Positions 1 through 64,000 of a stretch of DNA of 64,000 nt are shown here, one piece after another. Below the pieces are notes generated by a model, which ran no database searches, was not told the DNA's origin, and saw nothing but the letters and a program-made list of their open reading frames with translations. The translations under genes were made by a program, and so were the position numbers. Within the stretch, counting starts at the first letter, position 1. The number at the start of each line of letters is the position of its first letter. Origin of the DNA: Gemmatimonadaceae bacterium (GTDB lineage: Bacteria > Gemmatimonadota > Gemmatimonadetes > Gemmatimonadales > Gemmatimonadaceae); contig JADZCT010000045.1 of NCBI GenBank assembly GCA_020851455.1, positions 62,001 through 126,000 on the forward strand, written 5' to 3'.

Positions 1-706
1 CGGCGAGCGCGGGAACCATGCACTCGTCGCGCATTGCGCGGGCGCCAGCGAGCAGCGCGCCAACATCGTAGCCGGCGAGGGCCGCGGGCAGCGTGACTAC
101 GGGCGTGAGCGCGCTGAAGCGGCCTCCCACGCTCGCTGGCACCTCGAACGCCGTGATTCCATCGCCCACGGCAATCGCGCGGAGCGGCCCTTCGACGGGA
201 TCGGTAACGAACGCCATGTGGCGCACGGGCTCGATCCCCGCCGTCACGAGCCGGTGGCGGACGATGGCGTACTGCGCCAGGGTCTCGACGGTAGTGCCGG
301 ACTTGGAGACGACGATCCAGTACGTCGTGGCAAGGGGCGCAGTGGCGAGGAGCCCGGCGAGGGAGTGCGGATCGGAGTTGTCCATGACGTGCAGGCGCGG
401 GGCTCCCGGCGGAGCATCCAGCGCGCTGCGGAGCGCGACGGCGCCGAGCGCCGATCCTCCGATACCGAGGACGGCCACGTCGGTGAACCGACCGCGCAGC
501 GTGCGCGCGTAGGCGATCGCGCGGTCTGTCTCGGCGGCCTGCGCCTCGAGGTCCAGAAAGCCCAGGCGTCCGGCAGCACGGTCGTTCACGACCGCGGCGT
601 GCACAGCCCCGAATCCAATAGTGAGGTCATTCCACTCCCCGGGCGTGACGCCCGACGGAACCGCCGACGCGCGCATCCGGGCGTCGTCAAGCCGGAGGAG
701 AGTCAC
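1..706 (-). CDS. pgi: Glucose-6-phosphate isomerase, N-terminal part (runs off window)
   Basis: Interconverts glucose-6-phosphate and fructose-6-phosphate in the cytoplasm. The reading frame is open to the window edge, so only about 235 residues of the N-terminal side are visible. Diagnostic SIS-domain motifs are present: VLGIGGSALGAVALR and WIVVSKSGTTVETLAQY, the sugar-phosphate binding Ser/Thr loop. I chose the GTG at 706 (reads MTLLRLDDAR), which fits the usual short N-terminus. An in-frame ATG at 757 overlaps the end of the upstream hydrolase gene and would add 17 residues. Last visible gene of the tal-pyk-MBL-pgi operon. Confidence 0.9.
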   Translation of the reverse strand, partial: MTLLRLDDARMRASAVPSGVTPGEWNDLTIGFGAVHAAVVNDRAAGRLGFLDLEAQAAETDRAIAYARTLRGRFTDVAVLGIGGSALGAVALRSALDAPPGAPRLHVMDNSDPHSLAGLLATAPLATTYWIVVSKSGTTVETLAQYAIVRHRLVTAGIEPVRHMAFVTDPVEGPLRAIAVGDGITAFEVPASVGGRFSALTPVVTLPAALAGYDVGALLAGARAMRDECMVPALA

Positions 707-749
707 GGGTCGGAGCCCGCTGGCGGGGTATGGCCGGCAAGCGCCTGTT

Positions 750-1535
750 TCATGCATCCGGCTCGTCGAGCGTCACCTGGAGCCCATCGAACGCGGGATG
801 GATCCCGTCGGGAAGCTCGGCCTCCAGCTCGGCGTGCGAGGTTCGGTGAGTCAGGTGCGTGAGGAAAGTCCGCCGGGCGCCGATCCGCCGGGCGGCTTCG
901 ACCGCCTCGCCGATCGAGAGGTGCGTAGGGTGGCTCTTGCGGAAGAGCGCGTTGAGCACGAGAACGCGAACGCCGCGCAGCGCATCGAATGCCGCCTCGG
1001 GCAGTTCCTTGGCGTCGGTGACGTACCCGATATCGCCGATGCGGTACCCGAACACGCGCGTCCGTCCGTGGGGCACGGCGAACGGAGTGACGTCGAAGCC
1101 CGCAATCGCCACGCGCTCGCCCTCGGCGAGCACGTGGGTTGTGCCCTGCGGCTTCGACGTGCCTGGCAGCGGCCTCAGCGTGCGGTCGAACATGTACGCG
1201 AACTTCTGCGCGATGCTCTCGATGGCCTCGGCTGGCCCGTACACCGCGATCCCGGAGCCGTCCGACGCAAAGCTGCGGACGTCGTCGAGCCCGTGGGTAT
1301 GGTCCGCGTGGTCATGGGTGTAGATGATCGCGTCCACGCGCGGAATGCCGGCGGCAATCAACTGCAGGCGCAGTTCCGGAGGGGTGTCGAGCAGGAGCCG
1401 CGTGCCGTTCGACTCGACCACCGCGCCCACCCGCGTTCGCTTGTCGCGCGGGTCGTCGGAGCGGCAGACGGCGCAATCGCAGCCGACCTGCGGGACGCCG
1501 AAGCTTGTGCCCGTGCCGAGGAAGGTGAGCTTCAT
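750..1535 (-). CDS. MBL-fold metal-dependent hydrolase, PhnP-like
   Basis: 261 residues, probably a cytoplasmic phosphodiesterase. The N-terminus MKLTFLGTGTSFGVPQ is typical of the metallo-beta-lactamase fold. The metal site THDHADH is at residues 73-79 (H74, H76, D78, H79). C19, C21 and C24 in GCDCAVC resemble the extra structural zinc site of PhnP, which opens 5-phosphoribosyl 1,2-cyclic phosphate. It sits 14 nt downstream of pyk and overlaps the extended frame of pgi, so it is part of a sugar-phosphate operon. That context suggests a phosphosugar repair role, but this is inference and the substrate cannot be read from the sequence. Confidence 0.85.
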   Translation of the reverse strand: MKLTFLGTGTSFGVPQVGCDCAVCRSDDPRDKRTRVGAVVESNGTRLLLDTPPELRLQLIAAGIPRVDAIIYTHDHADHTHGLDDVRSFASDGSGIAVYGPAEAIESIAQKFAYMFDRTLRPLPGTSKPQGTTHVLAEGERVAIAGFDVTPFAVPHGRTRVFGYRIGDIGYVTDAKELPEAAFDALRGVRVLVLNALFRKSHPTHLSIGEAVEAARRIGARRTFLTHLTHRTSHAELEAELPDGIHPAFDGLQVTLDEPDA

Positions 1536-1549
1536 CGGGCCGTGGGCAC

Positions 1550-2953
1550 TCAGATCTGCTCGACCTTGAGCGTGTTGGTCGAGCCTGGCACGTCGAACGG
1601 CACGCCTGCCGTAATCAGGACCCGGTCGCCAGCGGCCGCGATGCCTTCGCGAATTACCAGCCGGCGCGCGACGCCTGCCATCTCTTCGTACGTGTCGCAG
1701 TGCGGAACGAGGAACGGCACCACGCCCCAGACGAGGGCGAGCTGCCGCCAGGTGCGCTCCTGGTCGGTGAGCGCCACGATCGGCACGGCGGGGCGGCGCC
1801 CCGCGACGACGCGGGCGCTGAATCCGCTCTTGGTGAACACGATCACGCAGCGCGCGCCAATGAGCCGGACGGCGGTGACCGTCGCCGACGCGATCGTCTC
1901 CTCGACGCCAGCGGTGCCGGGGTCGAGCCGGTCGAGGCCGGTTCCCCGCGCCACGGGGTACGTTTCCGCCGCGAAGGCGATTCGGTGCATTGCCTCGACC
2001 GCCAGCACGGGGTGCTTGCCAGACGCCGTCTCGGCCGAGAGCATCACGGCGTCGGTGCCGTCCATGACGGCATTTGCGACGTCGTTCGCCTCGGCGCGCG
2101 TGGGCCTCGGGTTCTCGATCATGGACTCGAGCATCTGCGTAGCCGTGATCACCGGGCGCCCGTGCCGCTGGGCGAGCGCGATGATGCGCTTCTGCTCGAG
2201 CGGAACGCGTTCGAACGGAAGCTCGACGCCCAGGTCGCCGCGCGCGACCATTACCGCATCGGTCGTGCGCAGAATGTCCTCGATGCGGTCAACGGCGCTG
2301 TCCTTCTCGATCTTGGCAACGATGAGCATGCCCTTGGGAAGCAGCGCCCTCAGCGCGTCTATGTCGCTCGCGCGCCGCACGAAACTGAGCGCTACGTATG
2401 CAACGTCGTGCGCAATGGCGAACGCGATGTCGTCGTGATCCTTGTCAGTGAGCGACGGGGCGCTGACTTCGGCGCCGGGAAGATTCATTCCCTTGTGCGA
2501 CGTGACCGTACCGCCGTGTATCGTTCTCACCCGCACGCGGTTGCCGTTCACTTCGGTTACGGCGAACTCGAGCAGTCCATCGTTGACGAGGATCCGGCTT
2601 CCCGGACCGACGTCCCGCGCGAGGTCGGGGTACGTGACCGGCATATCGGAGCCCGACGCCTCATGCTCCGGGACGAAGGTCAGCTCGCCGCCATCGGAAA
2701 CCTCAACGGGAACGGCGATCTCGCCGATTCGGATGCGAGGCCCCTGAAGGTCGGCAAGGATGGCGACTGGCCGACCTGCGGTGCGCGCGGCGGCTCGCAC
2801 GGCCGCGATCACGCGCGCATGCTCCTCGTGCGTGCCGTGCGAGAAGTTGATCCGTGCGACGTTCATGCCGGCGTCAATGAGCGCCGCGATCGTGCCGGCG
2901 TCGGAGGACGCGGGCCCGATTGTGCAGACGATCTTCGTCCGGGCGTGGTTCAA
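1550..2953 (-). CDS. pyk: Pyruvate kinase
   Basis: 467 residues, the usual length. Transfers phosphate from phosphoenolpyruvate to ADP as the last step of glycolysis. Visible family signatures are RTKIVCTIGPASS at the N-terminus, IVAKIEKDSA carrying the catalytic Lys, the metal-binding stretch AVMVARGDLGVE, and ATQMLESM. The C-terminal allosteric domain is present (VIVFTKSGFSARVV onward). The start codon overlaps the tal stop by 4 nt (ATGA), so the two genes are translationally coupled. Confidence 0.95.
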   Translation of the reverse strand: MNHARTKIVCTIGPASSDAGTIAALIDAGMNVARINFSHGTHEEHARVIAAVRAAARTAGRPVAILADLQGPRIRIGEIAVPVEVSDGGELTFVPEHEASGSDMPVTYPDLARDVGPGSRILVNDGLLEFAVTEVNGNRVRVRTIHGGTVTSHKGMNLPGAEVSAPSLTDKDHDDIAFAIAHDVAYVALSFVRRASDIDALRALLPKGMLIVAKIEKDSAVDRIEDILRTTDAVMVARGDLGVELPFERVPLEQKRIIALAQRHGRPVITATQMLESMIENPRPTRAEANDVANAVMDGTDAVMLSAETASGKHPVLAVEAMHRIAFAAETYPVARGTGLDRLDPGTAGVEETIASATVTAVRLIGARCVIVFTKSGFSARVVAGRRPAVPIVALTDQERTWRQLALVWGVVPFLVPHCDTYEEMAGVARRLVIREGIAAAGDRVLITAGVPFDVPGSTNTLKVEQI

Positions 2954-4077
2954 GAGCCGGCCGCGGCCGGCCGCCGCGCAGCGGCGCCCATCTTCCGCTC
3001 GATCCCCGCGAGTAGCGAGTCGAACGACTTCTGGAACGCGTGGAGCCCTTCGTCGAGGAGCTTGTCAGTGACGGCGTCGAGTGAAATGCCGAGCGCCTCG
3101 ATCGCGGCGAGCGATTCGCGCGCCTGGGCGAGGCCGGCGTCAACGGTGCGCGCCACGCGCCCGTGGTCGCGGAACGCGTCGAGCGTTGCGGGCGGCAAGG
3201 TATTGACCGTGTGCGGGCCGATGAGCGCCTCGACGTACTTCACGTCGGAGTACGCCGGGTTCTTGGTGCCGGTGCTCGCCCACAGCGGCCGCTGCACGCG
3301 GGCGCCGCGCGCTGCGAGCGCCTCCCAGCGCGGACCCGCGAAGCGCTCGGCGAACAGCGCGTAGGCAAGGCGGGCGTTTGCCACGGCGGCAGTGCCGCGG
3401 AGGCGCAGCGCTTCGGGAGTGCCGATCGCATCCAGCCGCGCGTCAGCCTCGGTATCAACGCGGCTTACAAAGAAGCTCGCCACCGAAGCCACGCCGTGGA
3501 GCGGGGCTCCGGCCGCGACCCGGTCCTCGAGGCCCGCGAGGTACGCCTCGATCACGTCGGCGTGCGCGGCCACGGAGAAGAGAAGCGTGACGTTGGCGTT
3601 CACGCCGTCGGCCGTGAGGCGTCGGAGCGCGGCGCAGCCGGCGGCCGTGCCGGGCACCTTGATCATCACGTTGGGCCGCCCCACCGTGCCCCAGAGGCGC
3701 TGCGCCTCCTTCACCGTAGCGTCGGCGTCGTGCGCAGCGCCGGGCGAAACCTCGATGGAAACGAACCCGTCGGCCCGGTCCGCGGCCTCGTACACGCCGC
3801 GGAAGGCGTCGCACGCCGCACGTACGTCGTCCGTTGCGAGCGCCTCGAAGATCGCCCACGGCGTGCTGCTCCCGGCCAGCGTGGCGAGCTGCGCGTCGTA
3901 GGCAGTGCCCTGAGCGAGCGTCTTCTCGAAGATCGTCGGGTTCGACGTCATCCCGCTCAGGGCGTCGGCGCCTATCCTGCGCGCCAGCTCGCCCGACTGG
4001 ATGAGCGTCCGGTCAATGTAGTCGAGCCAGATTGACTGGCCCGCGGCGTGAAGCGCGTGCAGCGGAGTCTGCGTCAT
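2950..4077 (-). CDS. tal: Transaldolase
   Basis: 375 residues, the longer bacterial transaldolase type. Moves a dihydroxyacetone unit between sedoheptulose-7-phosphate and glyceraldehyde-3-phosphate, linking the pentose phosphate pathway to glycolysis. Visible features are SGMTSNPTIFEKTL near residue 41 and the Schiff-base Lys K140 in NVMIKVPGTAAG. It is the first gene of the tal-pyk-MBL-pgi operon. A possible promoter box lies about 60 nt upstream. The C-terminal tail is Ala/Arg-rich and probably disordered. Confidence 0.95.
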   Translation of the reverse strand: MTQTPLHALHAAGQSIWLDYIDRTLIQSGELARRIGADALSGMTSNPTIFEKTLAQGTAYDAQLATLAGSSTPWAIFEALATDDVRAACDAFRGVYEAADRADGFVSIEVSPGAAHDADATVKEAQRLWGTVGRPNVMIKVPGTAAGCAALRRLTADGVNANVTLLFSVAAHADVIEAYLAGLEDRVAAGAPLHGVASVASFFVSRVDTEADARLDAIGTPEALRLRGTAAVANARLAYALFAERFAGPRWEALAARGARVQRPLWASTGTKNPAYSDVKYVEALIGPHTVNTLPPATLDAFRDHGRVARTVDAGLAQARESLAAIEALGISLDAVTDKLLDEGLHAFQKSFDSLLAGIERKMGAAARRPAAAGS

Positions 4078-4135
4078 TCGGGGTCCGGCGTGGCGGTTGG
4101 ACGCAACGCGCCCAGGCGCGGAGGTCCGGTACCGG

Positions 4136-4141
4136 AATATA
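4136..4141 (-). promoter_or_regulatory. Possible -10 box for the tal operon
   Basis: TATATT on the minus strand, the most AT-rich spot of an otherwise GC-rich 123-bp gap upstream of tal. No convincing -35 box is visible, so this is a weak call. Confidence 0.3.
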
Positions 4142-4200
4142 CGCGGCCGCCGGGCCGGCCAGCGGCGCGCAGCCCTGTGCCGCGCGGCGCGCCAGGCGTC

Positions 4201-5514
4201 TTACATGCGTGCCCGCGGCTTGCCGTCGAGCTCCTCGATGGTCTTCGTGCTCGGAGCGCGTTCCTTCCGCAGACGGGTGGACACCTTCTCGGCACTCTCC
4301 AGCACTCGCAGGACGTTCTGCCCCGCGAGCTTGCGGAGCTGGTCGTCGGTCCAGCCACGGATGATCAGCTCGGCGAAGAGGTCCGGGTATTTCGAGATGT
4401 CCTCGAGTCCGGTGGGAAGGTCGTCGTCCACGCCGTCGAAGTCGCCGCCGATCCCCACGTGGTCCACGCCGGCGACGTCCTTTACGTGATCAATCATGTT
4501 CGCGACGTCGGCGAGCGTCGCCTTGGGCGCCGGGTTGGCCGCGTCCCACGCCTGCATTTCGCGGGCGACCGCGGCCGCGTCGCTCCCCGCGCGACCCTGG
4601 GCCGCCGCCTGGGCCCGCGCTCGCGCACGGCCGTGTGCGAGCACCGCTGGCGAGTCGAAGCCTGGCACGAATGTGACCATCACCACGCCGCCGTTCTTCG
4701 GCAGCCGGCGAAGAATGGAGTCCGGGACGTTGCGCGGGTGGTCAACGATTGCGCGCGCCGATGAATGGGAGAAGATCACCGGCGCCTCGGTGACGTCGAG
4801 CGCCGCGCTCATCGTGCCGGGTGAGACGTGCGAAAGGTCCACGAGCATCCCGAGCCGGTTCATCTCGCGAACGACTTCCTTCCCGAAATTCGTAAGGCCG
4901 CCGTGCCTCGCGCTGTCGAGCGCGGCATCGGCCCAGTCCGTCGTGACGTTGTGCGTGAGCGTCATATAGCGCGCGCCGAGGTCGTAATACGCCCGAAGCG
5001 CCCCGAGGGAGTTCTCGATGGCGTGGCCGCCCTCCATCCCGAGCAGCGAGCCGACGTGTCCGTTCCGGAACGCCGCGCGGACCTGGGCCGCAGTGAGCGC
5101 GGGGGTGAGGGCTTCCGGATACTTCGCGATCATGCGGCGCGCGATGTCAATCTGCTCGAGCTGGACGCGCGCGTAGCCGGAGTCGCGGTAGTCGCCCGGT
5201 ATATACACCGACCAGAACTGGCCGCCGAGGTGCCCGGAACGGATTCGCGCGAGGTCGGTCTGGTGCGGGGTTCGCTTCCGGAGGTCGTAGGCGTTGACGT
5301 CGCGCTCCATCCCCTTCTCTTCGCGAATCGCCCAAGGGAGGTCGTTGTGGCCGTCTACGAGCGGGGTCGAAGAGAGCAGCCGGACCGCGCGGGCGCGGGC
5401 CGCGTCGCGGGTGAGGGGCGCGCCCTTCGCGCCCCGCTGGGCGGCGAGCGGCGCGGCCACGACCGCCACGGCGGCGAGGGCTGCAGGCAGGATGTTGGTT
5501 CGCTGGAGTTGCAT
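4201..5514 (-). CDS. Secreted membrane-dipeptidase-type peptidase (M19)
   Basis: 437 residues. Hydrolyses dipeptides with two zinc ions, as in renal dipeptidase. A signal peptide is visible (hydrophobic residues 9-25 ending in LAAQ), so it acts outside the cytoplasm. Metal-binding signatures are H56 and D58 in VDGHNDLP, LLGMEGGHAIE, LVDLSHVS, IFSHSSARA and GIGGDFDGVDD. An Ala/Arg/Gln-rich stretch (RARARAQAAAQGRAG) looks like a lineage-specific loop. It lies 52 nt downstream of ahcY on the same strand and may be co-transcribed with it, without an obvious functional link. Confidence 0.9.
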   Translation of the reverse strand: MQLQRTNILPAALAAVAVVAAPLAAQRGAKGAPLTRDAARARAVRLLSSTPLVDGHNDLPWAIREEKGMERDVNAYDLRKRTPHQTDLARIRSGHLGGQFWSVYIPGDYRDSGYARVQLEQIDIARRMIAKYPEALTPALTAAQVRAAFRNGHVGSLLGMEGGHAIENSLGALRAYYDLGARYMTLTHNVTTDWADAALDSARHGGLTNFGKEVVREMNRLGMLVDLSHVSPGTMSAALDVTEAPVIFSHSSARAIVDHPRNVPDSILRRLPKNGGVVMVTFVPGFDSPAVLAHGRARARAQAAAQGRAGSDAAAVAREMQAWDAANPAPKATLADVANMIDHVKDVAGVDHVGIGGDFDGVDDDLPTGLEDISKYPDLFAELIIRGWTDDQLRKLAGQNVLRVLESAEKVSTRLRKERAPSTKTIEELDGKPRARM

Positions 5515-5566
5515 CGTCGGATGGTGGATGAGTGTTCCTTCCGGCCGGAGCGGCGCGCAGCCCGCA

Positions 5567-7081
<1,515 letters not shown>

Positions 7082-7127
7082 GGAGACCGGAAGTGGTGGG
7101 TAGGGTGGTGAGAAAGAGTCGTCGGGG

Positions 7128-8060
7128 TCACGACAACGCAGCCGCGAACAACGCCGGCCCCTTGGCGCCCGGGAGCGTCGGGAGCGGCACGTAGCGGCAG
7201 TCACGGAATCCGGCGCCAGCGCTCCATTCCCGCAACTGGGGCTCGTCAATGCCCTGCCACGCGTGCCCCATCTGCTCGCGGAGGTCGGCGCGATCATGGC
7301 CGCGCATGTCGAGAACGACGGCGCGGCCGCCCGGCGCGAGTGCCCGGCGAACGCCGGCGAGTGCCCGCGTGGGATCGGCCACGTACTGGAGCACGAGCGA
7401 GAGGAGCGCAGCGTTTGCCTCGCCGTCCTCGATCGGAAGATCCTCGAGCGATCCCTGCCTGAGGTCAACGTTAGTGCGCGATGCCAGCCGTGACCGCGCA
7501 ACGCGCAGCATCGCCGCGGACTCGTCAACGGCAATCACGCCGGCAACGAACGGCGCGATCGCGCTGGCGAGCTGTCCGGTGCCGCATCCGAGGTCGGCGA
7601 CGGTCCACGAGGGATCCAGCAAGCCGGGCAGCGCGAGGAGTTCCACGCGGTCGCCGAACAGTTCCGCGCGTAGCCGGTCCCAGCGCCCGGCCGTGGTGGC
7701 AAAGAACTTCTGCGACGCGGTGTGGCGCTCGTCCAGCACGCCGCGGACGCGCTCGGCATCGCGACGTACGGTGGCCATCCCGTGGAGTTCGTCGCGCACG
7801 GCGCTCCAGAGGCGGCGCGCAGACGCGTCGCCACTCCACTGCGCGATGCGGTAGCGGTTGCTCGTGCCGTCTTCGCGACTCTCGACCCAGCCAGCGTCGC
7901 CGAGGGCACGGAGATGCCGGCTGACAGTGGACTGCGGGAGTTGGAGCGCCCTGTGCAGTTCGCCGACGCTGAGCTCGTGGCGTTCGAGCGCGGCAAGCAG
8001 CCGCGCGCGAATGGGGTCCGAGAGGGCCGCCAGGCGGCCAAAGAGCGGCGATTGCTTCAT
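7128..8060 (-). CDS. ArsR-family regulator fused to a SAM-dependent methyltransferase domain
   Basis: 310 residues in two parts. Residues 5-75 form an ArsR-type winged helix ([19 protein letters not shown], recognition helix [13 protein letters not shown]). It lacks the CVC metal box of arsenic/cadmium sensors. From about residue 115 a class I methyltransferase fold follows, with SAM motif [11 protein letters not shown] near 154-164 and acidic AVDES. Being directly upstream of ahcY it probably senses SAM or SAH, like the ArsR-family SAH-responsive regulator SahR of Proteobacteria. Start ATG at 8060 ([10 protein letters not shown]) lies inside a perfect palindrome, a likely self-operator. A catalytic methyltransferase role is the alternative. 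Confidence 0.85.
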
Positions 8061-8077
8061 CCGTGTATCCGGATGAA
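8056..8077. promoter_or_regulatory. Perfect inverted repeat over the start codon of the ArsR-methyltransferase gene
   Basis: TTCATCCG, 6-nt spacer, CGGATGAA: an uninterrupted 8+6+8 palindrome whose one arm contains the start codon. Its size and position fit an ArsR-family dimer operator acting on its own gene and the downstream ahcY. Function is inference. Confidence 0.6.
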
Positions 8078-8116
8078 AGGTTGCCCCTGCTGTGGCACGG
8101 GTCAAGTCCGCAGGTG

Positions 8117-8746
8117 CTAGGGCATCCGCTCCAGCGCCGCGGCCCCGTCGCGCAGGGCGTCGCCCACCCAGCAGTGCATCCCCACTGCCACCAGGCCGGC
8201 CCTCTTGAAGGCGCGACGGTACCACGCGGGCGTCCGATGAAACCAGCCGCGGCGGTCTCCGGTCACGCTGTCGGCCGTGGTGTATGCCTCGAGGAAGGCG
8301 ACGCCTCCCAGGAGGCCGGCCACGGCGTCGAGCCCGCGGGCCAGCTCACGCGGCTCGACGTACTGCAGCATGTCGCCGCAGATGATGATGTCGAACGGGC
8401 CGTCGAGGTCGGCCGATGCCAGCGTGCCGAACGTCCCGTAGCGGATCCCGCGCGCGTTGCCGTACCGCGAGACCACGTACGCGCTCGAGTCCACGCCCAC
8501 ATACCTGATGCCCCCTCGCGCGCGCCGGAGCGCGCCACGCCACGCGCCCTCGCCGCACCCGATGTCGAGCGCCGTGCGAACCGGACGCTGGAGCAGCGAC
8601 TCGGCGATTCCAACCACGAGGCGCGCTTTGCGATCGAAGTCGCCGGGCGTGGCGATGCGCCGCCGCGGGTCGCGATACCAGCGGTCGAAGTACGCCTTGT
8701 CGTACACCTTGGCGCTTGCGCCCCTGCGCTTCTTCACTGGTCGCAT
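8117..8746 (-). CDS. Class I SAM-dependent methyltransferase
   Basis: 209 residues, cytoplasmic. The SAM-binding motif TALDIGCGEGAWRG, the acidic YVGVDSS and the post-motif DIIICGDMLQYV are clear. The C-terminal half (RGWFHRTPAWYRRAFKRAGLV) resembles small-molecule or lipid methyltransferases, but the substrate is not identifiable. Start ATG at 8746 (MRPVKKRRG). A TACCTT box ends 6 nt upstream and there is no Shine-Dalgarno sequence, so translation may be leaderless. Divergent from hrpB. Longer in-frame starts would run antisense through hrpB and are rejected. Confidence 0.85.
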   Translation of the reverse strand: MRPVKKRRGASAKVYDKAYFDRWYRDPRRRIATPGDFDRKARLVVGIAESLLQRPVRTALDIGCGEGAWRGALRRARGGIRYVGVDSSAYVVSRYGNARGIRYGTFGTLASADLDGPFDIIICGDMLQYVEPRELARGLDAVAGLLGGVAFLEAYTTADSVTGDRRGWFHRTPAWYRRAFKRAGLVAVGMHCWVGDALRDGAAALERMP

Positions 8747-8752
8747 AAGGGC

Positions 8753-8758
8753 AAGGTA
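8753..8758 (-). promoter_or_regulatory. -10 box (TACCTT) for the methyltransferase gene
   Basis: Minus-strand TACCTT followed by 6 nt and the ATG. This spacing is what a leaderless transcript would need. No clear -35 box is visible. Confidence 0.4.
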
Positions 8759-8808
8759 TCGAACGGGATCGGGGTTCGCCGCGGAACCTGTGCGCGGGCG
8801 GCCGGCGA

Positions 8809-8814
8809 TAGGTT
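8809..8814 (+). promoter_or_regulatory. -10 box (TAGGTT) for hrpB
   Basis: TAGGTT followed by 6 nt and the GTG start of hrpB. No Shine-Dalgarno site is present, so a leaderless hrpB mRNA is possible. Confidence 0.4.
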
Positions 8815-8820
8815 TCGGCG

Positions 8821-11322
8821 GTGCACCGGCGGCCACTCCCGATAGACGAAGTCCTCCCGCGCGTCCTGGCGGCGCTCGAGTCGAGCCCCCGCGTGGTTCT
8901 GCAGGCGCCTCCCGGCGCGGGGAAGACGACGGCGGTTCCGCTCGCGCTCCTCGGCGAGCCATGGGCCACGGGGCGGATCGTGCTGCTCGAGCCGCGCCGC
9001 CTGGCGGCGAAGGCGGCTGCCCGGAGAATGGCCGCCACGCTCGGCGAGAAGGCCGGCGACACGGTCGGATTCCGCGTCCGGGGCGAGGCGGCCGTGGGGC
9101 CGCGCACGCGCATCGAGGTGGTGACGGAGGGAATCCTGACGCGAATGTTCGCGAGCGACCCCACGCTCGAGGGAATCGCGTGCGTGATCTTCGACGAGTT
9201 CCACGAGCGGAGCGTCGTATCCGACACCGGGCTTGCTCTCGCGCTGCACACATCGGCGCTGGTGCGGCCGGATCTGCGGATTCTCGTGATGTCGGCGACC
9301 CTCGACGGCGGCGGAGTCGCGCGCCTGATGGGCGGCGCGCCGCTCATCGAATCGGACGGACGCGCCTTCCCGGTAGAGACGCGCTGGATTCCGCCGCGCC
9401 CCGGCGCGCGGACGCTCGACGGCGTGGCACCGGCGATACGCCGCGCGCTCGACGAGACCGACGGCGACGTGCTGGTCTTCCTGCCGGGCGCCGGCGAGAT
9501 AAGGCGCATCGCAGCCTCTCTGCATGGCGCTGCGCTTCCGGGCAACCCGCGCGTGTACGCCCTCCACGGCTCCATGGCGGCCACCGAGCAGGACGCCGCC
9601 ATCGCGCCATCGCCGCCCGGGTCTCGCAAGGTCGTGCTCGCCACGTCGGTCGCCGAGACAAGTCTCACCATCGAAGGCATACGAGCCGTCGTAGACTCGG
9701 GGCTCGCGCGCGTGCCGCGCTTCGACCCGCGTTCGGGCATGACCCGGCTGGAGACGCTTCGCGTTTCACGCGACGCCGCAGACCAGCGGCGGGGGCGCGC
9801 GGGGAGAGTCGCGCCCGGGGTGTGCTACCGGCTGTGGAGTGAGGCGGAGCACTCGACGCTGCTCGCGCGCCGGACGCCCGGGATTGCGTCGGCCGACCTT
9901 GCGCCGCTCGCACTCGACCTCGCGCTGGCGGGAACGGGCAATCCGTCGAACCTCCAGTGGCTCGACCCGCCGCCACCCGCGGCATACGAGCGGGCCCGCG
10001 AGCTCCTCAGGGAACTCGACGTGCTCGACGCGGGGAACCGCGTTACCCCTCATGGGAAGCTGGTAGCGGAAGTGGGGTTGCACCCGCGGCTCGGGCACAT
10101 GGCCGTAACCGGCGCGGCACGCGGCAGCGCGCGGCTTGCGGCGGAACTTGCCGCGCTTCTTGCAGACCGCGACGTGTTGCGCGGCGATGCGGCGCTCGAC
10201 CCGGACATCGGGTTGCGCCTGTCTGCGCTCCGGCGCGATGGCGCCATCGCAGCTCGATCGGTGGATCGCGGTCGTATCGAGCGGGCGCGAGAGGAGGCGC
10301 GACGTATCGCGCAGCGGCTAGGGGGAAAGCGCTCACCGGCCGAGCCGGGCGCCGACGCCGTGGCGGAACTGGTGGCGCTTGCCTTTCCTGATCGAGTGGG
10401 TCTCGCGCGCGGAGGAGGACGCTTCCGGCTGCGGAACGGCCGCGGCGCGGTGGTGGCGGAATCGTCGCCGCTTTCGCGCGCACGGGCAATCGCGGTCGCC
10501 GAAACCGACGGCGCGCGCGACGATGCCCGGGTATTCATCGCAGCGGAGCTCGACACGGGCTCACTCGAGCGCCTGTTCGCATCGCAGATCGAGGAAACGC
10601 GCGAATCGGGCTTCGACGAGGCGTCGGGGTCGGTCGTAACAGCCACGCGGAGGGCGCTCGGCGCGCTCGTGCTCGCCGAGCGCGTGGCAAGGAGCCGCGA
10701 CGCTGACGAGATCGCGGCCGCATTCAGCGCGCGGGTGCGCGAACGCGGCCTCGCCGCGATTCCATGGAGCGAATCGGCCCGCCAGGCGCGCGAACGGCTC
10801 GCCTTCGCGCGAACGCTCGACGCGACATGGCCCGACGTGAGCGATACCGCGCTCCTCGCGCGACTCGATGAATGGTTCACGCCGGCCGCGCGCGGCGTGA
10901 CGAGATGGGACCAACTCGGCGCTGCCGATCTTGGATCGGCGCTCATCAGTCTCGCGGGCCACGGGCGCCGCCGCGAACTCGACACTCTGGCCCCAACGCA
11001 CATTGCCGTTGCCACCGGATCGCGCGTGCCCGTGGACTACGCCGATCCACGGACGCCGGCGATTGCCGTTCGGCTGCAGGAGATGTTCGGAACCGTGGCC
11101 TCGCCCGCCGTTGGGGGAGGCCGGGTGCCTGTCACGATCCGGTTGCTCTCCCCGGCCGGGCGTCCCATCCAGGTGACGCGTGACATTGGAGGATTCTGGA
11201 GCGGTTCGTATGCAGCGGTGCGCAAGGAGATGCGCGGCCGCTACCCGCGCCACGAGTGGCCGGTGGATCCTCTGGCAGCCGCGCCAACAAGGCGGGCGAA
11301 GCCGCGCGGCCCTGGACGCTAG
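8821..11322 (+). CDS. hrpB: ATP-dependent RNA helicase HrpB (DEAH/RHA family)
   Basis: 833 residues, the usual HrpB length, starting at GTG (MHRRPLPIDEVLPRVL). Helicase motifs appear in order: Walker A QAPPGAGKTT, motif Ia LLEPRRLAAKAAA, DEFHER (DExH), MSATL, VFLPGAGEIRR, VVLATSVAETSLTIEG and QRRGRAGRVAPG. The HrpB-specific C-terminal region is present, including the typical IQVTRDIGGFWSGSYAAVRKEMRGRYPRHEWP stretch, quoted here as IQVTRDIGGFW and GRYPRHEWP. Its cellular role in bacteria is poorly known. Fourteen nt separate it from the next gene. Confidence 0.93.
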   Translation: MHRRPLPIDEVLPRVLAALESSPRVVLQAPPGAGKTTAVPLALLGEPWATGRIVLLEPRRLAAKAAARRMAATLGEKAGDTVGFRVRGEAAVGPRTRIEVVTEGILTRMFASDPTLEGIACVIFDEFHERSVVSDTGLALALHTSALVRPDLRILVMSATLDGGGVARLMGGAPLIESDGRAFPVETRWIPPRPGARTLDGVAPAIRRALDETDGDVLVFLPGAGEIRRIAASLHGAALPGNPRVYALHGSMAATEQDAAIAPSPPGSRKVVLATSVAETSLTIEGIRAVVDSGLARVPRFDPRSGMTRLETLRVSRDAADQRRGRAGRVAPGVCYRLWSEAEHSTLLARRTPGIASADLAPLALDLALAGTGNPSNLQWLDPPPPAAYERARELLRELDVLDAGNRVTPHGKLVAEVGLHPRLGHMAVTGAARGSARLAAELAALLADRDVLRGDAALDPDIGLRLSALRRDGAIAARSVDRGRIERAREEARRIAQRLGGKRSPAEPGADAVAELVALAFPDRVGLARGGGRFRLRNGRGAVVAESSPLSRARAIAVAETDGARDDARVFIAAELDTGSLERLFASQIEETRESGFDEASGSVVTATRRALGALVLAERVARSRDADEIAAAFSARVRERGLAAIPWSESARQARERLAFARTLDATWPDVSDTALLARLDEWFTPAARGVTRWDQLGAADLGSALISLAGHGRRRELDTLAPTHIAVATGSRVPVDYADPRTPAIAVRLQEMFGTVASPAVGGGRVPVTIRLLSPAGRPIQVTRDIGGFWSGSYAAVRKEMRGRYPRHEWPVDPLAAAPTRRAKPRGPGR

Positions 11323-11346
11323 CGGCGGGGTAATTTGCCGTCGTCT

Positions 11347-13602
11347 ATGGGAACCAAGGACCGCTTGCTTCGCGCCGGCGTCTGGGGAGGGCTCGCTGCG
11401 GCGCTCGCCGGCGCGCCAACCGCGTTGCGCGCGCAAGCAAACCCGTGCACCCGGTTTCACCCCATGGTGGACGGCGTCGAGATACGCGGCGCGCGGCGCG
11501 TCGGTGCGGACGTGGCCGCGTCGGTGGTGACGGTCGAGCGATCGAGCATCTTCAGAACCTGGCTCGGCCTCGCGAGGGGCGGCTTCACCTGCCTCGACAG
11601 CGCAGACGTCGCCCTCGATGCGGCCGCCATCCGCGACCAGTACGCCTCACGCGGGTTCACCGCGGCGAAGGTCACCGGACGCCTCGTGCGTCACGGAGAC
11701 CGTCGCGTGCGGGTGGTGTACGACATCGCCGAGGGCAGTCCGGTAACGATCGTGCGGGTGGACGTCGCGGGGCTTCCCGCCAGGGGAGCGGACTCGGCGC
11801 TGCTCAGGCGCCGGCTCGTTGGCCGCCCGATGGACGATTCCGTGGTGAACGCCGTCGCCGACTCGGTCTACGCGCTCGTGCGCGATGCCGGCTACGCACG
11901 CGCGACGCCGCCCAGTGTGACTGTTCGATCCGACTCGGCCCGCCGGCAGGGAACGGTTGGAATGGCGTTCGCGCCAGGCGCGCTCACCTACATCGGACGC
12001 GTGGGCATCAGGATCACGCCAAGCGGGCGCACTCCGATCCTGGGCGAGCGCGCGGTGCGCGAGGCATTCGGCGTGGAACCCGGCGAGGCGTTCAGCGCGA
12101 GGCGCATCGCGGATGGCCAGCGCGCGCTCGCGGGCCTCGACCTCTACCGGCAGGTGCGCGTTGACACCACGACGAACGCAGGCGCGTCGGGCGCGGCGCG
12201 CGACACGATCGGCCTCGACCTTACGGCGGTGGAGGGCGACCGCAGGCGGATAGCCGCATCGGCTGGGTGGGGCACGCTCGACTGCTTCCGGGCGCAGGCG
12301 CGTAGCGTGGAGCAAGGCATCTTCGGCTTGGGGCACAGGATCGAATTCACGGGCCGCATTTCGAAGATTGGCGTTGCCGAACCCTTCAGCGGGCTCCAAT
12401 CGCTCTGCGCGCCACGCGTGCGCAGCGACCCGTACAGCCAGCATCTGAACTACTACGCCGGCGCGACGCTCCGGCTGCGCGGGCTTCCCGCAATACGCGG
12501 GCAGGTCTTCATGCCCGAGGTCACGCTCTTCAGCGAGCGACGCTCGGCGGTGGGAACCTACGAGCAGACGACGGACCTTGGCGCTCTCATCACGTCAACG
12601 CAGGCGATCGGCAAGCGGCTGCAGGTAACGACCCAGTACCAGTTCACGGACTCGCGCACCCGCGCCGACCGCGCCGTGTCGTGCACGCAGTTCGGGCTCT
12701 GTCGCCTGGAGGATGTCGCAAGTTTCCTCCTGCGCACGCCGCAGCACACGATCGTCGCGCAGCTTGCGTGGAACCCGCTTCTCCCCACCGACGACCCCCA
12801 GACGGGCTACCGCTGGCAGGTCGAAGCGCGGTACGGGCATGCGTCCATCGGCCAGATCCTTCCGATTGACTTCGGGAGATTCATGGTTGAAGCGGCCTCA
12901 TACAACACGGTGACGTCGTGGCTCACCGCGGCAGTGCACGCACAGGTCGGCTACGTGATCGTGCCGGAAGACCGCGCATCGCTCCTTCCGCCGTCGGAGC
13001 GCCTTTACGGCGGCGGGCAGAACACGGTGCGCGGATACGACCAGAACCTGCTCGGTCCCGGCAGTTACATCGTGAGCGCGATTGATACCATCAGGGGTTC
13101 CGGCGGAACGCTCTACGGCGTAGCCAGACCGGGTGTGCCGATCAGCCGCATCGCGCCAGGCGGCGGCAATGCGATGTGGATCGCGAACATCGAGCTGCGG
13201 ACGCGGCGGGGCTGGCCCACCGACCTGCTCAAATGGGCTGCGTTCGTTGACGTGGGGCGCGTATGGAACACGCGCGACGTATTCAAGGTGATCAATGCCG
13301 ATGCCCGCGCGACGCCCGGTTTCGGGGTGCGCTTCGTCACGCCGCTGGGGCCGTTCCGCATGGACGTCGGCTACAACCCCAACGCGCTCGAAGCCGGGCC
13401 CGCCTTTTTCATCGTTCCGGCCGGCGCGACCTCAGGCCTGGGTGGCCGCCCGGTGTGCGTGAGCCCGGGCAGCGACGACCCGCTTCGCGGCGCCGGCACG
13501 GCGCCGAGCGCGAACTCATGCCCCGCAACGTTCCTCCCCGCGCGTGCGAGCTCGGTGCTCTCGCGGCTGACCTTCCACTTCAGTCTCGGTAACGCGTTCT
13601 GA
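11347..13602 (+). CDS. Outer-membrane assembly protein, TamA/BamA-like (Omp85 superfamily)
   Basis: 751 residues. A signal peptide (hydrophobic residues 9-27 ending in LRAQA) is followed by POTRA-like repeats up to about residue 300 (for example YASRGFTAAKVTGRLV, then AVREAFGVEPGEAFSARRI), then a C-terminal 16-strand-type barrel. The barrel carries YGGGQNTVRGYDQNLLGPG, the conserved RGY-type lid-lock motif, and ends in an aromatic strand (RLTFHFSLGNAF). Start ATG at 11347; a TTG at 11335 is possible. It overlaps the next gene, a TamB-like protein, by 4 nt, so the pair probably forms a TAM-like machine spanning the periplasm. Confidence 0.88.
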   Translation: MGTKDRLLRAGVWGGLAAALAGAPTALRAQANPCTRFHPMVDGVEIRGARRVGADVAASVVTVERSSIFRTWLGLARGGFTCLDSADVALDAAAIRDQYASRGFTAAKVTGRLVRHGDRRVRVVYDIAEGSPVTIVRVDVAGLPARGADSALLRRRLVGRPMDDSVVNAVADSVYALVRDAGYARATPPSVTVRSDSARRQGTVGMAFAPGALTYIGRVGIRITPSGRTPILGERAVREAFGVEPGEAFSARRIADGQRALAGLDLYRQVRVDTTTNAGASGAARDTIGLDLTAVEGDRRRIAASAGWGTLDCFRAQARSVEQGIFGLGHRIEFTGRISKIGVAEPFSGLQSLCAPRVRSDPYSQHLNYYAGATLRLRGLPAIRGQVFMPEVTLFSERRSAVGTYEQTTDLGALITSTQAIGKRLQVTTQYQFTDSRTRADRAVSCTQFGLCRLEDVASFLLRTPQHTIVAQLAWNPLLPTDDPQTGYRWQVEARYGHASIGQILPIDFGRFMVEAASYNTVTSWLTAAVHAQVGYVIVPEDRASLLPPSERLYGGGQNTVRGYDQNLLGPGSYIVSAIDTIRGSGGTLYGVARPGVPISRIAPGGGNAMWIANIELRTRRGWPTDLLKWAAFVDVGRVWNTRDVFKVINADARATPGFGVRFVTPLGPFRMDVGYNPNALEAGPAFFIVPAGATSGLGGRPVCVSPGSDDPLRGAGTAPSANSCPATFLPARASSVLSRLTFHFSLGNAF

Positions 13603-16600
13603 CGCAGCGCGCGCGAATCACGCTCATCGTCACCGGAACGCTCCTTGCAGGCGCGATCCTGGTTGCCGCAGCGGTAGTGGCCCTCCTCACTGGCACCAGA
13701 TGGGGGTACGAGCGGCTCCGCGTTCTCGCGGAGAAGCAGGTGTCGTCGCTTCTCGTGCGCGGCGCGCAATTCCGCGTTGGCGCGCTTGGCCGGAGCGAAA
13801 GCGGCGCGTGGATTGCGGACTCCGTCACGCTCCGTGGTGCAGACGGGCGACTGGTCGCGGCCATCGGCCAGGTGACGCTGGACGTCCAGCTCGGCGCGCT
13901 GCTGCGAGGCCAGGTCGCAGTCGGGACGGTGGCAGTGGAGCGGCCGCACGTGTGGCTCGACGCGACCCCCGGCGGCGAGTGGAACGTCGCCCGGATCATG
14001 GCGGCAAGTACACCCCGCCGGACGACGCCATCCTCGCAGCGGCGGCTCGTTACGATCGACAGCGTCGCGATCAGCGAGGGCACAATCGAGATCAGCCAGG
14101 CCGGGACCGCGCCCGGGGGTGCGGCCGTGCGCCACAGAGTCTCGGCGATGCAGGCCGCACTTGGCGCGATCACCATCTCGTCGCCAACGGCGGGCGGCGG
14201 ATCCGCTCTCCTGCGTACCCTTTCGTTCCACCTCGACCAACCAGCGCTCTCACCCGCAGCAGCCGGCGCGCGGATCGCATGGTGGGACGACTCGCTGTCG
14301 GTCGAGCTGCCTTCCCTCACGCTCCCGGCGTCGCGCCTCGGCGGCAGTGCGAGGATCGCATGGCCGGTCGCGGGGCGAACGATGCTCACCGCCGACGCGC
14401 GCGTGGATTCGCTCTCATTCTCCGACCTCAGCGCCCTGGTTACCAGGCTGCCGCCATCCGGGACGATCTCGGGCAGCATCGCCGTGCGGCCGGACGGCGG
14501 TGGCAGCATGCGCATCGAAGCGCGAGGCCTGGTTGTGCGCTCGGGCCACAGCGAGGCACGCGCATCGGGCGCGTTCGTGACCGGGCGCGCCGCGCAGCTT
14601 CGCGATCTGGCGGTCACGGTGGCGCCGCTCGACATCGGCCTCGCGCGGCAACTGCTGGGCGAGGCGGTGCTTGGTCCCGCGTGGCAGGGTGACGCGTCCA
14701 TTTCGCTGGCCGCGCGCGGCGGCCCGCTGGACAGTCTCGTCGTTGACTCGGTTGCCTTCACATTCCACGACACGCGGGCTGGCGCGGTGTCCCGCCTCCG
14801 GGCGGCGGGCACACTCAACCTCGCCGAGTCGCGCCCGCGGCTCATCGAGGGCAGCGTGCGGGTGGATTCGCTCGCGATCAGGACGCTTGGCGCCCTGGCG
14901 CCCGCAGCCGATTCCGTCGCGGGCACGATCGAAGGGTCACTGCGCGCATCGGGCGGCGCGGACGCTATCGAGTTTCACGACATGCGGCTGCGCCACGTGC
15001 AGCCGCCGCTGCAGGCCAGCGTGCTTTCCGGTCGGGGCACGCTGCGCCCTGGCCGCGAAGGGCGCTGGCTCGACCTCGACGTCACGCTCGACACCGTGGC
15101 CGTCGCGTCGCTGGCGCACCGATTCACGACAGCCCCGCTGCGCGGCACGCCACATGGTACAGTGCTCGTGACCGCGACAGCCGACACCTTCGCCCTCGAT
15201 GTGAGACTCGCCGACGGAGAAGCATCGCTGCGCGTTGCGGGCACCGCGCTGCTCATCCCGGGACGCACGCGCGTCGCGCTGGATGGCGCCGTGCGGGGGC
15301 TCGACCCGCGGCGGTTCGTTGCGCGCGCCGACATCCCGGAGATGCGCCTCTCCGGCGCCGTGGCGGCGGAAATGGAAGAGGGCAGCAACGGGAGCGCCAT
15401 CACGCGACGGGTCGCGCTCCAGCTCGACTCGACATCACGCATCGGTGAGTCGGCCATTCGACTGGGCAACATCCGCGCCGGGCTCGACGCGGGCGGGTTT
15501 CACCTCGACACGGTCGCAGTCGTTGCGGACGGATGGTCGCTGCATGCGCGCGGGAAGCTCGCCGTTGACAGCAGCGCAACCGACACGCTCACGTTTTCGG
15601 TTCTCGCGGATTCGCTCGCCGTGCTGCGCGCTGTCGTGCTCGACAGCGCTGGCGCGCCGTCGCTCCCCGACCTAGGGGGCCGCGTCTCGGTATCGGACGG
15701 CGTGCTGACCGGCTCGATGGCGTCGCTCGCGCTGCGAGCGAACGTGCGCGTGGACGGACTCACGGGCGCTGGCGTGACGGTTGACTCCGGGACCGCCACG
15801 GTGGAAGTCGCCGGCCTGCCCAGGCGCGGAAGCGGCAGCGCGCTGGCGGCATTGCACGGAGTCGCGGCCGGCCCGGCGCGCTTCGACACCGTGACCGCGC
15901 GCGCGCACATCACGAATGGCGAGCGCGGCGAGGTCACCTGGGCCGCCACGGCGCCGGCAGACTCGATCGCGGTCTCCGGCGGCGCAACGCTTGCGTGGTC
16001 CGACAGCATCGTTCATCTGACGCTCGACTCGTTGCGGGCGTCGGTCGCATCTCACGAGTGGCAGCTTGCGGCGCCATCGCGCGTGAGATCGCGCCCCGGC
16101 CTGGTCGAAGTGGATTCGGCCACGTTCCGCAGCAACCTTGGCGCCGTCGTCACGGCTTCAGCGTCGTGGCCAGAACGCGGCCCGGTCCGGGGCGACGTCG
16201 TCGCCAGGCGGATCGGCTTTGGTGAAGTCGCATTCATGGGGATCGTCCCGCCCCAGGTCTCGGGCGTCGCCGACTTGCGCGCTCACGTGTCCGGGACGCG
16301 CAGCGCCCCGGTGATAGATGCCGCCGCCACGCTCGATTCCGTTCGCTGGGAAGACCGCGCAGGCCCAACGGTGACGACAACCGTCCGGTACGCGGATCAG
16401 AAGGCAGCCATCGCGCTCGACGCGTCGTCCGGCGGCCGCCGGATGATCGCGGCTACGGGCGACATCCCGCTCGATCTCGCCTTTCGCGACGTGGCCAGGA
16501 GGGTGCTCGATGCGCCCATGACGGCGCGTCTCACGGCCGACAGCGTCGCACTGGCGCAGTTCGAGGGGCTGATCCCGGGCGTGAGAAACATCGCCGGAAT

Positions 16601-17942
16601 CGTGAACGGCGACGTGCGTGTGAGCGGCGCGCTGCGGCAGCCACGCGGGTCCGGCGCGCTGACGCTCGCCAATGGCGGCTTCGAGATGCCGCGGGCAGGG
16701 GTGGCCGCGCGTGGCGTATCGGCGACGATAACGCTGGCTGGCGACTCGCTGATAGTCGAGCGCGTTCGCGCATCGGACACGGAATCGCAGCGCGATACGG
16801 CAGCAGCATGGGGCGTCGTGCGCCTCGCGGGCGAGCGCTGGACCGAATGGACGGTTGACATGCGTTCGGTTGCGCACGAGTTCCGCGTGATTGACGACCC
16901 GCGGCTCGCCACCACGAAGGCGAACTGGAATCTGGCCGTCGCGGGGAAGCTTGGCTCTCCGCGAGTTTCGGGCGACGTCACGCTGCCCTACGCCGTCTTC
17001 ACGATCGGACCGCAGCGCAGGCAGCGCAACCCGCTCACCGACTCCACGGGTGCCCCCCCGCCGGGGACTCCCCTCGCGGAAGGCGTGGTCGTGACCCTCG
17101 GCAGCAACGTACGACTGCGCTCGCGCGAAGCCAACGTGCAGCTGGCGGGAAGCGTCGAGCTGTTCGGGCCGCTCAACCGGCCGTGGGTGAGCGGCACCGT
17201 ACAGGCCACGCGCGGCACGTACCGCGTGGACCTTGGCGTGCTCAAGAGGACGTTTCTCGTTGACAGCGGGGCCGTCATCCTGGAGGGCACCACCGACGTG
17301 CCCGCGGCGCTCGACATCAACGCGTCGTACGTGGTGCGCCAGCCCGAGAGTGACGACGTCACGATCCGCGCACACCTCTACGGAACCACGGATCGCCCGC
17401 GACTCGACCTTTCGAGCGACCTCGGGACCGCCATAGGACCGAGCGAAATCATCAGTTACCTCGTGTTCGGCAAACCCTCGTTCGCCGTCCCCGAGAACAG
17501 CAAGGCGACTGTGCAGACGGCGTACCAGGCGCTCGTCCCCTCGTTCCTCGGCGGCTGGATCGAAGGCGCGCTCGGCACGGTACTGCCGTTCTTCAACACC
17601 CTGCAGGTGGCTACCGTTGGCCGCGACGATCCCCGGCTCTCCGCTACCAACCCGATCGAGGGGCTGCTCAGCAGCTTCGCGGTGACCGGTGGCCGACAGG
17701 TCGGCACCGACACCTTCATCAGCGTGACGACCGGCGTGTGCACCGGAAGCACGGCGGGCACGCCAAACAACTCGCCGTTCTGGTTTGGGGCGACGGCGGA
17801 GTACCGCCCCAAGCGAACGCTGGGGGCGGCCGTCTCCATTGACCCGGGACCGGCCCCGTGCAGCCGCCTGATAACGATCGGCAACGCATACCAGTTCGGC
17901 TTCGACCTCCTCCGCGACTGGCGTCCAGCCCGGCGTCCATGA
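13599..17942 (+). CDS. Translocation/assembly module TamB-like protein (DUF490)
   Basis: About 1447 residues. Forms a long periplasmic beta-taco or bridge thought to guide proteins or lipids between the membranes. The C-terminal DUF490 block is clear: VSGTVQATRGTYRVDLGVL, then GPSEIISYLVFGKPSF. The first ATG/GTG is GTG 13677, but in-frame codons upstream encode a Arg-rich then hydrophobic anchor (RARITLIVTGTLLAGAILVA) needed for inner-membrane tethering. Upstream of it the frame is closed at 13590, and the only plausible initiator there is CTG at 13599, overlapping the TGA of the barrel gene (CTGA). Start call is therefore uncertain; identity is not. Confidence 0.85.
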   Translation: MTQRARITLIVTGTLLAGAILVAAAVVALLTGTRWGYERLRVLAEKQVSSLLVRGAQFRVGALGRSESGAWIADSVTLRGADGRLVAAIGQVTLDVQLGALLRGQVAVGTVAVERPHVWLDATPGGEWNVARIMAASTPRRTTPSSQRRLVTIDSVAISEGTIEISQAGTAPGGAAVRHRVSAMQAALGAITISSPTAGGGSALLRTLSFHLDQPALSPAAAGARIAWWDDSLSVELPSLTLPASRLGGSARIAWPVAGRTMLTADARVDSLSFSDLSALVTRLPPSGTISGSIAVRPDGGGSMRIEARGLVVRSGHSEARASGAFVTGRAAQLRDLAVTVAPLDIGLARQLLGEAVLGPAWQGDASISLAARGGPLDSLVVDSVAFTFHDTRAGAVSRLRAAGTLNLAESRPRLIEGSVRVDSLAIRTLGALAPAADSVAGTIEGSLRASGGADAIEFHDMRLRHVQPPLQASVLSGRGTLRPGREGRWLDLDVTLDTVAVASLAHRFTTAPLRGTPHGTVLVTATADTFALDVRLADGEASLRVAGTALLIPGRTRVALDGAVRGLDPRRFVARADIPEMRLSGAVAAEMEEGSNGSAITRRVALQLDSTSRIGESAIRLGNIRAGLDAGGFHLDTVAVVADGWSLHARGKLAVDSSATDTLTFSVLADSLAVLRAVVLDSAGAPSLPDLGGRVSVSDGVLTGSMASLALRANVRVDGLTGAGVTVDSGTATVEVAGLPRRGSGSALAALHGVAAGPARFDTVTARAHITNGERGEVTWAATAPADSIAVSGGATLAWSDSIVHLTLDSLRASVASHEWQLAAPSRVRSRPGLVEVDSATFRSNLGAVVTASASWPERGPVRGDVVARRIGFGEVAFMGIVPPQVSGVADLRAHVSGTRSAPVIDAAATLDSVRWEDRAGPTVTTTVRYADQKAAIALDASSGGRRMIAATGDIPLDLAFRDVARRVLDAPMTARLTADSVALAQFEGLIPGVRNIAGIVNGDVRVSGALRQPRGSGALTLANGGFEMPRAGVAARGVSATITLAGDSLIVERVRASDTESQRDTAAAWGVVRLAGERWTEWTVDMRSVAHEFRVIDDPRLATTKANWNLAVAGKLGSPRVSGDVTLPYAVFTIGPQRRQRNPLTDSTGAPPPGTPLAEGVVVTLGSNVRLRSREANVQLAGSVELFGPLNRPWVSGTVQATRGTYRVDLGVLKRTFLVDSGAVILEGTTDVPAALDINASYVVRQPESDDVTIRAHLYGTTDRPRLDLSSDLGTAIGPSEIISYLVFGKPSFAVPENSKATVQTAYQALVPSFLGGWIEGALGTVLPFFNTLQVATVGRDDPRLSATNPIEGLLSSFAVTGGRQVGTDTFISVTTGVCTGSTAGTPNNSPFWFGATAEYRPKRTLGAAVSIDPGPAPCSRLITIGNAYQFGFDLLRDWRPARRP

Positions 17943-17966
17943 GGCGCGAGCCGCCGCCGCGCGCGC

Positions 17967-18266
17967 CTACTTCTTCGCGACAGTCTCTTCCTTCAGGATC
18001 TTCTTCGCGATGATGAAGACGAACGCCGCGACTATCACGAAATCAACCGTTGCGCCAAGTACGGGGCCGATCGCGATCTTCACCGGGCCGATGGGCAGCG
18101 TGAGCACACGCCAGTCGCCACCTGGCGTCAGCGCCCCGACGATCGGCATCAGAATGCCGTCAACCACCGACTTGAGGAGGTCGTTGAACTTGCCGCCGAT
18201 GATCACGGCGATAGCGAGGCCGATGACCCCGTACTGCTTGAGGAAGGTGACGAATTCCTTGACCAT
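17967..18266 (-). CDS. mscL: Large-conductance mechanosensitive channel, short form
   Basis: 99 residues, shorter than the usual 130 or so. Releases solutes on hypo-osmotic shock from the inner membrane. Both transmembrane helices are visible: TM1 YGVIGLAIAVIIGGKFNDLLKS and TM2 GATVDFVIVAAFVFIIAKKI (residues about 70-90), with the N-terminal amphipathic helix MVKEFVTFLKQ. The periplasmic loop is short, and the C-terminal cytoplasmic helix bundle is reduced to KEETVAKK. Convergent with the TamB-like gene (24 nt apart) and divergent from the aquaporin gene, which is also linked to water and solute balance. Confidence 0.85.
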   Translation of the reverse strand: MVKEFVTFLKQYGVIGLAIAVIIGGKFNDLLKSVVDGILMPIVGALTPGGDWRVLTLPIGPVKIAIGPVLGATVDFVIVAAFVFIIAKKILKEETVAKK

Positions 18267-18371
18267 GATGACCCTCGCCTGGCTGAATACGATGGAGTAC
18301 CGTTCACCGCAGATGCGACATACTTAAGGGTTCGCCTTGCCGGCAGGCCAGCCCCGACACCGGAGAATCCC

Positions 18372-19034
18372 ATGCGCGCCCTGTTCACCGAAGCGATCGG
18401 AACGTTCTTCCTGGTGCTCAGCTACGGACTTGCAGTCAACCAGGACGTGAACCTTGCCGCGGTGAGCATCGGGGTCACGCTCATGGTGATGGTGTACGCC
18501 GGTGCGCCGCACTCCGGCGCACACTACAACCCCGCGGTGTCGCTCGGGCTGACCCTCAGCGGCGCACTGCCCGCCAGACGGCTGGCGCCGTACTGGTGCG
18601 CGCAGTTCGCGGCTGCGATCCTGGCGAGCCTTCTCGCCCTGAAGTTCACCGGTGACCCCCTGATCGTCCATCCGTACGCGAAGGCAACGTGGCAGAAGGT
18701 GATGGCAGGCGAGCTGCTGGGCACCTTCGCCCTGGTTTACGTGGTGCTGCACGTCGCGACGGGGCGGGGCCGCGCGGGCAACGGCTACTACGGATTCGCG
18801 ATCGGAGGGACTGTCATGGCGCTCGCGATCGGGATCGGGCCGATCACCGGCGGGTCGTTCAACCCGGCAATCGGGTTCGCGACAGCGGCCGTCACCCTGT
18901 GGCTCGGGGCAGACCACCAGGTTGCGCCGTGGATATACCTCGCCGGTCCCTGCGCGGGTGCGGCGCTCGCAGCCGTTGCGTTCCGGTATCAGGAAGGGGG
19001 CAACGACGCAGCGCCCGCCGCCAAACCCTCCTGA
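18372..19034 (+). CDS. Aquaporin / MIP-family channel
   Basis: 220 residues with six membrane segments and two re-entrant NPA loops at residues 53-55 (SGAHYNPAVSLG) and 164-166 (GGSFNPAIGFA). Conducts water or small neutral solutes through the inner membrane. The second NPA is followed by Ile, not the near-invariant Arg of the aromatic/arginine filter, so selectivity may differ from classical AqpZ or GlpF. A Shine-Dalgarno GGAGAA lies before the ATG at 18372. Divergent from mscL across a 105-bp gap. Confidence 0.88.
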   Translation: MRALFTEAIGTFFLVLSYGLAVNQDVNLAAVSIGVTLMVMVYAGAPHSGAHYNPAVSLGLTLSGALPARRLAPYWCAQFAAAILASLLALKFTGDPLIVHPYAKATWQKVMAGELLGTFALVYVVLHVATGRGRAGNGYYGFAIGGTVMALAIGIGPITGGSFNPAIGFATAAVTLWLGADHQVAPWIYLAGPCAGAALAAVAFRYQEGGNDAAPAAKPS

Positions 19035-19121
19035 CCCGGGTCCCGTCTTTCGCGCCCGAACGGCGCGCCGCATCTTGAAGTGGCCACAGGTTCACAACAA
19101 TCGCCTTTCGGAGGCGTCACG

Positions 19122-19823
19122 ATGTCCAGCCGCGCACCAGCCAACGCCGCAGTCGTCGTGGGCCTGCTCGTTGCGCTCCATTCCGTTGGCATGGCCCGGC
19201 AGCGGGCGTCGGCCGCGCAGCCAGGCCCATGGCGGTCGCTCGTGGAAGGCGGGTCCCTGGCGGCATGGAGGAGCTACCAGGCCGACACGATGCCGAACGG
19301 GTGGAAGGCGGAGGGTGGCATGCTCTCGAAGACGCGACCGACCGGCGACATCATCACGCGCGACCAGTTCGGCGACTTCGAGTTCTCCGTCGAATGGAAG
19401 ATCAGCGAGGGCGGGAACGCAGGCATCTTCTACCGCGCTACCGAGGAGTACCCGCGCATCTACTGGAGCGCGCCGGAGTATCAGCTGCTCGACGACGCTC
19501 GCGCGCCCGACGGCAAGAACCAGCTCACCAGCGTCGCGGCTGCGTACGGCATCTACGGACGGACGGGCGGCGCGGCCAGGCCGCCGGCCGAGTGGAACGA
19601 GACGCGCATAATCGCCCGCGGCGCCCACATCGAGCACTGGCTGAACGGCGTGAAGGTGGTCGAGTACGAACTCTGGAGCCCGGACTGGAAGGCGAAGGTG
19701 GCGGCCAGCAAGTTCAAGGACTGGCCCAACTACGGACTCGCGCGGCGGGGGCACATCGGCTTGCAGGGTGACCATAACGGCGCGCTCGAGTTCCGGAACG
19801 TGCGCATCAGGGAATGGAAGTGA
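19122..19823 (+). CDS. Secreted DUF1080 protein (3-keto-disaccharide hydrolase family)
   Basis: 233 residues. Members of this family adopt a laminarinase-like jelly roll and include enzymes that cleave 3-keto-glycosides. A signal peptide occupies about residues 1-32. Typical blocks are [62 protein letters not shown] and [19 protein letters not shown]. The ATG at 19122 is preceded by GGAGG at 19110-19114; an upstream GTG at 19080 is less likely. It overlaps the downstream transporter gene by 10 nt. A role in taking up modified sugars is inference. Confidence 0.85.
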
Positions 19824-21055
19824 GCGAGCCAGAGCGGGATCCGGCGCGCGTGGCCAGGTTCCGCCTCTCGGTGATGATGTTTCTCCAGTACTTCATCTGG
19901 GGGTCGTGGTACGTCACGGTGGGTACGTACCTTGGCACGACGCGGCACTTCGCGGATACCCAGATCGGCGATGCGTTTGGCGCCATGGCTATTGCGGCCA
20001 TAGCCTCGCCGTTCTTCGTGGGGATCGTCGCCGACCGGTTCTTCGCGAGCGAGAAGCTGCTCGGCGCCCTCCACCTCACCGGCGGCGTGCTGATGTGGTT
20101 CGTGTCGCGGCAGACGGAGTGGGGCACGTTCTATCCGCTGCTCATCGCATACGCGCTCTGCTACATGCCGACCCTCTCGCTGACCAACTCCATATCCTTC
20201 CACCACGTGGAGGACGCCGGGCGGGACTTCCCGCTCATCCGGGTGCTCGGCACGATTGGATGGATCGTGGCGGGGATCGTCGTGGGCAAGGTGCTCAAGG
20301 CGGACGCGCTCGCGCTCCCAATGCAGCTCGCGGCGGGCGCGTCAATAGTGATGGGGCTGTTTGCCTTCGCGCTGCCCCACACGCCGCCCAAGGCGGCCGG
20401 CACGGCGTTCAGCGTCCGCGATGCGCTCGGCCTGGATGCCCTGCAACTGCTCAAGTCCCCGGACTTCCTCACGTTCACGATCGGGTCGTTCCTGCTCTGC
20501 ATCCCGCTCCAGTTCTACTACGCGTTCGCCAACCCGTACCTGAACGAGATCAAGGCGCCCGACCCCGCGTTCATCCAGACGTTCGGGCAGATGTCGGAGA
20601 TTGGATTCATGCTCCTGCTTCCGTTTGCGCTTCGGAGGCTGGGCATCAAGTGGATCATGCTTGGAGGAATGCTGGCCTGGTCGCTGCGGTACTTCGCGTT
20701 CCAGCAGGGCGCGCTGGCCGGCGGGATGGCGTTCGTGTACGCTGGCATCATCCTGCACGGCATGTGCTACGACTTCTTCTTCGTGGCGGGTCAGATCTAT
20801 ACCGACGAGCGCGCCGGGCCGAAGATCCGCGCGGCCGCGCAGGGGTTCATAAACCTCGTGACCAACGGCGTCGGCTACTTCGTGGGCGCGGCGGTCTCGG
20901 GCGCGGTCGTGCAGGGCTTCGCATCCACCGATGCCGCCGGGGCGGTGACGCACGACTGGTACCGCGTGTGGCAGATCCCCGCCCTCGGGGCTCTGGCGAT
21001 CTTCCTCATCTTCATGCTGGTATTCCGGCCGCGGAAGGCCGTCGAGGTCGCCTAG
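19814..21055 (+). CDS. MFS transporter, nucleoside:H+ symporter (NupG/XapB) type
   Basis: 413 residues, about 12 predicted membrane helices, inner membrane. The start [20 protein letters not shown] and the loop [15 protein letters not shown] are typical of the nucleoside-permease branch of the major facilitator superfamily. In environmental bacteria this branch also accompanies sugar-degrading DUF1080 and Gfo/Idh proteins, as here, so the substrate may be a sugar derivative rather than a nucleoside. Translation start overlaps the DUF1080 gene by 10 nt, implying coupling. Confidence 0.82.
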
Positions 21056-21080
21056 CGTGCAAGGACAGCGTCGGGTGTCA

Positions 21081-21734
21081 ATGAACTCGCCCGCGCCGGG
21101 CGTGATCGTCGAGGCAGCCGTTGACTCATACCACGCAGCCGTGCGCGCGCAGGCGGCTGGCGCAGGCCGGATCGAGCTGTGCGGGCCGCTGCACGACGGG
21201 GGCACCACCCCGAGCGCCGGGCTCATTGCGCGCTGCCTCGACGACCTGCTCCCGTCGGTGAACGTACTCATCCGCCCGCGCGCGGGCGACTTCGTGTACA
21301 CGGACGCCGAGCTCGACATCATGAAGCGCGACATCGCCGTGGCGAAGGAGCTCGGCGTGGATGGCTTCGCCGTGGGCGCGCTCACGCCCGACGGTGAGAT
21401 TGACGCGAGCCAGCTTGCCGAGCTGATCGCCGTGGCGACGCCGCTGCGCGTGGTGTTTCACCGTGCGTTCGATCGCCTGCGCGATCAGCATGAGGCACTC
21501 GAGCTGCTGGTTTCGCTCCAGGTGAACGGTGTTCTCACGTCTGGCGGCGCGCCAACCGCGGAGGCGGGCATACCGCAGCTCCGGCAACTCGTCGAGCGCG
21601 CCGGCGACCGCATCCGCGTGATCGCGGCCGGAAGCATCACCCGCGCATCGGCGGGCCGCATAGCTCGCGACACGGGTGTGAGCACCGTTCACGGGCGTGC
21701 GTTCGAGGAGATCGCGGCCGCGCTGCGCGCCTGA
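21081..21734 (+). CDS. cutC: Copper homeostasis protein CutC family
   Basis: 217 residues, a TIM-barrel protein of the cytoplasm. Family blocks are VIVEAAVDSYHAAVRAQAAGAGRIELC, quoted here as VDSYHAAVRAQAAGAGRIEL, then VNVLIRPRAGDFVYTDAEL, VVFHRAFD, GVLTSGGAPTAEAG and RIRVIAAGS. Copper handling is the traditional annotation, but the biochemical role of bacterial CutC remains uncertain. ATG 21081 is chosen; an in-frame GTG at 21057 would add 8 residues. It is the last gene of the DUF1080-MFS-cutC run, 25 nt after the transporter, and is convergent with the proline dehydrogenase gene. Confidence 0.85.
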   Translation: MNSPAPGVIVEAAVDSYHAAVRAQAAGAGRIELCGPLHDGGTTPSAGLIARCLDDLLPSVNVLIRPRAGDFVYTDAELDIMKRDIAVAKELGVDGFAVGALTPDGEIDASQLAELIAVATPLRVVFHRAFDRLRDQHEALELLVSLQVNGVLTSGGAPTAEAGIPQLRQLVERAGDRIRVIAAGSITRASAGRIARDTGVSTVHGRAFEEIAAALRA

Positions 21735-21752
21735 CCAGCGCCCGCGCGCGGT

Positions 21753-22679
21753 TCAACCGATCATCGAGCGGATCACGAAGCCAACGTTGGCCGGCCGCTC
21801 CGCGAGGCGTCGCATGTACCACTTGAACCACGCGCTGCCGTAGGAGACGAGCGTCTTCACCGTCTCGCCTTCGCGCCTCAGGCGCCGCTGGTCGGCGTCC
21901 TTGATCCCGTACAGCATGTGCACTTCGTACTGCCCCGGTGCCACGCCCAGTTCCTTCGCGCGCGCGACGATCCGCGACACGAGCGGGACGTCGTGCGTGC
22001 CAAAGACCGGAAGGCACCCGCCCTCGCGCGCAGAACGCAGCATCGCATCCGAAATATCGAAGTAAGCGCGGTCGGTGTCGGCTTTGCGCGGATACGCGAC
22101 ATGCGGGGGCTCGGCGTATGCGCCCTTCACCAGGCGGATCACCGGTTTGACGGGAAGCAGGTCGGCCACGTCCTTCGGGGTGCGGAACAAGTACGCCTGC
22201 ATCGCGACACCGCTCGCGGGGTGGGCTTCCTTCACCTTGCGGTACAGCGCGAGGGTGCGGTCCACGTAGCTGCTGTCCTCCATGTCAATCCAGAGGAAGC
22301 TGCCGGTCGCCTCGGCTTTCGCGGCGAGTTCCATCGTGTACGACTCGCAGAGGGCCACGTCCACGTCGAGCCCAAGCTGCGTCGGCTTCACGCTGACGTG
22401 CCCCGGAAGGCCCCTCCGCTTGATCTCGTCGAAGAGCTGGAGGTAGTGGTCACGAACGGCCGTCGCCTCGGCGGTCTGCGTGATTGCCTCGCCCAGCCGG
22501 GTGAACAGCGTGCCGCGGCCGTCCGCTGCAAGATCCGCGCAGGCGCGCATGGCGTCGTCCGTCGCCTCGCCCGGCATGAACTTCTTCGTCGCGCGACGGA
22601 CGAACCCCCAGCGCGTGACATGGTTGTTGAGGTAATCGCTCTTGGCGAGCGCCAGGAAGAATCCGCGGCCGAATGGCAT
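21753..22679 (-). CDS. Proline dehydrogenase (monofunctional PutA-type PRODH)
   Basis: 308 residues, the short single-domain form. Oxidises proline to pyrroline-5-carboxylate with FAD. FAD/proline barrel blocks are visible: GHVSVKPTQLGLDVD, FLWIDMEDSSYVD, GVAMQAYLFRT, IRLVKGAYAEP, PVFGTHD, YEVHMLYGIKD and the C-terminal YGSAWFKWYMRRLAERPAN, whose Arg pair binds the proline carboxylate. The partner P5C dehydrogenase gene is not in the window. An 18-bp gap separates it from convergent cutC. Confidence 0.93.
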   Translation of the reverse strand: MPFGRGFFLALAKSDYLNNHVTRWGFVRRATKKFMPGEATDDAMRACADLAADGRGTLFTRLGEAITQTAEATAVRDHYLQLFDEIKRRGLPGHVSVKPTQLGLDVDVALCESYTMELAAKAEATGSFLWIDMEDSSYVDRTLALYRKVKEAHPASGVAMQAYLFRTPKDVADLLPVKPVIRLVKGAYAEPPHVAYPRKADTDRAYFDISDAMLRSAREGGCLPVFGTHDVPLVSRIVARAKELGVAPGQYEVHMLYGIKDADQRRLRREGETVKTLVSYGSAWFKWYMRRLAERPANVGFVIRSMIG

Positions 22680-22697
22680 ATGCCGGTGTCCGTGGGC

Positions 22698-23927
22698 TTA
22701 TGGTTTCCAGGTGCCGAGGGCTACCCCCGGCACGTACTTGTCCAATCCCTTCGGCGGATACGCCAGCGCCTTGCCCTGCTCTGCGCTCTGGTATCCCGTC
22801 ATCAGCATCCTCACGACCTCCACGCCATCGTCCCAGGTGAGGAGGGGCTCCTCCTTCCCCAGGAACGCGCGCACGAAATGACGGTCTTCGCCGGTGTAGC
22901 CGTATGCCGCGTATTCCTCGGGCACCACTGGCATGACACCCTGCTCGGCATTCTGCTTCTCGACGAGGTCTTCGCCCGCCTTCCCCTTAACCTCGCGGCT
23001 GAAGAAGAGCTGCAGGCCGGAATCGAGAGAGTTCCACTTCATGGAGTATTCCGGCCCCAGCAGCTCCGCCGATAGGCGTAGCCCCGCGCCCACGTAGCTC
23101 CAGCTCGTTGTCGCCTCGCCGATCGCGATGCCTCCGGGTGTCTCGAACTCGACGTGCATCGCGGCGAAGTCCTCGGCGGGCGCCCTTGCGTAATCAACAT
23201 CGCCGCCCATGGAGGCCTTGAGTTTTTTCACGTAGGCGGGGCGCGACCACTTGAGCGAGGCAATGTGGCCCGTGACCCGCACCGGCTTTACCGTCGAGAG
23301 CGGTTCTCCAGGCTTGGTGAGGAGATAGCGCACCACGAGAGCCGAGTGGCACATCATGTCGTTGAGCACGCCGCCGCCCTGCATCTTCCCCTGCCAGAAC
23401 CACGGGGCGTGCGGACCGCTGTGCTCCTCCGCCGCGCGGGCAAGGTAAGGGCGGCCCGTCGTCGCCGCGCCGCGCGCCCAGATGAGGTTCTTCCCCGCCT
23501 CGATGTGAGGCGCGAAAAGCTGGTTCTCGAGGTATCCCGTCCTGATCCCGGCCTTCTTCACCAGGTCGCGGATCCTGACCGCCTCGGCGGCATTGCGGGC
23601 GAGCGGCTTCTCGCAGGCGATTCCCTTCAACTGTCCATGTCCGCGGACGATGGTGTCAACGATTTCCTCGACGTTCTCCACGCGCGCGTGGTTCGGGCCG
23701 CAGAGCCAGATCGCATCTATCTCAGGGTCCGCGACCATATCTGCGATGGACTTGAAGCGCCGGGCGAAGCCAACGTCGAGCTTCTTCGCCAGAGTGGCGG
23801 CCTCGCTTGCGCGCACCGCGTTGGGGCTCCACACGCCCGTGACTTCGGCGTCGCGGACCCCGCGCCAGCCCTGAATGTGAAAGCGGGTGTTGAAGCCCGA
23901 GCCGATGAACCCGACACGCAGCGCCAC
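22698..23927 (-). CDS. Gfo/Idh/MocA family oxidoreductase
   Basis: 409 residues, NAD(P)-dependent. The N-terminal Rossmann fold starts with LRVGFIGSGFNTRFHIQGW and includes AIWLCGPNHARVE and the active-site KGIACEKPLARNAAEA (EKP motif). The C-terminal alpha/beta domain carries GGGVLNDMMCHSALVVRYLL, with the catalytic His of the family. Substrate unknown, probably a sugar, inositol or keto-sugar. No export signal is visible. The start is a GTG at 23927 preceded by GAGGT. Five nt separate it from the upstream PAP2 gene, suggesting co-transcription. Confidence 0.88.
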   Translation of the reverse strand: MALRVGFIGSGFNTRFHIQGWRGVRDAEVTGVWSPNAVRASEAATLAKKLDVGFARRFKSIADMVADPEIDAIWLCGPNHARVENVEEIVDTIVRGHGQLKGIACEKPLARNAAEAVRIRDLVKKAGIRTGYLENQLFAPHIEAGKNLIWARGAATTGRPYLARAAEEHSGPHAPWFWQGKMQGGGVLNDMMCHSALVVRYLLTKPGEPLSTVKPVRVTGHIASLKWSRPAYVKKLKASMGGDVDYARAPAEDFAAMHVEFETPGGIAIGEATTSWSYVGAGLRLSAELLGPEYSMKWNSLDSGLQLFFSREVKGKAGEDLVEKQNAEQGVMPVVPEEYAAYGYTGEDRHFVRAFLGKEEPLLTWDDGVEVVRMLMTGYQSAEQGKALAYPPKGLDKYVPGVALGTWKP

Positions 23928-23932
23928 TGCAG

Positions 23933-25288
23933 CTACCTCGTCGCGGCGACCTTGGCCGCCTGCCTGGACGCCGCGTAGAGGTTGATGCGCGAGTAAACGC
24001 CGAACGGCGACCCGTCGTCAATGAACCCGCCGCCGGGGCCAAGCGTCTGGGTAAGAATGCCGTTCGCCTGCGCAAGCGTGAGCGACGGGAAGGCGACGGT
24101 GAGCAGGTAGCCGGCTTCCGGGGCAACCCTGTTCACGTCAACCGCCGCGGCAGCTGCCCTGGGAAAGACCGTCGGCAGCCCGTACGTGTGGGTCGAGGCG
24201 TAGAAAGCCTCGTTGGCCGCGGGGTCGCTGAAGCGACCGATGTCTTCGCGCGCGCACTCAGCCATCGGCTTTCCGCACGCCGCCTCGAGGACCTTTCGCA
24301 CGTCTTCACGCGCTTTAGCGACTGCGCCGCGGAAGTCGCCGATCTGCGGCGCTCCCTTGTGAACCTGCCCGACGTAGGCCGGGTCGTTGGCGAGCAGGTG
24401 CGCCATGTCGTGGTATGCCAGCGCCCGGCCGCCGAGGACGTCCATCGCGTAGTGCGCGCCTACCATGATTCGACTATTTCCGTATTCGGCCCCGCGCGCG
24501 ATCATCTCCCCATATCGCTCCGGCACCATCACGGCCAGCAGGAGCGAGCCCATGTAGCCGTATGTCGTGTGCCCGCTCGGGAACGACGGGCTGTTGATGA
24601 GGTCCATCATCGGGCCACGGTTGTACACCGTGTTGTCGGACGGCGTGCCAAAGTAGTCGCGGCCCACGATCCGCGCGAAACTGACTTCGGTCTGGAACGG
24701 ACGCGCATCTCCGTATCGGCCCGCGCCGGCGGATCCAGCCGGGAATCCGTACGCTTTGCCGAACATGTCGGCAGCGCCGCCGTTCTTCTCGATGATCGCC
24801 CTTGCCTCGTCCGATACGGGCTTCTTTCCGTCGGTCGTGAGGTTGGCGAAGAAATACTTGCCCGAGTTCGAACTCGAACGGGCAGCCGCGAGCGCGTAGG
24901 CAATGACGTCCGCGACCGGCTTAGAGATGCTCGTGAAGGTGTCGCGGTCCACGTAGTGCGCCCGCGCCACGTATGCCGCGCCGAGGGTCGTGCCAAGTCC
25001 GTCGGCAAGCTGGGCGAGGTTGCCACGCGTGATGAACACGTCGCGCAGCGCAAGCTGCTGCTGCTCCGCGAACTGCCAGAGCGTCGGCTGCCGGAGTTCG
25101 CCCGTCTGGATGCCACCCGTGACTGTATAGTTGGCTCCGAGCGCCGCGCGGCCGGCCTCGGACTTCGACAGGACGGTGACGGGCGAAAGCCCCCTCAGCA
25201 CCGCCATGTCGGTGACGGATTGCGCCCCTGCCTGCAGGGAGAGCAGCGTGGCGCACGCGATCGCGCCGGTGAACATCCTGCCTGCCAT
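23933..25288 (-). CDS. Secreted PAP2 / vanadium-haloperoxidase-like phosphatase
   Basis: 451 residues with a signal peptide (residues 1-22 ending in LQAGAQ). The phosphate/vanadate site is intact: PSFPSGHTTYGY at 235-244 and SRIMVGAHYAMDVLGG at 272-287, including H279 and D283. Such proteins are non-specific acid phosphatases or haloperoxidases, and the sequence alone does not decide which. GGAGG precedes the chosen ATG 25288; the longer open frame to 25498 is rejected. Upstream lies a cytochrome c'-like lipoprotein gene on the same strand, 64 nt away. Confidence 0.85.
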   Translation of the reverse strand: MAGRMFTGAIACATLLSLQAGAQSVTDMAVLRGLSPVTVLSKSEAGRAALGANYTVTGGIQTGELRQPTLWQFAEQQQLALRDVFITRGNLAQLADGLGTTLGAAYVARAHYVDRDTFTSISKPVADVIAYALAAARSSSNSGKYFFANLTTDGKKPVSDEARAIIEKNGGAADMFGKAYGFPAGSAGAGRYGDARPFQTEVSFARIVGRDYFGTPSDNTVYNRGPMMDLINSPSFPSGHTTYGYMGSLLLAVMVPERYGEMIARGAEYGNSRIMVGAHYAMDVLGGRALAYHDMAHLLANDPAYVGQVHKGAPQIGDFRGAVAKAREDVRKVLEAACGKPMAECAREDIGRFSDPAANEAFYASTHTYGLPTVFPRAAAAAVDVNRVAPEAGYLLTVAFPSLTLAQANGILTQTLGPGGGFIDDGSPFGVYSRINLYAASRQAAKVAATR

Positions 25289-25352
25289 GCGTCCTCCGAA
25301 TGTGTCCGTCGAGGTACCAGCAGTAAAATGTATCAACTGCACCGCATCGGGT

Positions 25353-25805
25353 TCAGCGGGCTTCGAGCCTGTACGCCGCGTGGCATGCCACGCAATTGCC
25401 GGTGATTCGGGACAGCCGGACGACGACGCTGTCGCGCGGCAGGCCGGCACCGAGGGCCGCCGCCAGGTCGTCGAACTGCTGGTGCGTGGCCACGCCAAGC
25501 TGCAGGAACTTCTCCGGGAGCAGGTGTTCGAGCGCCGTGTCGGCCGCGGCGCCCAGGCCGGAACGCTTCGCGGCGGCCTGCATCGCTACCGCATCCCCGG
25601 GCACGCTGGCCGTCAGCAGATCGTGAAGCGACCCAAGCATCGTCCTCATTTCCAGGAGGACAGCGTCCCTTGCCTCGGCCGGGACGCGGATCGCCTCGCG
25701 ACCATCAGCGCCTGCTCCTCCTCCGCGCTGAGCGCGCTCTCCACAGCCGACGACAAACCCGCCAAGCAGGATCGCCGCCGCGAGCGAAAGCCGGGTTGCC
25801 CACAT
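25353..25805 (-). CDS. Cytochrome c'-like lipoprotein
   Basis: 150 residues. A lipoprotein signal ends at Cys21 (GGFVVGC). The body is helical, and a single haem-binding motif C138-V-A-C141-H142 lies 8 residues from the C-terminus, in TGNCVACHAAYRLEAR. That position is characteristic of the cytochrome c' four-helix bundle, which binds NO or CO or carries electrons. Family assignment rests on this C-terminal signature and length. AGGAGG before ATG 25805 supports the start. Confidence 0.72.
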   Translation of the reverse strand: MWATRLSLAAAILLGGFVVGCGERAQRGGGAGADGREAIRVPAEARDAVLLEMRTMLGSLHDLLTASVPGDAVAMQAAAKRSGLGAAADTALEHLLPEKFLQLGVATHQQFDDLAAALGAGLPRDSVVVRLSRITGNCVACHAAYRLEAR

Positions 25806-26011
25806 ACCGCCTCCTTGTGGAAACTTCAGGGCCAATCGGGCCGTAGTGCGCAGCCGATGGCGGCGCTGGAGGCAATTTGGCATGACGGCACGGCTCCTGC
25901 ACTCGAAGCACCCCGCAGTTACCATGACCGCAGGCCCGCGCGCGGTACGGCGGGCCGGCTGCAACAGCGCGCCGGGCCACGCCGCGACGCACTGTCACAC
26001 AGGAGACCATC

Positions 26012-27898
26012 ATGCCGGTGACGTTCCGTTCGTTCATCATGCCGCTCGGCTTTTCGCTGCTTGCGGTCACGACCGCCGTCGCGCAGTCGCCCGACGCCCT
26101 GTACATGCCGCAGTCCGTCAAGGAAGCGTATGCGCGCGGCACGCGTTCACCCGACGGCCGCCCCGGCCCGCGATACTGGCAGAACCGGGGCCGGTACGAG
26201 ATAGAAGTCACCGTGCAGCCGCCTGCGCGCACCGTCCGCGGGACCGAGCGCATCACGTACATGAACAACAGTCCCGACACACTCCGCATGCTCGGGCTCA
26301 AGCTGTTCATGAACGAGCACAAGGCCGGCTCGCCGCACATCGGCGCGACGAACCCGGCTGACAACACCAGCGGCATCCACATTGACGCCTTCAGCGTGAA
26401 CGGCTTGCAGCAGCAGTGGCGCGACGGCCCGCTCGCCCTCACGAATGCCGCGCTCCGGCTGCAGGCCCCGCTCGCGCCCGGCGATTCCGTGCGGCTCGGC
26501 TTCGACTGGCACTACGACCTCGCCACCACGCACGGACGCGAAGGGGTGGTTGACTCGACCACGTTCTTCGTGGCGTACTTCTACCCGCGCGTGTCGGTGT
26601 ACGACGACTACAACGGATGGGACATGATGGACTTCACCGGATCGCTGGAGTTCTACAACGACTTCAACGATTATGCGCTCACGGTGCGCGCCCCGCGCAA
26701 CTATGTGGCGTGGGCAACGGGCACGCTTGCAAATCCGGCTGACGTCCTCGCGCCCGCCGCGCTCGGCCGCTTCCAGGCATCGCTCGCCAGCGATACGACG
26801 GTGCACGTCGCCACCCGAGCCGATATGATTGCCGGCCGGATCACGCGCCAGGATACGCTCCTCGAGTGGCGCTTCGCCGCCTCGAACGTGTCGGATGTGG
26901 CTTTCGGCGTGAGCGACCACTACGCGTGGGACGCGGGCAGCGTGGTCGCCGACCCGGCCAGCGGACGTCGCGTGAGCGTACAGGCGGCATTTGCCGACAG
27001 CGCCGAGGATTTCCACCACATGGTGCGGTTCGCCGGCGACGCGCTTGCGTGGCTTTCGCGCAACTGGCCCGGGGTGCCGTATCCGTACGAGAAGACGACC
27101 GTCTTCCAGGGATTCGCCGACATGGAGTATCCCATGATGGTAAACGACGAGGCATTCGCCGACACCAGCTTCTCGCGGTTCGTCGTGGCGCACGAACTCG
27201 CGCATACCTGGTTCCCTTTCTACATGGGAACCAACGAGTCGCGGTACCCGTTCATGGATGAGGGCTGGGCGACTGCGCTCGAATACCTGTACAACGTCTC
27301 GACGACGGGCGTCGAGCGCGCCGGCGAGTCGTTCAGGCAATTCCGCGTACAGGGATGGATCCGCGACCCCGCCCCGTCTGCGGACATGCCCATCATCACC
27401 CCGGCCGACATCATGCGCGCCGGGATGGGCAATAATGCCTACGGAAAGCCAGCGCTCGCGTACCTCGCCCTGAAGGACATGCTCGGCGATTCGCTCTTCG
27501 CGCGCGGACTCCACGGTTATATGGAGCGGTGGCACGGCAAGCACCCGATCCCATGGGACTTCTTCTATTCCTTCAACGACGTCACTGGCCGCAACCTCGA
27601 CTGGTTCTGGCGCAGGTGGTACTTCGAGCCGAACTACATTGACATCGCGGTACGCGGCGTACGGGGTCGCACCGTGGAGCTCGCCAACGTCGGCGGAATG
27701 CCCGCGCCGTTTGACATCGTGGTCACGTTCGACGACGGGAAGACCGAACGGTTCCACCGCACTGCGGAGATCTGGCGCGACCATCCGGTGACGGCGACCG
27801 TGACGCTCCCAGGCAAGGGCGCGATCCGCAAGGTGACGCTCGACGGCGGGATCTGGATGGACGCCACGCCCGCCGACAATACCTGGCCCAGGCAGTAG
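26012..27898 (+). CDS. Secreted M1 family metallopeptidase
   Basis: 628 residues, zinc aminopeptidase family. Signal peptide at residues 1-24. The zinc site is H394ELAH398 with E417 exactly 18 residues on (MDEGWATALEY). The exopeptidase motif is DMEYPMMVNDE in place of GAMEN. The N-terminal domain begins with a conserved DGRPGPRYWQNRGRYEIEV. AGGAGA precedes the ATG. A paralogue with the same N-terminal layout is encoded at 45550-47655. Followed by a hairpin terminator shared with the convergent regulator gene. Confidence 0.9.
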   Translation: MPVTFRSFIMPLGFSLLAVTTAVAQSPDALYMPQSVKEAYARGTRSPDGRPGPRYWQNRGRYEIEVTVQPPARTVRGTERITYMNNSPDTLRMLGLKLFMNEHKAGSPHIGATNPADNTSGIHIDAFSVNGLQQQWRDGPLALTNAALRLQAPLAPGDSVRLGFDWHYDLATTHGREGVVDSTTFFVAYFYPRVSVYDDYNGWDMMDFTGSLEFYNDFNDYALTVRAPRNYVAWATGTLANPADVLAPAALGRFQASLASDTTVHVATRADMIAGRITRQDTLLEWRFAASNVSDVAFGVSDHYAWDAGSVVADPASGRRVSVQAAFADSAEDFHHMVRFAGDALAWLSRNWPGVPYPYEKTTVFQGFADMEYPMMVNDEAFADTSFSRFVVAHELAHTWFPFYMGTNESRYPFMDEGWATALEYLYNVSTTGVERAGESFRQFRVQGWIRDPAPSADMPIITPADIMRAGMGNNAYGKPALAYLALKDMLGDSLFARGLHGYMERWHGKHPIPWDFFYSFNDVTGRNLDWFWRRWYFEPNYIDIAVRGVRGRTVELANVGGMPAPFDIVVTFDDGKTERFHRTAEIWRDHPVTATVTLPGKGAIRKVTLDGGIWMDATPADNTWPRQ

Positions 27899-27916
27899 CG
27901 CAGGATATTCCGCGGC

Positions 27917-27939
27917 GTGCGACGCCTGACGCGTCGCAC
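27917..27939. terminator. Hairpin between convergent M1 peptidase and regulator genes
   Basis: GTGCGACGC, loop CTGAC, GCGTCGCAC: a perfect 9-bp stem with a 5-nt loop in the 62-bp convergent gap. No U-tract follows, so it may act in both directions with Rho or processing. Function is inferred from position. Confidence 0.6.
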
Positions 27940-27960
27940 ACCCCGGACCTCAGCCGCGCC

Positions 27961-28584
27961 TCAGCCGATCTCGAAGCAGCACCGCGGCCGGCCGCTCCGG
28001 TCGCAGCACTCGCGCACCTCGACGCCCACGAGCCGCCGGACCATGGCCTCGGCGATGCGGCACGCCGAAGGGTGATCAACGACCACCTTCGACAGCGGGC
28101 ATCCCGCACTCCGGATGAACAGCTTCCCGCCGTCTCCCTGCACCACTTCGGCGTCGCCGCCAAGCCCGCCAAGCGCAGCGACGGCCGCCTCGGCACGCGC
28201 CCGCAGACTTCCGCCTGCCCGGCCGCCGGCCGCATGATGCCCGGCATCGCGTAGCAGCGCTTCGGCCTCATCCGGGCCCAGGCGCGTCACCATCGTCCGG
28301 AGCAGCGCGTGCAACACCGGCGCGTACGCCTCCGAGAAGGTTTCCTCGCCCGCGGGCGTCAAAGCGTAAACGTGCGCCGGCTTGCCTACACCGCTGCGGC
28401 GCAAGTCCACGCGCTCCACCAGCCCCGCCTTCTCGAGCGCCTCGATGTGCGGCCTCACCGCGTTGTCCGTCACCCGCAGCTCCGCCGCCAGGCCGTTGAT
28501 CGTCCAGTTGGAACGGCGAAGTCGCGCGAGGATGCGCTCGCGCGTGTTCCCCGTCCGCTTCCCTGGCCTGACCGCTGGCTTCAT
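27961..28584 (-). CDS. SufR-like winged-helix regulator with six cysteines
   Basis: 207 residues. Residues 14-60 form an ArsR/DeoR-type winged helix (ERILARLRRSNWTINGLAAEL, then RVTDNAVRPHIEALEKAGLV). The C-terminal half has C162, C175, C193, C194, C202 and C203 spaced as C-x12-C-x17-CC-x7-CC, similar in style to the Fe-S-binding cysteines of SufR. It probably senses Fe-S status, redox or a metal, which is inference. ATG 28584 is chosen because GGGAG lies 6 nt upstream and because earlier in-frame starts (28626, 28683) fall at or before its own promoter. Divergent from the cupredoxin gene. Confidence 0.8.
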   Translation of the reverse strand: MKPAVRPGKRTGNTRERILARLRRSNWTINGLAAELRVTDNAVRPHIEALEKAGLVERVDLRRSGVGKPAHVYALTPAGEETFSEAYAPVLHALLRTMVTRLGPDEAEALLRDAGHHAAGGRAGGSLRARAEAAVAALGGLGGDAEVVQGDGGKLFIRSAGCPLSKVVVDHPSACRIAEAMVRRLVGVEVRECCDRSGRPRCCFEIG

Positions 28585-28633
28585 GGTTGGCTCCCGCATG
28601 GCATGGAATCTGCCGCCACGCGCCATCCCCGGA

Positions 28634-28662
28634 TGAGTAGGCCGTTGTTCATAATATGTCAA
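28634..28662 (-). promoter_or_regulatory. Promoter of the SufR-like regulator gene
   Basis: TTGACA at 28662-28657, 17-nt spacer, then TACTCA at 28639-28634 on the minus strand. The -35 lies in the left arm of the palindrome. The expected transcript would begin upstream of ATG 28584. Confidence 0.5.
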
Positions 28663-28680
28663 GGTCTTTCTTGACATATT
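28653..28680. promoter_or_regulatory. Perfect 11+6+11 palindrome holding both divergent -35 boxes
   Basis: AATATGTCAAG, spacer GTCTTT, CTTGACATATT. Each arm contains TTGACA reading outward, so one dimeric repressor bound here would block both the regulator gene and the cupredoxin gene. It is very AT-rich against its surroundings. The natural ligand is the neighbouring SufR-like protein (inference). Confidence 0.75.
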
Positions 28681-28699
28681 CACGGAGAGTCGCTAGAGT
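28671..28699 (+). promoter_or_regulatory. Sigma-70-type promoter of the cupredoxin gene
   Basis: TTGACA at 28671-28676, 17-nt spacer, TAGAGT at 28694-28699. The -35 is in the right arm of the palindrome, so repression by steric hindrance is expected. Confidence 0.6.
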
Positions 28700-28769
28700 C
28701 AGTGCATGAGGCCGCGGCTCATGAGAGGCACGAAGGACTTCCGCGGCGGAGGCAGGCGTGGGAGGCGGC

Positions 28770-29114
28770 ATGAAGCGAAATGACCGACGACTCGTGGTCG
28801 CACGGACGCTGTCGTTGCTGGCGGGCGCAGCATTGCTCGCTGGTTGCGGGTCGGCGCCCAGGCCAAGGACGGTATCGCTGACGATCGAGAACCTGGCGTT
28901 CACGCCAGCGACGGCAACGGTTGCGCCGGGGGATACGCTCGTCTGGACGAACCGAGACCTGGTGCCTCACACCGTGACGGCGCGGGACGGGGCGTTCGAC
29001 TCCGGCAGTATCGCGGCGGGCGCGACATGGACGTACGTCGCGCCACGGACGGGAACCGTCGCTTACTACTGCGTCTTCCACCCGACCATGCAGGGGACGC
29101 TCGACATTCACTGA
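28770..29114 (+). CDS. Cupredoxin-type copper lipoprotein
   Basis: 114 residues. Lipobox LLAGC with the lipidated Cys at 26. A plastocyanin/azurin-like domain follows, with a complete type 1 copper site: H67 (VPHTVTA), C101, H104 and M107 in YYCVFHPTM. It is probably an electron carrier anchored to a membrane on the periplasmic side. ATG 28770 is chosen because GGAGG lies just upstream; GTG 28758 is in frame. First gene of a transcript that likely continues into the DUF4142 gene 41 nt downstream, under the divergent SufR-like regulator. Confidence 0.88.
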   Translation: MKRNDRRLVVARTLSLLAGAALLAGCGSAPRPRTVSLTIENLAFTPATATVAPGDTLVWTNRDLVPHTVTARDGAFDSGSIAAGATWTYVAPRTGTVAYYCVFHPTMQGTLDIH

Positions 29115-29155
29115 GCGCCAGCAGGCAGACGAAGCACTCACACACAGAGGCATGT

Positions 29156-29746
29156 ATGACAGTGAAGCAAGTCGCAATCCCGGTGCTCGCACTAATCGCG
29201 GCGGTTGCATGCAGCGGCAAGGCGGACAGCACGCCGGCCGCAGCCAGCCAGGTCGCCACCACTTCGGCAGCGGCCGCTCCGGCGCCGCCCCCGACCGACG
29301 CGCAGATCGCGGCAATCGTGGTGACGGCCAACTCGGCCGACAGCGCAGCAGGGGCGCTGGCGATCCAGAAGTCGTCGAACGCGAAGATCAAGGCGTTCGC
29401 ACGCAGCATGGTCACCGACCACGGCGCGGTGAACAAGCAGGCCGTGGAACTCGCGAAGAAGATCGGTCTTACGCCGGAGTCGAACCCTACGAGCCAGTCG
29501 CTCGCGCAGGACGGCGAGTCGAACCTCAGCAACCTCCGCGGGCTAACTGGCGCGGCGTTCGACAAGGCCTACATTGACCACGAGGTCGCCCTCCACCAGC
29601 AGGTGCTCGACGCGCTGAGCAGCACGCTGCTGCCCAACACGCAGAACCCGGAGCTGAAGGCGCTCCTCGAGAAGGGCCAGCCGGTGTTCCAGGGCCACCT
29701 GGAAATGGCAAAGCAGGCGCAGGCATCGCTCTCGGTACAGCCGTAA
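29156..29746 (+). CDS. DUF4142 domain exported protein
   Basis: 196 residues. The N-terminal signal ends in a possible lipobox (AAVACSG), followed by an Ala/Pro-rich linker to about residue 45. The DUF4142 ferritin-like helical domain then follows (AIQKSSNAKIKAFARSMVTDHGAVNKQ, quoted as KIKAFARSMVTDHGAVN; later AYIDHEVALHQQVLDAL). The Asp-His pairs in MVTDH and IDHEVALHQ are conserved in the domain and could bind metal. Molecular function is not established. AGAGG precedes ATG 29156. Ends before a strong hairpin. Confidence 0.82.
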   Translation: MTVKQVAIPVLALIAAVACSGKADSTPAAASQVATTSAAAAPAPPPTDAQIAAIVVTANSADSAAGALAIQKSSNAKIKAFARSMVTDHGAVNKQAVELAKKIGLTPESNPTSQSLAQDGESNLSNLRGLTGAAFDKAYIDHEVALHQQVLDALSSTLLPNTQNPELKALLEKGQPVFQGHLEMAKQAQASLSVQP

Positions 29747-29814
29747 GGCCGCAGCGAGCGGAGCACCGCAACCTGAAGCCGGCGGGCTGCGGGGCCGATG
29801 CCGGCAGGCTGAAG

Positions 29815-29855
29815 CGACGAAGCGGGCGCCGGTAGCAACGGCGCCCGCTTCGTCG
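29815..29855. terminator. Strong hairpin terminator between convergent genes
   Basis: A perfect 16-bp stem (CGACGAAGCGGGCGCC pairing with GGCGCCCGCTTCGTCG) and a 9-nt loop. It lies between the DUF4142 gene and the convergent glycosyltransferase gene and can serve both. Only a weak TT follows the stem. Confidence 0.75.
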
Positions 29856-29856
29856 T

Positions 29857-31098
29857 TCACCCCTGCGGGTCGCGCGCGACGTCGCTCAGGAACGCGTACA
29901 GGGCGTCGCTCACCGTTCCGATGTCGTGGTCCCTCTTCGCGACCACCCACGCCCGACGGGCAATCGCCGGACCCTCGACCCGGTCTTCCACGCAGGCGCG
30001 CAGCGCCGCGTCTATCGCCTCCGGAGAAGGGTCTTCCGCGAAGTACGCGCACCCTCTTTCCCGCAGGAAGACGTTCGAGGCCGAATCGGCCGGGCCGCAG
30101 GCCAGGATCGGCCTGCCCGCTGCCATGTAGTCCGTCACCTTGGTTTGCAGCGACGACCGCGACATGTGCGCCTGCGCCGGGTCGAACGACGACGCGACGA
30201 GAAGGAGGTCGCAATCCGCCAGGGCGGCGGGCAGCGCGTCGTAGGGCACGAGGCCGCCGTCCACCACGCCCCACCTGCGCCACTGGGCCCCGTGCCTGCC
30301 CCAGAAGAACCGGTCGGTGAAGAGGACGAGCTCCATGTCGCTGCCAGCTTCGCGCAATCGCCGGATCCCCTGCGCGATAGCGGCGACGGCGTCCCAGTGC
30401 ATCGGCCACACGGATCCGGCGTACGCAACCCTGAAGCGCCCGCTCCGGGGCCGCTCGAGCGCGGACGGCATCGCATCGCCCGTACGCACCGCGTTGTGCA
30501 CCACGTGGACAGGCCGCTCCAACCCGGCAAACGCGCGCATCGCGTTGGACAGGTAGGTCGAGATCGCGAGCCACGCGACCGCGCGGCGCAGCAGGTTCCG
30601 GCCGCGCGCCCGGGTATCGAACGCCATTCGCGCGCCGGGCTGGTGCGCTAGCCAGTCGTCCATCATGTACACGACCATTGGAGCAAGTCCGGCGCACTTC
30701 CCGGCCAGCGCGACACCGACCGCGTTCGTTGGCACCGCCACGACGAGTTCCGGAGCGAACCGCGCCACCGCATCGCCATGCGGCAGCGGGCGGAGCTGTG
30801 TCCAGGCGGCGTCAACGTGCCCGATGCGCGGACGCAGCCACTGCGCCACCCGCCCCGGCACTCCGGGCGCGGCCGGCAGCACGCGATGGCCTGCTGCTGT
30901 CTCGAATGGCACGCGATGGCTCGTGCTCAGCGCCATGAGGCGGTCGGCGGGGTAGCGCGAGATGAGGTTGACGAGTGTGCGGCCGGCGCCGCGGCTTCCC
31001 GCGGAGAGGTCAACGTCGGTCGCCAGCAGGATGCGCGGGAGCGGGCCGGGTGAGGCGCCTCCGTCGCCCGCGCCCGTCACTTCAGCCGACGCTGCCAC
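29857..31098 (-). CDS. Glycosyltransferase (GT-B fold, family 4-like)
   Basis: 413 residues, cytoplasmic. It transfers a sugar from an activated donor during glycan or polysaccharide synthesis. The N-terminal half starts with [25 protein letters not shown], a typical GT4 opening. The C-terminal half has [25 protein letters not shown], then [25 protein letters not shown] and the EDP-type end, which match the nucleotide-sugar domain. Donor and acceptor are not identifiable. The start overlaps the end of the epimerase gene by 22 nt, so the two are one operon, probably for surface glycan. Confidence 0.8.
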
Positions 31099-32129
31099 GC
31101 CTCGACGATCTCGTCGAAGATCGTGGGCAGAGCGACGGTGATGGACCAGCCCGGGTAGTGCGCCATCATCCTGCGAAGGTCACTGTAATAGCAGATGTGA
31201 TCTCCCACACGATTCTGTTCCACATACTCGTGACGCATCGGCTTGCCGGTGCGCTCGGCGACCATGCCGAACGCCTCGACGATCGAGCATGAGTTGCCCT
31301 TGCCGCCGCCCAGGTTGTACACCTCGCCTGAACGCGGCGCGGCGATGAATGCTTCGGCGAACATGGCCACGTCGCGCGAGTGGATGTTGTCGCGCACCTG
31401 CTTCCCCTTGTAGCCGAAGATGCGGTAGGTGCCGCCCTCTACGTTCACCTTCACGAGGTAGCTGAGGAAACCGTGCAGCTCGACCCCCGAGTGGCTTGGG
31501 CCGGTGAGGCAGCCGCCCCTGAGCGCGCAGGTGCGCATCCCGAAATAACGGCCGTACTCCTGGACCATGACGTCGGCCGCGACCTTCGACGCGCCGAAGA
31601 TCGAGTGCGTCGAACGGTCAATGCGGAAATCCTCGGCGATCCCGTGAGCATAGGCAGGGTCAGCGTAGTCCCAGCGCGTATCGAGCTCGGCGAGGGCGAT
31701 TTCGTTCGGCGCGTCGCCGTACACTTTGTTCGTGCTGAAGTGCACGAACGGCGCTTCGATGCAGTGGGTGCGCGCCGCCTGCAGCAGGTTGAGCGTGCCG
31801 ACGGCGTTCGTGTCGAAGTCGTCGAACGGGATGCTTGCGGCGCGATCGTGGCTTGGCTGCGCTGCGGCGTGGACGATAGCGTCGGGCTTGAGGTCACGAA
31901 GCAACCGGTCAATGCCGCCACGGTCACGCACGTCGAGTTCATGGTGCCTGAAGTTGCGCAGCGTGCTCGTGAGCCGATGCTGCATCCAGCGCGTGTCGCC
32001 GCCGGACCCGAAGAACACAGCGCGCTGGTTGCTGTCCACGCCATGTACGTCCCAGCCGAGCTGGGCGAAGTGGGCGACCATTTCGGAGCCGATGAGGCCG
32101 GACGAGCCGGTGACCAGGAGCCGGGACAT
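31077..32129 (-). CDS. NAD-dependent sugar-nucleotide epimerase, CDP-paratose/tyvelose 2-epimerase-like
   Basis: 350 residues, extended short-chain dehydrogenase fold. NAD motif GSSGLIG at residues 8-14, HAAAQPSHD, and [13 protein letters not shown] match the CDP-tyvelose epimerase branch. The usual catalytic YxxxK reads F178-G-A-S-K182, so the Tyr is Phe. [24 protein letters not shown] is the substrate side, quoted here as [24 protein letters not shown] ends 7 nt before the ATG, so the gene may have its own leaderless promoter. It feeds the overlapping glycosyltransferase. Confidence 0.85.
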
Positions 32130-32136
32130 GGCAGGG

Positions 32137-32142
32137 AAGTTA
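32137..32142 (-). promoter_or_regulatory. -10 box (TAACTT) for the epimerase gene
   Basis: Minus-strand TAACTT, 7-nt spacer, ATG. It sits in the 21-bp gap after the subunit 3 gene, hinting at an internal leaderless promoter. Confidence 0.35.
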
Positions 32143-32150
32143 CCTGGTTC

Positions 32151-32804
32151 CTACCCATCCACCCCCAGGTGCTTCCGCGCCGCCGAAGGGCACCCGTTCC
32201 ACGCGGGCAGGGCCACGTTCCCGATGTACCCCAGATCCTTCACGCCCGCCTGGCTCGAGAAGAATCCGCTCGCGGTGAAGTCGCGCAGGCGATTGAAGAA
32301 CGCCACGCCATCGCGCACGCTGGGCACCGCCTTCGCCGGCCACGCGACCTGGTCGAACAGCCGCCTGCGCTCGGCGTTGGTGACCTTGAGAAACGACCTC
32401 CCGAAGGTGGTGTACGAGAAGCCGTCGAACCACCTGAGCGCATCGCGCATCCAGGCGTAGCTGTTGCCATACTCGGCGCAGAAGAAGTCCATGTATTGCG
32501 GCACGCCGGCTTCCGTCGCGCTCCCCGATCGTTCGTCGCGCGGGATGATCAGGTCAACGATGATGTTGATCTGCCGCCATTCGTCGGGCTGGAACCAGCG
32601 CGGCCGGTAGGCCACGCCCTGCCGCTGCCGCTCGAGCGCCGCTTCGACGTGCGCCGTCGCGCGCTCGGCATCGGCAGGGCCGATCGGGAGCGCGGCAAGG
32701 GCTGCGGCTCCAACGGCCGCCTTGAGTACGTCGCGCCGGGTGGAGCCGCGTGACACGGCTTCCTTCACGCGCCCGTCCGGCGAGGAATCCGCCTCTCCGA
32801 TCAC
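32151..32804 (-). CDS. Gluconate 2-dehydrogenase subunit 3 family protein (Tat-exported)
   Basis: 217 residues. This small subunit accompanies GMC flavoproteins and is thought to carry them through the Tat pathway as a hitch-hiker. A twin-arginine signal STRRDVLKAAVGAAALAALP is visible at about residues 21-40. Family blocks are RPRWFQPDEWRQINIIVDLIIPRDERSG, quoted as WFQPDEWRQINIIVDLIIP, and AGVPQYMDFF. GTG 32804 overlaps the GMC stop codon (GTGA) with GAGGGAG upstream, showing tight coupling to that gene. Confidence 0.88.
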   Translation of the reverse strand: MIGEADSSPDGRVKEAVSRGSTRRDVLKAAVGAAALAALPIGPADAERATAHVEAALERQRQGVAYRPRWFQPDEWRQINIIVDLIIPRDERSGSATEAGVPQYMDFFCAEYGNSYAWMRDALRWFDGFSYTTFGRSFLKVTNAERRRLFDQVAWPAKAVPSVRDGVAFFNRLRDFTASGFFSSQAGVKDLGYIGNVALPAWNGCPSAARKHLGVDG

Positions 32805-34495
32805 AGCTCCCTCCGCTTCATCATGTCGCTGATCGCATCGGCCGCGCGCCAGGCGAGCGCGAGGATCGTCCACGTGGGGTTCTTGTCGGCCTGCCCGACG
32901 AACGGGGCGCCGTCGGCAACGAAGAGGTTCCTGCAGTCATGCGCCTGCGACCGTGCGTTCAGCACGGATGTGGAGGGGTCGTCACCCATGCGGGCGCCGC
33001 CGGCTTCGTGGATGATCGAGCCGCCATTCCCGATGCCGTAACCGCGATCGCGCGACGGCATCGGGTCGAACACCGTGCCGCCCATCTCGGCGACGAGTGC
33101 ACGTAACGTCTCCTGCATGTGCTTCGCCTGGTTCAGCTCGTAGTCGGTCCATTCCCAGTGGAAACGGAGCACGGGGATTCCCCACCGGTCCCTGCGCTGC
33201 GGGTCGAGCTCGCAATACGACTTCTCGTTCGGGATCATCTCGCCGCGGCCGTCGAAGCCGATCGTCGTCCCGTAGTACCGGCGGTAGTCGTTCTTGAGTT
33301 CCCTGCCGTAGCCGCCGCCGGGAGGGTAGCGATGAATGCCACCCATGAATCCGTGACCGGGCACTCCCATCCCGCCCCAGACCTCGATGTGGTAGCCGCG
33401 CGGGAAGTCGAGCTTCGAGTTGTCGAGCCACCACGGCATGTACACGTGCATGCCACCCACGCCGTCGCAGTTGTGGCGCGGCTGATCCACCATCTTCGGG
33501 ATGAACCCCGCCACCCCGGCGCCAACGGTGTCGGTGAGGTACTTCCCTACCATGCCGCTCGAGTTGGCGAGCCCGTCCGGGTGACGCGACGACTTGGAGT
33601 TGAGGAGGATCCGCGCCGTCTCGCACGCGCTCGCTGCAAGCACCACGACGCGCGCCTCGACGTGGGCGTCCACCCCGTTGGCCTTGTCTATGTAGCTCAC
33701 GCCTGTCGCGAGTCCCTGGTCGTCAACCGTGACCTCGCGCGCCATTGCGCTGGTGATGATTGTGAGCCGGCCCGTCTCTTGCGCAGGAAGGAGGAGGACG
33801 TTCGGCGACGAAAAATTGGCGTTCACCGTGCAGCCGCGGTTGCACTGGCCGCAGTAGTGGCACGCCATGCGGCCGTGGATCGGCCTGGTGATGATCGAGA
33901 GTCGGGACGGGATGCAAGTGATGTCGAGCCGGTCGCTGGCCTGCTTGACCAGCAACTCGCGACAGCGGGGCATGGGCGGCGGGAGGAAGCGGCCGTCAGG
34001 GTGATTGCGGAGCCCCTCGTTCGAACCGAAGACACCGATGAGATCGTCAACCCGATCGTAGTACGGCGCGATGTCGTCGTACGAGATGGGCCAGTCGTCG
34101 CCAAGCCCGTCCCTGGACTTCGCCTTGAAGTCGTCGGGGCCGAAGCGGAGCGAGATTCGCCCCCAATGGTTGGTGCGCCCCCCGAGCATCCGCGCGCGCC
34201 ACCAGTCGAACCTGGTGCCGTCGGCGCGCGTGTACGGTTCGCCGTCAATGTCCCAGCCGCCAATGCAGGCGTCGAACTCGCCAAAGGGACGTTCCCTGGT
34301 GCTCGCCCCACGGCGCGGCGTCTGCCACGGCCAAGAGAGCATCTTCGAGTCCCGGGTGTTGTCCCACCAGAGCCCGGCCTCGAGCATCACGACGCTCGCG
34401 CCGGCCGCGGTAAGCGCGTGCGCGGCCATGCCGCCGCCGGCCCCGGAGCCCACGATGCAGACGTCGTACGTCGTTCTTTTCCGCTGGCTGGTCAT
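32801..34495 (-). CDS. GMC-family FAD oxidoreductase (gluconate/glucose dehydrogenase-type catalytic subunit)
   Basis: 564 residues, no signal of its own. Oxidises a sugar or polyol with FAD. FAD motif VGSGAGGGMAAHAL at 15-28. The catalytic His/Asn pair is in HEAGGARMG and QADKNPTWT near the C-terminus. Four cysteines C212, C215, C218 and C222 (ACHYCGQCNRGC) resemble the Fe-S-binding cluster of FAD-glucose dehydrogenase alpha subunits. With the overlapping Tat-tagged subunit 3 it probably acts in the periplasm. No multihaem cytochrome subunit gene is adjacent, so the electron acceptor is unknown. ATG 34495 chosen. Confidence 0.88.
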   Translation of the reverse strand: MTSQRKRTTYDVCIVGSGAGGGMAAHALTAAGASVVMLEAGLWWDNTRDSKMLSWPWQTPRRGASTRERPFGEFDACIGGWDIDGEPYTRADGTRFDWWRARMLGGRTNHWGRISLRFGPDDFKAKSRDGLGDDWPISYDDIAPYYDRVDDLIGVFGSNEGLRNHPDGRFLPPPMPRCRELLVKQASDRLDITCIPSRLSIITRPIHGRMACHYCGQCNRGCTVNANFSSPNVLLLPAQETGRLTIITSAMAREVTVDDQGLATGVSYIDKANGVDAHVEARVVVLAASACETARILLNSKSSRHPDGLANSSGMVGKYLTDTVGAGVAGFIPKMVDQPRHNCDGVGGMHVYMPWWLDNSKLDFPRGYHIEVWGGMGVPGHGFMGGIHRYPPGGGYGRELKNDYRRYYGTTIGFDGRGEMIPNEKSYCELDPQRRDRWGIPVLRFHWEWTDYELNQAKHMQETLRALVAEMGGTVFDPMPSRDRGYGIGNGGSIIHEAGGARMGDDPSTSVLNARSQAHDCRNLFVADGAPFVGQADKNPTWTILALAWRAADAISDMMKRREL

Positions 34496-34550
34496 TCCGC
34501 CCGCGCCCGTCGCCCGACATTCATTCCGCTGCCTCCCGGCTGGCCGCGAC

Positions 34551-36044
34551 TCAACGCTCCAGCCCGCGCTCCAGCGCGTCGTGAACGGTCTTGAGCACCT
34601 TGATTCGCGCGAAGTACTTGTCGTTCGCCTCAACGATAGTCCACGGCGCGCGCCTCGTGGAGGTATGCGAGACCATGTCGCAGACGGCGTCGGAGTAGAG
34701 GTCCCACTTCTCCCGGTTGCGCCAGTCTTCTTCGGTGATCTTGAACCGCTTGAACGCAACCGCCTCGCGCTCCTTGAATCGCTCGAGCTGCACCTTCTTG
34801 GAGATCGCGAGCCAGAACTTCACCACCACGATGCCGTGGCCGGTCATTTCCTCCTCGAAGTCGTTGATCTCGCCGTAGGCGCGCTGCCAGTCCCACTCGG
34901 AGCAGAAGCCCTCGACGCGCTCGACGAGCACGCGGCCGTACCACGAGCGGTCGAATACCACGATGTTGCCGTGGCGTGGCAAGTGCCGCCAGAAACGCCA
35001 AAGGTACGGATGCGCCTTTTCCTCGTCGGTGGGCGCGGCGACAGGGATGATGCGCATGAACCGCGCGTCAACGGCCGCCGCGAGGCGACGCACCGCGCCG
35101 CCCTTCCCCGCCGCATCGTTGCCCTCGAACACCACCACCACGGAATGGTTCCTGAACCGCTTGTGGCGCGTGAGCAGTGAAAACTTCCCCTGCCACTTCT
35201 CGAGGTCCCGCTCGTACCGCTTGCGCGGAACTTCCTTCGTCAGATCGAGTTGCGTGAGGATCGTGCGCTTGGTCGCGACGCCGGGGCTCGGGTCGGTGGT
35301 CGCGGTGCGGCCTGGCTGTACCGACGGCTTCTCGAGCCGGTGGCGCAGCCCGTCGAGCAGGCGCTCGGCGGTAACGATCTCGCGATAGCGGCGGTCAACG
35401 CCCTCCACCACGATCCACGGCGCATACGCCTGTGACGTGTCGCGCAGCACGCGCTCCGACACCTCACGGAAGCGATCGTAGCGCGCGAAGTAGTCTTCGT
35501 CCTTCTTCGTCACGCGCCAGCGGGTGAGTGGGTCCGCCCTGAGTTCCCTGATTCTCCTGCGCTGCGCCTTCCTCGAGAGATGGAACCAGAACTTGAGGAT
35601 CAGCGCACCTTCGTCGGCGAGCATCAGCTCGAACCGGTTGATCTCCGCGACGCGCCGGTCGAGCCGGGCCCAGTGCGGCCGCCGCTCCGCCATTGCCGCG
35701 TTCACGATCGGCCATGTGTACCAGGAACCAAAGAAGATCCCGATCTTCCCTGCAGACGGGAGCATGCGCCAGTAACGCCAGAGCCGCGGTCGTTCCAACT
35801 CTTCGTCCGACGCCTCACCCGTGCCATTCACCTCGATGTGGCGCGGGTCCATCCACGAAGTGAGCGCGTTCACCGTCTCGCCGCGCCCGCCGCCCTCTAC
35901 GCCGCCCACGAGCACGATCACCGGAAAGGCGCGCGAGTCCTTGAGCGCGTATTGCGCGTCGAGGAGCGCGCCGCGCAGCTCCGTGCTGCGCCGGGCATAC
36001 TCTTCCTTGGAAATGGTCTGGCCAAGTTCGGCGTCTTCGAACAT
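34551..36044 (-). CDS. Two-domain PPK2 enzyme, polyphosphate:AMP phosphotransferase type
   Basis: 497 residues made of two PPK2 domains. Uses polyphosphate to phosphorylate AMP (or ADP). The C-terminal domain has a full Walker A (FEGNDAAGKGGA, about 306-317) and Walker B (VVFDRSWYGR, D365-R366). The N-terminal domain has degenerate equivalents (GGVEGGGRGET at 47-57; FFGSWYTWP at about 104-112 lacking the Asp-Arg). This one-dead, one-live layout matches known class II PPK2 enzymes. Start ATG with GGAG 9 nt upstream. It lies 55 nt upstream of the GMC gene on the same strand. Confidence 0.9.
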   Translation of the reverse strand: MFEDAELGQTISKEEYARRSTELRGALLDAQYALKDSRAFPVIVLVGGVEGGGRGETVNALTSWMDPRHIEVNGTGEASDEELERPRLWRYWRMLPSAGKIGIFFGSWYTWPIVNAAMAERRPHWARLDRRVAEINRFELMLADEGALILKFWFHLSRKAQRRRIRELRADPLTRWRVTKKDEDYFARYDRFREVSERVLRDTSQAYAPWIVVEGVDRRYREIVTAERLLDGLRHRLEKPSVQPGRTATTDPSPGVATKRTILTQLDLTKEVPRKRYERDLEKWQGKFSLLTRHKRFRNHSVVVVFEGNDAAGKGGAVRRLAAAVDARFMRIIPVAAPTDEEKAHPYLWRFWRHLPRHGNIVVFDRSWYGRVLVERVEGFCSEWDWQRAYGEINDFEEEMTGHGIVVVKFWLAISKKVQLERFKEREAVAFKRFKITEEDWRNREKWDLYSDAVCDMVSHTSTRRAPWTIVEANDKYFARIKVLKTVHDALERGLER

Positions 36045-36075
36045 GCGCGTACTCCGGGGACGGTCGTTGCGGTTC

Positions 36076-36945
36076 TCAGAAAGTCAGCGCCGAGAGATAC
36101 CTGTAGCTGGCCGCGATCGAGGCGAACGGGTCGGGCGACGGGTTGTCGTGCTCCACGAAGTAATGGCGGATGCCCGCCCTGGCGTGCTGGGCGAAGATCT
36201 GCTTCCAGTCGATCGCGCCCGATCCGACGTCGGTCATCTCGAGCGCCGGCGCGGCGGTGGCGTCCTTCACGTGCACGGAACGGAAGCGGCCCGGGTACTT
36301 CGCGAAGTACGCAAGCGGGTCGCCGCCCGACTTCACCATCCAGTAAATGTCCATCTGGTAGTCAACGAGGCCGGGGTCGGTCTCGCGAAGGAGCACGTCG
36401 AACGGGACGGTTCCGTCGGCCAGGGGCCTGGGTTCGACGGCGTGGTTGTGGAAGCCGAAGCGTAGCCCGGCGCCGTGAGCCTTGCGGCCGATGGCGTCGA
36501 ACCGCGCGGCGATCGCCTTCCACGACGCCGCATCCGTAAGCGTGCGCGTATCGAGCGACGGGACGATCAGCATCTCGTGCCCAATCGTCTTCGCGGCCCG
36601 GGCCTGCGCGTCAAAGTCCCGCTCGAGAATCTCGATTGCCGTGTGGACGGACGGTGACGTCAGGCCGTTGAGGTCGAGCAGTTCGCGGATCCGTTCCGGC
36701 TGGACTCCGAAGTAACCGGCGAACTCGACCTCCTTGTATCCGATTCCGGCCACGCGCGCGAGGGTGCCCGGCACGTCGTCGCGCATGGCCGCGCGGACGG
36801 TGTAGAGCTGCAGCCCGGCGCGTTCGATCCTGTCGAGCGGCGCAGCGGCATCGAGCCCGCGAAGGCCCGGGAGGTTCCGCGGCGCAAACGTTGCGACGCC
36901 GGCGCCAAGGGCCGCACTGCGAAGAAAGTCACGCCTCGAGACCAT
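36076..36945 (-). CDS. Tat-exported sugar phosphate isomerase/epimerase-like TIM-barrel protein
   Basis: 289 residues. A twin-arginine signal is visible (MVSRRDFLRSAALGAGVATF), so the protein is probably exported. The body is an AP endonuclease-2-like TIM barrel (LQLYTVRAAMRDD, YKEVEFAGYFG, HTAIEILERDF, RFGFHNHAVE, QMDIYWMVKSGGDP, VHVKDATA, YFVEHDNPSPDP) carrying the usual Glu/Asp/His metal ligands. The substrate is probably a modified sugar (inference). GGGAGG precedes the ATG. Flanked by an oxidoreductase gene upstream on the same strand. Confidence 0.87.
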   Translation of the reverse strand: MVSRRDFLRSAALGAGVATFAPRNLPGLRGLDAAAPLDRIERAGLQLYTVRAAMRDDVPGTLARVAGIGYKEVEFAGYFGVQPERIRELLDLNGLTSPSVHTAIEILERDFDAQARAAKTIGHEMLIVPSLDTRTLTDAASWKAIAARFDAIGRKAHGAGLRFGFHNHAVEPRPLADGTVPFDVLLRETDPGLVDYQMDIYWMVKSGGDPLAYFAKYPGRFRSVHVKDATAAPALEMTDVGSGAIDWKQIFAQHARAGIRHYFVEHDNPSPDPFASIAASYRYLSALTF

Positions 36946-36999
36946 TTCGCGCCTCCCTGTGGGTCGCAGGAATATGCAGCGGCCAGGCCACCCGCGCTG

Positions 37000-38094
37000 T
37001 CAGGGCTCGATAACCGCCTTGATTACGTCGCGTCGCTCCACGGCCGCCAGCGCCTCGCCCGCCTGATCGAGCCCGTAGCGGCCCGATACGGCGCCAGCCC
37101 ACGGGAGCGACTTGCCCTGCTGGGAGAGAACCGAGAGCGCCCGGTAGAAGTGCGAGAAGTCGCTCCCCCAGCATCCGCGGATCTCGGCGTGCCTGCGGTT
37201 CACCTGAGTGCTCGGGTTGACCGTGACGTCGCCACCGTCGGTGTACTGGCCCGCGATCACTACGCGACCGCCGTCGCGCACCAGGTCCAGCGCCTGCGAG
37301 AACGCGCGCGGATCTCCAGCCGCCTCTAGCACGATATCGGCCCCGCGTCCGTTGGTGAGGGCGCGCACCTGGGCCGCGCGCTCCTCGTGGGGAATGTCGA
37401 GCGAAATCGCGTGGGTCGCGCCCATCGTCATGGCAAAGTCGAGCCGTTGCGCGGGCGCGCCAACGATTATCACCGGATACGCCCCGCCCAGCCGCGAGAG
37501 CGCGGCCGCCGCGATGCCTACTGGCCCAGCGCCCAGCACCACCACCGACGACCCGAGCTTCACCTCGCCGCGCTCCACCGCGTGGATGCTCGTCACGAGC
37601 CCGCACCCGCCCGCGATGAAAAGCGTGGGATCCACGCCACCTGGAAAACGAAGCAGCTTCACGCCGGGCTTCATCCAGACGTGGTCTGCCCAGCCGCCCA
37701 GCGGGCCGTCGGCCAGGCCGTACGTGATACCGTAGACCTTCCGATAAGGGCAACGCGTGGTCTGCTTGGTGACCAGGCACTCATAGCACTTGCCGCAGCT
37801 CTCGTGCACGTCGAGGAATGTCACCATGTCGCCTTCGCGGAACGGCTCGCCGAACACGTCGCGCATCTCGCCCCGGAGCGCCGCGATCTCACCCACGGAC
37901 ACGTGCCCCGGGATGATCGGGTACGGAACGCCGGCGAGCTGGCCATGATGCAGGTGGACGTCCGTCCCGCAAACTTCGGAGTATCGGGTGCGGAGCATGG
38001 CGCTCCCCGGCGTAAGCTCAGGCCAGGGCAGTTCACGCATTTCGATCGGCTTGTGCGGCGCGGGCATCACCGCTGCACGAATTACTTGTGGCAT
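37000..38094 (-). CDS. Zinc-dependent medium-chain dehydrogenase (alcohol/sorbitol dehydrogenase-like)
   Basis: 364 residues, cytoplasmic, NAD(P)-dependent. Catalytic zinc ligands are in YSEVCGTDVHLHH and GHVSVGE. Four structural-zinc cysteines appear in HESCGKCYECLVTKQTTRC (C-x2-C-x2-C-x7-C). The nucleotide motif is VVVLGAGPVGIAAAAL. The substrate is unknown; polyol or alcohol is likely. GAGGATTCGGAAGG precedes the ATG. It lies upstream of the TIM-barrel isomerase gene and could share its transcript. Confidence 0.88.
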   Translation of the reverse strand: MPQVIRAAVMPAPHKPIEMRELPWPELTPGSAMLRTRYSEVCGTDVHLHHGQLAGVPYPIIPGHVSVGEIAALRGEMRDVFGEPFREGDMVTFLDVHESCGKCYECLVTKQTTRCPYRKVYGITYGLADGPLGGWADHVWMKPGVKLLRFPGGVDPTLFIAGGCGLVTSIHAVERGEVKLGSSVVVLGAGPVGIAAAALSRLGGAYPVIIVGAPAQRLDFAMTMGATHAISLDIPHEERAAQVRALTNGRGADIVLEAAGDPRAFSQALDLVRDGGRVVIAGQYTDGGDVTVNPSTQVNRRHAEIRGCWGSDFSHFYRALSVLSQQGKSLPWAGAVSGRYGLDQAGEALAAVERRDVIKAVIEP

Positions 38095-38143
38095 CCTTCC
38101 GAATCCTCTTCGTCTGCGGGTTGTAGCCTGGCGCGCTCTCCGG

Positions 38144-38683
38144 TCACTTGCTCCACGGTGGGACGATCTGGACCATTCGGGCGTACGCGATGAGCTGCCC
38201 GAGGTGCTCGCCCGAGTGCTCGGCCGTGGCGAGCAGCCACGCGCGGCGCGGCTGGGTCATGCCGAAGAGCTTGAACGGCTCCTCCAGGCTCGAGTCCTTC
38301 ATGTTGCGCACAGTCGCATCAATGGCCTCGAATGACACCTTGAGCGCGGCCTGCACCTTCGCCTTGTCGCCGAGGCAGGTCTCGGTCGCCACAGTTGCGA
38401 GTTCCTTCGGCGCGTCGGGCCCCCCGAACGCCTTGCCCATGTCGTAGTTCTCGGCGGCAATGTGCGTTAACACCTCGCATACCGTGCGCACGCCCTTGCC
38501 CGGCGTCCAGCCATACTTGTCGGCCGGGAACGCCTCGGCGAGCTGCTGGAACTTGCGGGCAACACCGCCATAGGTGCCGATGAAGTCGCCGCGCACGCCC
38601 GGAATACGGGCCTGGGCGCTGGCGGAGGACGGCAGGGCAGCCGCGATTGCGGCTGCGGCGGCAAGGAATGTGAGGCGTCGCAT
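38144..38683 (-). CDS. Exported DinB-family protein
   Basis: 179 residues with a signal peptide (MRRLTFLAAAAAIAAALPSSASAQA). The remainder is a DinB/YfiT-like four-helix bundle with three metal-ligand histidines, in VLTHIAAENYDM and TAEHSGEHLGQLIAYAR. Most DinB proteins are cytoplasmic thiol transferases or metal enzymes. An exported form is common in this kind of genome but has no known function. GGGAGA precedes ATG 38683. The longer open frame is rejected because it lacks a plausible start. Confidence 0.85.
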   Translation of the reverse strand: MRRLTFLAAAAAIAAALPSSASAQARIPGVRGDFIGTYGGVARKFQQLAEAFPADKYGWTPGKGVRTVCEVLTHIAAENYDMGKAFGGPDAPKELATVATETCLGDKAKVQAALKVSFEAIDATVRNMKDSSLEEPFKLFGMTQPRRAWLLATAEHSGEHLGQLIAYARMVQIVPPWSK

Positions 38684-38871
38684 CGCTCGATCTCCCGTGA
38701 AGGTCAAGGGAAAGATGCAACGGCGAGCGCAAAGAACCGTAGTGCTCGATGCTGGTCCAGCGACTGCTCCATGCCGGGCGGGTGAGGTATCGCGCCTCAC
38801 GAGCCGACCCGCGGCCCCCCGCCGATACAACAGGATCGTATGCCCAGTCACTCGAGCGCCGGTGTTTCGCG

Positions 38872-38894
38872 CCGACGGCCACCAGGGCCGTCGG
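38872..38894. terminator. Orphan hairpin downstream of a decayed gene
   Basis: CCGACGGCC, loop ACCAG, GGCCGTCGG: a perfect 9-bp stem. On the minus strand it follows the TPR-like remnant by about 30 nt, so it may be the surviving terminator of the lost gene. Confidence 0.45.
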
Positions 38895-38924
38895 GGACAG
38901 GACATGCCAGCCAGACACTATAGC

Positions 38925-39110
38925 TCGCCCGGCACGCTTCGCCTGCAACTCGGGGTCGGCGTTCTCCCAGAGGTCCACGAACTTCTCGAAGTGTTCGATC
39001 GCCTTCGCCTTGGCGCCTCTGGCGTCGTATGGTTCGCCGAGTCGTTTGTGCGTTCCCGTCAGGTAACAGGGTGCCTCGACGAGAACGGCGTCGGGAATGG
39101 AGAAATACGC
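38925..39110 (-). pseudogene. Remnant of the C-terminal end of a TPR-containing protein
   Basis: One minus-strand frame reads RLGEPYDARGAKAKAIEHFEKF then VDLWENADPELQAKRAGRA, quoted in two parts. This closely resembles the last tetratricopeptide unit and tail of TPR-bearing serine/threonine kinases common in Gemmatimonadota (pattern LGELYEARGDKAKAIEHYE...FVELWKDADPEL). No start codon, kinase domain or other repeats remain, and a diguanylate cyclase gene begins beyond it. I call it a gene scar; identity is by pattern memory. Confidence 0.5.
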
Positions 39111-39238
39111 AGCGCCATTTCCCGGTCGCGACCAGCCGGGGCGGGTCAGGCAGTGGCTCAGGCGCCGCGGTCGCCTTGCCAGCGCGGTGCGACGATCGGC
39201 GTATTTATCGGGAACCAACTTCGACGCAGGACAGGGAG

Positions 39239-40087
39239 ATGACCGCAACGGCGGGACAGGAGCGGAGGGGGGCGGCGGCCACGTGGCTGGCCGGCGCGAT
39301 CGGTGTGACGACGTTCCTCGGGTATCTGGACTACGTCACCGGATACGAGCTCGGATTCGATTCCCTGTACCTGTTTGCCGTGGCCGCGGCGGCGTGGAAG
39401 GCGGGGCGATGGGCGGGCGTTTCCGTGGCGCTGTACGCCGTAGTCGCATGGACGGTCGCCGACGTACTGGATCGTCACGTATGGGGCAGCGGATTCGCCA
39501 TTTACTGGAACGGCGCATTCCGCGCGGCGATGTTCGTGGTCATGGCATGGCTCGTTTCCGAACTCCGGCAGGCGCTCGCGCGAGAGAGCGAGCTGGCGCG
39601 CACCGACTTCCTGACAGGCGCAATGAACTCGCGCGCGTTTCACGAACGTGCCGCCGACGAAATAAGCCGGAGCCGCCGCTACGGCCACCCTCTTACGGCC
39701 GCTTTCGTGGATCTGGACGACTTCAAGCAGGTGAATGACGAGCGAGGCCACTCCGAGGGGGACCGTGCGCTGCGCGTCGTCGTGCGGGCGCTGCGCGACA
39801 ACCTGCGCGATACTGACTCGATTGCCAGGGTCGGCGGCGACGAGTTCGTCGTGCTACTCCCCGAGACCGACAGCGACGCCGCCCAGCGCGTCGTCGCAAA
39901 ACTGTACGCTGTGCTGCATGCGGCGACGCGCGATCACGCATGCCCGGTTACGGCGAGCATGGGCGTCGTGACGTTCCGGACGCCGCCGGAATCGCCGGAT
40001 GAACTCCTGCGTGTTGCGGACGCCGCGATGTACGGAGTGAAACGAACCGACAAGAACCGGATCGCGTACCAGATCCGGGAGGCGTAA
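39239..40087 (+). CDS. Membrane-bound diguanylate cyclase (GGDEF)
   Basis: 282 residues. Makes cyclic di-GMP from two GTP. The N-terminal third has about four hydrophobic segments (residues 14-115), so it is an inner-membrane sensor of MASE-like type. After LVSELRQALARESELARTD the GGDEF domain starts (FLTGAMNSRAFHE, FVDLDDFKQVND) with the intact active site RVGGDEFVVLLPET. A typical inhibitory RxxD site upstream is RDNLRD-like but not certain. AGGA and GGGAG lie just before ATG 39239. Remnants of two other genes flank it. Confidence 0.9.
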   Translation: MTATAGQERRGAAATWLAGAIGVTTFLGYLDYVTGYELGFDSLYLFAVAAAAWKAGRWAGVSVALYAVVAWTVADVLDRHVWGSGFAIYWNGAFRAAMFVVMAWLVSELRQALARESELARTDFLTGAMNSRAFHERAADEISRSRRYGHPLTAAFVDLDDFKQVNDERGHSEGDRALRVVVRALRDNLRDTDSIARVGGDEFVVLLPETDSDAAQRVVAKLYAVLHAATRDHACPVTASMGVVTFRTPPESPDELLRVADAAMYGVKRTDKNRIAYQIREA

Positions 40088-40099
40088 CCCGCGCCGCCG

Positions 40100-40276
40100 G
40101 AGCGACGACGACCTCGCGTGGTGCGCGCCGGCGCTGGAGTCAGCCGTTCCCTGGACGATCAGCACTGGACCAGCGTAGCCGCCAACCACGTCGTCCGCTG
40201 GCAGCGTCAGCATCGCGGGTATGCGGTGTCCGGGGACATCGAAGACAAGCGATGTTTCGGCACGCGCTTCAACCAT
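40100..40276 (-). pseudogene. N-terminal remnant of an alpha/beta-hydrolase-like gene
   Basis: From an ATG at 40276, overlapping the stop codon of the CoA-binding protein gene (ATGGTTGA), one frame reads MVEARAETSLVFDVPGHRIP then AMLTLPADDV and AGPVLIVQGTADS. That is the usual opening strand pattern of an alpha/beta hydrolase up to the oxyanion-hole region. Sequence likeness then stops and the frame runs antisense into the diguanylate cyclase gene. No catalytic Ser, Asp or His is present. Read as the 5-prime stump of a gene once coupled to the CoA-binding protein. Confidence 0.45.
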
Positions 40277-40685
40277 CGGCGCCCGCTGCCATCGCCTTGT
40301 GCTCCACCATCGCGCAATGATCCTGGATCGTCGCAAGCCCCGCCTTGCTGGCGCGCGCGAGCCCGGCGTCGTTCGTGATCCCGACCTGTAGCCACACGCA
40401 GTCGGCGCCAATGGCGATTGCATCGTCAATCACGGGATCGGTCTGGTCGGATCGCACGAACACGTCCACGAGGTCAACGTGACCCGGCACGTCGCGGAGC
40501 GATTCGTACGCGCGCTCGCCAAGGATTTCGTCGGCGGGGTGGCGCCCCCGATGGATGGGGATGATGCGATAGCCGTGTTCCTTGAGATACGAAGCGATCT
40601 CGTACGCGGGCCGGTTGACGCGCGAGTCGAGGCCGACGACGCCGATGGCCCTGGCGCGCCGGAGGACGTCGTGTGCTGTTTCCAT
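40269..40685 (-). CDS. CoA-binding domain protein (YccU-like)
   Basis: 138 residues, a single Rossmann-like CoA-binding domain like that of the succinyl-CoA ligase alpha subunit N-terminus. Blocks are AIGVVGLDSRVNRPAYEIA, YRIIPIHRG, ESLRDVPGHVDLVDVFVRSD and ADCVWLQVGITN, then the conserved MVEHKAM end. Physiological role unknown. TACATT ends 6 nt before the ATG, and AAAGG touches it, so both leaderless and SD-led initiation are possible. The following stump of a hydrolase gene overlaps its stop codon. Confidence 0.88.
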   Translation of the reverse strand: METAHDVLRRARAIGVVGLDSRVNRPAYEIASYLKEHGYRIIPIHRGRHPADEILGERAYESLRDVPGHVDLVDVFVRSDQTDPVIDDAIAIGADCVWLQVGITNDAGLARASKAGLATIQDHCAMVEHKAMAAGADG

Positions 40686-40691
40686 CCTTTG

Positions 40692-40697
40692 AATGTA
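40692..40697 (-). promoter_or_regulatory. -10 box (TACATT) for the CoA-binding protein gene
   Basis: Minus-strand TACATT, 6-nt spacer, ATG, in a locally AT-rich patch. Confidence 0.4.
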
Positions 40698-40855
40698 TCG
40701 CGGCCGGCGAGGCGCCTGTCCGCGCGCGATATCCGTTGGGGCACCCGGCAGGAGGCTGCAGCCGTCTCCGGGTAACCGCCCGCGCAGACACGTTCGCTGG
40801 CGGACCTCGCATGGCGCCTGCGATCTTCAGACACCGCCACTACCGGGAGGTGCCC

Positions 40856-41722
40856 GTGTTGAGCCGAATCGGTGCCGTTGCAGCCGTAATGGCACTTGCG
40901 GCCCTGCGCTCGCCCGCCACCGGGCAGGAGCGCCAGCAGCAGGCGGCGCCACGCGACTCGACCGTGCGGGTCACGCTAAGGGACGGCTCGGTGCTCTACG
41001 GCCAGCTTGTGAAGCGCGACGCCGACTCGGTGGTCGTCCTGGGCGCGGCGGGGCGCCACGCAGTGGCCGCGTCATTCGTGACCGACATCCGAAACGCAGG
41101 CACCGAGCACCGGGACGCGAGCGGCAAGCCGGAGTACTGGCTCCCGAACACGAACACCACACGCCTGCTGTTCGGCCCCACTGGCCGGACACTCGCGCGC
41201 GGAACGGGCTACTTCGGCGTGCACGAACTGATCATCGCCAGCCTGAACGTCGGTGTGACGAACCGCATACAGCTGGGCGGCGGAACGTTCATCATCCCGA
41301 ACACCGACATCTGGATGCTGATCCCGAAGCTGGGCATCTACCAGGGCGAACGGCTCAACATTTCCGTGGGCGCGCTCTACGGCGGCGCCCGGGGCGAGAG
41401 CGGCGGCATCGCCTACGGGGTGGGCACCTGGGGCAGCGCGGACAACAGCTTCACGGTCGGCGTTGGGCAGGGCATCACCGGCGCGAAAATCGAAGGCAAG
41501 CCGGCCTTCATGGCGGGCGCGGAGCGGCGCATATCGCGCCGCGTCGCGCTCGTCACGGAGAACTACATCATCCGGGGAGAGAAGGCGTCGAGCGAAGGCA
41601 TCGTCATGCTGGGCGCCCGGTTTCTCGCCGAACGATTCACGCTCGACTTCGCACTGATGAACGTCGCCACGGACCCGGTATTCCCGGGGATTCCGTACGT
41701 TGGCTTCGTGATCGGCTGGTAG
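40856..41722 (+). CDS. Exported beta-rich protein of unknown function
   Basis: 288 residues, not recognised as a named family. A signal peptide follows the GTG (MLSRIGAVAAVMALAAL...ATGQE). Residues about 35-75 (TVRVTLRDGSVLYGQLVKRD, then SVVVLGAAG) look like a small LSM-like barrel strand set. The rest is made of alternating strands ending in Trp (VGFVIGW), as in outer-membrane barrels. GTG 40856 is chosen because GGGAGG lies 5 nt upstream and the signal peptide starts there; an in-frame ATG at 40811 would give an odd hydrophilic extension. Confidence 0.7.
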   Translation: MLSRIGAVAAVMALAALRSPATGQERQQQAAPRDSTVRVTLRDGSVLYGQLVKRDADSVVVLGAAGRHAVAASFVTDIRNAGTEHRDASGKPEYWLPNTNTTRLLFGPTGRTLARGTGYFGVHELIIASLNVGVTNRIQLGGGTFIIPNTDIWMLIPKLGIYQGERLNISVGALYGGARGESGGIAYGVGTWGSADNSFTVGVGQGITGAKIEGKPAFMAGAERRISRRVALVTENYIIRGEKASSEGIVMLGARFLAERFTLDFALMNVATDPVFPGIPYVGFVIGW

Positions 41723-41734
41723 GGAAGGAAGCCG

Positions 41735-44398
41735 TCACGGCACGAGCTTCTGCGGCTTGGAGTTCTTCACGTAGATGTCGAACCACGCGATCCACCGTGC
41801 CCAGATGTCGAGGTCCGAGGCGTACGTGTCGTCGGAGTGGTCCTCGTACGGGTACATGTAGAGCGCGGCCGTCTTTCCAAGCCCCTGGAGCGCGGCCATC
41901 ATGCGCTGCGAGCTGATGATCGAGGTGCCGGTGTTCTGGTCCTCGAGCGCGTGGTACATGAGCACCGGCGTGACGATCCTGTCGGCGCGCAGGAACGGCG
42001 ACATGTCGAGGTAGGTGGCCTGCGCCTCGTAGAAGTTGCGCCGCTCGCTCTGGAACCCGAACGGCGTGAGGGTGCGGTTGTACATGCCATCGCCCGCGAT
42101 CGCGCCGCGGAAGATCGGAGTGAGCGAGATGGCGTTCATCGTGCTGAACGCGCCGTAGCTGTGGCCGCCGATCCCGATCCGGTCACGGTCCACGTAGCCC
42201 TTCTCGACGAGCGCGTTCACGACCGTCTCGAGGTTCTCACGCAGGTCGCGGGTGTAGTTGTCGTTCATCCGGCCGGTGTCGCCCCAGATGGGGATGTCGG
42301 CCTCGATGAGCGCGTAGCCCTGCGACACCCAAAGCTTGGTGGATGAAGCCGGCCGCAGCGACGGCACCTCGGGGAAGAGGTTGATGTTCGTACTGTACTT
42401 CGAGCGCTCGTAGTCGGCCTCGGAGGTGTACTCGCGCGGGTAGAACCAGATCACGCCGGGCACCTTCTGGCCGGGCTTCCAGTCGCGCGGGAGCGTGACG
42501 TCAACCCACATCTTGTTGCCATCGCGCGGGCGCTCCACCTGAAAGCGCTTGAGCTGACCGCCAGTCACCTCGGGTCCGACGTCTACGTTCGCCGTGATCT
42601 TCCTTGCGCCGCCCGCATCCTTGAGCCAAACGTCCGGAATCGTTGTCGGCGACTGGTGCGAATAGAGGAGGGCGGAGAAGTCGTCGTCCAGCGCGGCGAC
42701 GAACTGGTCGAAGCCATCGGCAGGGCTGTCCATGATGCGGGCGCGCTGCCTGTTCTCCACGTCGAGCTTGTCCACCCACGGGCGCGGCGCCTCGGTTGCC
42801 CACCTGACGCCGGGCTGGCGGATACCCTGCACCGCCACGGTCTTTCCGTCGGCGCCGACTATGACGACGTTCTCGCCGGTTGCATTGCGCCGCGTGAGCA
42901 GCGCCCCGCCAAGCGCGGTCGAATCACCGCCGACTGCGCCACCTCGCCCCCCCGCGCCACCGAAGCCGCCGCGACCTCCGCCGCCGGCGGAAAGGGTGAC
43001 GCCCGGGCCAAGGTTGAAGCGCTTGGATGGGTCATCGGTGCGGACGGCGAACACGGTGCCGCTGTCGGCTGCGAACATCACCTTGCCATCGTCGCTGTAC
43101 GCAATCGAGCCGAGCTGCGCGCCACCCTCGTACAGCACCTTCGTGTCGCCCGGTCCGAACGGAGGCAGCCAGTTCATGTAGCGGACGCTCGTCGCCTGGG
43201 GGCCCGCGCCAGCGCGGCCCCCTGCGCCACCGCGGCCCTGCGCCGGAGCGCCACGCCCGCCGCGCCCGTTCCCGTTGGCAGCGAACACTGATTGCAGGTA
43301 AACGAGGCCCTGACCAGCGGGGTTCCAGCGGATATTGCGCCTGCCGGTGTCGCTGGCGCTGCCTCCGCCGCGCCCGCCGAATGGCTGCGCGCCGTCGCCG
43401 CCGCGGCCACCTTCACGGAGCGGCGTGGTCTCGAGCGTCGCGATCACTTTCCCGCCGGCATCCCACAGCTCGCGCACCGAGCCAAACGAGCTGGTTGGCA
43501 CGATGTACGAGAACGGCTCCGTCATCTGGGTGACCGTGAAGTACTGAGCGTCTCGCGACGCCTCGACAGAGCGAATCATGCGCGGCGCGCCCACCTTCTT
43601 CACCAGCTTCGTCTTGAGGTCAACGAGAGCGAGCTGCCCCGTGGTGTAGTACTTGAGCTGCGCCTTGTCGTGCGGATCCTGCAGCAGCGAGGCGTACACG
43701 GGGTGCGGCTTGGCCACGGAGTCCGAGAGGCGAACCTGCGGGCCATCCTCCACGCCGTCGGCGCCGTGCGTGGGCGCGGGGCCGCGGCCTTCGGGCTGCA
43801 GCACGACGACGAGCGACTTTCCGTCGGCGGTGAAGTCAACGCCCGTCACGAACGTGGCAAGGAGTGGAGCCTTCGTCACCTGCACCGCCTTGCCCGTGGC
43901 GACGTCCGCAATGAACGGGTAGGAACCGGCGTTGAAGTTAGCAACGAATGCAACCTGCTTGCCGTCGGGCGACCATGCTGGCGACGAGAGCGTCGCGCCC
44001 CTGGGCGCCTCTATCGCCTTCTGCGCCCCGGTGCGCGGATTCACCAGCGTGAGGGCGATGACGGTGCTCTGCGTGAGCTCGCGAACACGGTTGGCGAGCG
44101 TGTCAACCTCCAGGCCGCCAAGGTAGATGTGTCCCTTGCCGTAAGCCTTGATGTCGCCGCGCGTGGGACCCGACATCCGGATGAACCACGAGCGGTCGGG
44201 ACTGGGATTGCTGAACGAGATATCCACGCGGGGAGCCATGACCATCCGCACGATGTTCTCGGGCGGCTTCACGTACGTCTCGGCCTTGAGGATCTCCTGC
44301 GGATTCCACGCCTGGTTGCCGGATTGGGCGGCAACTGGCTGGAACGCGACTATCGAGGCCGCGGCGCAGAACGCTGCGGCGATTGGGCGAACGGGCAT
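41735..44398 (-). CDS. Secreted S9-family peptidase with Gly/Arg-rich insertions
   Basis: 887 residues. Signal peptide at residues 1-25 (ending PVAAQ). The N-terminal part is a beta-propeller with WD-like repeats (LSSPAWSPDGKQVAFVANF). The C-terminal alpha/beta hydrolase domain carries the serine nucleophile S747 in GIGGHSYGAFST, then LEDQNTGT and EDHSDD for the Asp and His. Two disordered Gly/Arg-rich loops interrupt the propeller (RGGRGAPAQGRGG and GGGGRGGFGGAGG). Probably a periplasmic or surface peptidase. Start ATG at 44398 with GGAGACAGGG upstream. Convergent with the previous gene. Confidence 0.88.
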   Translation of the reverse strand: MPVRPIAAAFCAAASIVAFQPVAAQSGNQAWNPQEILKAETYVKPPENIVRMVMAPRVDISFSNPSPDRSWFIRMSGPTRGDIKAYGKGHIYLGGLEVDTLANRVRELTQSTVIALTLVNPRTGAQKAIEAPRGATLSSPAWSPDGKQVAFVANFNAGSYPFIADVATGKAVQVTKAPLLATFVTGVDFTADGKSLVVVLQPEGRGPAPTHGADGVEDGPQVRLSDSVAKPHPVYASLLQDPHDKAQLKYYTTGQLALVDLKTKLVKKVGAPRMIRSVEASRDAQYFTVTQMTEPFSYIVPTSSFGSVRELWDAGGKVIATLETTPLREGGRGGDGAQPFGGRGGGSASDTGRRNIRWNPAGQGLVYLQSVFAANGNGRGGRGAPAQGRGGAGGRAGAGPQATSVRYMNWLPPFGPGDTKVLYEGGAQLGSIAYSDDGKVMFAADSGTVFAVRTDDPSKRFNLGPGVTLSAGGGGRGGFGGAGGRGGAVGGDSTALGGALLTRRNATGENVVIVGADGKTVAVQGIRQPGVRWATEAPRPWVDKLDVENRQRARIMDSPADGFDQFVAALDDDFSALLYSHQSPTTIPDVWLKDAGGARKITANVDVGPEVTGGQLKRFQVERPRDGNKMWVDVTLPRDWKPGQKVPGVIWFYPREYTSEADYERSKYSTNINLFPEVPSLRPASSTKLWVSQGYALIEADIPIWGDTGRMNDNYTRDLRENLETVVNALVEKGYVDRDRIGIGGHSYGAFSTMNAISLTPIFRGAIAGDGMYNRTLTPFGFQSERRNFYEAQATYLDMSPFLRADRIVTPVLMYHALEDQNTGTSIISSQRMMAALQGLGKTAALYMYPYEDHSDDTYASDLDIWARWIAWFDIYVKNSKPQKLVP

Positions 44399-44526
44399 CC
44401 CTGTCTCCGAATCAAAAGTAGGGCGGCGGGCGAACGGCATTCCCGAATTCTACAGCGACGCACGCCACACCCGGAAACGCGCGAAAAGGGCGTGTCGTTG
44501 ACCTGGCGCGCCCTGCCCGGACCTCT

Positions 44527-45300
44527 CTATCGCCGACGCGCCACCATCTCCCACTTCCCGTTCACGTTCACCTGAACCTTGAGTTCCGGAGCCACGATCG
44601 TGGTACCGGCGTCCGCGGCGCGGGCAAGCGAGAGGCCCTCGCTCATGGCGGCGGGCATCGCGATCGCGCCCGGCATGGTGATGACGTTCACCTCGACCAC
44701 GCGGCCGAGCGCGAGGCCGGAGGCCGCGGCCACGGCCGCCGCGCGCGCACGGGCGTCGAGGGTAGCGCGCCTTATCGCCTCCAGCTCAACCTCCCTGGTG
44801 TTCGTTGCCTGGAACTCGACGTTCGAGATCGTCTGCGCGCCCCGCACGAGCGCAGTGTCTATCACGCGGCCGACGAGCGCAAGGTTGCGCAACCGGACGG
44901 TGAAGGCGTCGTTGGTGACGTACGACGTGTCCCGCATGTCGTTGCGCACCTGGATGCCGGACCGGTTCGTCCAGCGCCAGCCGCCTGCGCCGGTGGTCGG
45001 GAGCGAGTCGGGCGGCACGCCCAGCGCAATGATCGCAGCGCGGATCGCGTTGGCGCGCTCGGCGGCCGCCCGCCCCGCGATGGCAGGCGTGCGGCCCGCC
45101 GCCGAATACTGGATCGTGATCAGCGCGAGGTCGGGTTCAACGGAGATTGACGCCGCCCCGGAAGCGTTGACGGTACTGGCTCCGGCCCCCTGCTGCGCGA
45201 ATCCGGCCAGTGGCACGAGGATGCCGATGGCGCCTGAGACGAGGAGGCGCGGGAGCGCGCGGACGCCAAGGTGCACAAGTCCAGGAAAGTTGCGAAACAT
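44527..45300 (-). CDS. Exported SIMPL-domain protein (DUF541)
   Basis: 257 residues with a signal peptide (residues about 8-36 ending in GFAQQ). The SIMPL/DUF541 domain is recognised by VNASGAASISVEPDLALITIQYS (quoted as GAASISVEPDLALITIQ), RANAIRAAIIALGV, SNVEFQATNTREVELEAIRRA (quoted as NVEFQATNTREVELEAI) and the ARARAAAVAAASGLALGRV segment. Periplasmic proteins of this family form ring-like oligomers and have been linked to stress tolerance, mechanism unknown. GGAG precedes ATG 45300. Divergent from the M1 peptidase gene. Confidence 0.85.
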   Translation of the reverse strand: MFRNFPGLVHLGVRALPRLLVSGAIGILVPLAGFAQQGAGASTVNASGAASISVEPDLALITIQYSAAGRTPAIAGRAAAERANAIRAAIIALGVPPDSLPTTGAGGWRWTNRSGIQVRNDMRDTSYVTNDAFTVRLRNLALVGRVIDTALVRGAQTISNVEFQATNTREVELEAIRRATLDARARAAAVAAASGLALGRVVEVNVITMPGAIAMPAAMSEGLSLARAADAGTTIVAPELKVQVNVNGKWEMVARRR

Positions 45301-45549
45301 GTGAGGATCTCCGTGGTTAACCCGCGCACCGGTCGTCGTCCGCGCCAGGCGGCCGGGCGGCCGGGACTGCGATCTCATACCCTGCTGGAGACGCCGACGC
45401 ACGGAAAACTCACACACGGGTGCATACCGCGCCATGCGACGCACGGCGCGCGGCCGCCATGGCGGCTGCGCGCCCGCACCGATCGCCACGGCCGCGCGGG
45501 CAGAGTATCTTCTTGCAATTCAGCGCTCAACCCCGAGGTCAACCGAACG

Positions 45550-47655
45550 ATGACCATGAAGATGGCAGTGCTCGTGCTTGGCGCAGCATCCCTTCTCGCC
45601 CCCGTGGCGCCGGTCGCGGCGCAGGGGATTCCGCCCCGCGCCATCCGCCGCGACATCCCGATCACGAACGCGATCAGGCGCGCGTACGAAGCGGGAACGC
45701 GCGACTCGACGGGGCGCCCGGGCCGCAACTACTGGCAACTCAAGACGGACTACTCGATTGACGTCCGCCTCGACGTACCGACGTCGCGCCTCTACGGCAG
45801 CGAGACGATCACCGTCGCGAACAACAGCCCGGACTCGCTGCAGTCAATCGGGCTGAAGCTCGAGATGAACCACTTCCGCTTTGGCGTCCCGCGCGCGGCG
45901 CCATGGGTGCCCGCCGAGGAGACGGACGGGACGGTGATCACGGCGCTGTCCGTGAACGGGGAGAGCGTGGACCTCAACCCGCCGCCAGGCGCAGGACGCG
46001 GCGGACGCGGGGGCGCGCCCGCGCTCACGCGCCCCACGCTCCTGAACGGCCATTCGACGGTTGCCTCGATCGCACTCCCGCGCGCCATTGCGCCGCATTC
46101 GACCGCCACGCTCAAGGTGGAGTGGAACCACAGGGTTCCCGGCGGCCCGGACGGCAGCGGACACCGGATGACGCAGCGCTGGGCCGACACACTCTACCAG
46201 CCAACGCAGTGGTTCCCGCGCGTGGCCGTGTACGACGACCTCCGCGGCTGGGACACCGAGTTCTACCTGGGCCCCTCGGAGTTCTATCACGAGTTCGGGC
46301 GCTATGACGTGCGGATCAACGTGCCCGCGGGGTGGATCGTGAGCGGCACGGGCATCCTGCAGAACCCGGACGAAGTGCTCACCGCCAATGCGCGCGCGCA
46401 GCTCGCCAAGGTCACCCAGAACGAGGGCGTCACGACGATCGTCGGACCGAACGAAGTCGGTCCGGGCTCAGCAACCGCCGCGGGCAGACCGGCGCCCGGC
46501 AGCACCGAGCCGCGCCTCACCTGGCACCTGGTGGCCGACAACGTGAACGACTTTGCGTGGGCAACGGCGAAGAAATACGTCTGGCAGGGCACGCGCGCCA
46601 ACATCCCCGGCAAGGGCTACGTGCCGGTGTACATGTACTTTCTGCCCGAGCGCGCCAACCTCTACGCCAACGCAGGCACCGTCACCACGCACGCGCTCGA
46701 GTTCTACTCCAGACTCTGGTTCCCGTACAGCTTCCCGCAGCTCACCCTGCAGGACGGACCGAGCGCCGGGATGGAGTATCCGATGGTGATCAACTCCAAC
46801 CAGGGCGCCGCGGACCACGAGGCTGGCCACGAGTGGTGGCCAATGACGGTCTCGAACAACGAAACATGGTACGGCTGGATGGACGAGGGATTCAATCAGT
46901 ACATGAACCTGCTCTCCGGATGGGATCGCAACGGCCAGCCGCAGAACCTCAACGGACTCGGCCAGAGCTACGGGCGCACGAGCGGGAACGAGTTCGAACC
47001 GCCGATGATGTGGAACGCCAACTACGCGGGCCCCGCCTTCTACAGTTTCACCACCTACTCCAAGACGCCGCTGATGCTCTCGCTGCTCGGCGAGATCGTT
47101 GGCGACAGCGCCGTGCAGCGCGCGCACAGCGAGTGGGGCAAGGCGTGGAGCTTCAAGCATCCTGCGCCCTGGGACTGGATGTTCTTCATGAACCGGGCGC
47201 TGAAGACGAACCTCGACTGGTTCTGGTACTACTGGCTCTTCACGACCGAGAGCGTGAACGGATCCATCTCAGGGATGAAGACCGCCAGCGGCAAGACCAC
47301 CGTCACGGTGCACCAGGCCGGCGGCATGCCGAGCCCGGTGGTGCTGAAGGTGGACTTCGCTGCGAACGGCCCCGCGATCAAGCCGATGAAGAACGCACGC
47401 ATGGTTGACGCGACGACCGCGTTCGTGACGTGGCCGGTTGACGTGTGGTTCGACGGACGCCGGAGCTACGATGCAGTGCTCGACTTCGGCGGACGGCAGA
47501 TCACGTCGGTGACGTTCGACCCGTGCGGACGGTTCCCGGACAACGACCCGAGCGACAACGCATGGCCCCGGGCAGCGGCACCACAGCCAGCGCAAGGCGG
47601 CGGCCGCGGTGGACGCGGCGGAGCGCCAGCGCCAAAACCCGCGGGCTGCCAGTAA
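45550..47655 (+). CDS. Secreted M1 family metallopeptidase, second copy
   Basis: 701 residues. Signal peptide at 1-24. Zinc site H423EAGH427 with E446 exactly 18 residues later (GWMDEGFNQYM). Exopeptidase motif AGMEYPMVINSNQG. The N-terminal DSTGRPGRNYWQLKTDYSIDV parallels the M1 protein at 26012-27898, so the two are paralogues. Gly/Arg-rich patches are present at about residue 150 (GAGRGGRGGAP) and at the C-terminus (GGGRGGRGGAPAPKPAGCQ). The start follows GAGGT. The 249-bp divergent region upstream contains TATCTT at about 45507 as a possible -10. Confidence 0.9.
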   Translation: MTMKMAVLVLGAASLLAPVAPVAAQGIPPRAIRRDIPITNAIRRAYEAGTRDSTGRPGRNYWQLKTDYSIDVRLDVPTSRLYGSETITVANNSPDSLQSIGLKLEMNHFRFGVPRAAPWVPAEETDGTVITALSVNGESVDLNPPPGAGRGGRGGAPALTRPTLLNGHSTVASIALPRAIAPHSTATLKVEWNHRVPGGPDGSGHRMTQRWADTLYQPTQWFPRVAVYDDLRGWDTEFYLGPSEFYHEFGRYDVRINVPAGWIVSGTGILQNPDEVLTANARAQLAKVTQNEGVTTIVGPNEVGPGSATAAGRPAPGSTEPRLTWHLVADNVNDFAWATAKKYVWQGTRANIPGKGYVPVYMYFLPERANLYANAGTVTTHALEFYSRLWFPYSFPQLTLQDGPSAGMEYPMVINSNQGAADHEAGHEWWPMTVSNNETWYGWMDEGFNQYMNLLSGWDRNGQPQNLNGLGQSYGRTSGNEFEPPMMWNANYAGPAFYSFTTYSKTPLMLSLLGEIVGDSAVQRAHSEWGKAWSFKHPAPWDWMFFMNRALKTNLDWFWYYWLFTTESVNGSISGMKTASGKTTVTVHQAGGMPSPVVLKVDFAANGPAIKPMKNARMVDATTAFVTWPVDVWFDGRRSYDAVLDFGGRQITSVTFDPCGRFPDNDPSDNAWPRAAAPQPAQGGGRGGRGGAPAPKPAGCQ

Positions 47656-47689
47656 CGGCACCAGCGTCGCGGAGCGACGTACCGATGGC

Positions 47690-47721
47690 GACCGGCAGGC
47701 TGCGCAAGCAGCCTGCCGGTC
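47690..47721. terminator. Hairpin with GCAA tetraloop between convergent peptidase genes
   Basis: GACCGGCAGGCTGC, loop GCAA, GCAGCCTGCCGGTC: a perfect 14-bp stem closed by a GNRA-type tetraloop. It lies in the 72-bp gap between the M1 and S9A genes and can serve as a bidirectional terminator. Confidence 0.78.
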
Positions 47722-47727
47722 TGCGCG

Positions 47728-49887
47728 TCAGGGCGTAGGCGCGGTGCCTGTCTTCGATGTGTAGCGGTGCGCAAACGCCCAGATGTCGGCCGCCTCGGCA
47801 ATGGCCTTGTCAGTCGGACGATAGCCGTGGCTTCCCTGCACCTCGATCCTTATGAGCGTAGGGTTGGCGCATCCCTGCGCCGCCTGCAGCGCGGCCGCGA
47901 ACTTCATCGAGTGACCTGGCACCACGCGGTCGTCATGGTCGGCGGTAGTGACGAGCGTCGCGGGATAGCAGGTGCCCGGCTTCAGGTTGTGCAGCGGCGA
48001 GTACGCCATCAGCCAGTCGAACGCCATGGAATCCTGCGCGGACCCATACTCAGTGACCCAGGCCCGCCCGCCGGTGAACTGGTCGTACCGGAGCATGTCC
48101 ATCACGCCCACCTGCGGAATCGCAACCGCAAAGAGGTCGGGACGCTGCTCCATCACCGCGCCGATCAGCAGCCCGCCATTCGAGCCGCCACGGATAGAGA
48201 GATGGCGCGGCGACGTCCAGCGCTCGGCGACGAGGTACTCCGCCGCGGCAATGAAGTCGTCGAATACGTTCTGCTTGTTGCCGAGCATCCCGGCGTCGTG
48301 CCACTTCTCGCCGTACTCCGCGCCGCCGCGGATGTTGGCCACGGCCCAGATACCGCCCTGCTCGAGCCACGCGATCACCGACGGGCTGAACGACGGGAGC
48401 GTCGAGACCGAGAATCCACCATACGCATACAGCATCGCGGGATTTGAGCCGTCGCGCGCGAGCCCCTTCTTCATGGTGAGGAACATCGGCACGCGAGTGC
48501 CGTCCCTGGACCGGTAGAACACCTGCACTGACTCGAACGCGGAAGGGTCGAATGTTGAGACGGTGCTGTCGAACTGGACGCTCCTGCCGGCAGCCGCGTC
48601 CCATCGGAAGATGGCGCCCGGATAGAGGAACGACGTGAAGGCGTAGTAGATGTCGCGCGCGTCCTGGCGCGTGGAGGCGCCGGCAACGGTGCCAACGCCC
48701 GGCAGGGCAACTTCGCCGACTTCCCGGCCCTCGAATGTCCAGAGCGCGAGCCGGCTCTTCACATCAACGAGGGTTTGCACGACGATCCGATCCTTCGTGA
48801 TGGAGGCGGCCTCGATGGCATGCTCCCGCTCCGGCACGACCGTGCGCCAGCGCGCTGGCTCGGGGTGCGCGAGATCGGCGGCGACGACCTTGCGGTTGGG
48901 CGCGCCGCGGTCGGTGCGGAGGTAGATGGTGGCGCCGACGATGCCAAGCGGCGCGTACTCGGCGTCGTCGCCCTCGTAGAGCGCACGGATCGGAGCGGAT
49001 ATGTTCGGCTTCAGCGGGTCGCCAAGGTCGGCGAGGTAGAGCCGGTTTCTGTTCTCCGCGCCCTTTGCCATGAAGACGAAGAGCCAGCGGCCGTCCTCGG
49101 AGGCCGCGCCGTTCACGAACCAGCTCGCGAGGTCGGGACGCGCATATACCTTCACGTCGGCCGACTGGGGCGTGCCGATGCGATGGTAGTAGAGCGCCTG
49201 ATCCTTCAGCTCGGCGCGCATCCGGTCGGCTGCCTCAGGGTAGCGCGAGTAAAAGAACCCCTTGGAGTCCTTCGTCCAGCTGATCCCGGAGAAGCGCACC
49301 CACTGGACGCGATCGGCAAGATCCTGTCCTGTGGCGAGGTCACGGACGCGCAGGTCGTTCCAGTCGGCGCCGCCCTCGGACGTGCCGTAGGCGAGCAGCT
49401 CCGCGTCGGGCGACGGCGCGTACTGCGCCAGCGCGATCGAGCCATCCGCGCTGAACGCGTTCGGGTCGAGGATCATGCGCTCCCGGCCCTGCGCATCCTT
49501 CATGTAAACCGGGGCCTGACGCTGCAACCCGCTGTTGCGGGAGTAGAAGAGCTTGCCGCCCTCCACTGTCGGCACGCCGGTCCTGGGGTAGTCCCACAGC
49601 TTCGTGATGCGGTCGGTGAACCACTTGCGCATCGGGAGCGCGGCGAGCTGCGCCTCGGTGAACGCCGCCTGCGCCCGCACCCACTCCTTCGTTTCGGGAC
49701 TGTCGGGGTCTTCGAGCCAGCGGTACGGATCGGGCACCTTGTGGTTGCCATAGGTGTCAACGACGCTGCCTCTCTTCGTGGGCGGGTACGTGAGCCGTTG
49801 CTGCGAAACGAGCGGTGCGGGCACGAGCGGGTATGCGAGGGTTAGCCCGGCGGCGACCACCGCCAGGCGCGCGGAATGCCTCTTCAT
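47728..49887 (-). CDS. Secreted prolyl oligopeptidase (S9A)
   Basis: 719 residues. Cleaves after proline in short peptides. Signal peptide at about 1-28. The N-terminal propeller opens with [20 protein letters not shown], the S9A hallmark. The catalytic domain has [17 protein letters not shown]569 in [13 protein letters not shown], the Asp in [14 protein letters not shown] and the His in [10 protein letters not shown]. All three catalytic residues are intact and length is normal. GGAG lies upstream of the ATG. Convergent with the M1 gene; the downstream neighbours are beta-propeller proteins. Confidence 0.93.
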
Positions 49888-49917
49888 AAGTGTGCGCTCC
49901 TGAAATCTACGGACGGT

Positions 49918-51129
49918 TCAACGCGCGGACGGCCACGGCACGCCCTGGTGCCCGCGCCGCACGGAAGCGATCCCCTTGTACACGAACTTCTGGATGCGTT
50001 TGCCCTCGTACGTCTCGGTCGTGTAGATGTTGCCCTTCGAGTCCGTGGCGATCGAGTGCACGGCAAACCACATCCCGGGCTGGCGGCCGCCGTCGCCAAA
50101 CGAGGTGAGTATCTCGAGCGACTGGCGGTTCATCACGTACACCTTCTCGTTCTTGCCGTCGGCGAGGAAGATGTACTTCTGCTGCCGATCCCTCGAGAAG
50201 GCGATGTCCCATACGCTGCCATCGCCAAGCGTACGCGGCGCGACGCGCTGTTCCTTCACGAACTTGCCGTCCTTCTGGAACACCTGGATACGGTCGTTGG
50301 GCCTGTCGCAGACGTAGAGGAGGCCGTCGCTCGTGGGCTCGGCGCAGTGCACGGGCGTCCGGAACTGGTCTATGAGGGGCGCGTCGGGATTGTACGGGCC
50401 ATAGTTGCTGTCGCTGGGTACGTTGCCGTATGCGCCCCAGAAACGCTTCACCGCGCCGGTTTTCATGTCGAGCACCGCCACACGATGGTTCGCGTAGCCG
50501 TCGGCAACGAACGCCTCCTGCGCCTCCACGTCGAACGAGATCTTGGCTACGCGCCCGAAGTGACTGGTGGACTTCGAGTCGGTGGGCTGCCCGGGCACTC
50601 CGTACGTGGCGAGGTACTTGCCGTCGTGCGTGAACTTCAGGATGTGCGAATCCGGGCCCTGCCCGGTCTGCGCATTGCCCCCGCCGTTGCCGCCGATCCA
50701 GATATTCCCCTGGTCGTCAACCGAGATGCCGTGGTTGGAGGTGGGCCACACGTATGCCTTGTCGGGTGGCGGGCCGCCCCACGCGTTCACCACATTCCCT
50801 TCGGGGTCGAACTCGATCACCGGCGGAGCGGGCACGCAGCACTCCGAGATTGGCGGGTTCTGCGCGGCGCCAACCTCCTTCTGCGCGTCGAACGTATCGT
50901 TGCGATGCACGATGAACACGTGGTCGCGCGCGTCCACGCCCACGCCTATCACGTTGCCAAGCACCCAGTGGTTGGGAAGCGGTCTGGGCCAGCGCGGGTC
51001 AACTTCGAACTTCGGCGCCTGCACCGTCTGGCCCTGGGCACGGGCATCGAGTGCGCGTTCGCCGGCGGCCAGCGCAGCGATTGCGGTCGCAAAGCCGAGG
51101 CCAATGAGGAAGGTTCGCCGCGGGATCAT
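49918..51129 (-). CDS. Exported NHL-repeat beta-propeller protein (peptidylglycine lyase-like), paralogue A
   Basis: 403 residues. A Tat-like signal (MIPRRTFLIGLGFATAIAAL) precedes a six-bladed NHL propeller (GISVDDQGNIWIGG, VAKISFDVEAQEAFVADGY, LYVCDRPNDRIQVFQ, SIATDSKGNIYTTETYEGKRIQKF). It resembles the peptidyl-alpha-hydroxyglycine lyase propeller, but no activity can be claimed. Vicinal cysteines occur in PPISECCVPAPPVIEFD. GGAGG precedes ATG 51129, which overlaps the stop of the upstream paralogue by 4 nt, so the pair arose by tandem duplication and is co-translated. Confidence 0.82.
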   Translation of the reverse strand: MIPRRTFLIGLGFATAIAALAAGERALDARAQGQTVQAPKFEVDPRWPRPLPNHWVLGNVIGVGVDARDHVFIVHRNDTFDAQKEVGAAQNPPISECCVPAPPVIEFDPEGNVVNAWGGPPPDKAYVWPTSNHGISVDDQGNIWIGGNGGGNAQTGQGPDSHILKFTHDGKYLATYGVPGQPTDSKSTSHFGRVAKISFDVEAQEAFVADGYANHRVAVLDMKTGAVKRFWGAYGNVPSDSNYGPYNPDAPLIDQFRTPVHCAEPTSDGLLYVCDRPNDRIQVFQKDGKFVKEQRVAPRTLGDGSVWDIAFSRDRQQKYIFLADGKNEKVYVMNRQSLEILTSFGDGGRQPGMWFAVHSIATDSKGNIYTTETYEGKRIQKFVYKGIASVRRGHQGVPWPSAR

Positions 51130-52466
51130 CGCGCACCTCCTGGCCACGCCACTCCCTGGCTCGCCTTCGTCACCGGGCCAATGCCGCCAAAGGTGAACTT
51201 CTGCACGCGCTTGCCCTCGTACGTCTCGGTGGTGTAGATGTTGCCTTTGGAGTCGGTCGCGATCGAGTGCACGGCGTAGAACGCGCCCGGGATGCGGCCC
51301 CCGTCACCGAAGTTCGTCAGCTCGGCAAGCGTCACGCGGTCGAGGATGCGCACCTTCTCGTTCTGTCCGTCGGCGACGTAGAGGTAGCGTTGTCCGGCAT
51401 CACGGGAGAGCGCGATGTCCCAGACGGAGCCCTCTCCGAGCGTTGCGGGCGCCACGCCGGCCTCCTTCACGAACTTTCCGTCGAGGGTGAACACCTGGAT
51501 TCGGTCGTTTGCGCGGTCGCACACGTAGAGGAATCCGTCCTTCGACGTTTCGACGCACGCGACGACGTTGAACTGGCCGGGCGTCGAGCCGGGCGCATAC
51601 GCGCCCTGCGGCGCGTCGCTCGGCTCGCGTCCGTAGGCGCCCCAGTACTTCCGGAACGCGCCTGTGGCGGCGTCAACCTCTACCACGCGCCTGTTCCGTT
51701 CGCCGTCGGCGATGAAGGCCGTGCTGCCGTCGGGACTGAAGGCAACGCGCGTGGCGCCTCCGAACATCTCCATGCTGGCGCTGTTCGGCGGAAGTGAGGG
51801 GGCCGCGCCCCGCCCGCGTCCGCGCCCCTGCGGCGCCGCGCCGCGCGCCCCGGGAGAGACTCCCTGGTATGCCGTGTCAGGGCCGCCCGCGCGTCCGCGA
51901 CCGCCGGCGGCCTGCGCCTGCCCGGCCTTGCCGATCTGGCGCACGAACTCGCCGTCGCGCGTGAAAACGAGCACCTGGCCGTCGAGGCCGCCGGCGCCTG
52001 CGATCCAGACATTGCCCTTTGGGTCAATCGCGATGCCCGCTGGCACCTGCGGCCACTCGTACCCGTTGCCCGGGCCGCCCCACGCCTTCACGAAGTTGCC
52101 CGTGGCGTCGAACTCGATGACCGGCTTCGCGCTCACGCAGCACTCGCCTATGGGCGGGTTGGCGTCGGCGCCGGTCTCGGTGCGGCCCGTGAAGGAGTCG
52201 GTCCGGTGGACCACGAACACATGGTCGCGGGCGTCAACCGCGACCCCCACGGCCGAGCCAAGCAGTTCGTGCGCGGGGAGCGGGCGCGGCCAGAGAAGGT
52301 CAACGGCGAAGCGCGGCACCTGCTTCGGCTGCAAACCGGGGGCCGGCGGTCGTGCCGCGGCGCCCCCAGCAGACGGCGCGCGCTGTGCGCGCGCTACGGG
52401 CGGCGCCGCGAGCACGCCAAGCACCAGCGCCGATCCGCACACGAGAATCCTGCCGGTCACTTCCAT
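51126..52466 (-). CDS. Exported NHL-repeat beta-propeller protein, paralogue B
   Basis: 446 residues. Ordinary signal peptide (residues 7-28, ending ARAQ). It shares with paralogue A the opening (LLWPRPLPAHELLGSAVGVA), the vicinal-cysteine motif PPIGECCVSAKPVIEFD and the closing IATDSKGNIYTTETYEG. It carries additional Gly/Arg/Pro-rich loops (AAGGRGRAGG and APQGRGRGRGAA). Ligand unknown. AGGCAAGGA precedes ATG 52466. Divergent from the HupE/UreJ gene across a 69-bp gap. Confidence 0.82.
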   Translation of the reverse strand: MEVTGRILVCGSALVLGVLAAPPVARAQRAPSAGGAAARPPAPGLQPKQVPRFAVDLLWPRPLPAHELLGSAVGVAVDARDHVFVVHRTDSFTGRTETGADANPPIGECCVSAKPVIEFDATGNFVKAWGGPGNGYEWPQVPAGIAIDPKGNVWIAGAGGLDGQVLVFTRDGEFVRQIGKAGQAQAAGGRGRAGGPDTAYQGVSPGARGAAPQGRGRGRGAAPSLPPNSASMEMFGGATRVAFSPDGSTAFIADGERNRRVVEVDAATGAFRKYWGAYGREPSDAPQGAYAPGSTPGQFNVVACVETSKDGFLYVCDRANDRIQVFTLDGKFVKEAGVAPATLGEGSVWDIALSRDAGQRYLYVADGQNEKVRILDRVTLAELTNFGDGGRIPGAFYAVHSIATDSKGNIYTTETYEGKRVQKFTFGGIGPVTKASQGVAWPGGAR

Positions 52467-52535
52467 TCCTTGCCTCCGTTGGGGGTGAGCGCGGTTGCGG
52501 AATACGCGGCGTGGGAGTGAAGTTCGTGCAAGGCA

Positions 52536-56134
<3,599 letters not shown>

Positions 56135-56310
56135 CCGCACCTGTCGCCGTGTAGGTCACCCGGTGCGGCGGCGTGGAGCAGGCACACCGCATGGCAACCG
56201 CTGAGAGGGCGCACGTGATACCTCCGGCGGCGGGGAGTGGGGCAAGAGCTGCGGCGCGACCAGAGATTCCATCGGTCACGATGGCATTTCCCCCACAGCG
56301 GCCCGAGTCG

Positions 56311-56316
56311 TACATT
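56311..56316 (+). promoter_or_regulatory. -10 box (TACATT) for the cytochrome c / quinoprotein operon
   Basis: TACATT, 7-nt spacer, ATG 56324. It supports the chosen start and a leaderless transcript. Confidence 0.45.
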
Positions 56317-56323
56317 CTGGACG

Positions 56324-56794
56324 ATGTCGAGCCGACTCCTCCCCCGCTTCACGGCCCGGATGTACGCGGTGGCAGCGCTCTTCTCGTGCGTCGCGGGCGC
56401 AGCCCGCGCGCAGGGTGGCGCATCAACGACAGGCACGGCCACGGACTCCCTCACGCCAGCATCGGCAGGCGTGTTCACCTTGGAACAGGCCATGCGAGGG
56501 CGCGATATCTACGCCACCAATTGCGTCTCGTGCCACACCCCGGCCGACCACACCGGAGGCGGCTTCTGGGCGGGACTCGTCGGAAAGCCGCTTTCGTCGT
56601 TCTTCAAGTTCGTCCGGGAGAACATGCCCGAGGACAACCCCGGCGCAATCAGTGACGACGACTACGCGAGCGTCGTGGCGTATATCCTGCAGCTCAACGG
56701 ACTCCCGCCGGGCAGCGGTGCGCTTGTGCCGGACGCCTCGCGGCTGTCGAAGATTCGCATTACCCAGCCGGATCCCACCAGGAAGGAGCGGTGA
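56324..56794 (+). CDS. Periplasmic c-type cytochrome, partner of the quinoprotein
   Basis: 156 residues. Signal peptide to about residue 30 (VAGAARAQ). One haem motif C67-V-S-C70-H71, with a likely distal ligand M101 in RENMPEDNPG, as in class I cytochromes. The C-terminal helix DDDYASVVAYILQLNG is typical of cytochromes fused to or paired with PQQ dehydrogenases. ATG 56324 is supported by the TACATT box upstream; an earlier in-frame ATG at 56237 would prepend a hydrophilic stretch. Three nt separate it from the quinoprotein gene. Confidence 0.87.
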   Translation: MSSRLLPRFTARMYAVAALFSCVAGAARAQGGASTTGTATDSLTPASAGVFTLEQAMRGRDIYATNCVSCHTPADHTGGGFWAGLVGKPLSSFFKFVRENMPEDNPGAISDDDYASVVAYILQLNGLPPGSGALVPDASRLSKIRITQPDPTRKER

Positions 56795-56796
56795 CA

Positions 56797-59040
56797 ATGA
56801 CGAAGCCATCCCCCCGCCGGTTCCTCACGGGCACGCTCGTGGCGTCAGCCGCCGTAGCGCTCGCCGTACCCCTGACGCAGTCCGTGGCGCGGCAGGGCAC
56901 GGGACTTGTGCGCGGCAACAAGCCGGGCGAGTGGCGCTACTGGGCCGCCGACGCGTGGAGCACACGCTACTCGCCGCTCGACCAGGTCAACGCGTCCAAC
57001 TTCAGCCAGCTCGAGGTGAAATGGCAGTGGAATGCGGCGAAGGACGGCATAGACGAGTATTACCGCACCACCCCGCTCTACGCGAACGGTCGCCTCTTCA
57101 CCGTCGCGACGACGCACCGCTACGCGTACGCGATTGACCCGGCCACGGGCAAGACGCTCTGGGAGTGGAACACGTTCAACGAAGGCATCCGCTACCAGAA
57201 GGCACCGCGCCAGTTCGCGGGCCGCGGTCCGGCGTACTGGACGGACGGTGTCAACGAGCGTCTGATTGTCGTGACTCCCGGGTACCATATGGTGTCGCTC
57301 GACGCGAAGACCGGGAAGCCCGATCCTGCGTTCGGCAGGAACGGAATCGTGGATCTTCAGGACGGGCTTGGGTACAAGCTCGTCCCGCTCGCCGTGGATG
57401 ACTCCGGGCCGCTCGTCATTTCGGAAGCAGCGCCGGCACGCCGGGAGAAGCCGGGCGAGAAGTGGGATCCAGTGACGAAGACCGGCGCCGACGGCACGAT
57501 CGGCATTGACCCCGCGGAAGGGCAGATCGCATCGAGCTCGCCGCCCATCATCGTGGGCAACGTGATCGTCGTCGGCAACTCCTCGATGCACGGCTACTAC
57601 CCGATCAACCTGCACAACATCCCCGGCCACATCCGCGGGTTCGACATCAAGACCGGCAAGCAACTCTGGAACTTCAACCTGGTGCCGCAGCCCGGTGAGT
57701 TCGGAGCCGAAACGTGGAAGAGCGGCTCAAAGGTGGGCACGCCGGGCGTCGGCAAGGTTGACGCGTGGGCCACCTACTCCGCCGACCCTGAGCTGGGCAT
57801 GGTGTACGTTCCGGTGGGAATGCCCCCTGCGGACGAATACGGCGGCCACCGGCTCGGCGACAACCTCTACTCGACGAGCGTCGTTGCACTCGACGTGAAA
57901 ACCGGCAAGCGCAAGTGGCACTTCCAGGCGACGCACCACGATATCTGGGACTACGACATCTCGATGGCGCCGAACCTGCTCGACGTGGTGATTGACGGGA
58001 AGCCGCGCAAGATCGTCGCGGCCACTGGAAAGCAGGGCTGGGTGTACGCGCTCGACCGCGTGACGGGCGCGCCGATCTGGCCGATCGTCGAGACCAGGGT
58101 CGGGGCGAGCGAAGTGCCGGGCGAGGAGGCGTCGCCCACGCAGCCGATTCCCTCGAAGCCGGCGCCGTACTCGCAGCAGGGACTGCTGGAGGGCGACCTT
58201 ATTGACTACACACCCGCGATCAAGGATTCGGCGCTCAAGATAGCGAAGCTCTGCAGGATGGGCCCGTACTACATTCCCGCGTCGCCCGCCGATGGCGTCG
58301 GGAAGAACGGGCCGAGCGAGTACAAGTGCTCGTGGTACGCGCCCGGCGCCAGCGGCGGAGTGAACATTGACGGCGGCACGGCCGCCGACCCAGAGTCCGG
58401 GATGATCTACGTGGGAAGCCAGAGCGGGCTCACGACGATCGCAGTGCAGAAAGACCCGTGCTCGTACCTCGACTACACGTCGCCGCACAACAGTTGCGGG
58501 CTGATCGGCGCCGCGCCGATGCCGCCGGGATACGTTGCGCCCGCCGATGCCGGGGCCGGCCGCGGCGGGTTCCGCCGGGTGGGCCCAGGGTCAACGATTG
58601 ACGGCATCTCGATCCTGAAGCCGAAGGAAGCAGGCGGTATCACCGCGTACGACATGAAGACGGGCGACAGGAAGTGGTGGCAGCCGAACGGCGGCATCTA
58701 CCGCGACGCCGTGCCGAACGCACCCTCCGGCTCGACACTCTGGCAGGGCGTGACGTTGCCTCAGGTGGCAAACACCACGAGCCAGCCGGAACTGATCGTT
58801 ACGAAGACGTTGCTCATCAACGGTCTTGGACGCGGAGGCGGCGGCGCGCGTGGCGGGGCGGCCGCCGGCCCGCGGCTCTACGCGTTCGACAAGGCGACCG
58901 GTCGCCCGGCGGGGTCGGTAGCCATCCCCGCGCTCAACACAGCCGTGCCAATGACCTTCATGCACCAGGGCAAGCAGTACATCGTGTACGCCGAGGGCGG
59001 AGGCGGCTCCACCAAGCTCACGGCGCTGGCCCTGCCCTGA
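56797..59040 (+). CDS. PQQ-dependent dehydrogenase (quinoprotein, glucose-dehydrogenase-like)
   Basis: 747 residues with a signal peptide (residues about 8-35). An eight-bladed propeller with the quinoprotein opening WRYWAADAWSTRYSPLDQVN and conserved strands GKTLWEWNTF, KRKWHFQATHHDIWDYDISM and GKQGWVYALDRVTGAPIWPI. Oxidises a sugar or alcohol in the periplasm, passing electrons to the adjacent cytochrome c. No fused cytochrome domain. A Gly/Arg-rich loop (GLGRGGGGARGGAAAG) lies near the C-terminus. ATG 56797 has GGAAGGAG 8 nt upstream; GTG 56791 is too close to it. PQQ biosynthesis genes are not in the window. Confidence 0.88.
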   Translation: MTKPSPRRFLTGTLVASAAVALAVPLTQSVARQGTGLVRGNKPGEWRYWAADAWSTRYSPLDQVNASNFSQLEVKWQWNAAKDGIDEYYRTTPLYANGRLFTVATTHRYAYAIDPATGKTLWEWNTFNEGIRYQKAPRQFAGRGPAYWTDGVNERLIVVTPGYHMVSLDAKTGKPDPAFGRNGIVDLQDGLGYKLVPLAVDDSGPLVISEAAPARREKPGEKWDPVTKTGADGTIGIDPAEGQIASSSPPIIVGNVIVVGNSSMHGYYPINLHNIPGHIRGFDIKTGKQLWNFNLVPQPGEFGAETWKSGSKVGTPGVGKVDAWATYSADPELGMVYVPVGMPPADEYGGHRLGDNLYSTSVVALDVKTGKRKWHFQATHHDIWDYDISMAPNLLDVVIDGKPRKIVAATGKQGWVYALDRVTGAPIWPIVETRVGASEVPGEEASPTQPIPSKPAPYSQQGLLEGDLIDYTPAIKDSALKIAKLCRMGPYYIPASPADGVGKNGPSEYKCSWYAPGASGGVNIDGGTAADPESGMIYVGSQSGLTTIAVQKDPCSYLDYTSPHNSCGLIGAAPMPPGYVAPADAGAGRGGFRRVGPGSTIDGISILKPKEAGGITAYDMKTGDRKWWQPNGGIYRDAVPNAPSGSTLWQGVTLPQVANTTSQPELIVTKTLLINGLGRGGGGARGGAAAGPRLYAFDKATGRPAGSVAIPALNTAVPMTFMHQGKQYIVYAEGGGGSTKLTALALP

Positions 59041-59087
59041 CGTGCCACGGCGCGTAGCGGCCGCCCTCCAGCAACAGGAGATTGCAC

Positions 59088-59360
59088 ATGGATGCGTTGC
59101 AAGTAGCGCTGGTGGTGCTCCTCGCCCTCCTGGTGGGGATGCTCGCGCCGGTGCTCGTCCAGCTCTACCTCGCGCTGCGGCAGATGCGCGAGGCGCTCAC
59201 CGACACAAAGGCGCACCTCGACCCCGTGCTGCGCAAGATCGAGGGCGCGGCGAACCTTTCAACGGCGCTCGCGGTAGCCGTCACCGCGGGCGTGCGCGCG
59301 TACCGGGAATCGGCCGGGGCAGCCCACGGGCGCAACGTCAACGAGGAGAAAGAGGCATGA
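59088..59360 (+). CDS. Small membrane protein, DUF948-like
   Basis: 90 residues. One N-terminal membrane helix (LQVALVVLLALLVGMLAPVLVQLYLAL, quoted as ALVVLLALLVGMLAPVLVQL) is followed by a short coiled region (LRQMREALTDTKAHLDPVLRKI) as in DUF948 proteins. Function unknown. AACAGGAG lies 7 nt before ATG 59088. The stop overlaps the start of the YtxH-like gene (ATGA), so the two form a small envelope-associated pair. Confidence 0.65.
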   Translation: MDALQVALVVLLALLVGMLAPVLVQLYLALRQMREALTDTKAHLDPVLRKIEGAANLSTALAVAVTAGVRAYRESAGAAHGRNVNEEKEA

Positions 59361-59602
59361 GCGACAGGAATGGTTACAGCGGCGCCGACCTGCTGCTGGC
59401 AGCGGCCGCCGGCGCTGCCGTGGGCGCCATCGCAGCGCTGCTGCTCGCCCCCCGCTCCGGGCGCGAGACCCGCGAGCGGATCGCCGGGCTGGTGGACGGC
59501 GCCAAGGCAAGGGCGGAGAACCTTCCGCTGGCTGTCAGGGCCGGCGCGGCGGCCGCACGCGAGGCGTTCGTCGAGGCAATGGACAAGCAGGCGCCAGCAT
59601 AG
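59357..59602 (+). CDS. YtxH-like small protein
   Basis: 81 residues. Hydrophobic Ala/Gly-rich helix (GADLLLAAAAGAAVGAIAALLLAP) followed by RSGRETRERIAGLVDGAKARAE, the YtxH signature (LLAPxSGxETR). YtxH proteins are general-stress proteins in Firmicutes and of unknown biochemical role. Translationally coupled to the DUF948-like gene. Confidence 0.82.
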   Translation: MSDRNGYSGADLLLAAAAGAAVGAIAALLLAPRSGRETRERIAGLVDGAKARAENLPLAVRAGAAAAREAFVEAMDKQAPA

Positions 59603-59645
59603 GGCGCGCCGCCCGACCCGGCGCGGCGCCGCTCCCGCGCGCCAC

Positions 59646-59664
59646 TATATCGTGACACGATATA
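59646..59664. promoter_or_regulatory. Perfect 9+1+9 palindrome at the MarR gene promoter
   Basis: TATATCGTG, A, CACGATATA. It overlaps the presumed -10 (TATATA/TATATT at 59661-59668) and ends 9 nt before the GTG start, so a bound dimer would block transcription. Size and symmetry fit a MarR-family operator; autoregulation of marR-clc is inference. Confidence 0.75.
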
Positions 59665-59668
59665 TATT
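59661..59668 (+). promoter_or_regulatory. -10 region of the MarR-ClC operon
   Basis: TATATA at 59661-59666 (7 nt before GTG) or TATATT at 59663-59668 (5 nt before). Partly inside the palindrome. GGAG at 59669-59672 is too close to the GTG to act normally, so a leaderless start is likely. Confidence 0.5.
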
Positions 59669-59673
59669 GGAGA

Positions 59674-60114
59674 GTGCCCCGCGCCCCAGCCGTAACAGGC
59701 CACGAATACCGCTCGCTCGCCGACGTCAGACACGCCATCAGGCAGTTCCTCGCGTTCAGCGAGGCGGCTGCGCGCAAGGCCGGAGTCGAGCCGCAGCAGC
59801 ACCAGCTCCTCCTGGCCATACGCGGGCTCCCTGAGGGAGCCCGCGCCGACGTCACCACGCTCGCGGAGCGGCTCCAGGTAAGGCACCACAGCGCGGTCGA
59901 GCTCATTGGCCGCGCCGAGGCCGCAGGGTTCGTCGCGCGCGCCGCCGACCCTGCCGACGCCCGCCGCGTGATCGTGCGCCTCACACGCCGGGGGGGCTCC
60001 GTTCTGGAACGCCTCTCGCGCAGGCACCGCGCCAAAATCGCGTCCCTCAGCCGCCGCCTCGACGCCGCCCTGCGCACGCTGGTCCGCCCGGAAGCGCGAA
60101 GACTCGATGGCTAG
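59674..60114 (+). CDS. MarR-family transcriptional regulator
   Basis: 146 residues. Winged helix with GVEPQQHQLLLAIRGLPEG, DVTTLAERLQVRHHSAVELIGRAEAAGFV and the basic wing RAADPADARRVIVRLT, followed by a dimerisation helix. Starts at GTG 59674, with no other usable in-frame start nearby. A perfect palindrome overlaps its promoter. Its end overlaps the ClC channel gene by 8 nt, so the two are co-transcribed and the regulator probably controls the channel. The ligand is unknown. Confidence 0.88.
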   Translation: MPRAPAVTGHEYRSLADVRHAIRQFLAFSEAAARKAGVEPQQHQLLLAIRGLPEGARADVTTLAERLQVRHHSAVELIGRAEAAGFVARAADPADARRVIVRLTRRGGSVLERLSRRHRAKIASLSRRLDAALRTLVRPEARRLDG

Positions 60115-61723
60115 CGCCGCGCGGGCACACCTGGCCGACTTCACCGTCACACGGCGCGTGATTCCCATCGCCGTGATCGCGTGCGCCATCGGCGCGCTCT
60201 GCGCGGTCGTCGCGCTGGCGCTGCTGCGCCTGATCGCGCTATGCACGAACATCTTCTACTACGGCAGCTTCTCGTTTGGCGCCGCCACGCCGGTCGGAAA
60301 CCACCTCGGGGCGTGGGCGGTGCTCCTGCCCGCCGCGGGCGGCCTCCTGGTCGGCTTCATGGCGCGCTTTGGCAGCGACCGCATTCGTGGTCACGGAATC
60401 CCGGAGGCGATCGAGGCGATCCTTACGCGCGGCAGCCGCGTGGATCTCAGGGTCGCGCTCCTCAAGCCGATCTCGGCCGCGGTGTCCATTGGCTCCGGCG
60501 GCCCGTTTGGCGCGGAGGGGCCTATCATCATGACCGGCGGTGCGTTCGGCTCCCTCATCGCGCAGCGGTTCCACCTTACGTCGGCAGAGCGGAAGACGCT
60601 CCTCGTTGCCGGCGCGGCCGCAGGGATGTCTGCCACTTTCGGAGCGCCGATCGCATCGGCGCTGCTCGCGGTGGAGCTCCTTCTCTTCGAGTGGAAGCCC
60701 AGGAGCCTCATACCAGTTGCCGCTGCGAGCGCCACCGCCGCCGCGCTGCGTCCACTGGTGCTGGGCCCCGGTCCGCTCTTCCCGACGGCGCCCCTCCCGG
60801 CCCCGCCTGGCGGGCTCACGCTGGCGGCGTGCGTCCCCGTTGGACTCGCCGCGGGAGCGCTCGCTGCACTGATGGCGCACGCAGTGTGGACCGCGGAGAA
60901 CGCTTTCGAGCGGCTCCCGATCCCGTGGATGTGGTGGCCGGCCATTGGAGGGCTCGTCGTCGGGCTGGGGGGACTCATCAGCCCGCATGCGCTGGGCGTG
61001 GGCTACGACGTGATCGCTGACCTGCTCGCCGGGTCGCTCGTCCTGCGCGTTGCGGCAGCGCTGGCGATCGTAAAGGCTCTGATCTGGGCGGTCGCGCTGG
61101 GGTCGGGTACGTCGGGCGGCGTGCTGGCGCCGCTTCTCATAATCGGCGCGGGGATGGGGTCACTGCTCGCGCCCTTGCTTCCGGCTGCCGGCGTGGCGTT
61201 CTGGCCCCTCATCGGAATGGCCGGAATCCTCGGCGGCGCCATGGGAGTCCCGTTCACCGCGGTAGTGTTCGCGCTCGAGCTCACGCACGACGTGAACATG
61301 CTCCTGCCGCTCATGATCGCGGTGATGGCGGCGAACGCCTTCACGTCGCTCGCGCTCCGCCGCTCGATCCTCACGGAGAAGATAGACCGTCGCGGCTTTC
61401 ACCTGAGCCGCGAGTACGCCACCGACCCGCTGGAACTTCTCTTCGTTCGCGACGTGATGACGCCCGCCGATGGCGACACCGTTCGCGAGCCGGGCACGTA
61501 CGCCACCCACCCGAACGACCCGCTGACGCATGCCGTGAACCGGATGGCCGAGCGTGGCTGCACGACGCTAGTGGTGACCCCACGCGGGCACCCTGAGCAG
61601 GTGGTAGGGCATGTGTCGCTCGACCAGTTGCTGGCGGCGCGCGGGCGCCATCTGGAGGAAGAGCGCCAGCGCGACGGAAGCGTCCCGCTCACTGCGTTCA
61701 TGCCGCCCTGGTTGCGGCGCTGA
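60107..61723 (+). CDS. ClC-family chloride channel or transporter with C-terminal CBS region
   Basis: 538 residues, about 10-18 membrane passes. Ion-path motifs are SIGSGGPFGAEGP (gating Glu in GxEGP), SATFGAPIASALLAVELL, GSGTSGGVLAPLL and GMAGILGGAMGVPFTAVVFALEL. A CBS region follows at about residues 440-520 (LLFVRDVMTPADGDTV, TYATHPNDPLTHAV, CTTLVVTPRG), possibly binding adenine nucleotides. Whether it is a Cl-/H+ antiporter, a fluoride exporter or a channel cannot be told. Controlled by the overlapping MarR gene. Confidence 0.9.
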   Translation: MASAARAHLADFTVTRRVIPIAVIACAIGALCAVVALALLRLIALCTNIFYYGSFSFGAATPVGNHLGAWAVLLPAAGGLLVGFMARFGSDRIRGHGIPEAIEAILTRGSRVDLRVALLKPISAAVSIGSGGPFGAEGPIIMTGGAFGSLIAQRFHLTSAERKTLLVAGAAAGMSATFGAPIASALLAVELLLFEWKPRSLIPVAAASATAAALRPLVLGPGPLFPTAPLPAPPGGLTLAACVPVGLAAGALAALMAHAVWTAENAFERLPIPWMWWPAIGGLVVGLGGLISPHALGVGYDVIADLLAGSLVLRVAAALAIVKALIWAVALGSGTSGGVLAPLLIIGAGMGSLLAPLLPAAGVAFWPLIGMAGILGGAMGVPFTAVVFALELTHDVNMLLPLMIAVMAANAFTSLALRRSILTEKIDRRGFHLSREYATDPLELLFVRDVMTPADGDTVREPGTYATHPNDPLTHAVNRMAERGCTTLVVTPRGHPEQVVGHVSLDQLLAARGRHLEEERQRDGSVPLTAFMPPWLRR

Positions 61724-61814
61724 CCCGGGCGGCGCGCCACTCGCCCAGCGGCACCGGTGACTCCGGCGGAGGCATAGGCGGCTGCGGGCTACCGCGGCCG
61801 GACGTCGTGGCGGA

Positions 61815-63017
61815 CTACGGCTGCCGGACGTACCTCATGAGCGCCTTTGGTCCGACCTCGGCGCCATAGATCACACCGTTCCGGTCCACCGCGACACCCT
61901 CGGCCACCCATGTGTTGCCGGCGCACGGTTGCCCGGCGGAGCCCGCCGACGGCGGAGCGCCGGCTGCCTGGATGCGGGCGTAACAGGTGGGCATGGGGTC
62001 GGGGATGAAGGCGGCGACCTTGCCGTCGCGCACGCTGCCGATCCGGATGCCCCGCTTCCACGCCCAGTGCGACGGGCTCACCGAACCCGACTCCGAGTCG
62101 GCCACGTAGATGGTGTCGTGCGCGTCAATGTAGATGCCGCTCGGCCGCGAGAACTGGTGCCACGTCGCGAGCAGCTTCATCCCGTTTGCGGGATCGAAAA
62201 CCTTGATGCGGTTGTAGCTGCGGTCGCCCACATAGAGCAGGCCGCGCGAGTCGAGCGCAACCGCGTGCGGCTGCATGAACGAAAACGGATCGTCGCGCTT
62301 GGTCGTGTCGGCGTATGTGCCCCACTCGCCGGTGAGCTTACCCGCGCGGTCGAAGCGAAGGACCCGCGCGGGCGACGTGCCCTGCCCGTCACCGTGCCCC
62401 TCTACCACCCAGATGTCGCCGTTGGGTGCGGTGGCGACGTTGTTCGGCTGGAAGAAGTACGACCCGATCGCCGTGTCGCCGCCGGCCTTTCCGAGCGTCA
62501 TGAGCAGTTCGCCGTCCGGCGAAAACTTGAAGATCTGGTGGCCGGTGGCGAGCGGCGCCTGCGGTGCCGCTGGCACTGCGCGGCCTCCTGCAGGATCGGC
62601 GCCGCCGCGGCCAACGCCCGTCCGGCCGCCACGGGCTCCGCCGCCGGCGCCAGTGCACGCGCAGTCCACCACCCAGACGTTGCCGTCGCGGTCCACATGG
62701 ATCCCGTGCGGCGAGCGGATCATCCCGGCGCCGAAGCGCTTCACAAGGTTCCCGTTCGCGTCGAACTTGAGCACCGGATCCAGCGGCGACCCCACGCAGT
62801 CGTTCTGCCCGCAGCGCTCGGCAACCCAGACGCTCACGCCGTCCTTGTCAACTGCTACGGCACTCGTCGAGCCCCACGCGCGGCCGTCGGGCATCTTCGC
62901 CCAGCCAGCCACGGCGCGGTAAGGGTTGGGCGCGTCGTTGACTGGCGCCGCCTGCGCGCCGAGGACGCCCGCAAGTGCCACTATCGAGCCAAGGGCCGTG
63001 AACCGGGTGGGTAGCAT
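61815..63017 (-). CDS. Exported NHL-repeat beta-propeller protein, third copy
   Basis: 400 residues. Signal peptide at about 1-25. Propeller strands include AVAVDKDGVSVWVAERCG, VLKFDANGNLVKRFG, SPHGIHVDRDGNVWVVDCACTGAG and ALDSRGLLYVGDRSYNRIKVFD. It is related to the tandem pair at 49918-52466 but lacks their CC motif, having single cysteines elsewhere (CGQNDCVGS, DCAC). A long Gly/Arg-rich loop is present (GAGGGARGGRTGVGRGG). TATTAT ends 6 nt before ATG 63017, so a leaderless transcript is likely. Function unknown; SMP-30-like lactonase activity is one possibility. Confidence 0.8.
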   Translation of the reverse strand: MLPTRFTALGSIVALAGVLGAQAAPVNDAPNPYRAVAGWAKMPDGRAWGSTSAVAVDKDGVSVWVAERCGQNDCVGSPLDPVLKFDANGNLVKRFGAGMIRSPHGIHVDRDGNVWVVDCACTGAGGGARGGRTGVGRGGADPAGGRAVPAAPQAPLATGHQIFKFSPDGELLMTLGKAGGDTAIGSYFFQPNNVATAPNGDIWVVEGHGDGQGTSPARVLRFDRAGKLTGEWGTYADTTKRDDPFSFMQPHAVALDSRGLLYVGDRSYNRIKVFDPANGMKLLATWHQFSRPSGIYIDAHDTIYVADSESGSVSPSHWAWKRGIRIGSVRDGKVAAFIPDPMPTCYARIQAAGAPPSAGSAGQPCAGNTWVAEGVAVDRNGVIYGAEVGPKALMRYVRQP

Positions 63018-63023
63018 GCGCAG

Positions 63024-63029
63024 ATAATA
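63024..63029 (-). promoter_or_regulatory. -10 box (TATTAT) for the third beta-propeller gene
   Basis: Minus-strand TATTAT, 6-nt spacer, ATG. The best -10 match of the leaderless-type set in this window. Confidence 0.5.
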
Positions 63030-63086
63030 GGCGCCGCCCGGCTGCGCGGCCAGTGTCGGGTGCCATTTGCCGCGCCCGCTATCGGC

Positions 63087-64000
63087 CTAGAAGTAGATCA
63101 CCACATTCGTGCCGCCGCTGCCGAGGTTGTCGAGGCGCGGGTTCACGATGTTGCTGAGGAGCGAGCCGAAGGTGTACGAGAGACTGACGAACGCCGAGTA
63201 CTGGTAGGCAGTCGCGCGCGACCGCTGCTGGGTGAGGACCTCGTCGCGCGAAAGCCCCGCGGCGGCGATGTAGAGCTGGTCGTGCACTTTGGAAGCCGAC
63301 GCAAACAACGAGAGCGAGAACCCCTTCGCAAGCCGGAGATCAACGCTCCCCGACACTCCCATGTTGTACTTGGAAAGGTCGTGAAGGTATTGGGAGAAGC
63401 TCGCCTGGCCGTTCACCGATCCCCACGTCTGGCGCATGCTCGTGGCAAGGATGGCCTGCTGCTGCGGGCGCGTCTCCTCGGTCTGAAAGTAGATCGTTTC
63501 GTCCGTGTAGCGGAAGTGTCGCGCGCCAAGCGCATAGATCGCGACGAACTGGTTGCGCGTGGCGTCGGACCACGGGAAGAAGTTGTATTCCGCCGAGGCG
63601 AACGCGTTACCGTAGAACTTCTGGTTATTGTAGTCCGACGCCCCCGCCCCGCCGGAAAGCCCGGCCGACCAGTGCTGGCCATAGCTCTTCACCGCGCGGA
63701 ACGTGTTGCTGTAGCTGCGGAGGGCGAAGAAGCTCTCGCTTCCATCCGAGAAGCTGTACCGACTCTCGTTGTAGCTGCCGGAGGCCGAGAACGAAAGCTT
63801 CAGGTCTTCCGTGGTTCGGCGCGCCGAGAGACTGCCGGAGTAGGACGCGCGCCGCGACTCGCTTTCACCACCAAGGTTACTGGTGCCCCCCACGCGGAAC
63901 ACCCAGAAGTTCCACGGGTCGTGGCGTGACGTAACGGCCGCGCCAGGTGCGACCGAGGGCGCGGCGTAGGCAAGCGAGAGGAGCGGCGCGGCAGGCGATT
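63087..64000 (-). CDS. Outer-membrane beta-barrel-like protein, C-terminal part (runs off window)
   Basis: Open to the window edge, about 303 residues visible. Alternating hydrophobic/polar strands rich in Ser, Tyr and Asn (YSGSLSARRTTEDLKLSFSAS, FASAEYNFFPWSD, VSLSYTFGSLLSN) and a C-terminal aromatic (VVIYF) indicate a membrane barrel. DPWNFWVFRVGG near the left of the visible part marks the strand-rich domain. The true start lies beyond 64000; an internal GTG at 63902 is not the start because coding character continues upstream. No named family recognised. Confidence 0.7.
   Translation of the reverse strand, partial: SPAAPLLSLAYAAPSVAPGAAVTSRHDPWNFWVFRVGGTSNLGGESESRRASYSGSLSARRTTEDLKLSFSASGSYNESRYSFSDGSESFFALRSYSNTFRAVKSYGQHWSAGLSGGAGASDYNNQKFYGNAFASAEYNFFPWSDATRNQFVAIYALGARHFRYTDETIYFQTEETRPQQQAILATSMRQTWGSVNGQASFSQYLHDLSKYNMGVSGSVDLRLAKGFSLSLFASASKVHDQLYIAAAGLSRDEVLTQQRSRATAYQYSAFVSLSYTFGSLLSNIVNPRLDNLGSGGTNVVIYF

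Follow-up and report, generated by a model that had tools for sequence, protein, structure and literature searches.

A SufR-related regulator family with four invariant cysteines and its apparent module with DUF4142 envelope proteins

SufR proteins from cyanobacteria, Mycobacterium and Streptomyces combine a winged helix with a C-terminal cysteine site. The cyanobacterial SufR operator is CAAC-N6-GTTG (PMC8593673), and SufR from M. tuberculosis has three functional cysteines with the spacing C203-X12-C216-X27-C244 (PMC6034842). ArnR from Corynebacterium, which governs respiratory and NO genes, binds a [4Fe-4S] cluster through three cysteines (C179, C193 and C223, with no fourth), and zinc is present in ArnR preparations (PMC12343034).

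A regulator of this general build is encoded in the window, the 64,000-nucleotide stretch of DNA from a Gemmatimonadaceae bacterium (2.96-Mb draft genome) that was analysed here. It is divergent from the genes for a cupredoxin lipoprotein and a DUF4142 protein (Table 1). The winged helix scores above the cut-off of the Pfam profiles PF12840 and PF01022. The AlphaFold model has a mean pLDDT of 90.6; winged-helix matches dominate the fold search, and the C-terminal part matched only BcsD (Z about 11). The best start is the ATG at 28584, which has GGGAG ahead of it, while the GTG at 28683 given in the list of open reading frames would let the start codon fall at the palindrome between the genes.

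Table 1. Positions of the genes and putative regulatory elements in the window.
Feature	Position	Strand	Remarks
Regulator, 207 aa	27961..28584	-	N-terminal winged helix (ArsR/MarR type) and C-terminal sensor domain with C162-X12-C175-X18-C194-X7-C202
Putative regulator promoter, TTGACA-17-TACTCA	28634..28662	-	read from sequence; -35 inside left palindrome arm, -10 weak
Operator palindrome, AATATGTCAAG-GTCTTT-CTTGACATATT	28653..28680	.	unique in genome; conserved upstream of most family members
Predicted promoter of the cupredoxin-DUF4142 operon, TTGACA-17-TAGAGT	28671..28699	+	-35 inside right palindrome arm
Cupredoxin lipoprotein, 114 aa	28770..29114	+	complete type 1 copper site; PF13473 and PF00127 above cut-off
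DUF4142 lipoprotein, 196 aa	29156..29746	+	PF13628, 132 bits; ferritin-like helical bundle (model)

A first-pass annotation had described a SufR-like repressor with six C-terminal cysteines. All six are present, but the conserved site consists of only four. All 99 family members have C162, C175, C194 and C202, and 89 of them keep the X12-X18-X7 spacing, whereas C193 (37 of 99) and C203 (34 of 99) are variable. The C-X12-C pair and a last cysteine about 27 residues further on are common to SufR and the family, and C162-X12-C175...C202 matches the three functional cysteines of the mycobacterial protein (PMC6034842). Unlike suf-linked SufR of the same phylum, which has three of these cysteines and a His at the fourth place, the family has the extra invariant C194; in the suf-linked paralogues that were aligned, C194 corresponds to this His region. 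ArnR, compared here by its published features, shares the winged helix and a C-terminal cysteine sensor, but its cysteine spacing and targets differ (PMC12343034).

The kinship with SufR thus held up, but the regulator is not SufR itself. Its score with TIGR02702 (SufR_cyano) is 48.4 bits against a curated cut-off of 178.8 bits, and an unrooted tree places the SufR paralogues together (support 97/96), separate from all 99 sequences of the family. No suf genes were found beside the regulator in the window or in the orthologue gene lists inspected; they adjoin the paralogues. An assignment as SufR proper was rejected on the score, the position outside the suf-linked group and the absence of an operator near suf. 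The suf operon of the window genome (L187, G000:C105:170000-178959) has neither an adjacent SufR-like gene nor a family operator. Besides the regulator, the genome encodes a single SufR-like protein (L048, G000:C93, about 129442-129972), which adjoins a Rieske/FAD reductase rather than suf and has a very long branch in the tree.

The family comprises 99 distinct members in Gemmatimonadota, Verrucomicrobiota, Acidobacteriota, Armatimonadota and Chloroflexota, from 100 loci that include near-duplicates from close organisms; 94 loci could be judged for their neighbours. Apart from the regulator of the window itself, 14 strong orthologues were recovered from 41 genomes, 10 of them with DUF4142 as the immediate divergent neighbour. 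When 298 genomes of the phylum were searched with a profile, family matches above 136 bits came from 65 genomes (counted from the listing), and a second group scored below 120 bits. Among the members of this group with inspected neighbourhoods, most adjoin sufB and are SufR proper. Members from Verrucomicrobiota, Acidobacteriota, Armatimonadota and Ktedonobacter were added by a scan of named genomes, which used one pattern (LA..L..TDN) and is biased accordingly in the members it recovered; the relatives with names in the public collection are mostly Gemmatimonadota. Cultured carriers are Ktedonobacter racemifer and Gemmatirosa kalamazoonensis. The latter has three family copies in one genome (L100, L121, L133), one of them on the 1.04-Mb plasmid NZ_CP007130.1.

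The divergent neighbour is a DUF4142 gene in 65 of the 94 judgeable loci. The remaining partners are RoxA-like c-type cytochromes (9), PTPS proteins (5, in Verrucomicrobiota), DUF2231 (3), Rieske/FAD reductases (2) and others (10); a ferritin-like protein, a PRC barrel and an FAD oxidase are among the further partners of the family. In a set of 26 relatives, an orthologue and a strong DUF4142 match (E<1e-25) occur in the same eight genomes and in no others, which gives p = 6.4e-7 under an independence of genomes that does not hold here. One genome (G011, L188:1640-1849) has a C-terminal regulator fragment with all four cysteines and no adjoining DUF4142; this apparently decaying copy fits a joint loss. 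The first-pass annotation had proposed a three-gene module. A divergent redox or metal envelope module is indeed found, but its core is the regulator with DUF4142, and the cupredoxin is accessory. The association of the regulator with cupredoxin genes is kept in 17 of the 65 DUF4142 loci, where the cupredoxin lies in the same divergent operon with a complete His-Cys-His-Met set, ahead of DUF4142 in the window and after it in the other 16. In many loci the DUF4142 operon is additionally extended by cytochromes and Rieske/FAD reductases; in some, an AIF-type reductase gene comes after that of the regulator.

The palindrome between the divergent genes spans 28 bp, and its 11-bp arms match without a mismatch and contain TTGACA each. 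With up to three mismatches allowed, no palindrome of this kind arose in 100 shuffles and no second site was found in the 2.96-Mb genome. The family operator has the consensus AATAWGTCAAG-N6-CTTGACWTATT, and the column profile across the family upstream regions reads AATAWGTCAAG-N6-YTTGACTTATT. When the 22 defined operator positions are scored over about 290 bp around the start of each regulator gene, at least 16 agree in 70 of 98 family upstream regions (at least 18 in 52 of 98), a count in which the window and the few loci from which the consensus was first read are not independent, while the loci from other phyla played no part in defining it. No control stretch from other parts of the family loci (346 stretches) and no upstream region of a SufR paralogue (21 regions) reaches a score of 16. 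These counts argue for a specific site at the position where the first-pass annotation had placed one. About a quarter of the family is without a recognisable operator. Loci of other phyla that lack DUF4142 (L148, L149, L154, L160, L173) keep the operator, which is therefore tied to the regulator. DUF4142 genes distant from the regulator were rejected as targets because no family operator was found at them (L189-L193). A genome-wide regulon was likewise rejected, with 10 one-mismatch matches to the inner core against 14 in the reversed control.

Among the suf-linked SufR paralogues of the phylum, sites of the CAAC-N6-GTTG type occur in 7 (strict) to 10 of 21 loci. Both operators are autoregulatory palindromes with CAA-N8-TTG; hence, the geometry is retained and the flank altered, with AAC/GTT in SufR and AAG/CTT within long A/T flanks in the family (core TCAAG-N6-CTTGA). 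Taken with the Cys4 site, the separate clade lacking suf linkage and the envelope redox or metal targets, this operator makes the regulators apparently an undescribed sister family of SufR, and the locus a real, conserved regulatory module. No named system uniting regulator, operator and envelope genes was found in the literature, and none had been recognised from the sequence before.

That one palindrome would cover the -35 boxes of both promoters was also proposed earlier. A TTGACA hexamer does lie in each arm, but the two promoters differ in quality. The predicted plus-strand promoter of the cupredoxin-DUF4142 operon is convincing, with 10 of 12 consensus positions (shuffles give 0.1). On the minus strand a perfect TTGACA is followed by a poor -10 (TACTCA or ACTCAT), so that the putative promoter of the regulator itself is weak by consensus.

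Both envelope proteins were correctly recognised in the first-pass annotation. The cupredoxin has the lipobox LAGC, and its copper ligands are invariant in 18 homologues. Its relatives in the PDB include plastocyanin and amicyanin, with which it shares the complete type 1 ligands; unlike these, it is a small lipoprotein tied to DUF4142 and the regulator. The DUF4142 protein (lipobox AVAC) matches PF13628 with E=2e-38, and its 132 bits exceed the gathering cut-off of 27 bits. H89, D136, E143, H147 and H181 are invariant among 65 homologues, and D62 and D88 nearly so. In the model H89, E143, H147, H181, D62 and D88 are spread over several helices, a placement that would be expected of a metal site. 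The best structural matches of the model are copper-bound CopM (Z 17.3, 2.2 Å over 137 residues) and other DUF305 proteins, with near ties to E. coli YciF (Z 17.1) and bacterioferritins (15.5); since helical bundles of the ferritin-like class score high in general, the likeness to CopM is one of predicted fold only. The sequence match to CopM is weak (phmmer E 0.011), the score with DUF305 (PF03713) stays below its gathering cut-off (24.5 vs 27 bits), and HEV..H, in which E143 and H147 never vary, stands in place of the M..HH pattern of CopM/DUF305. A gene nearby (25353-25886, minus strand) may encode a further haem protein of the envelope; its product is small and secreted, carries CxxCH in its C-terminal part and matches cytochrome c' below the threshold.

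Comparative sequence evidence establishes the gene pairing, the operator, the Cys4 invariance and the overlap with the plus-side promoter; from it we infer repression rather than activation, the cofactor, the signal and the functions of the targets. We consider it probable, with considerable reservation, that the regulator works like SufR and ArnR, as an autoregulated repressor acting on both divergent promoters, and that loss of a Cys4-bound cofactor frees envelope redox or metal genes. A dimer would bind AATAWGTCAAG-N6-CTTGACWTATT and mask both -35 boxes, thereby silencing its own gene and the cupredoxin-DUF4142 operon. Binding should block RNA polymerase because the plus-strand promoter overlaps the right arm, and autoregulation would follow from the one site shared by both promoters. 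The cofactor in the Cys4 site would be a metal one, and by analogy with SufR and ArnR a [4Fe-4S] cluster is the likeliest. Oxidation, nitrosylation or displacement of this cluster, for instance by copper, would release the repressor and allow synthesis of envelope proteins that bind copper or iron and carry electrons; in relatives the same switch would drive DUF4142 together with c-type cytochromes and Rieske/FAD reductases. That copper damages Fe-S clusters is established (the study by Macomber and Imlay is cited in PMC8593673), which makes copper a plausible inducer. The cytochrome and Rieske partners are just as compatible with induction by oxidative stress or NO.

The nature of the cofactor leaves most room for other readings, since zinc binding or a thiol switch would also be conceivable for four cysteines. 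That the Cys4 site is a Cu(I) or Zn site, sensory or structural, with copper or zinc as the direct signal, is rather unlikely but the strongest competitor: four invariant cysteines differ from the three-cysteine sites of SufR and ArnR, zinc was seen in ArnR preparations (PMC12343034), and a cupredoxin and a CopM-like fold are among the targets. The alignment of three of the four cysteines with known Fe-S ligands of SufR speaks against it, as do the cytochromes and Rieske reductases that appear under the same control where no copper protein adjoins. A metal-free disulfide or polysulfide switch between cysteine pairs has a precedent in ArsR-type repressors reported to sense sulfane sulfur via cysteines (PMC12423496); given the strictly fixed spacing and the homology to Fe-S regulators, it is improbable here.

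An Fe-S-dependent repressor remains our preferred reading, and its direction of action and its targets can be questioned in turn. The position of the operator was judged by consensus promoters alone, and the -10 on the minus strand is poor, which would leave room for an activator or a dual regulator of the divergent operon. This is only slightly less improbable than the thiol switch, as the site overlaps the plus-strand -35 hexamer itself and both SufR (PMC8593673) and ArnR (PMC12343034) are repressors. Least credible of all is that the regulator is the organism's own SufR and governs the suf genes. Its weak TIGR02702 match and a suf operon without an adjacent SufR would suit such a role, but score, tree position and the lack of an operator near suf in the window genome oppose it, and related genomes such as G002, G016 and G022 have a SufR-group protein besides the family member.

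In a wider and more tentative interpretation, which we hold to be possible rather than probable, the repressors form a widespread family of all-cysteine-ligated Fe-S regulators that read the loss of their cluster as a sign of copper or redox poisoning and, in five phyla or more, switch on dedicated envelope modules of DUF4142, cupredoxin, cytochrome or Rieske proteins for metal buffering and electron transfer. If so, DUF4142 would for the first time have a role, that of a metal protein in the envelope, and with it a testable function. A sister family of SufR, with a candidate fourth cysteine ligand and a diverged operator, would now act on envelope redox genes in several soil phyla, and both families would form a natural pair in which to follow the co-evolution of cluster ligation and operator choice. 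The fit of the PTPS, PRC barrel and FAD oxidase partners to a copper or envelope theme is not obvious. In Verrucomicrobiota including Udaeobacter (L160, L162, L164, L167, L171) the divergent partner of the regulator contains PTPS (6-pyruvoyl tetrahydropterin synthase) domains, and the one such partner that was scanned contains three PTPS stretches.
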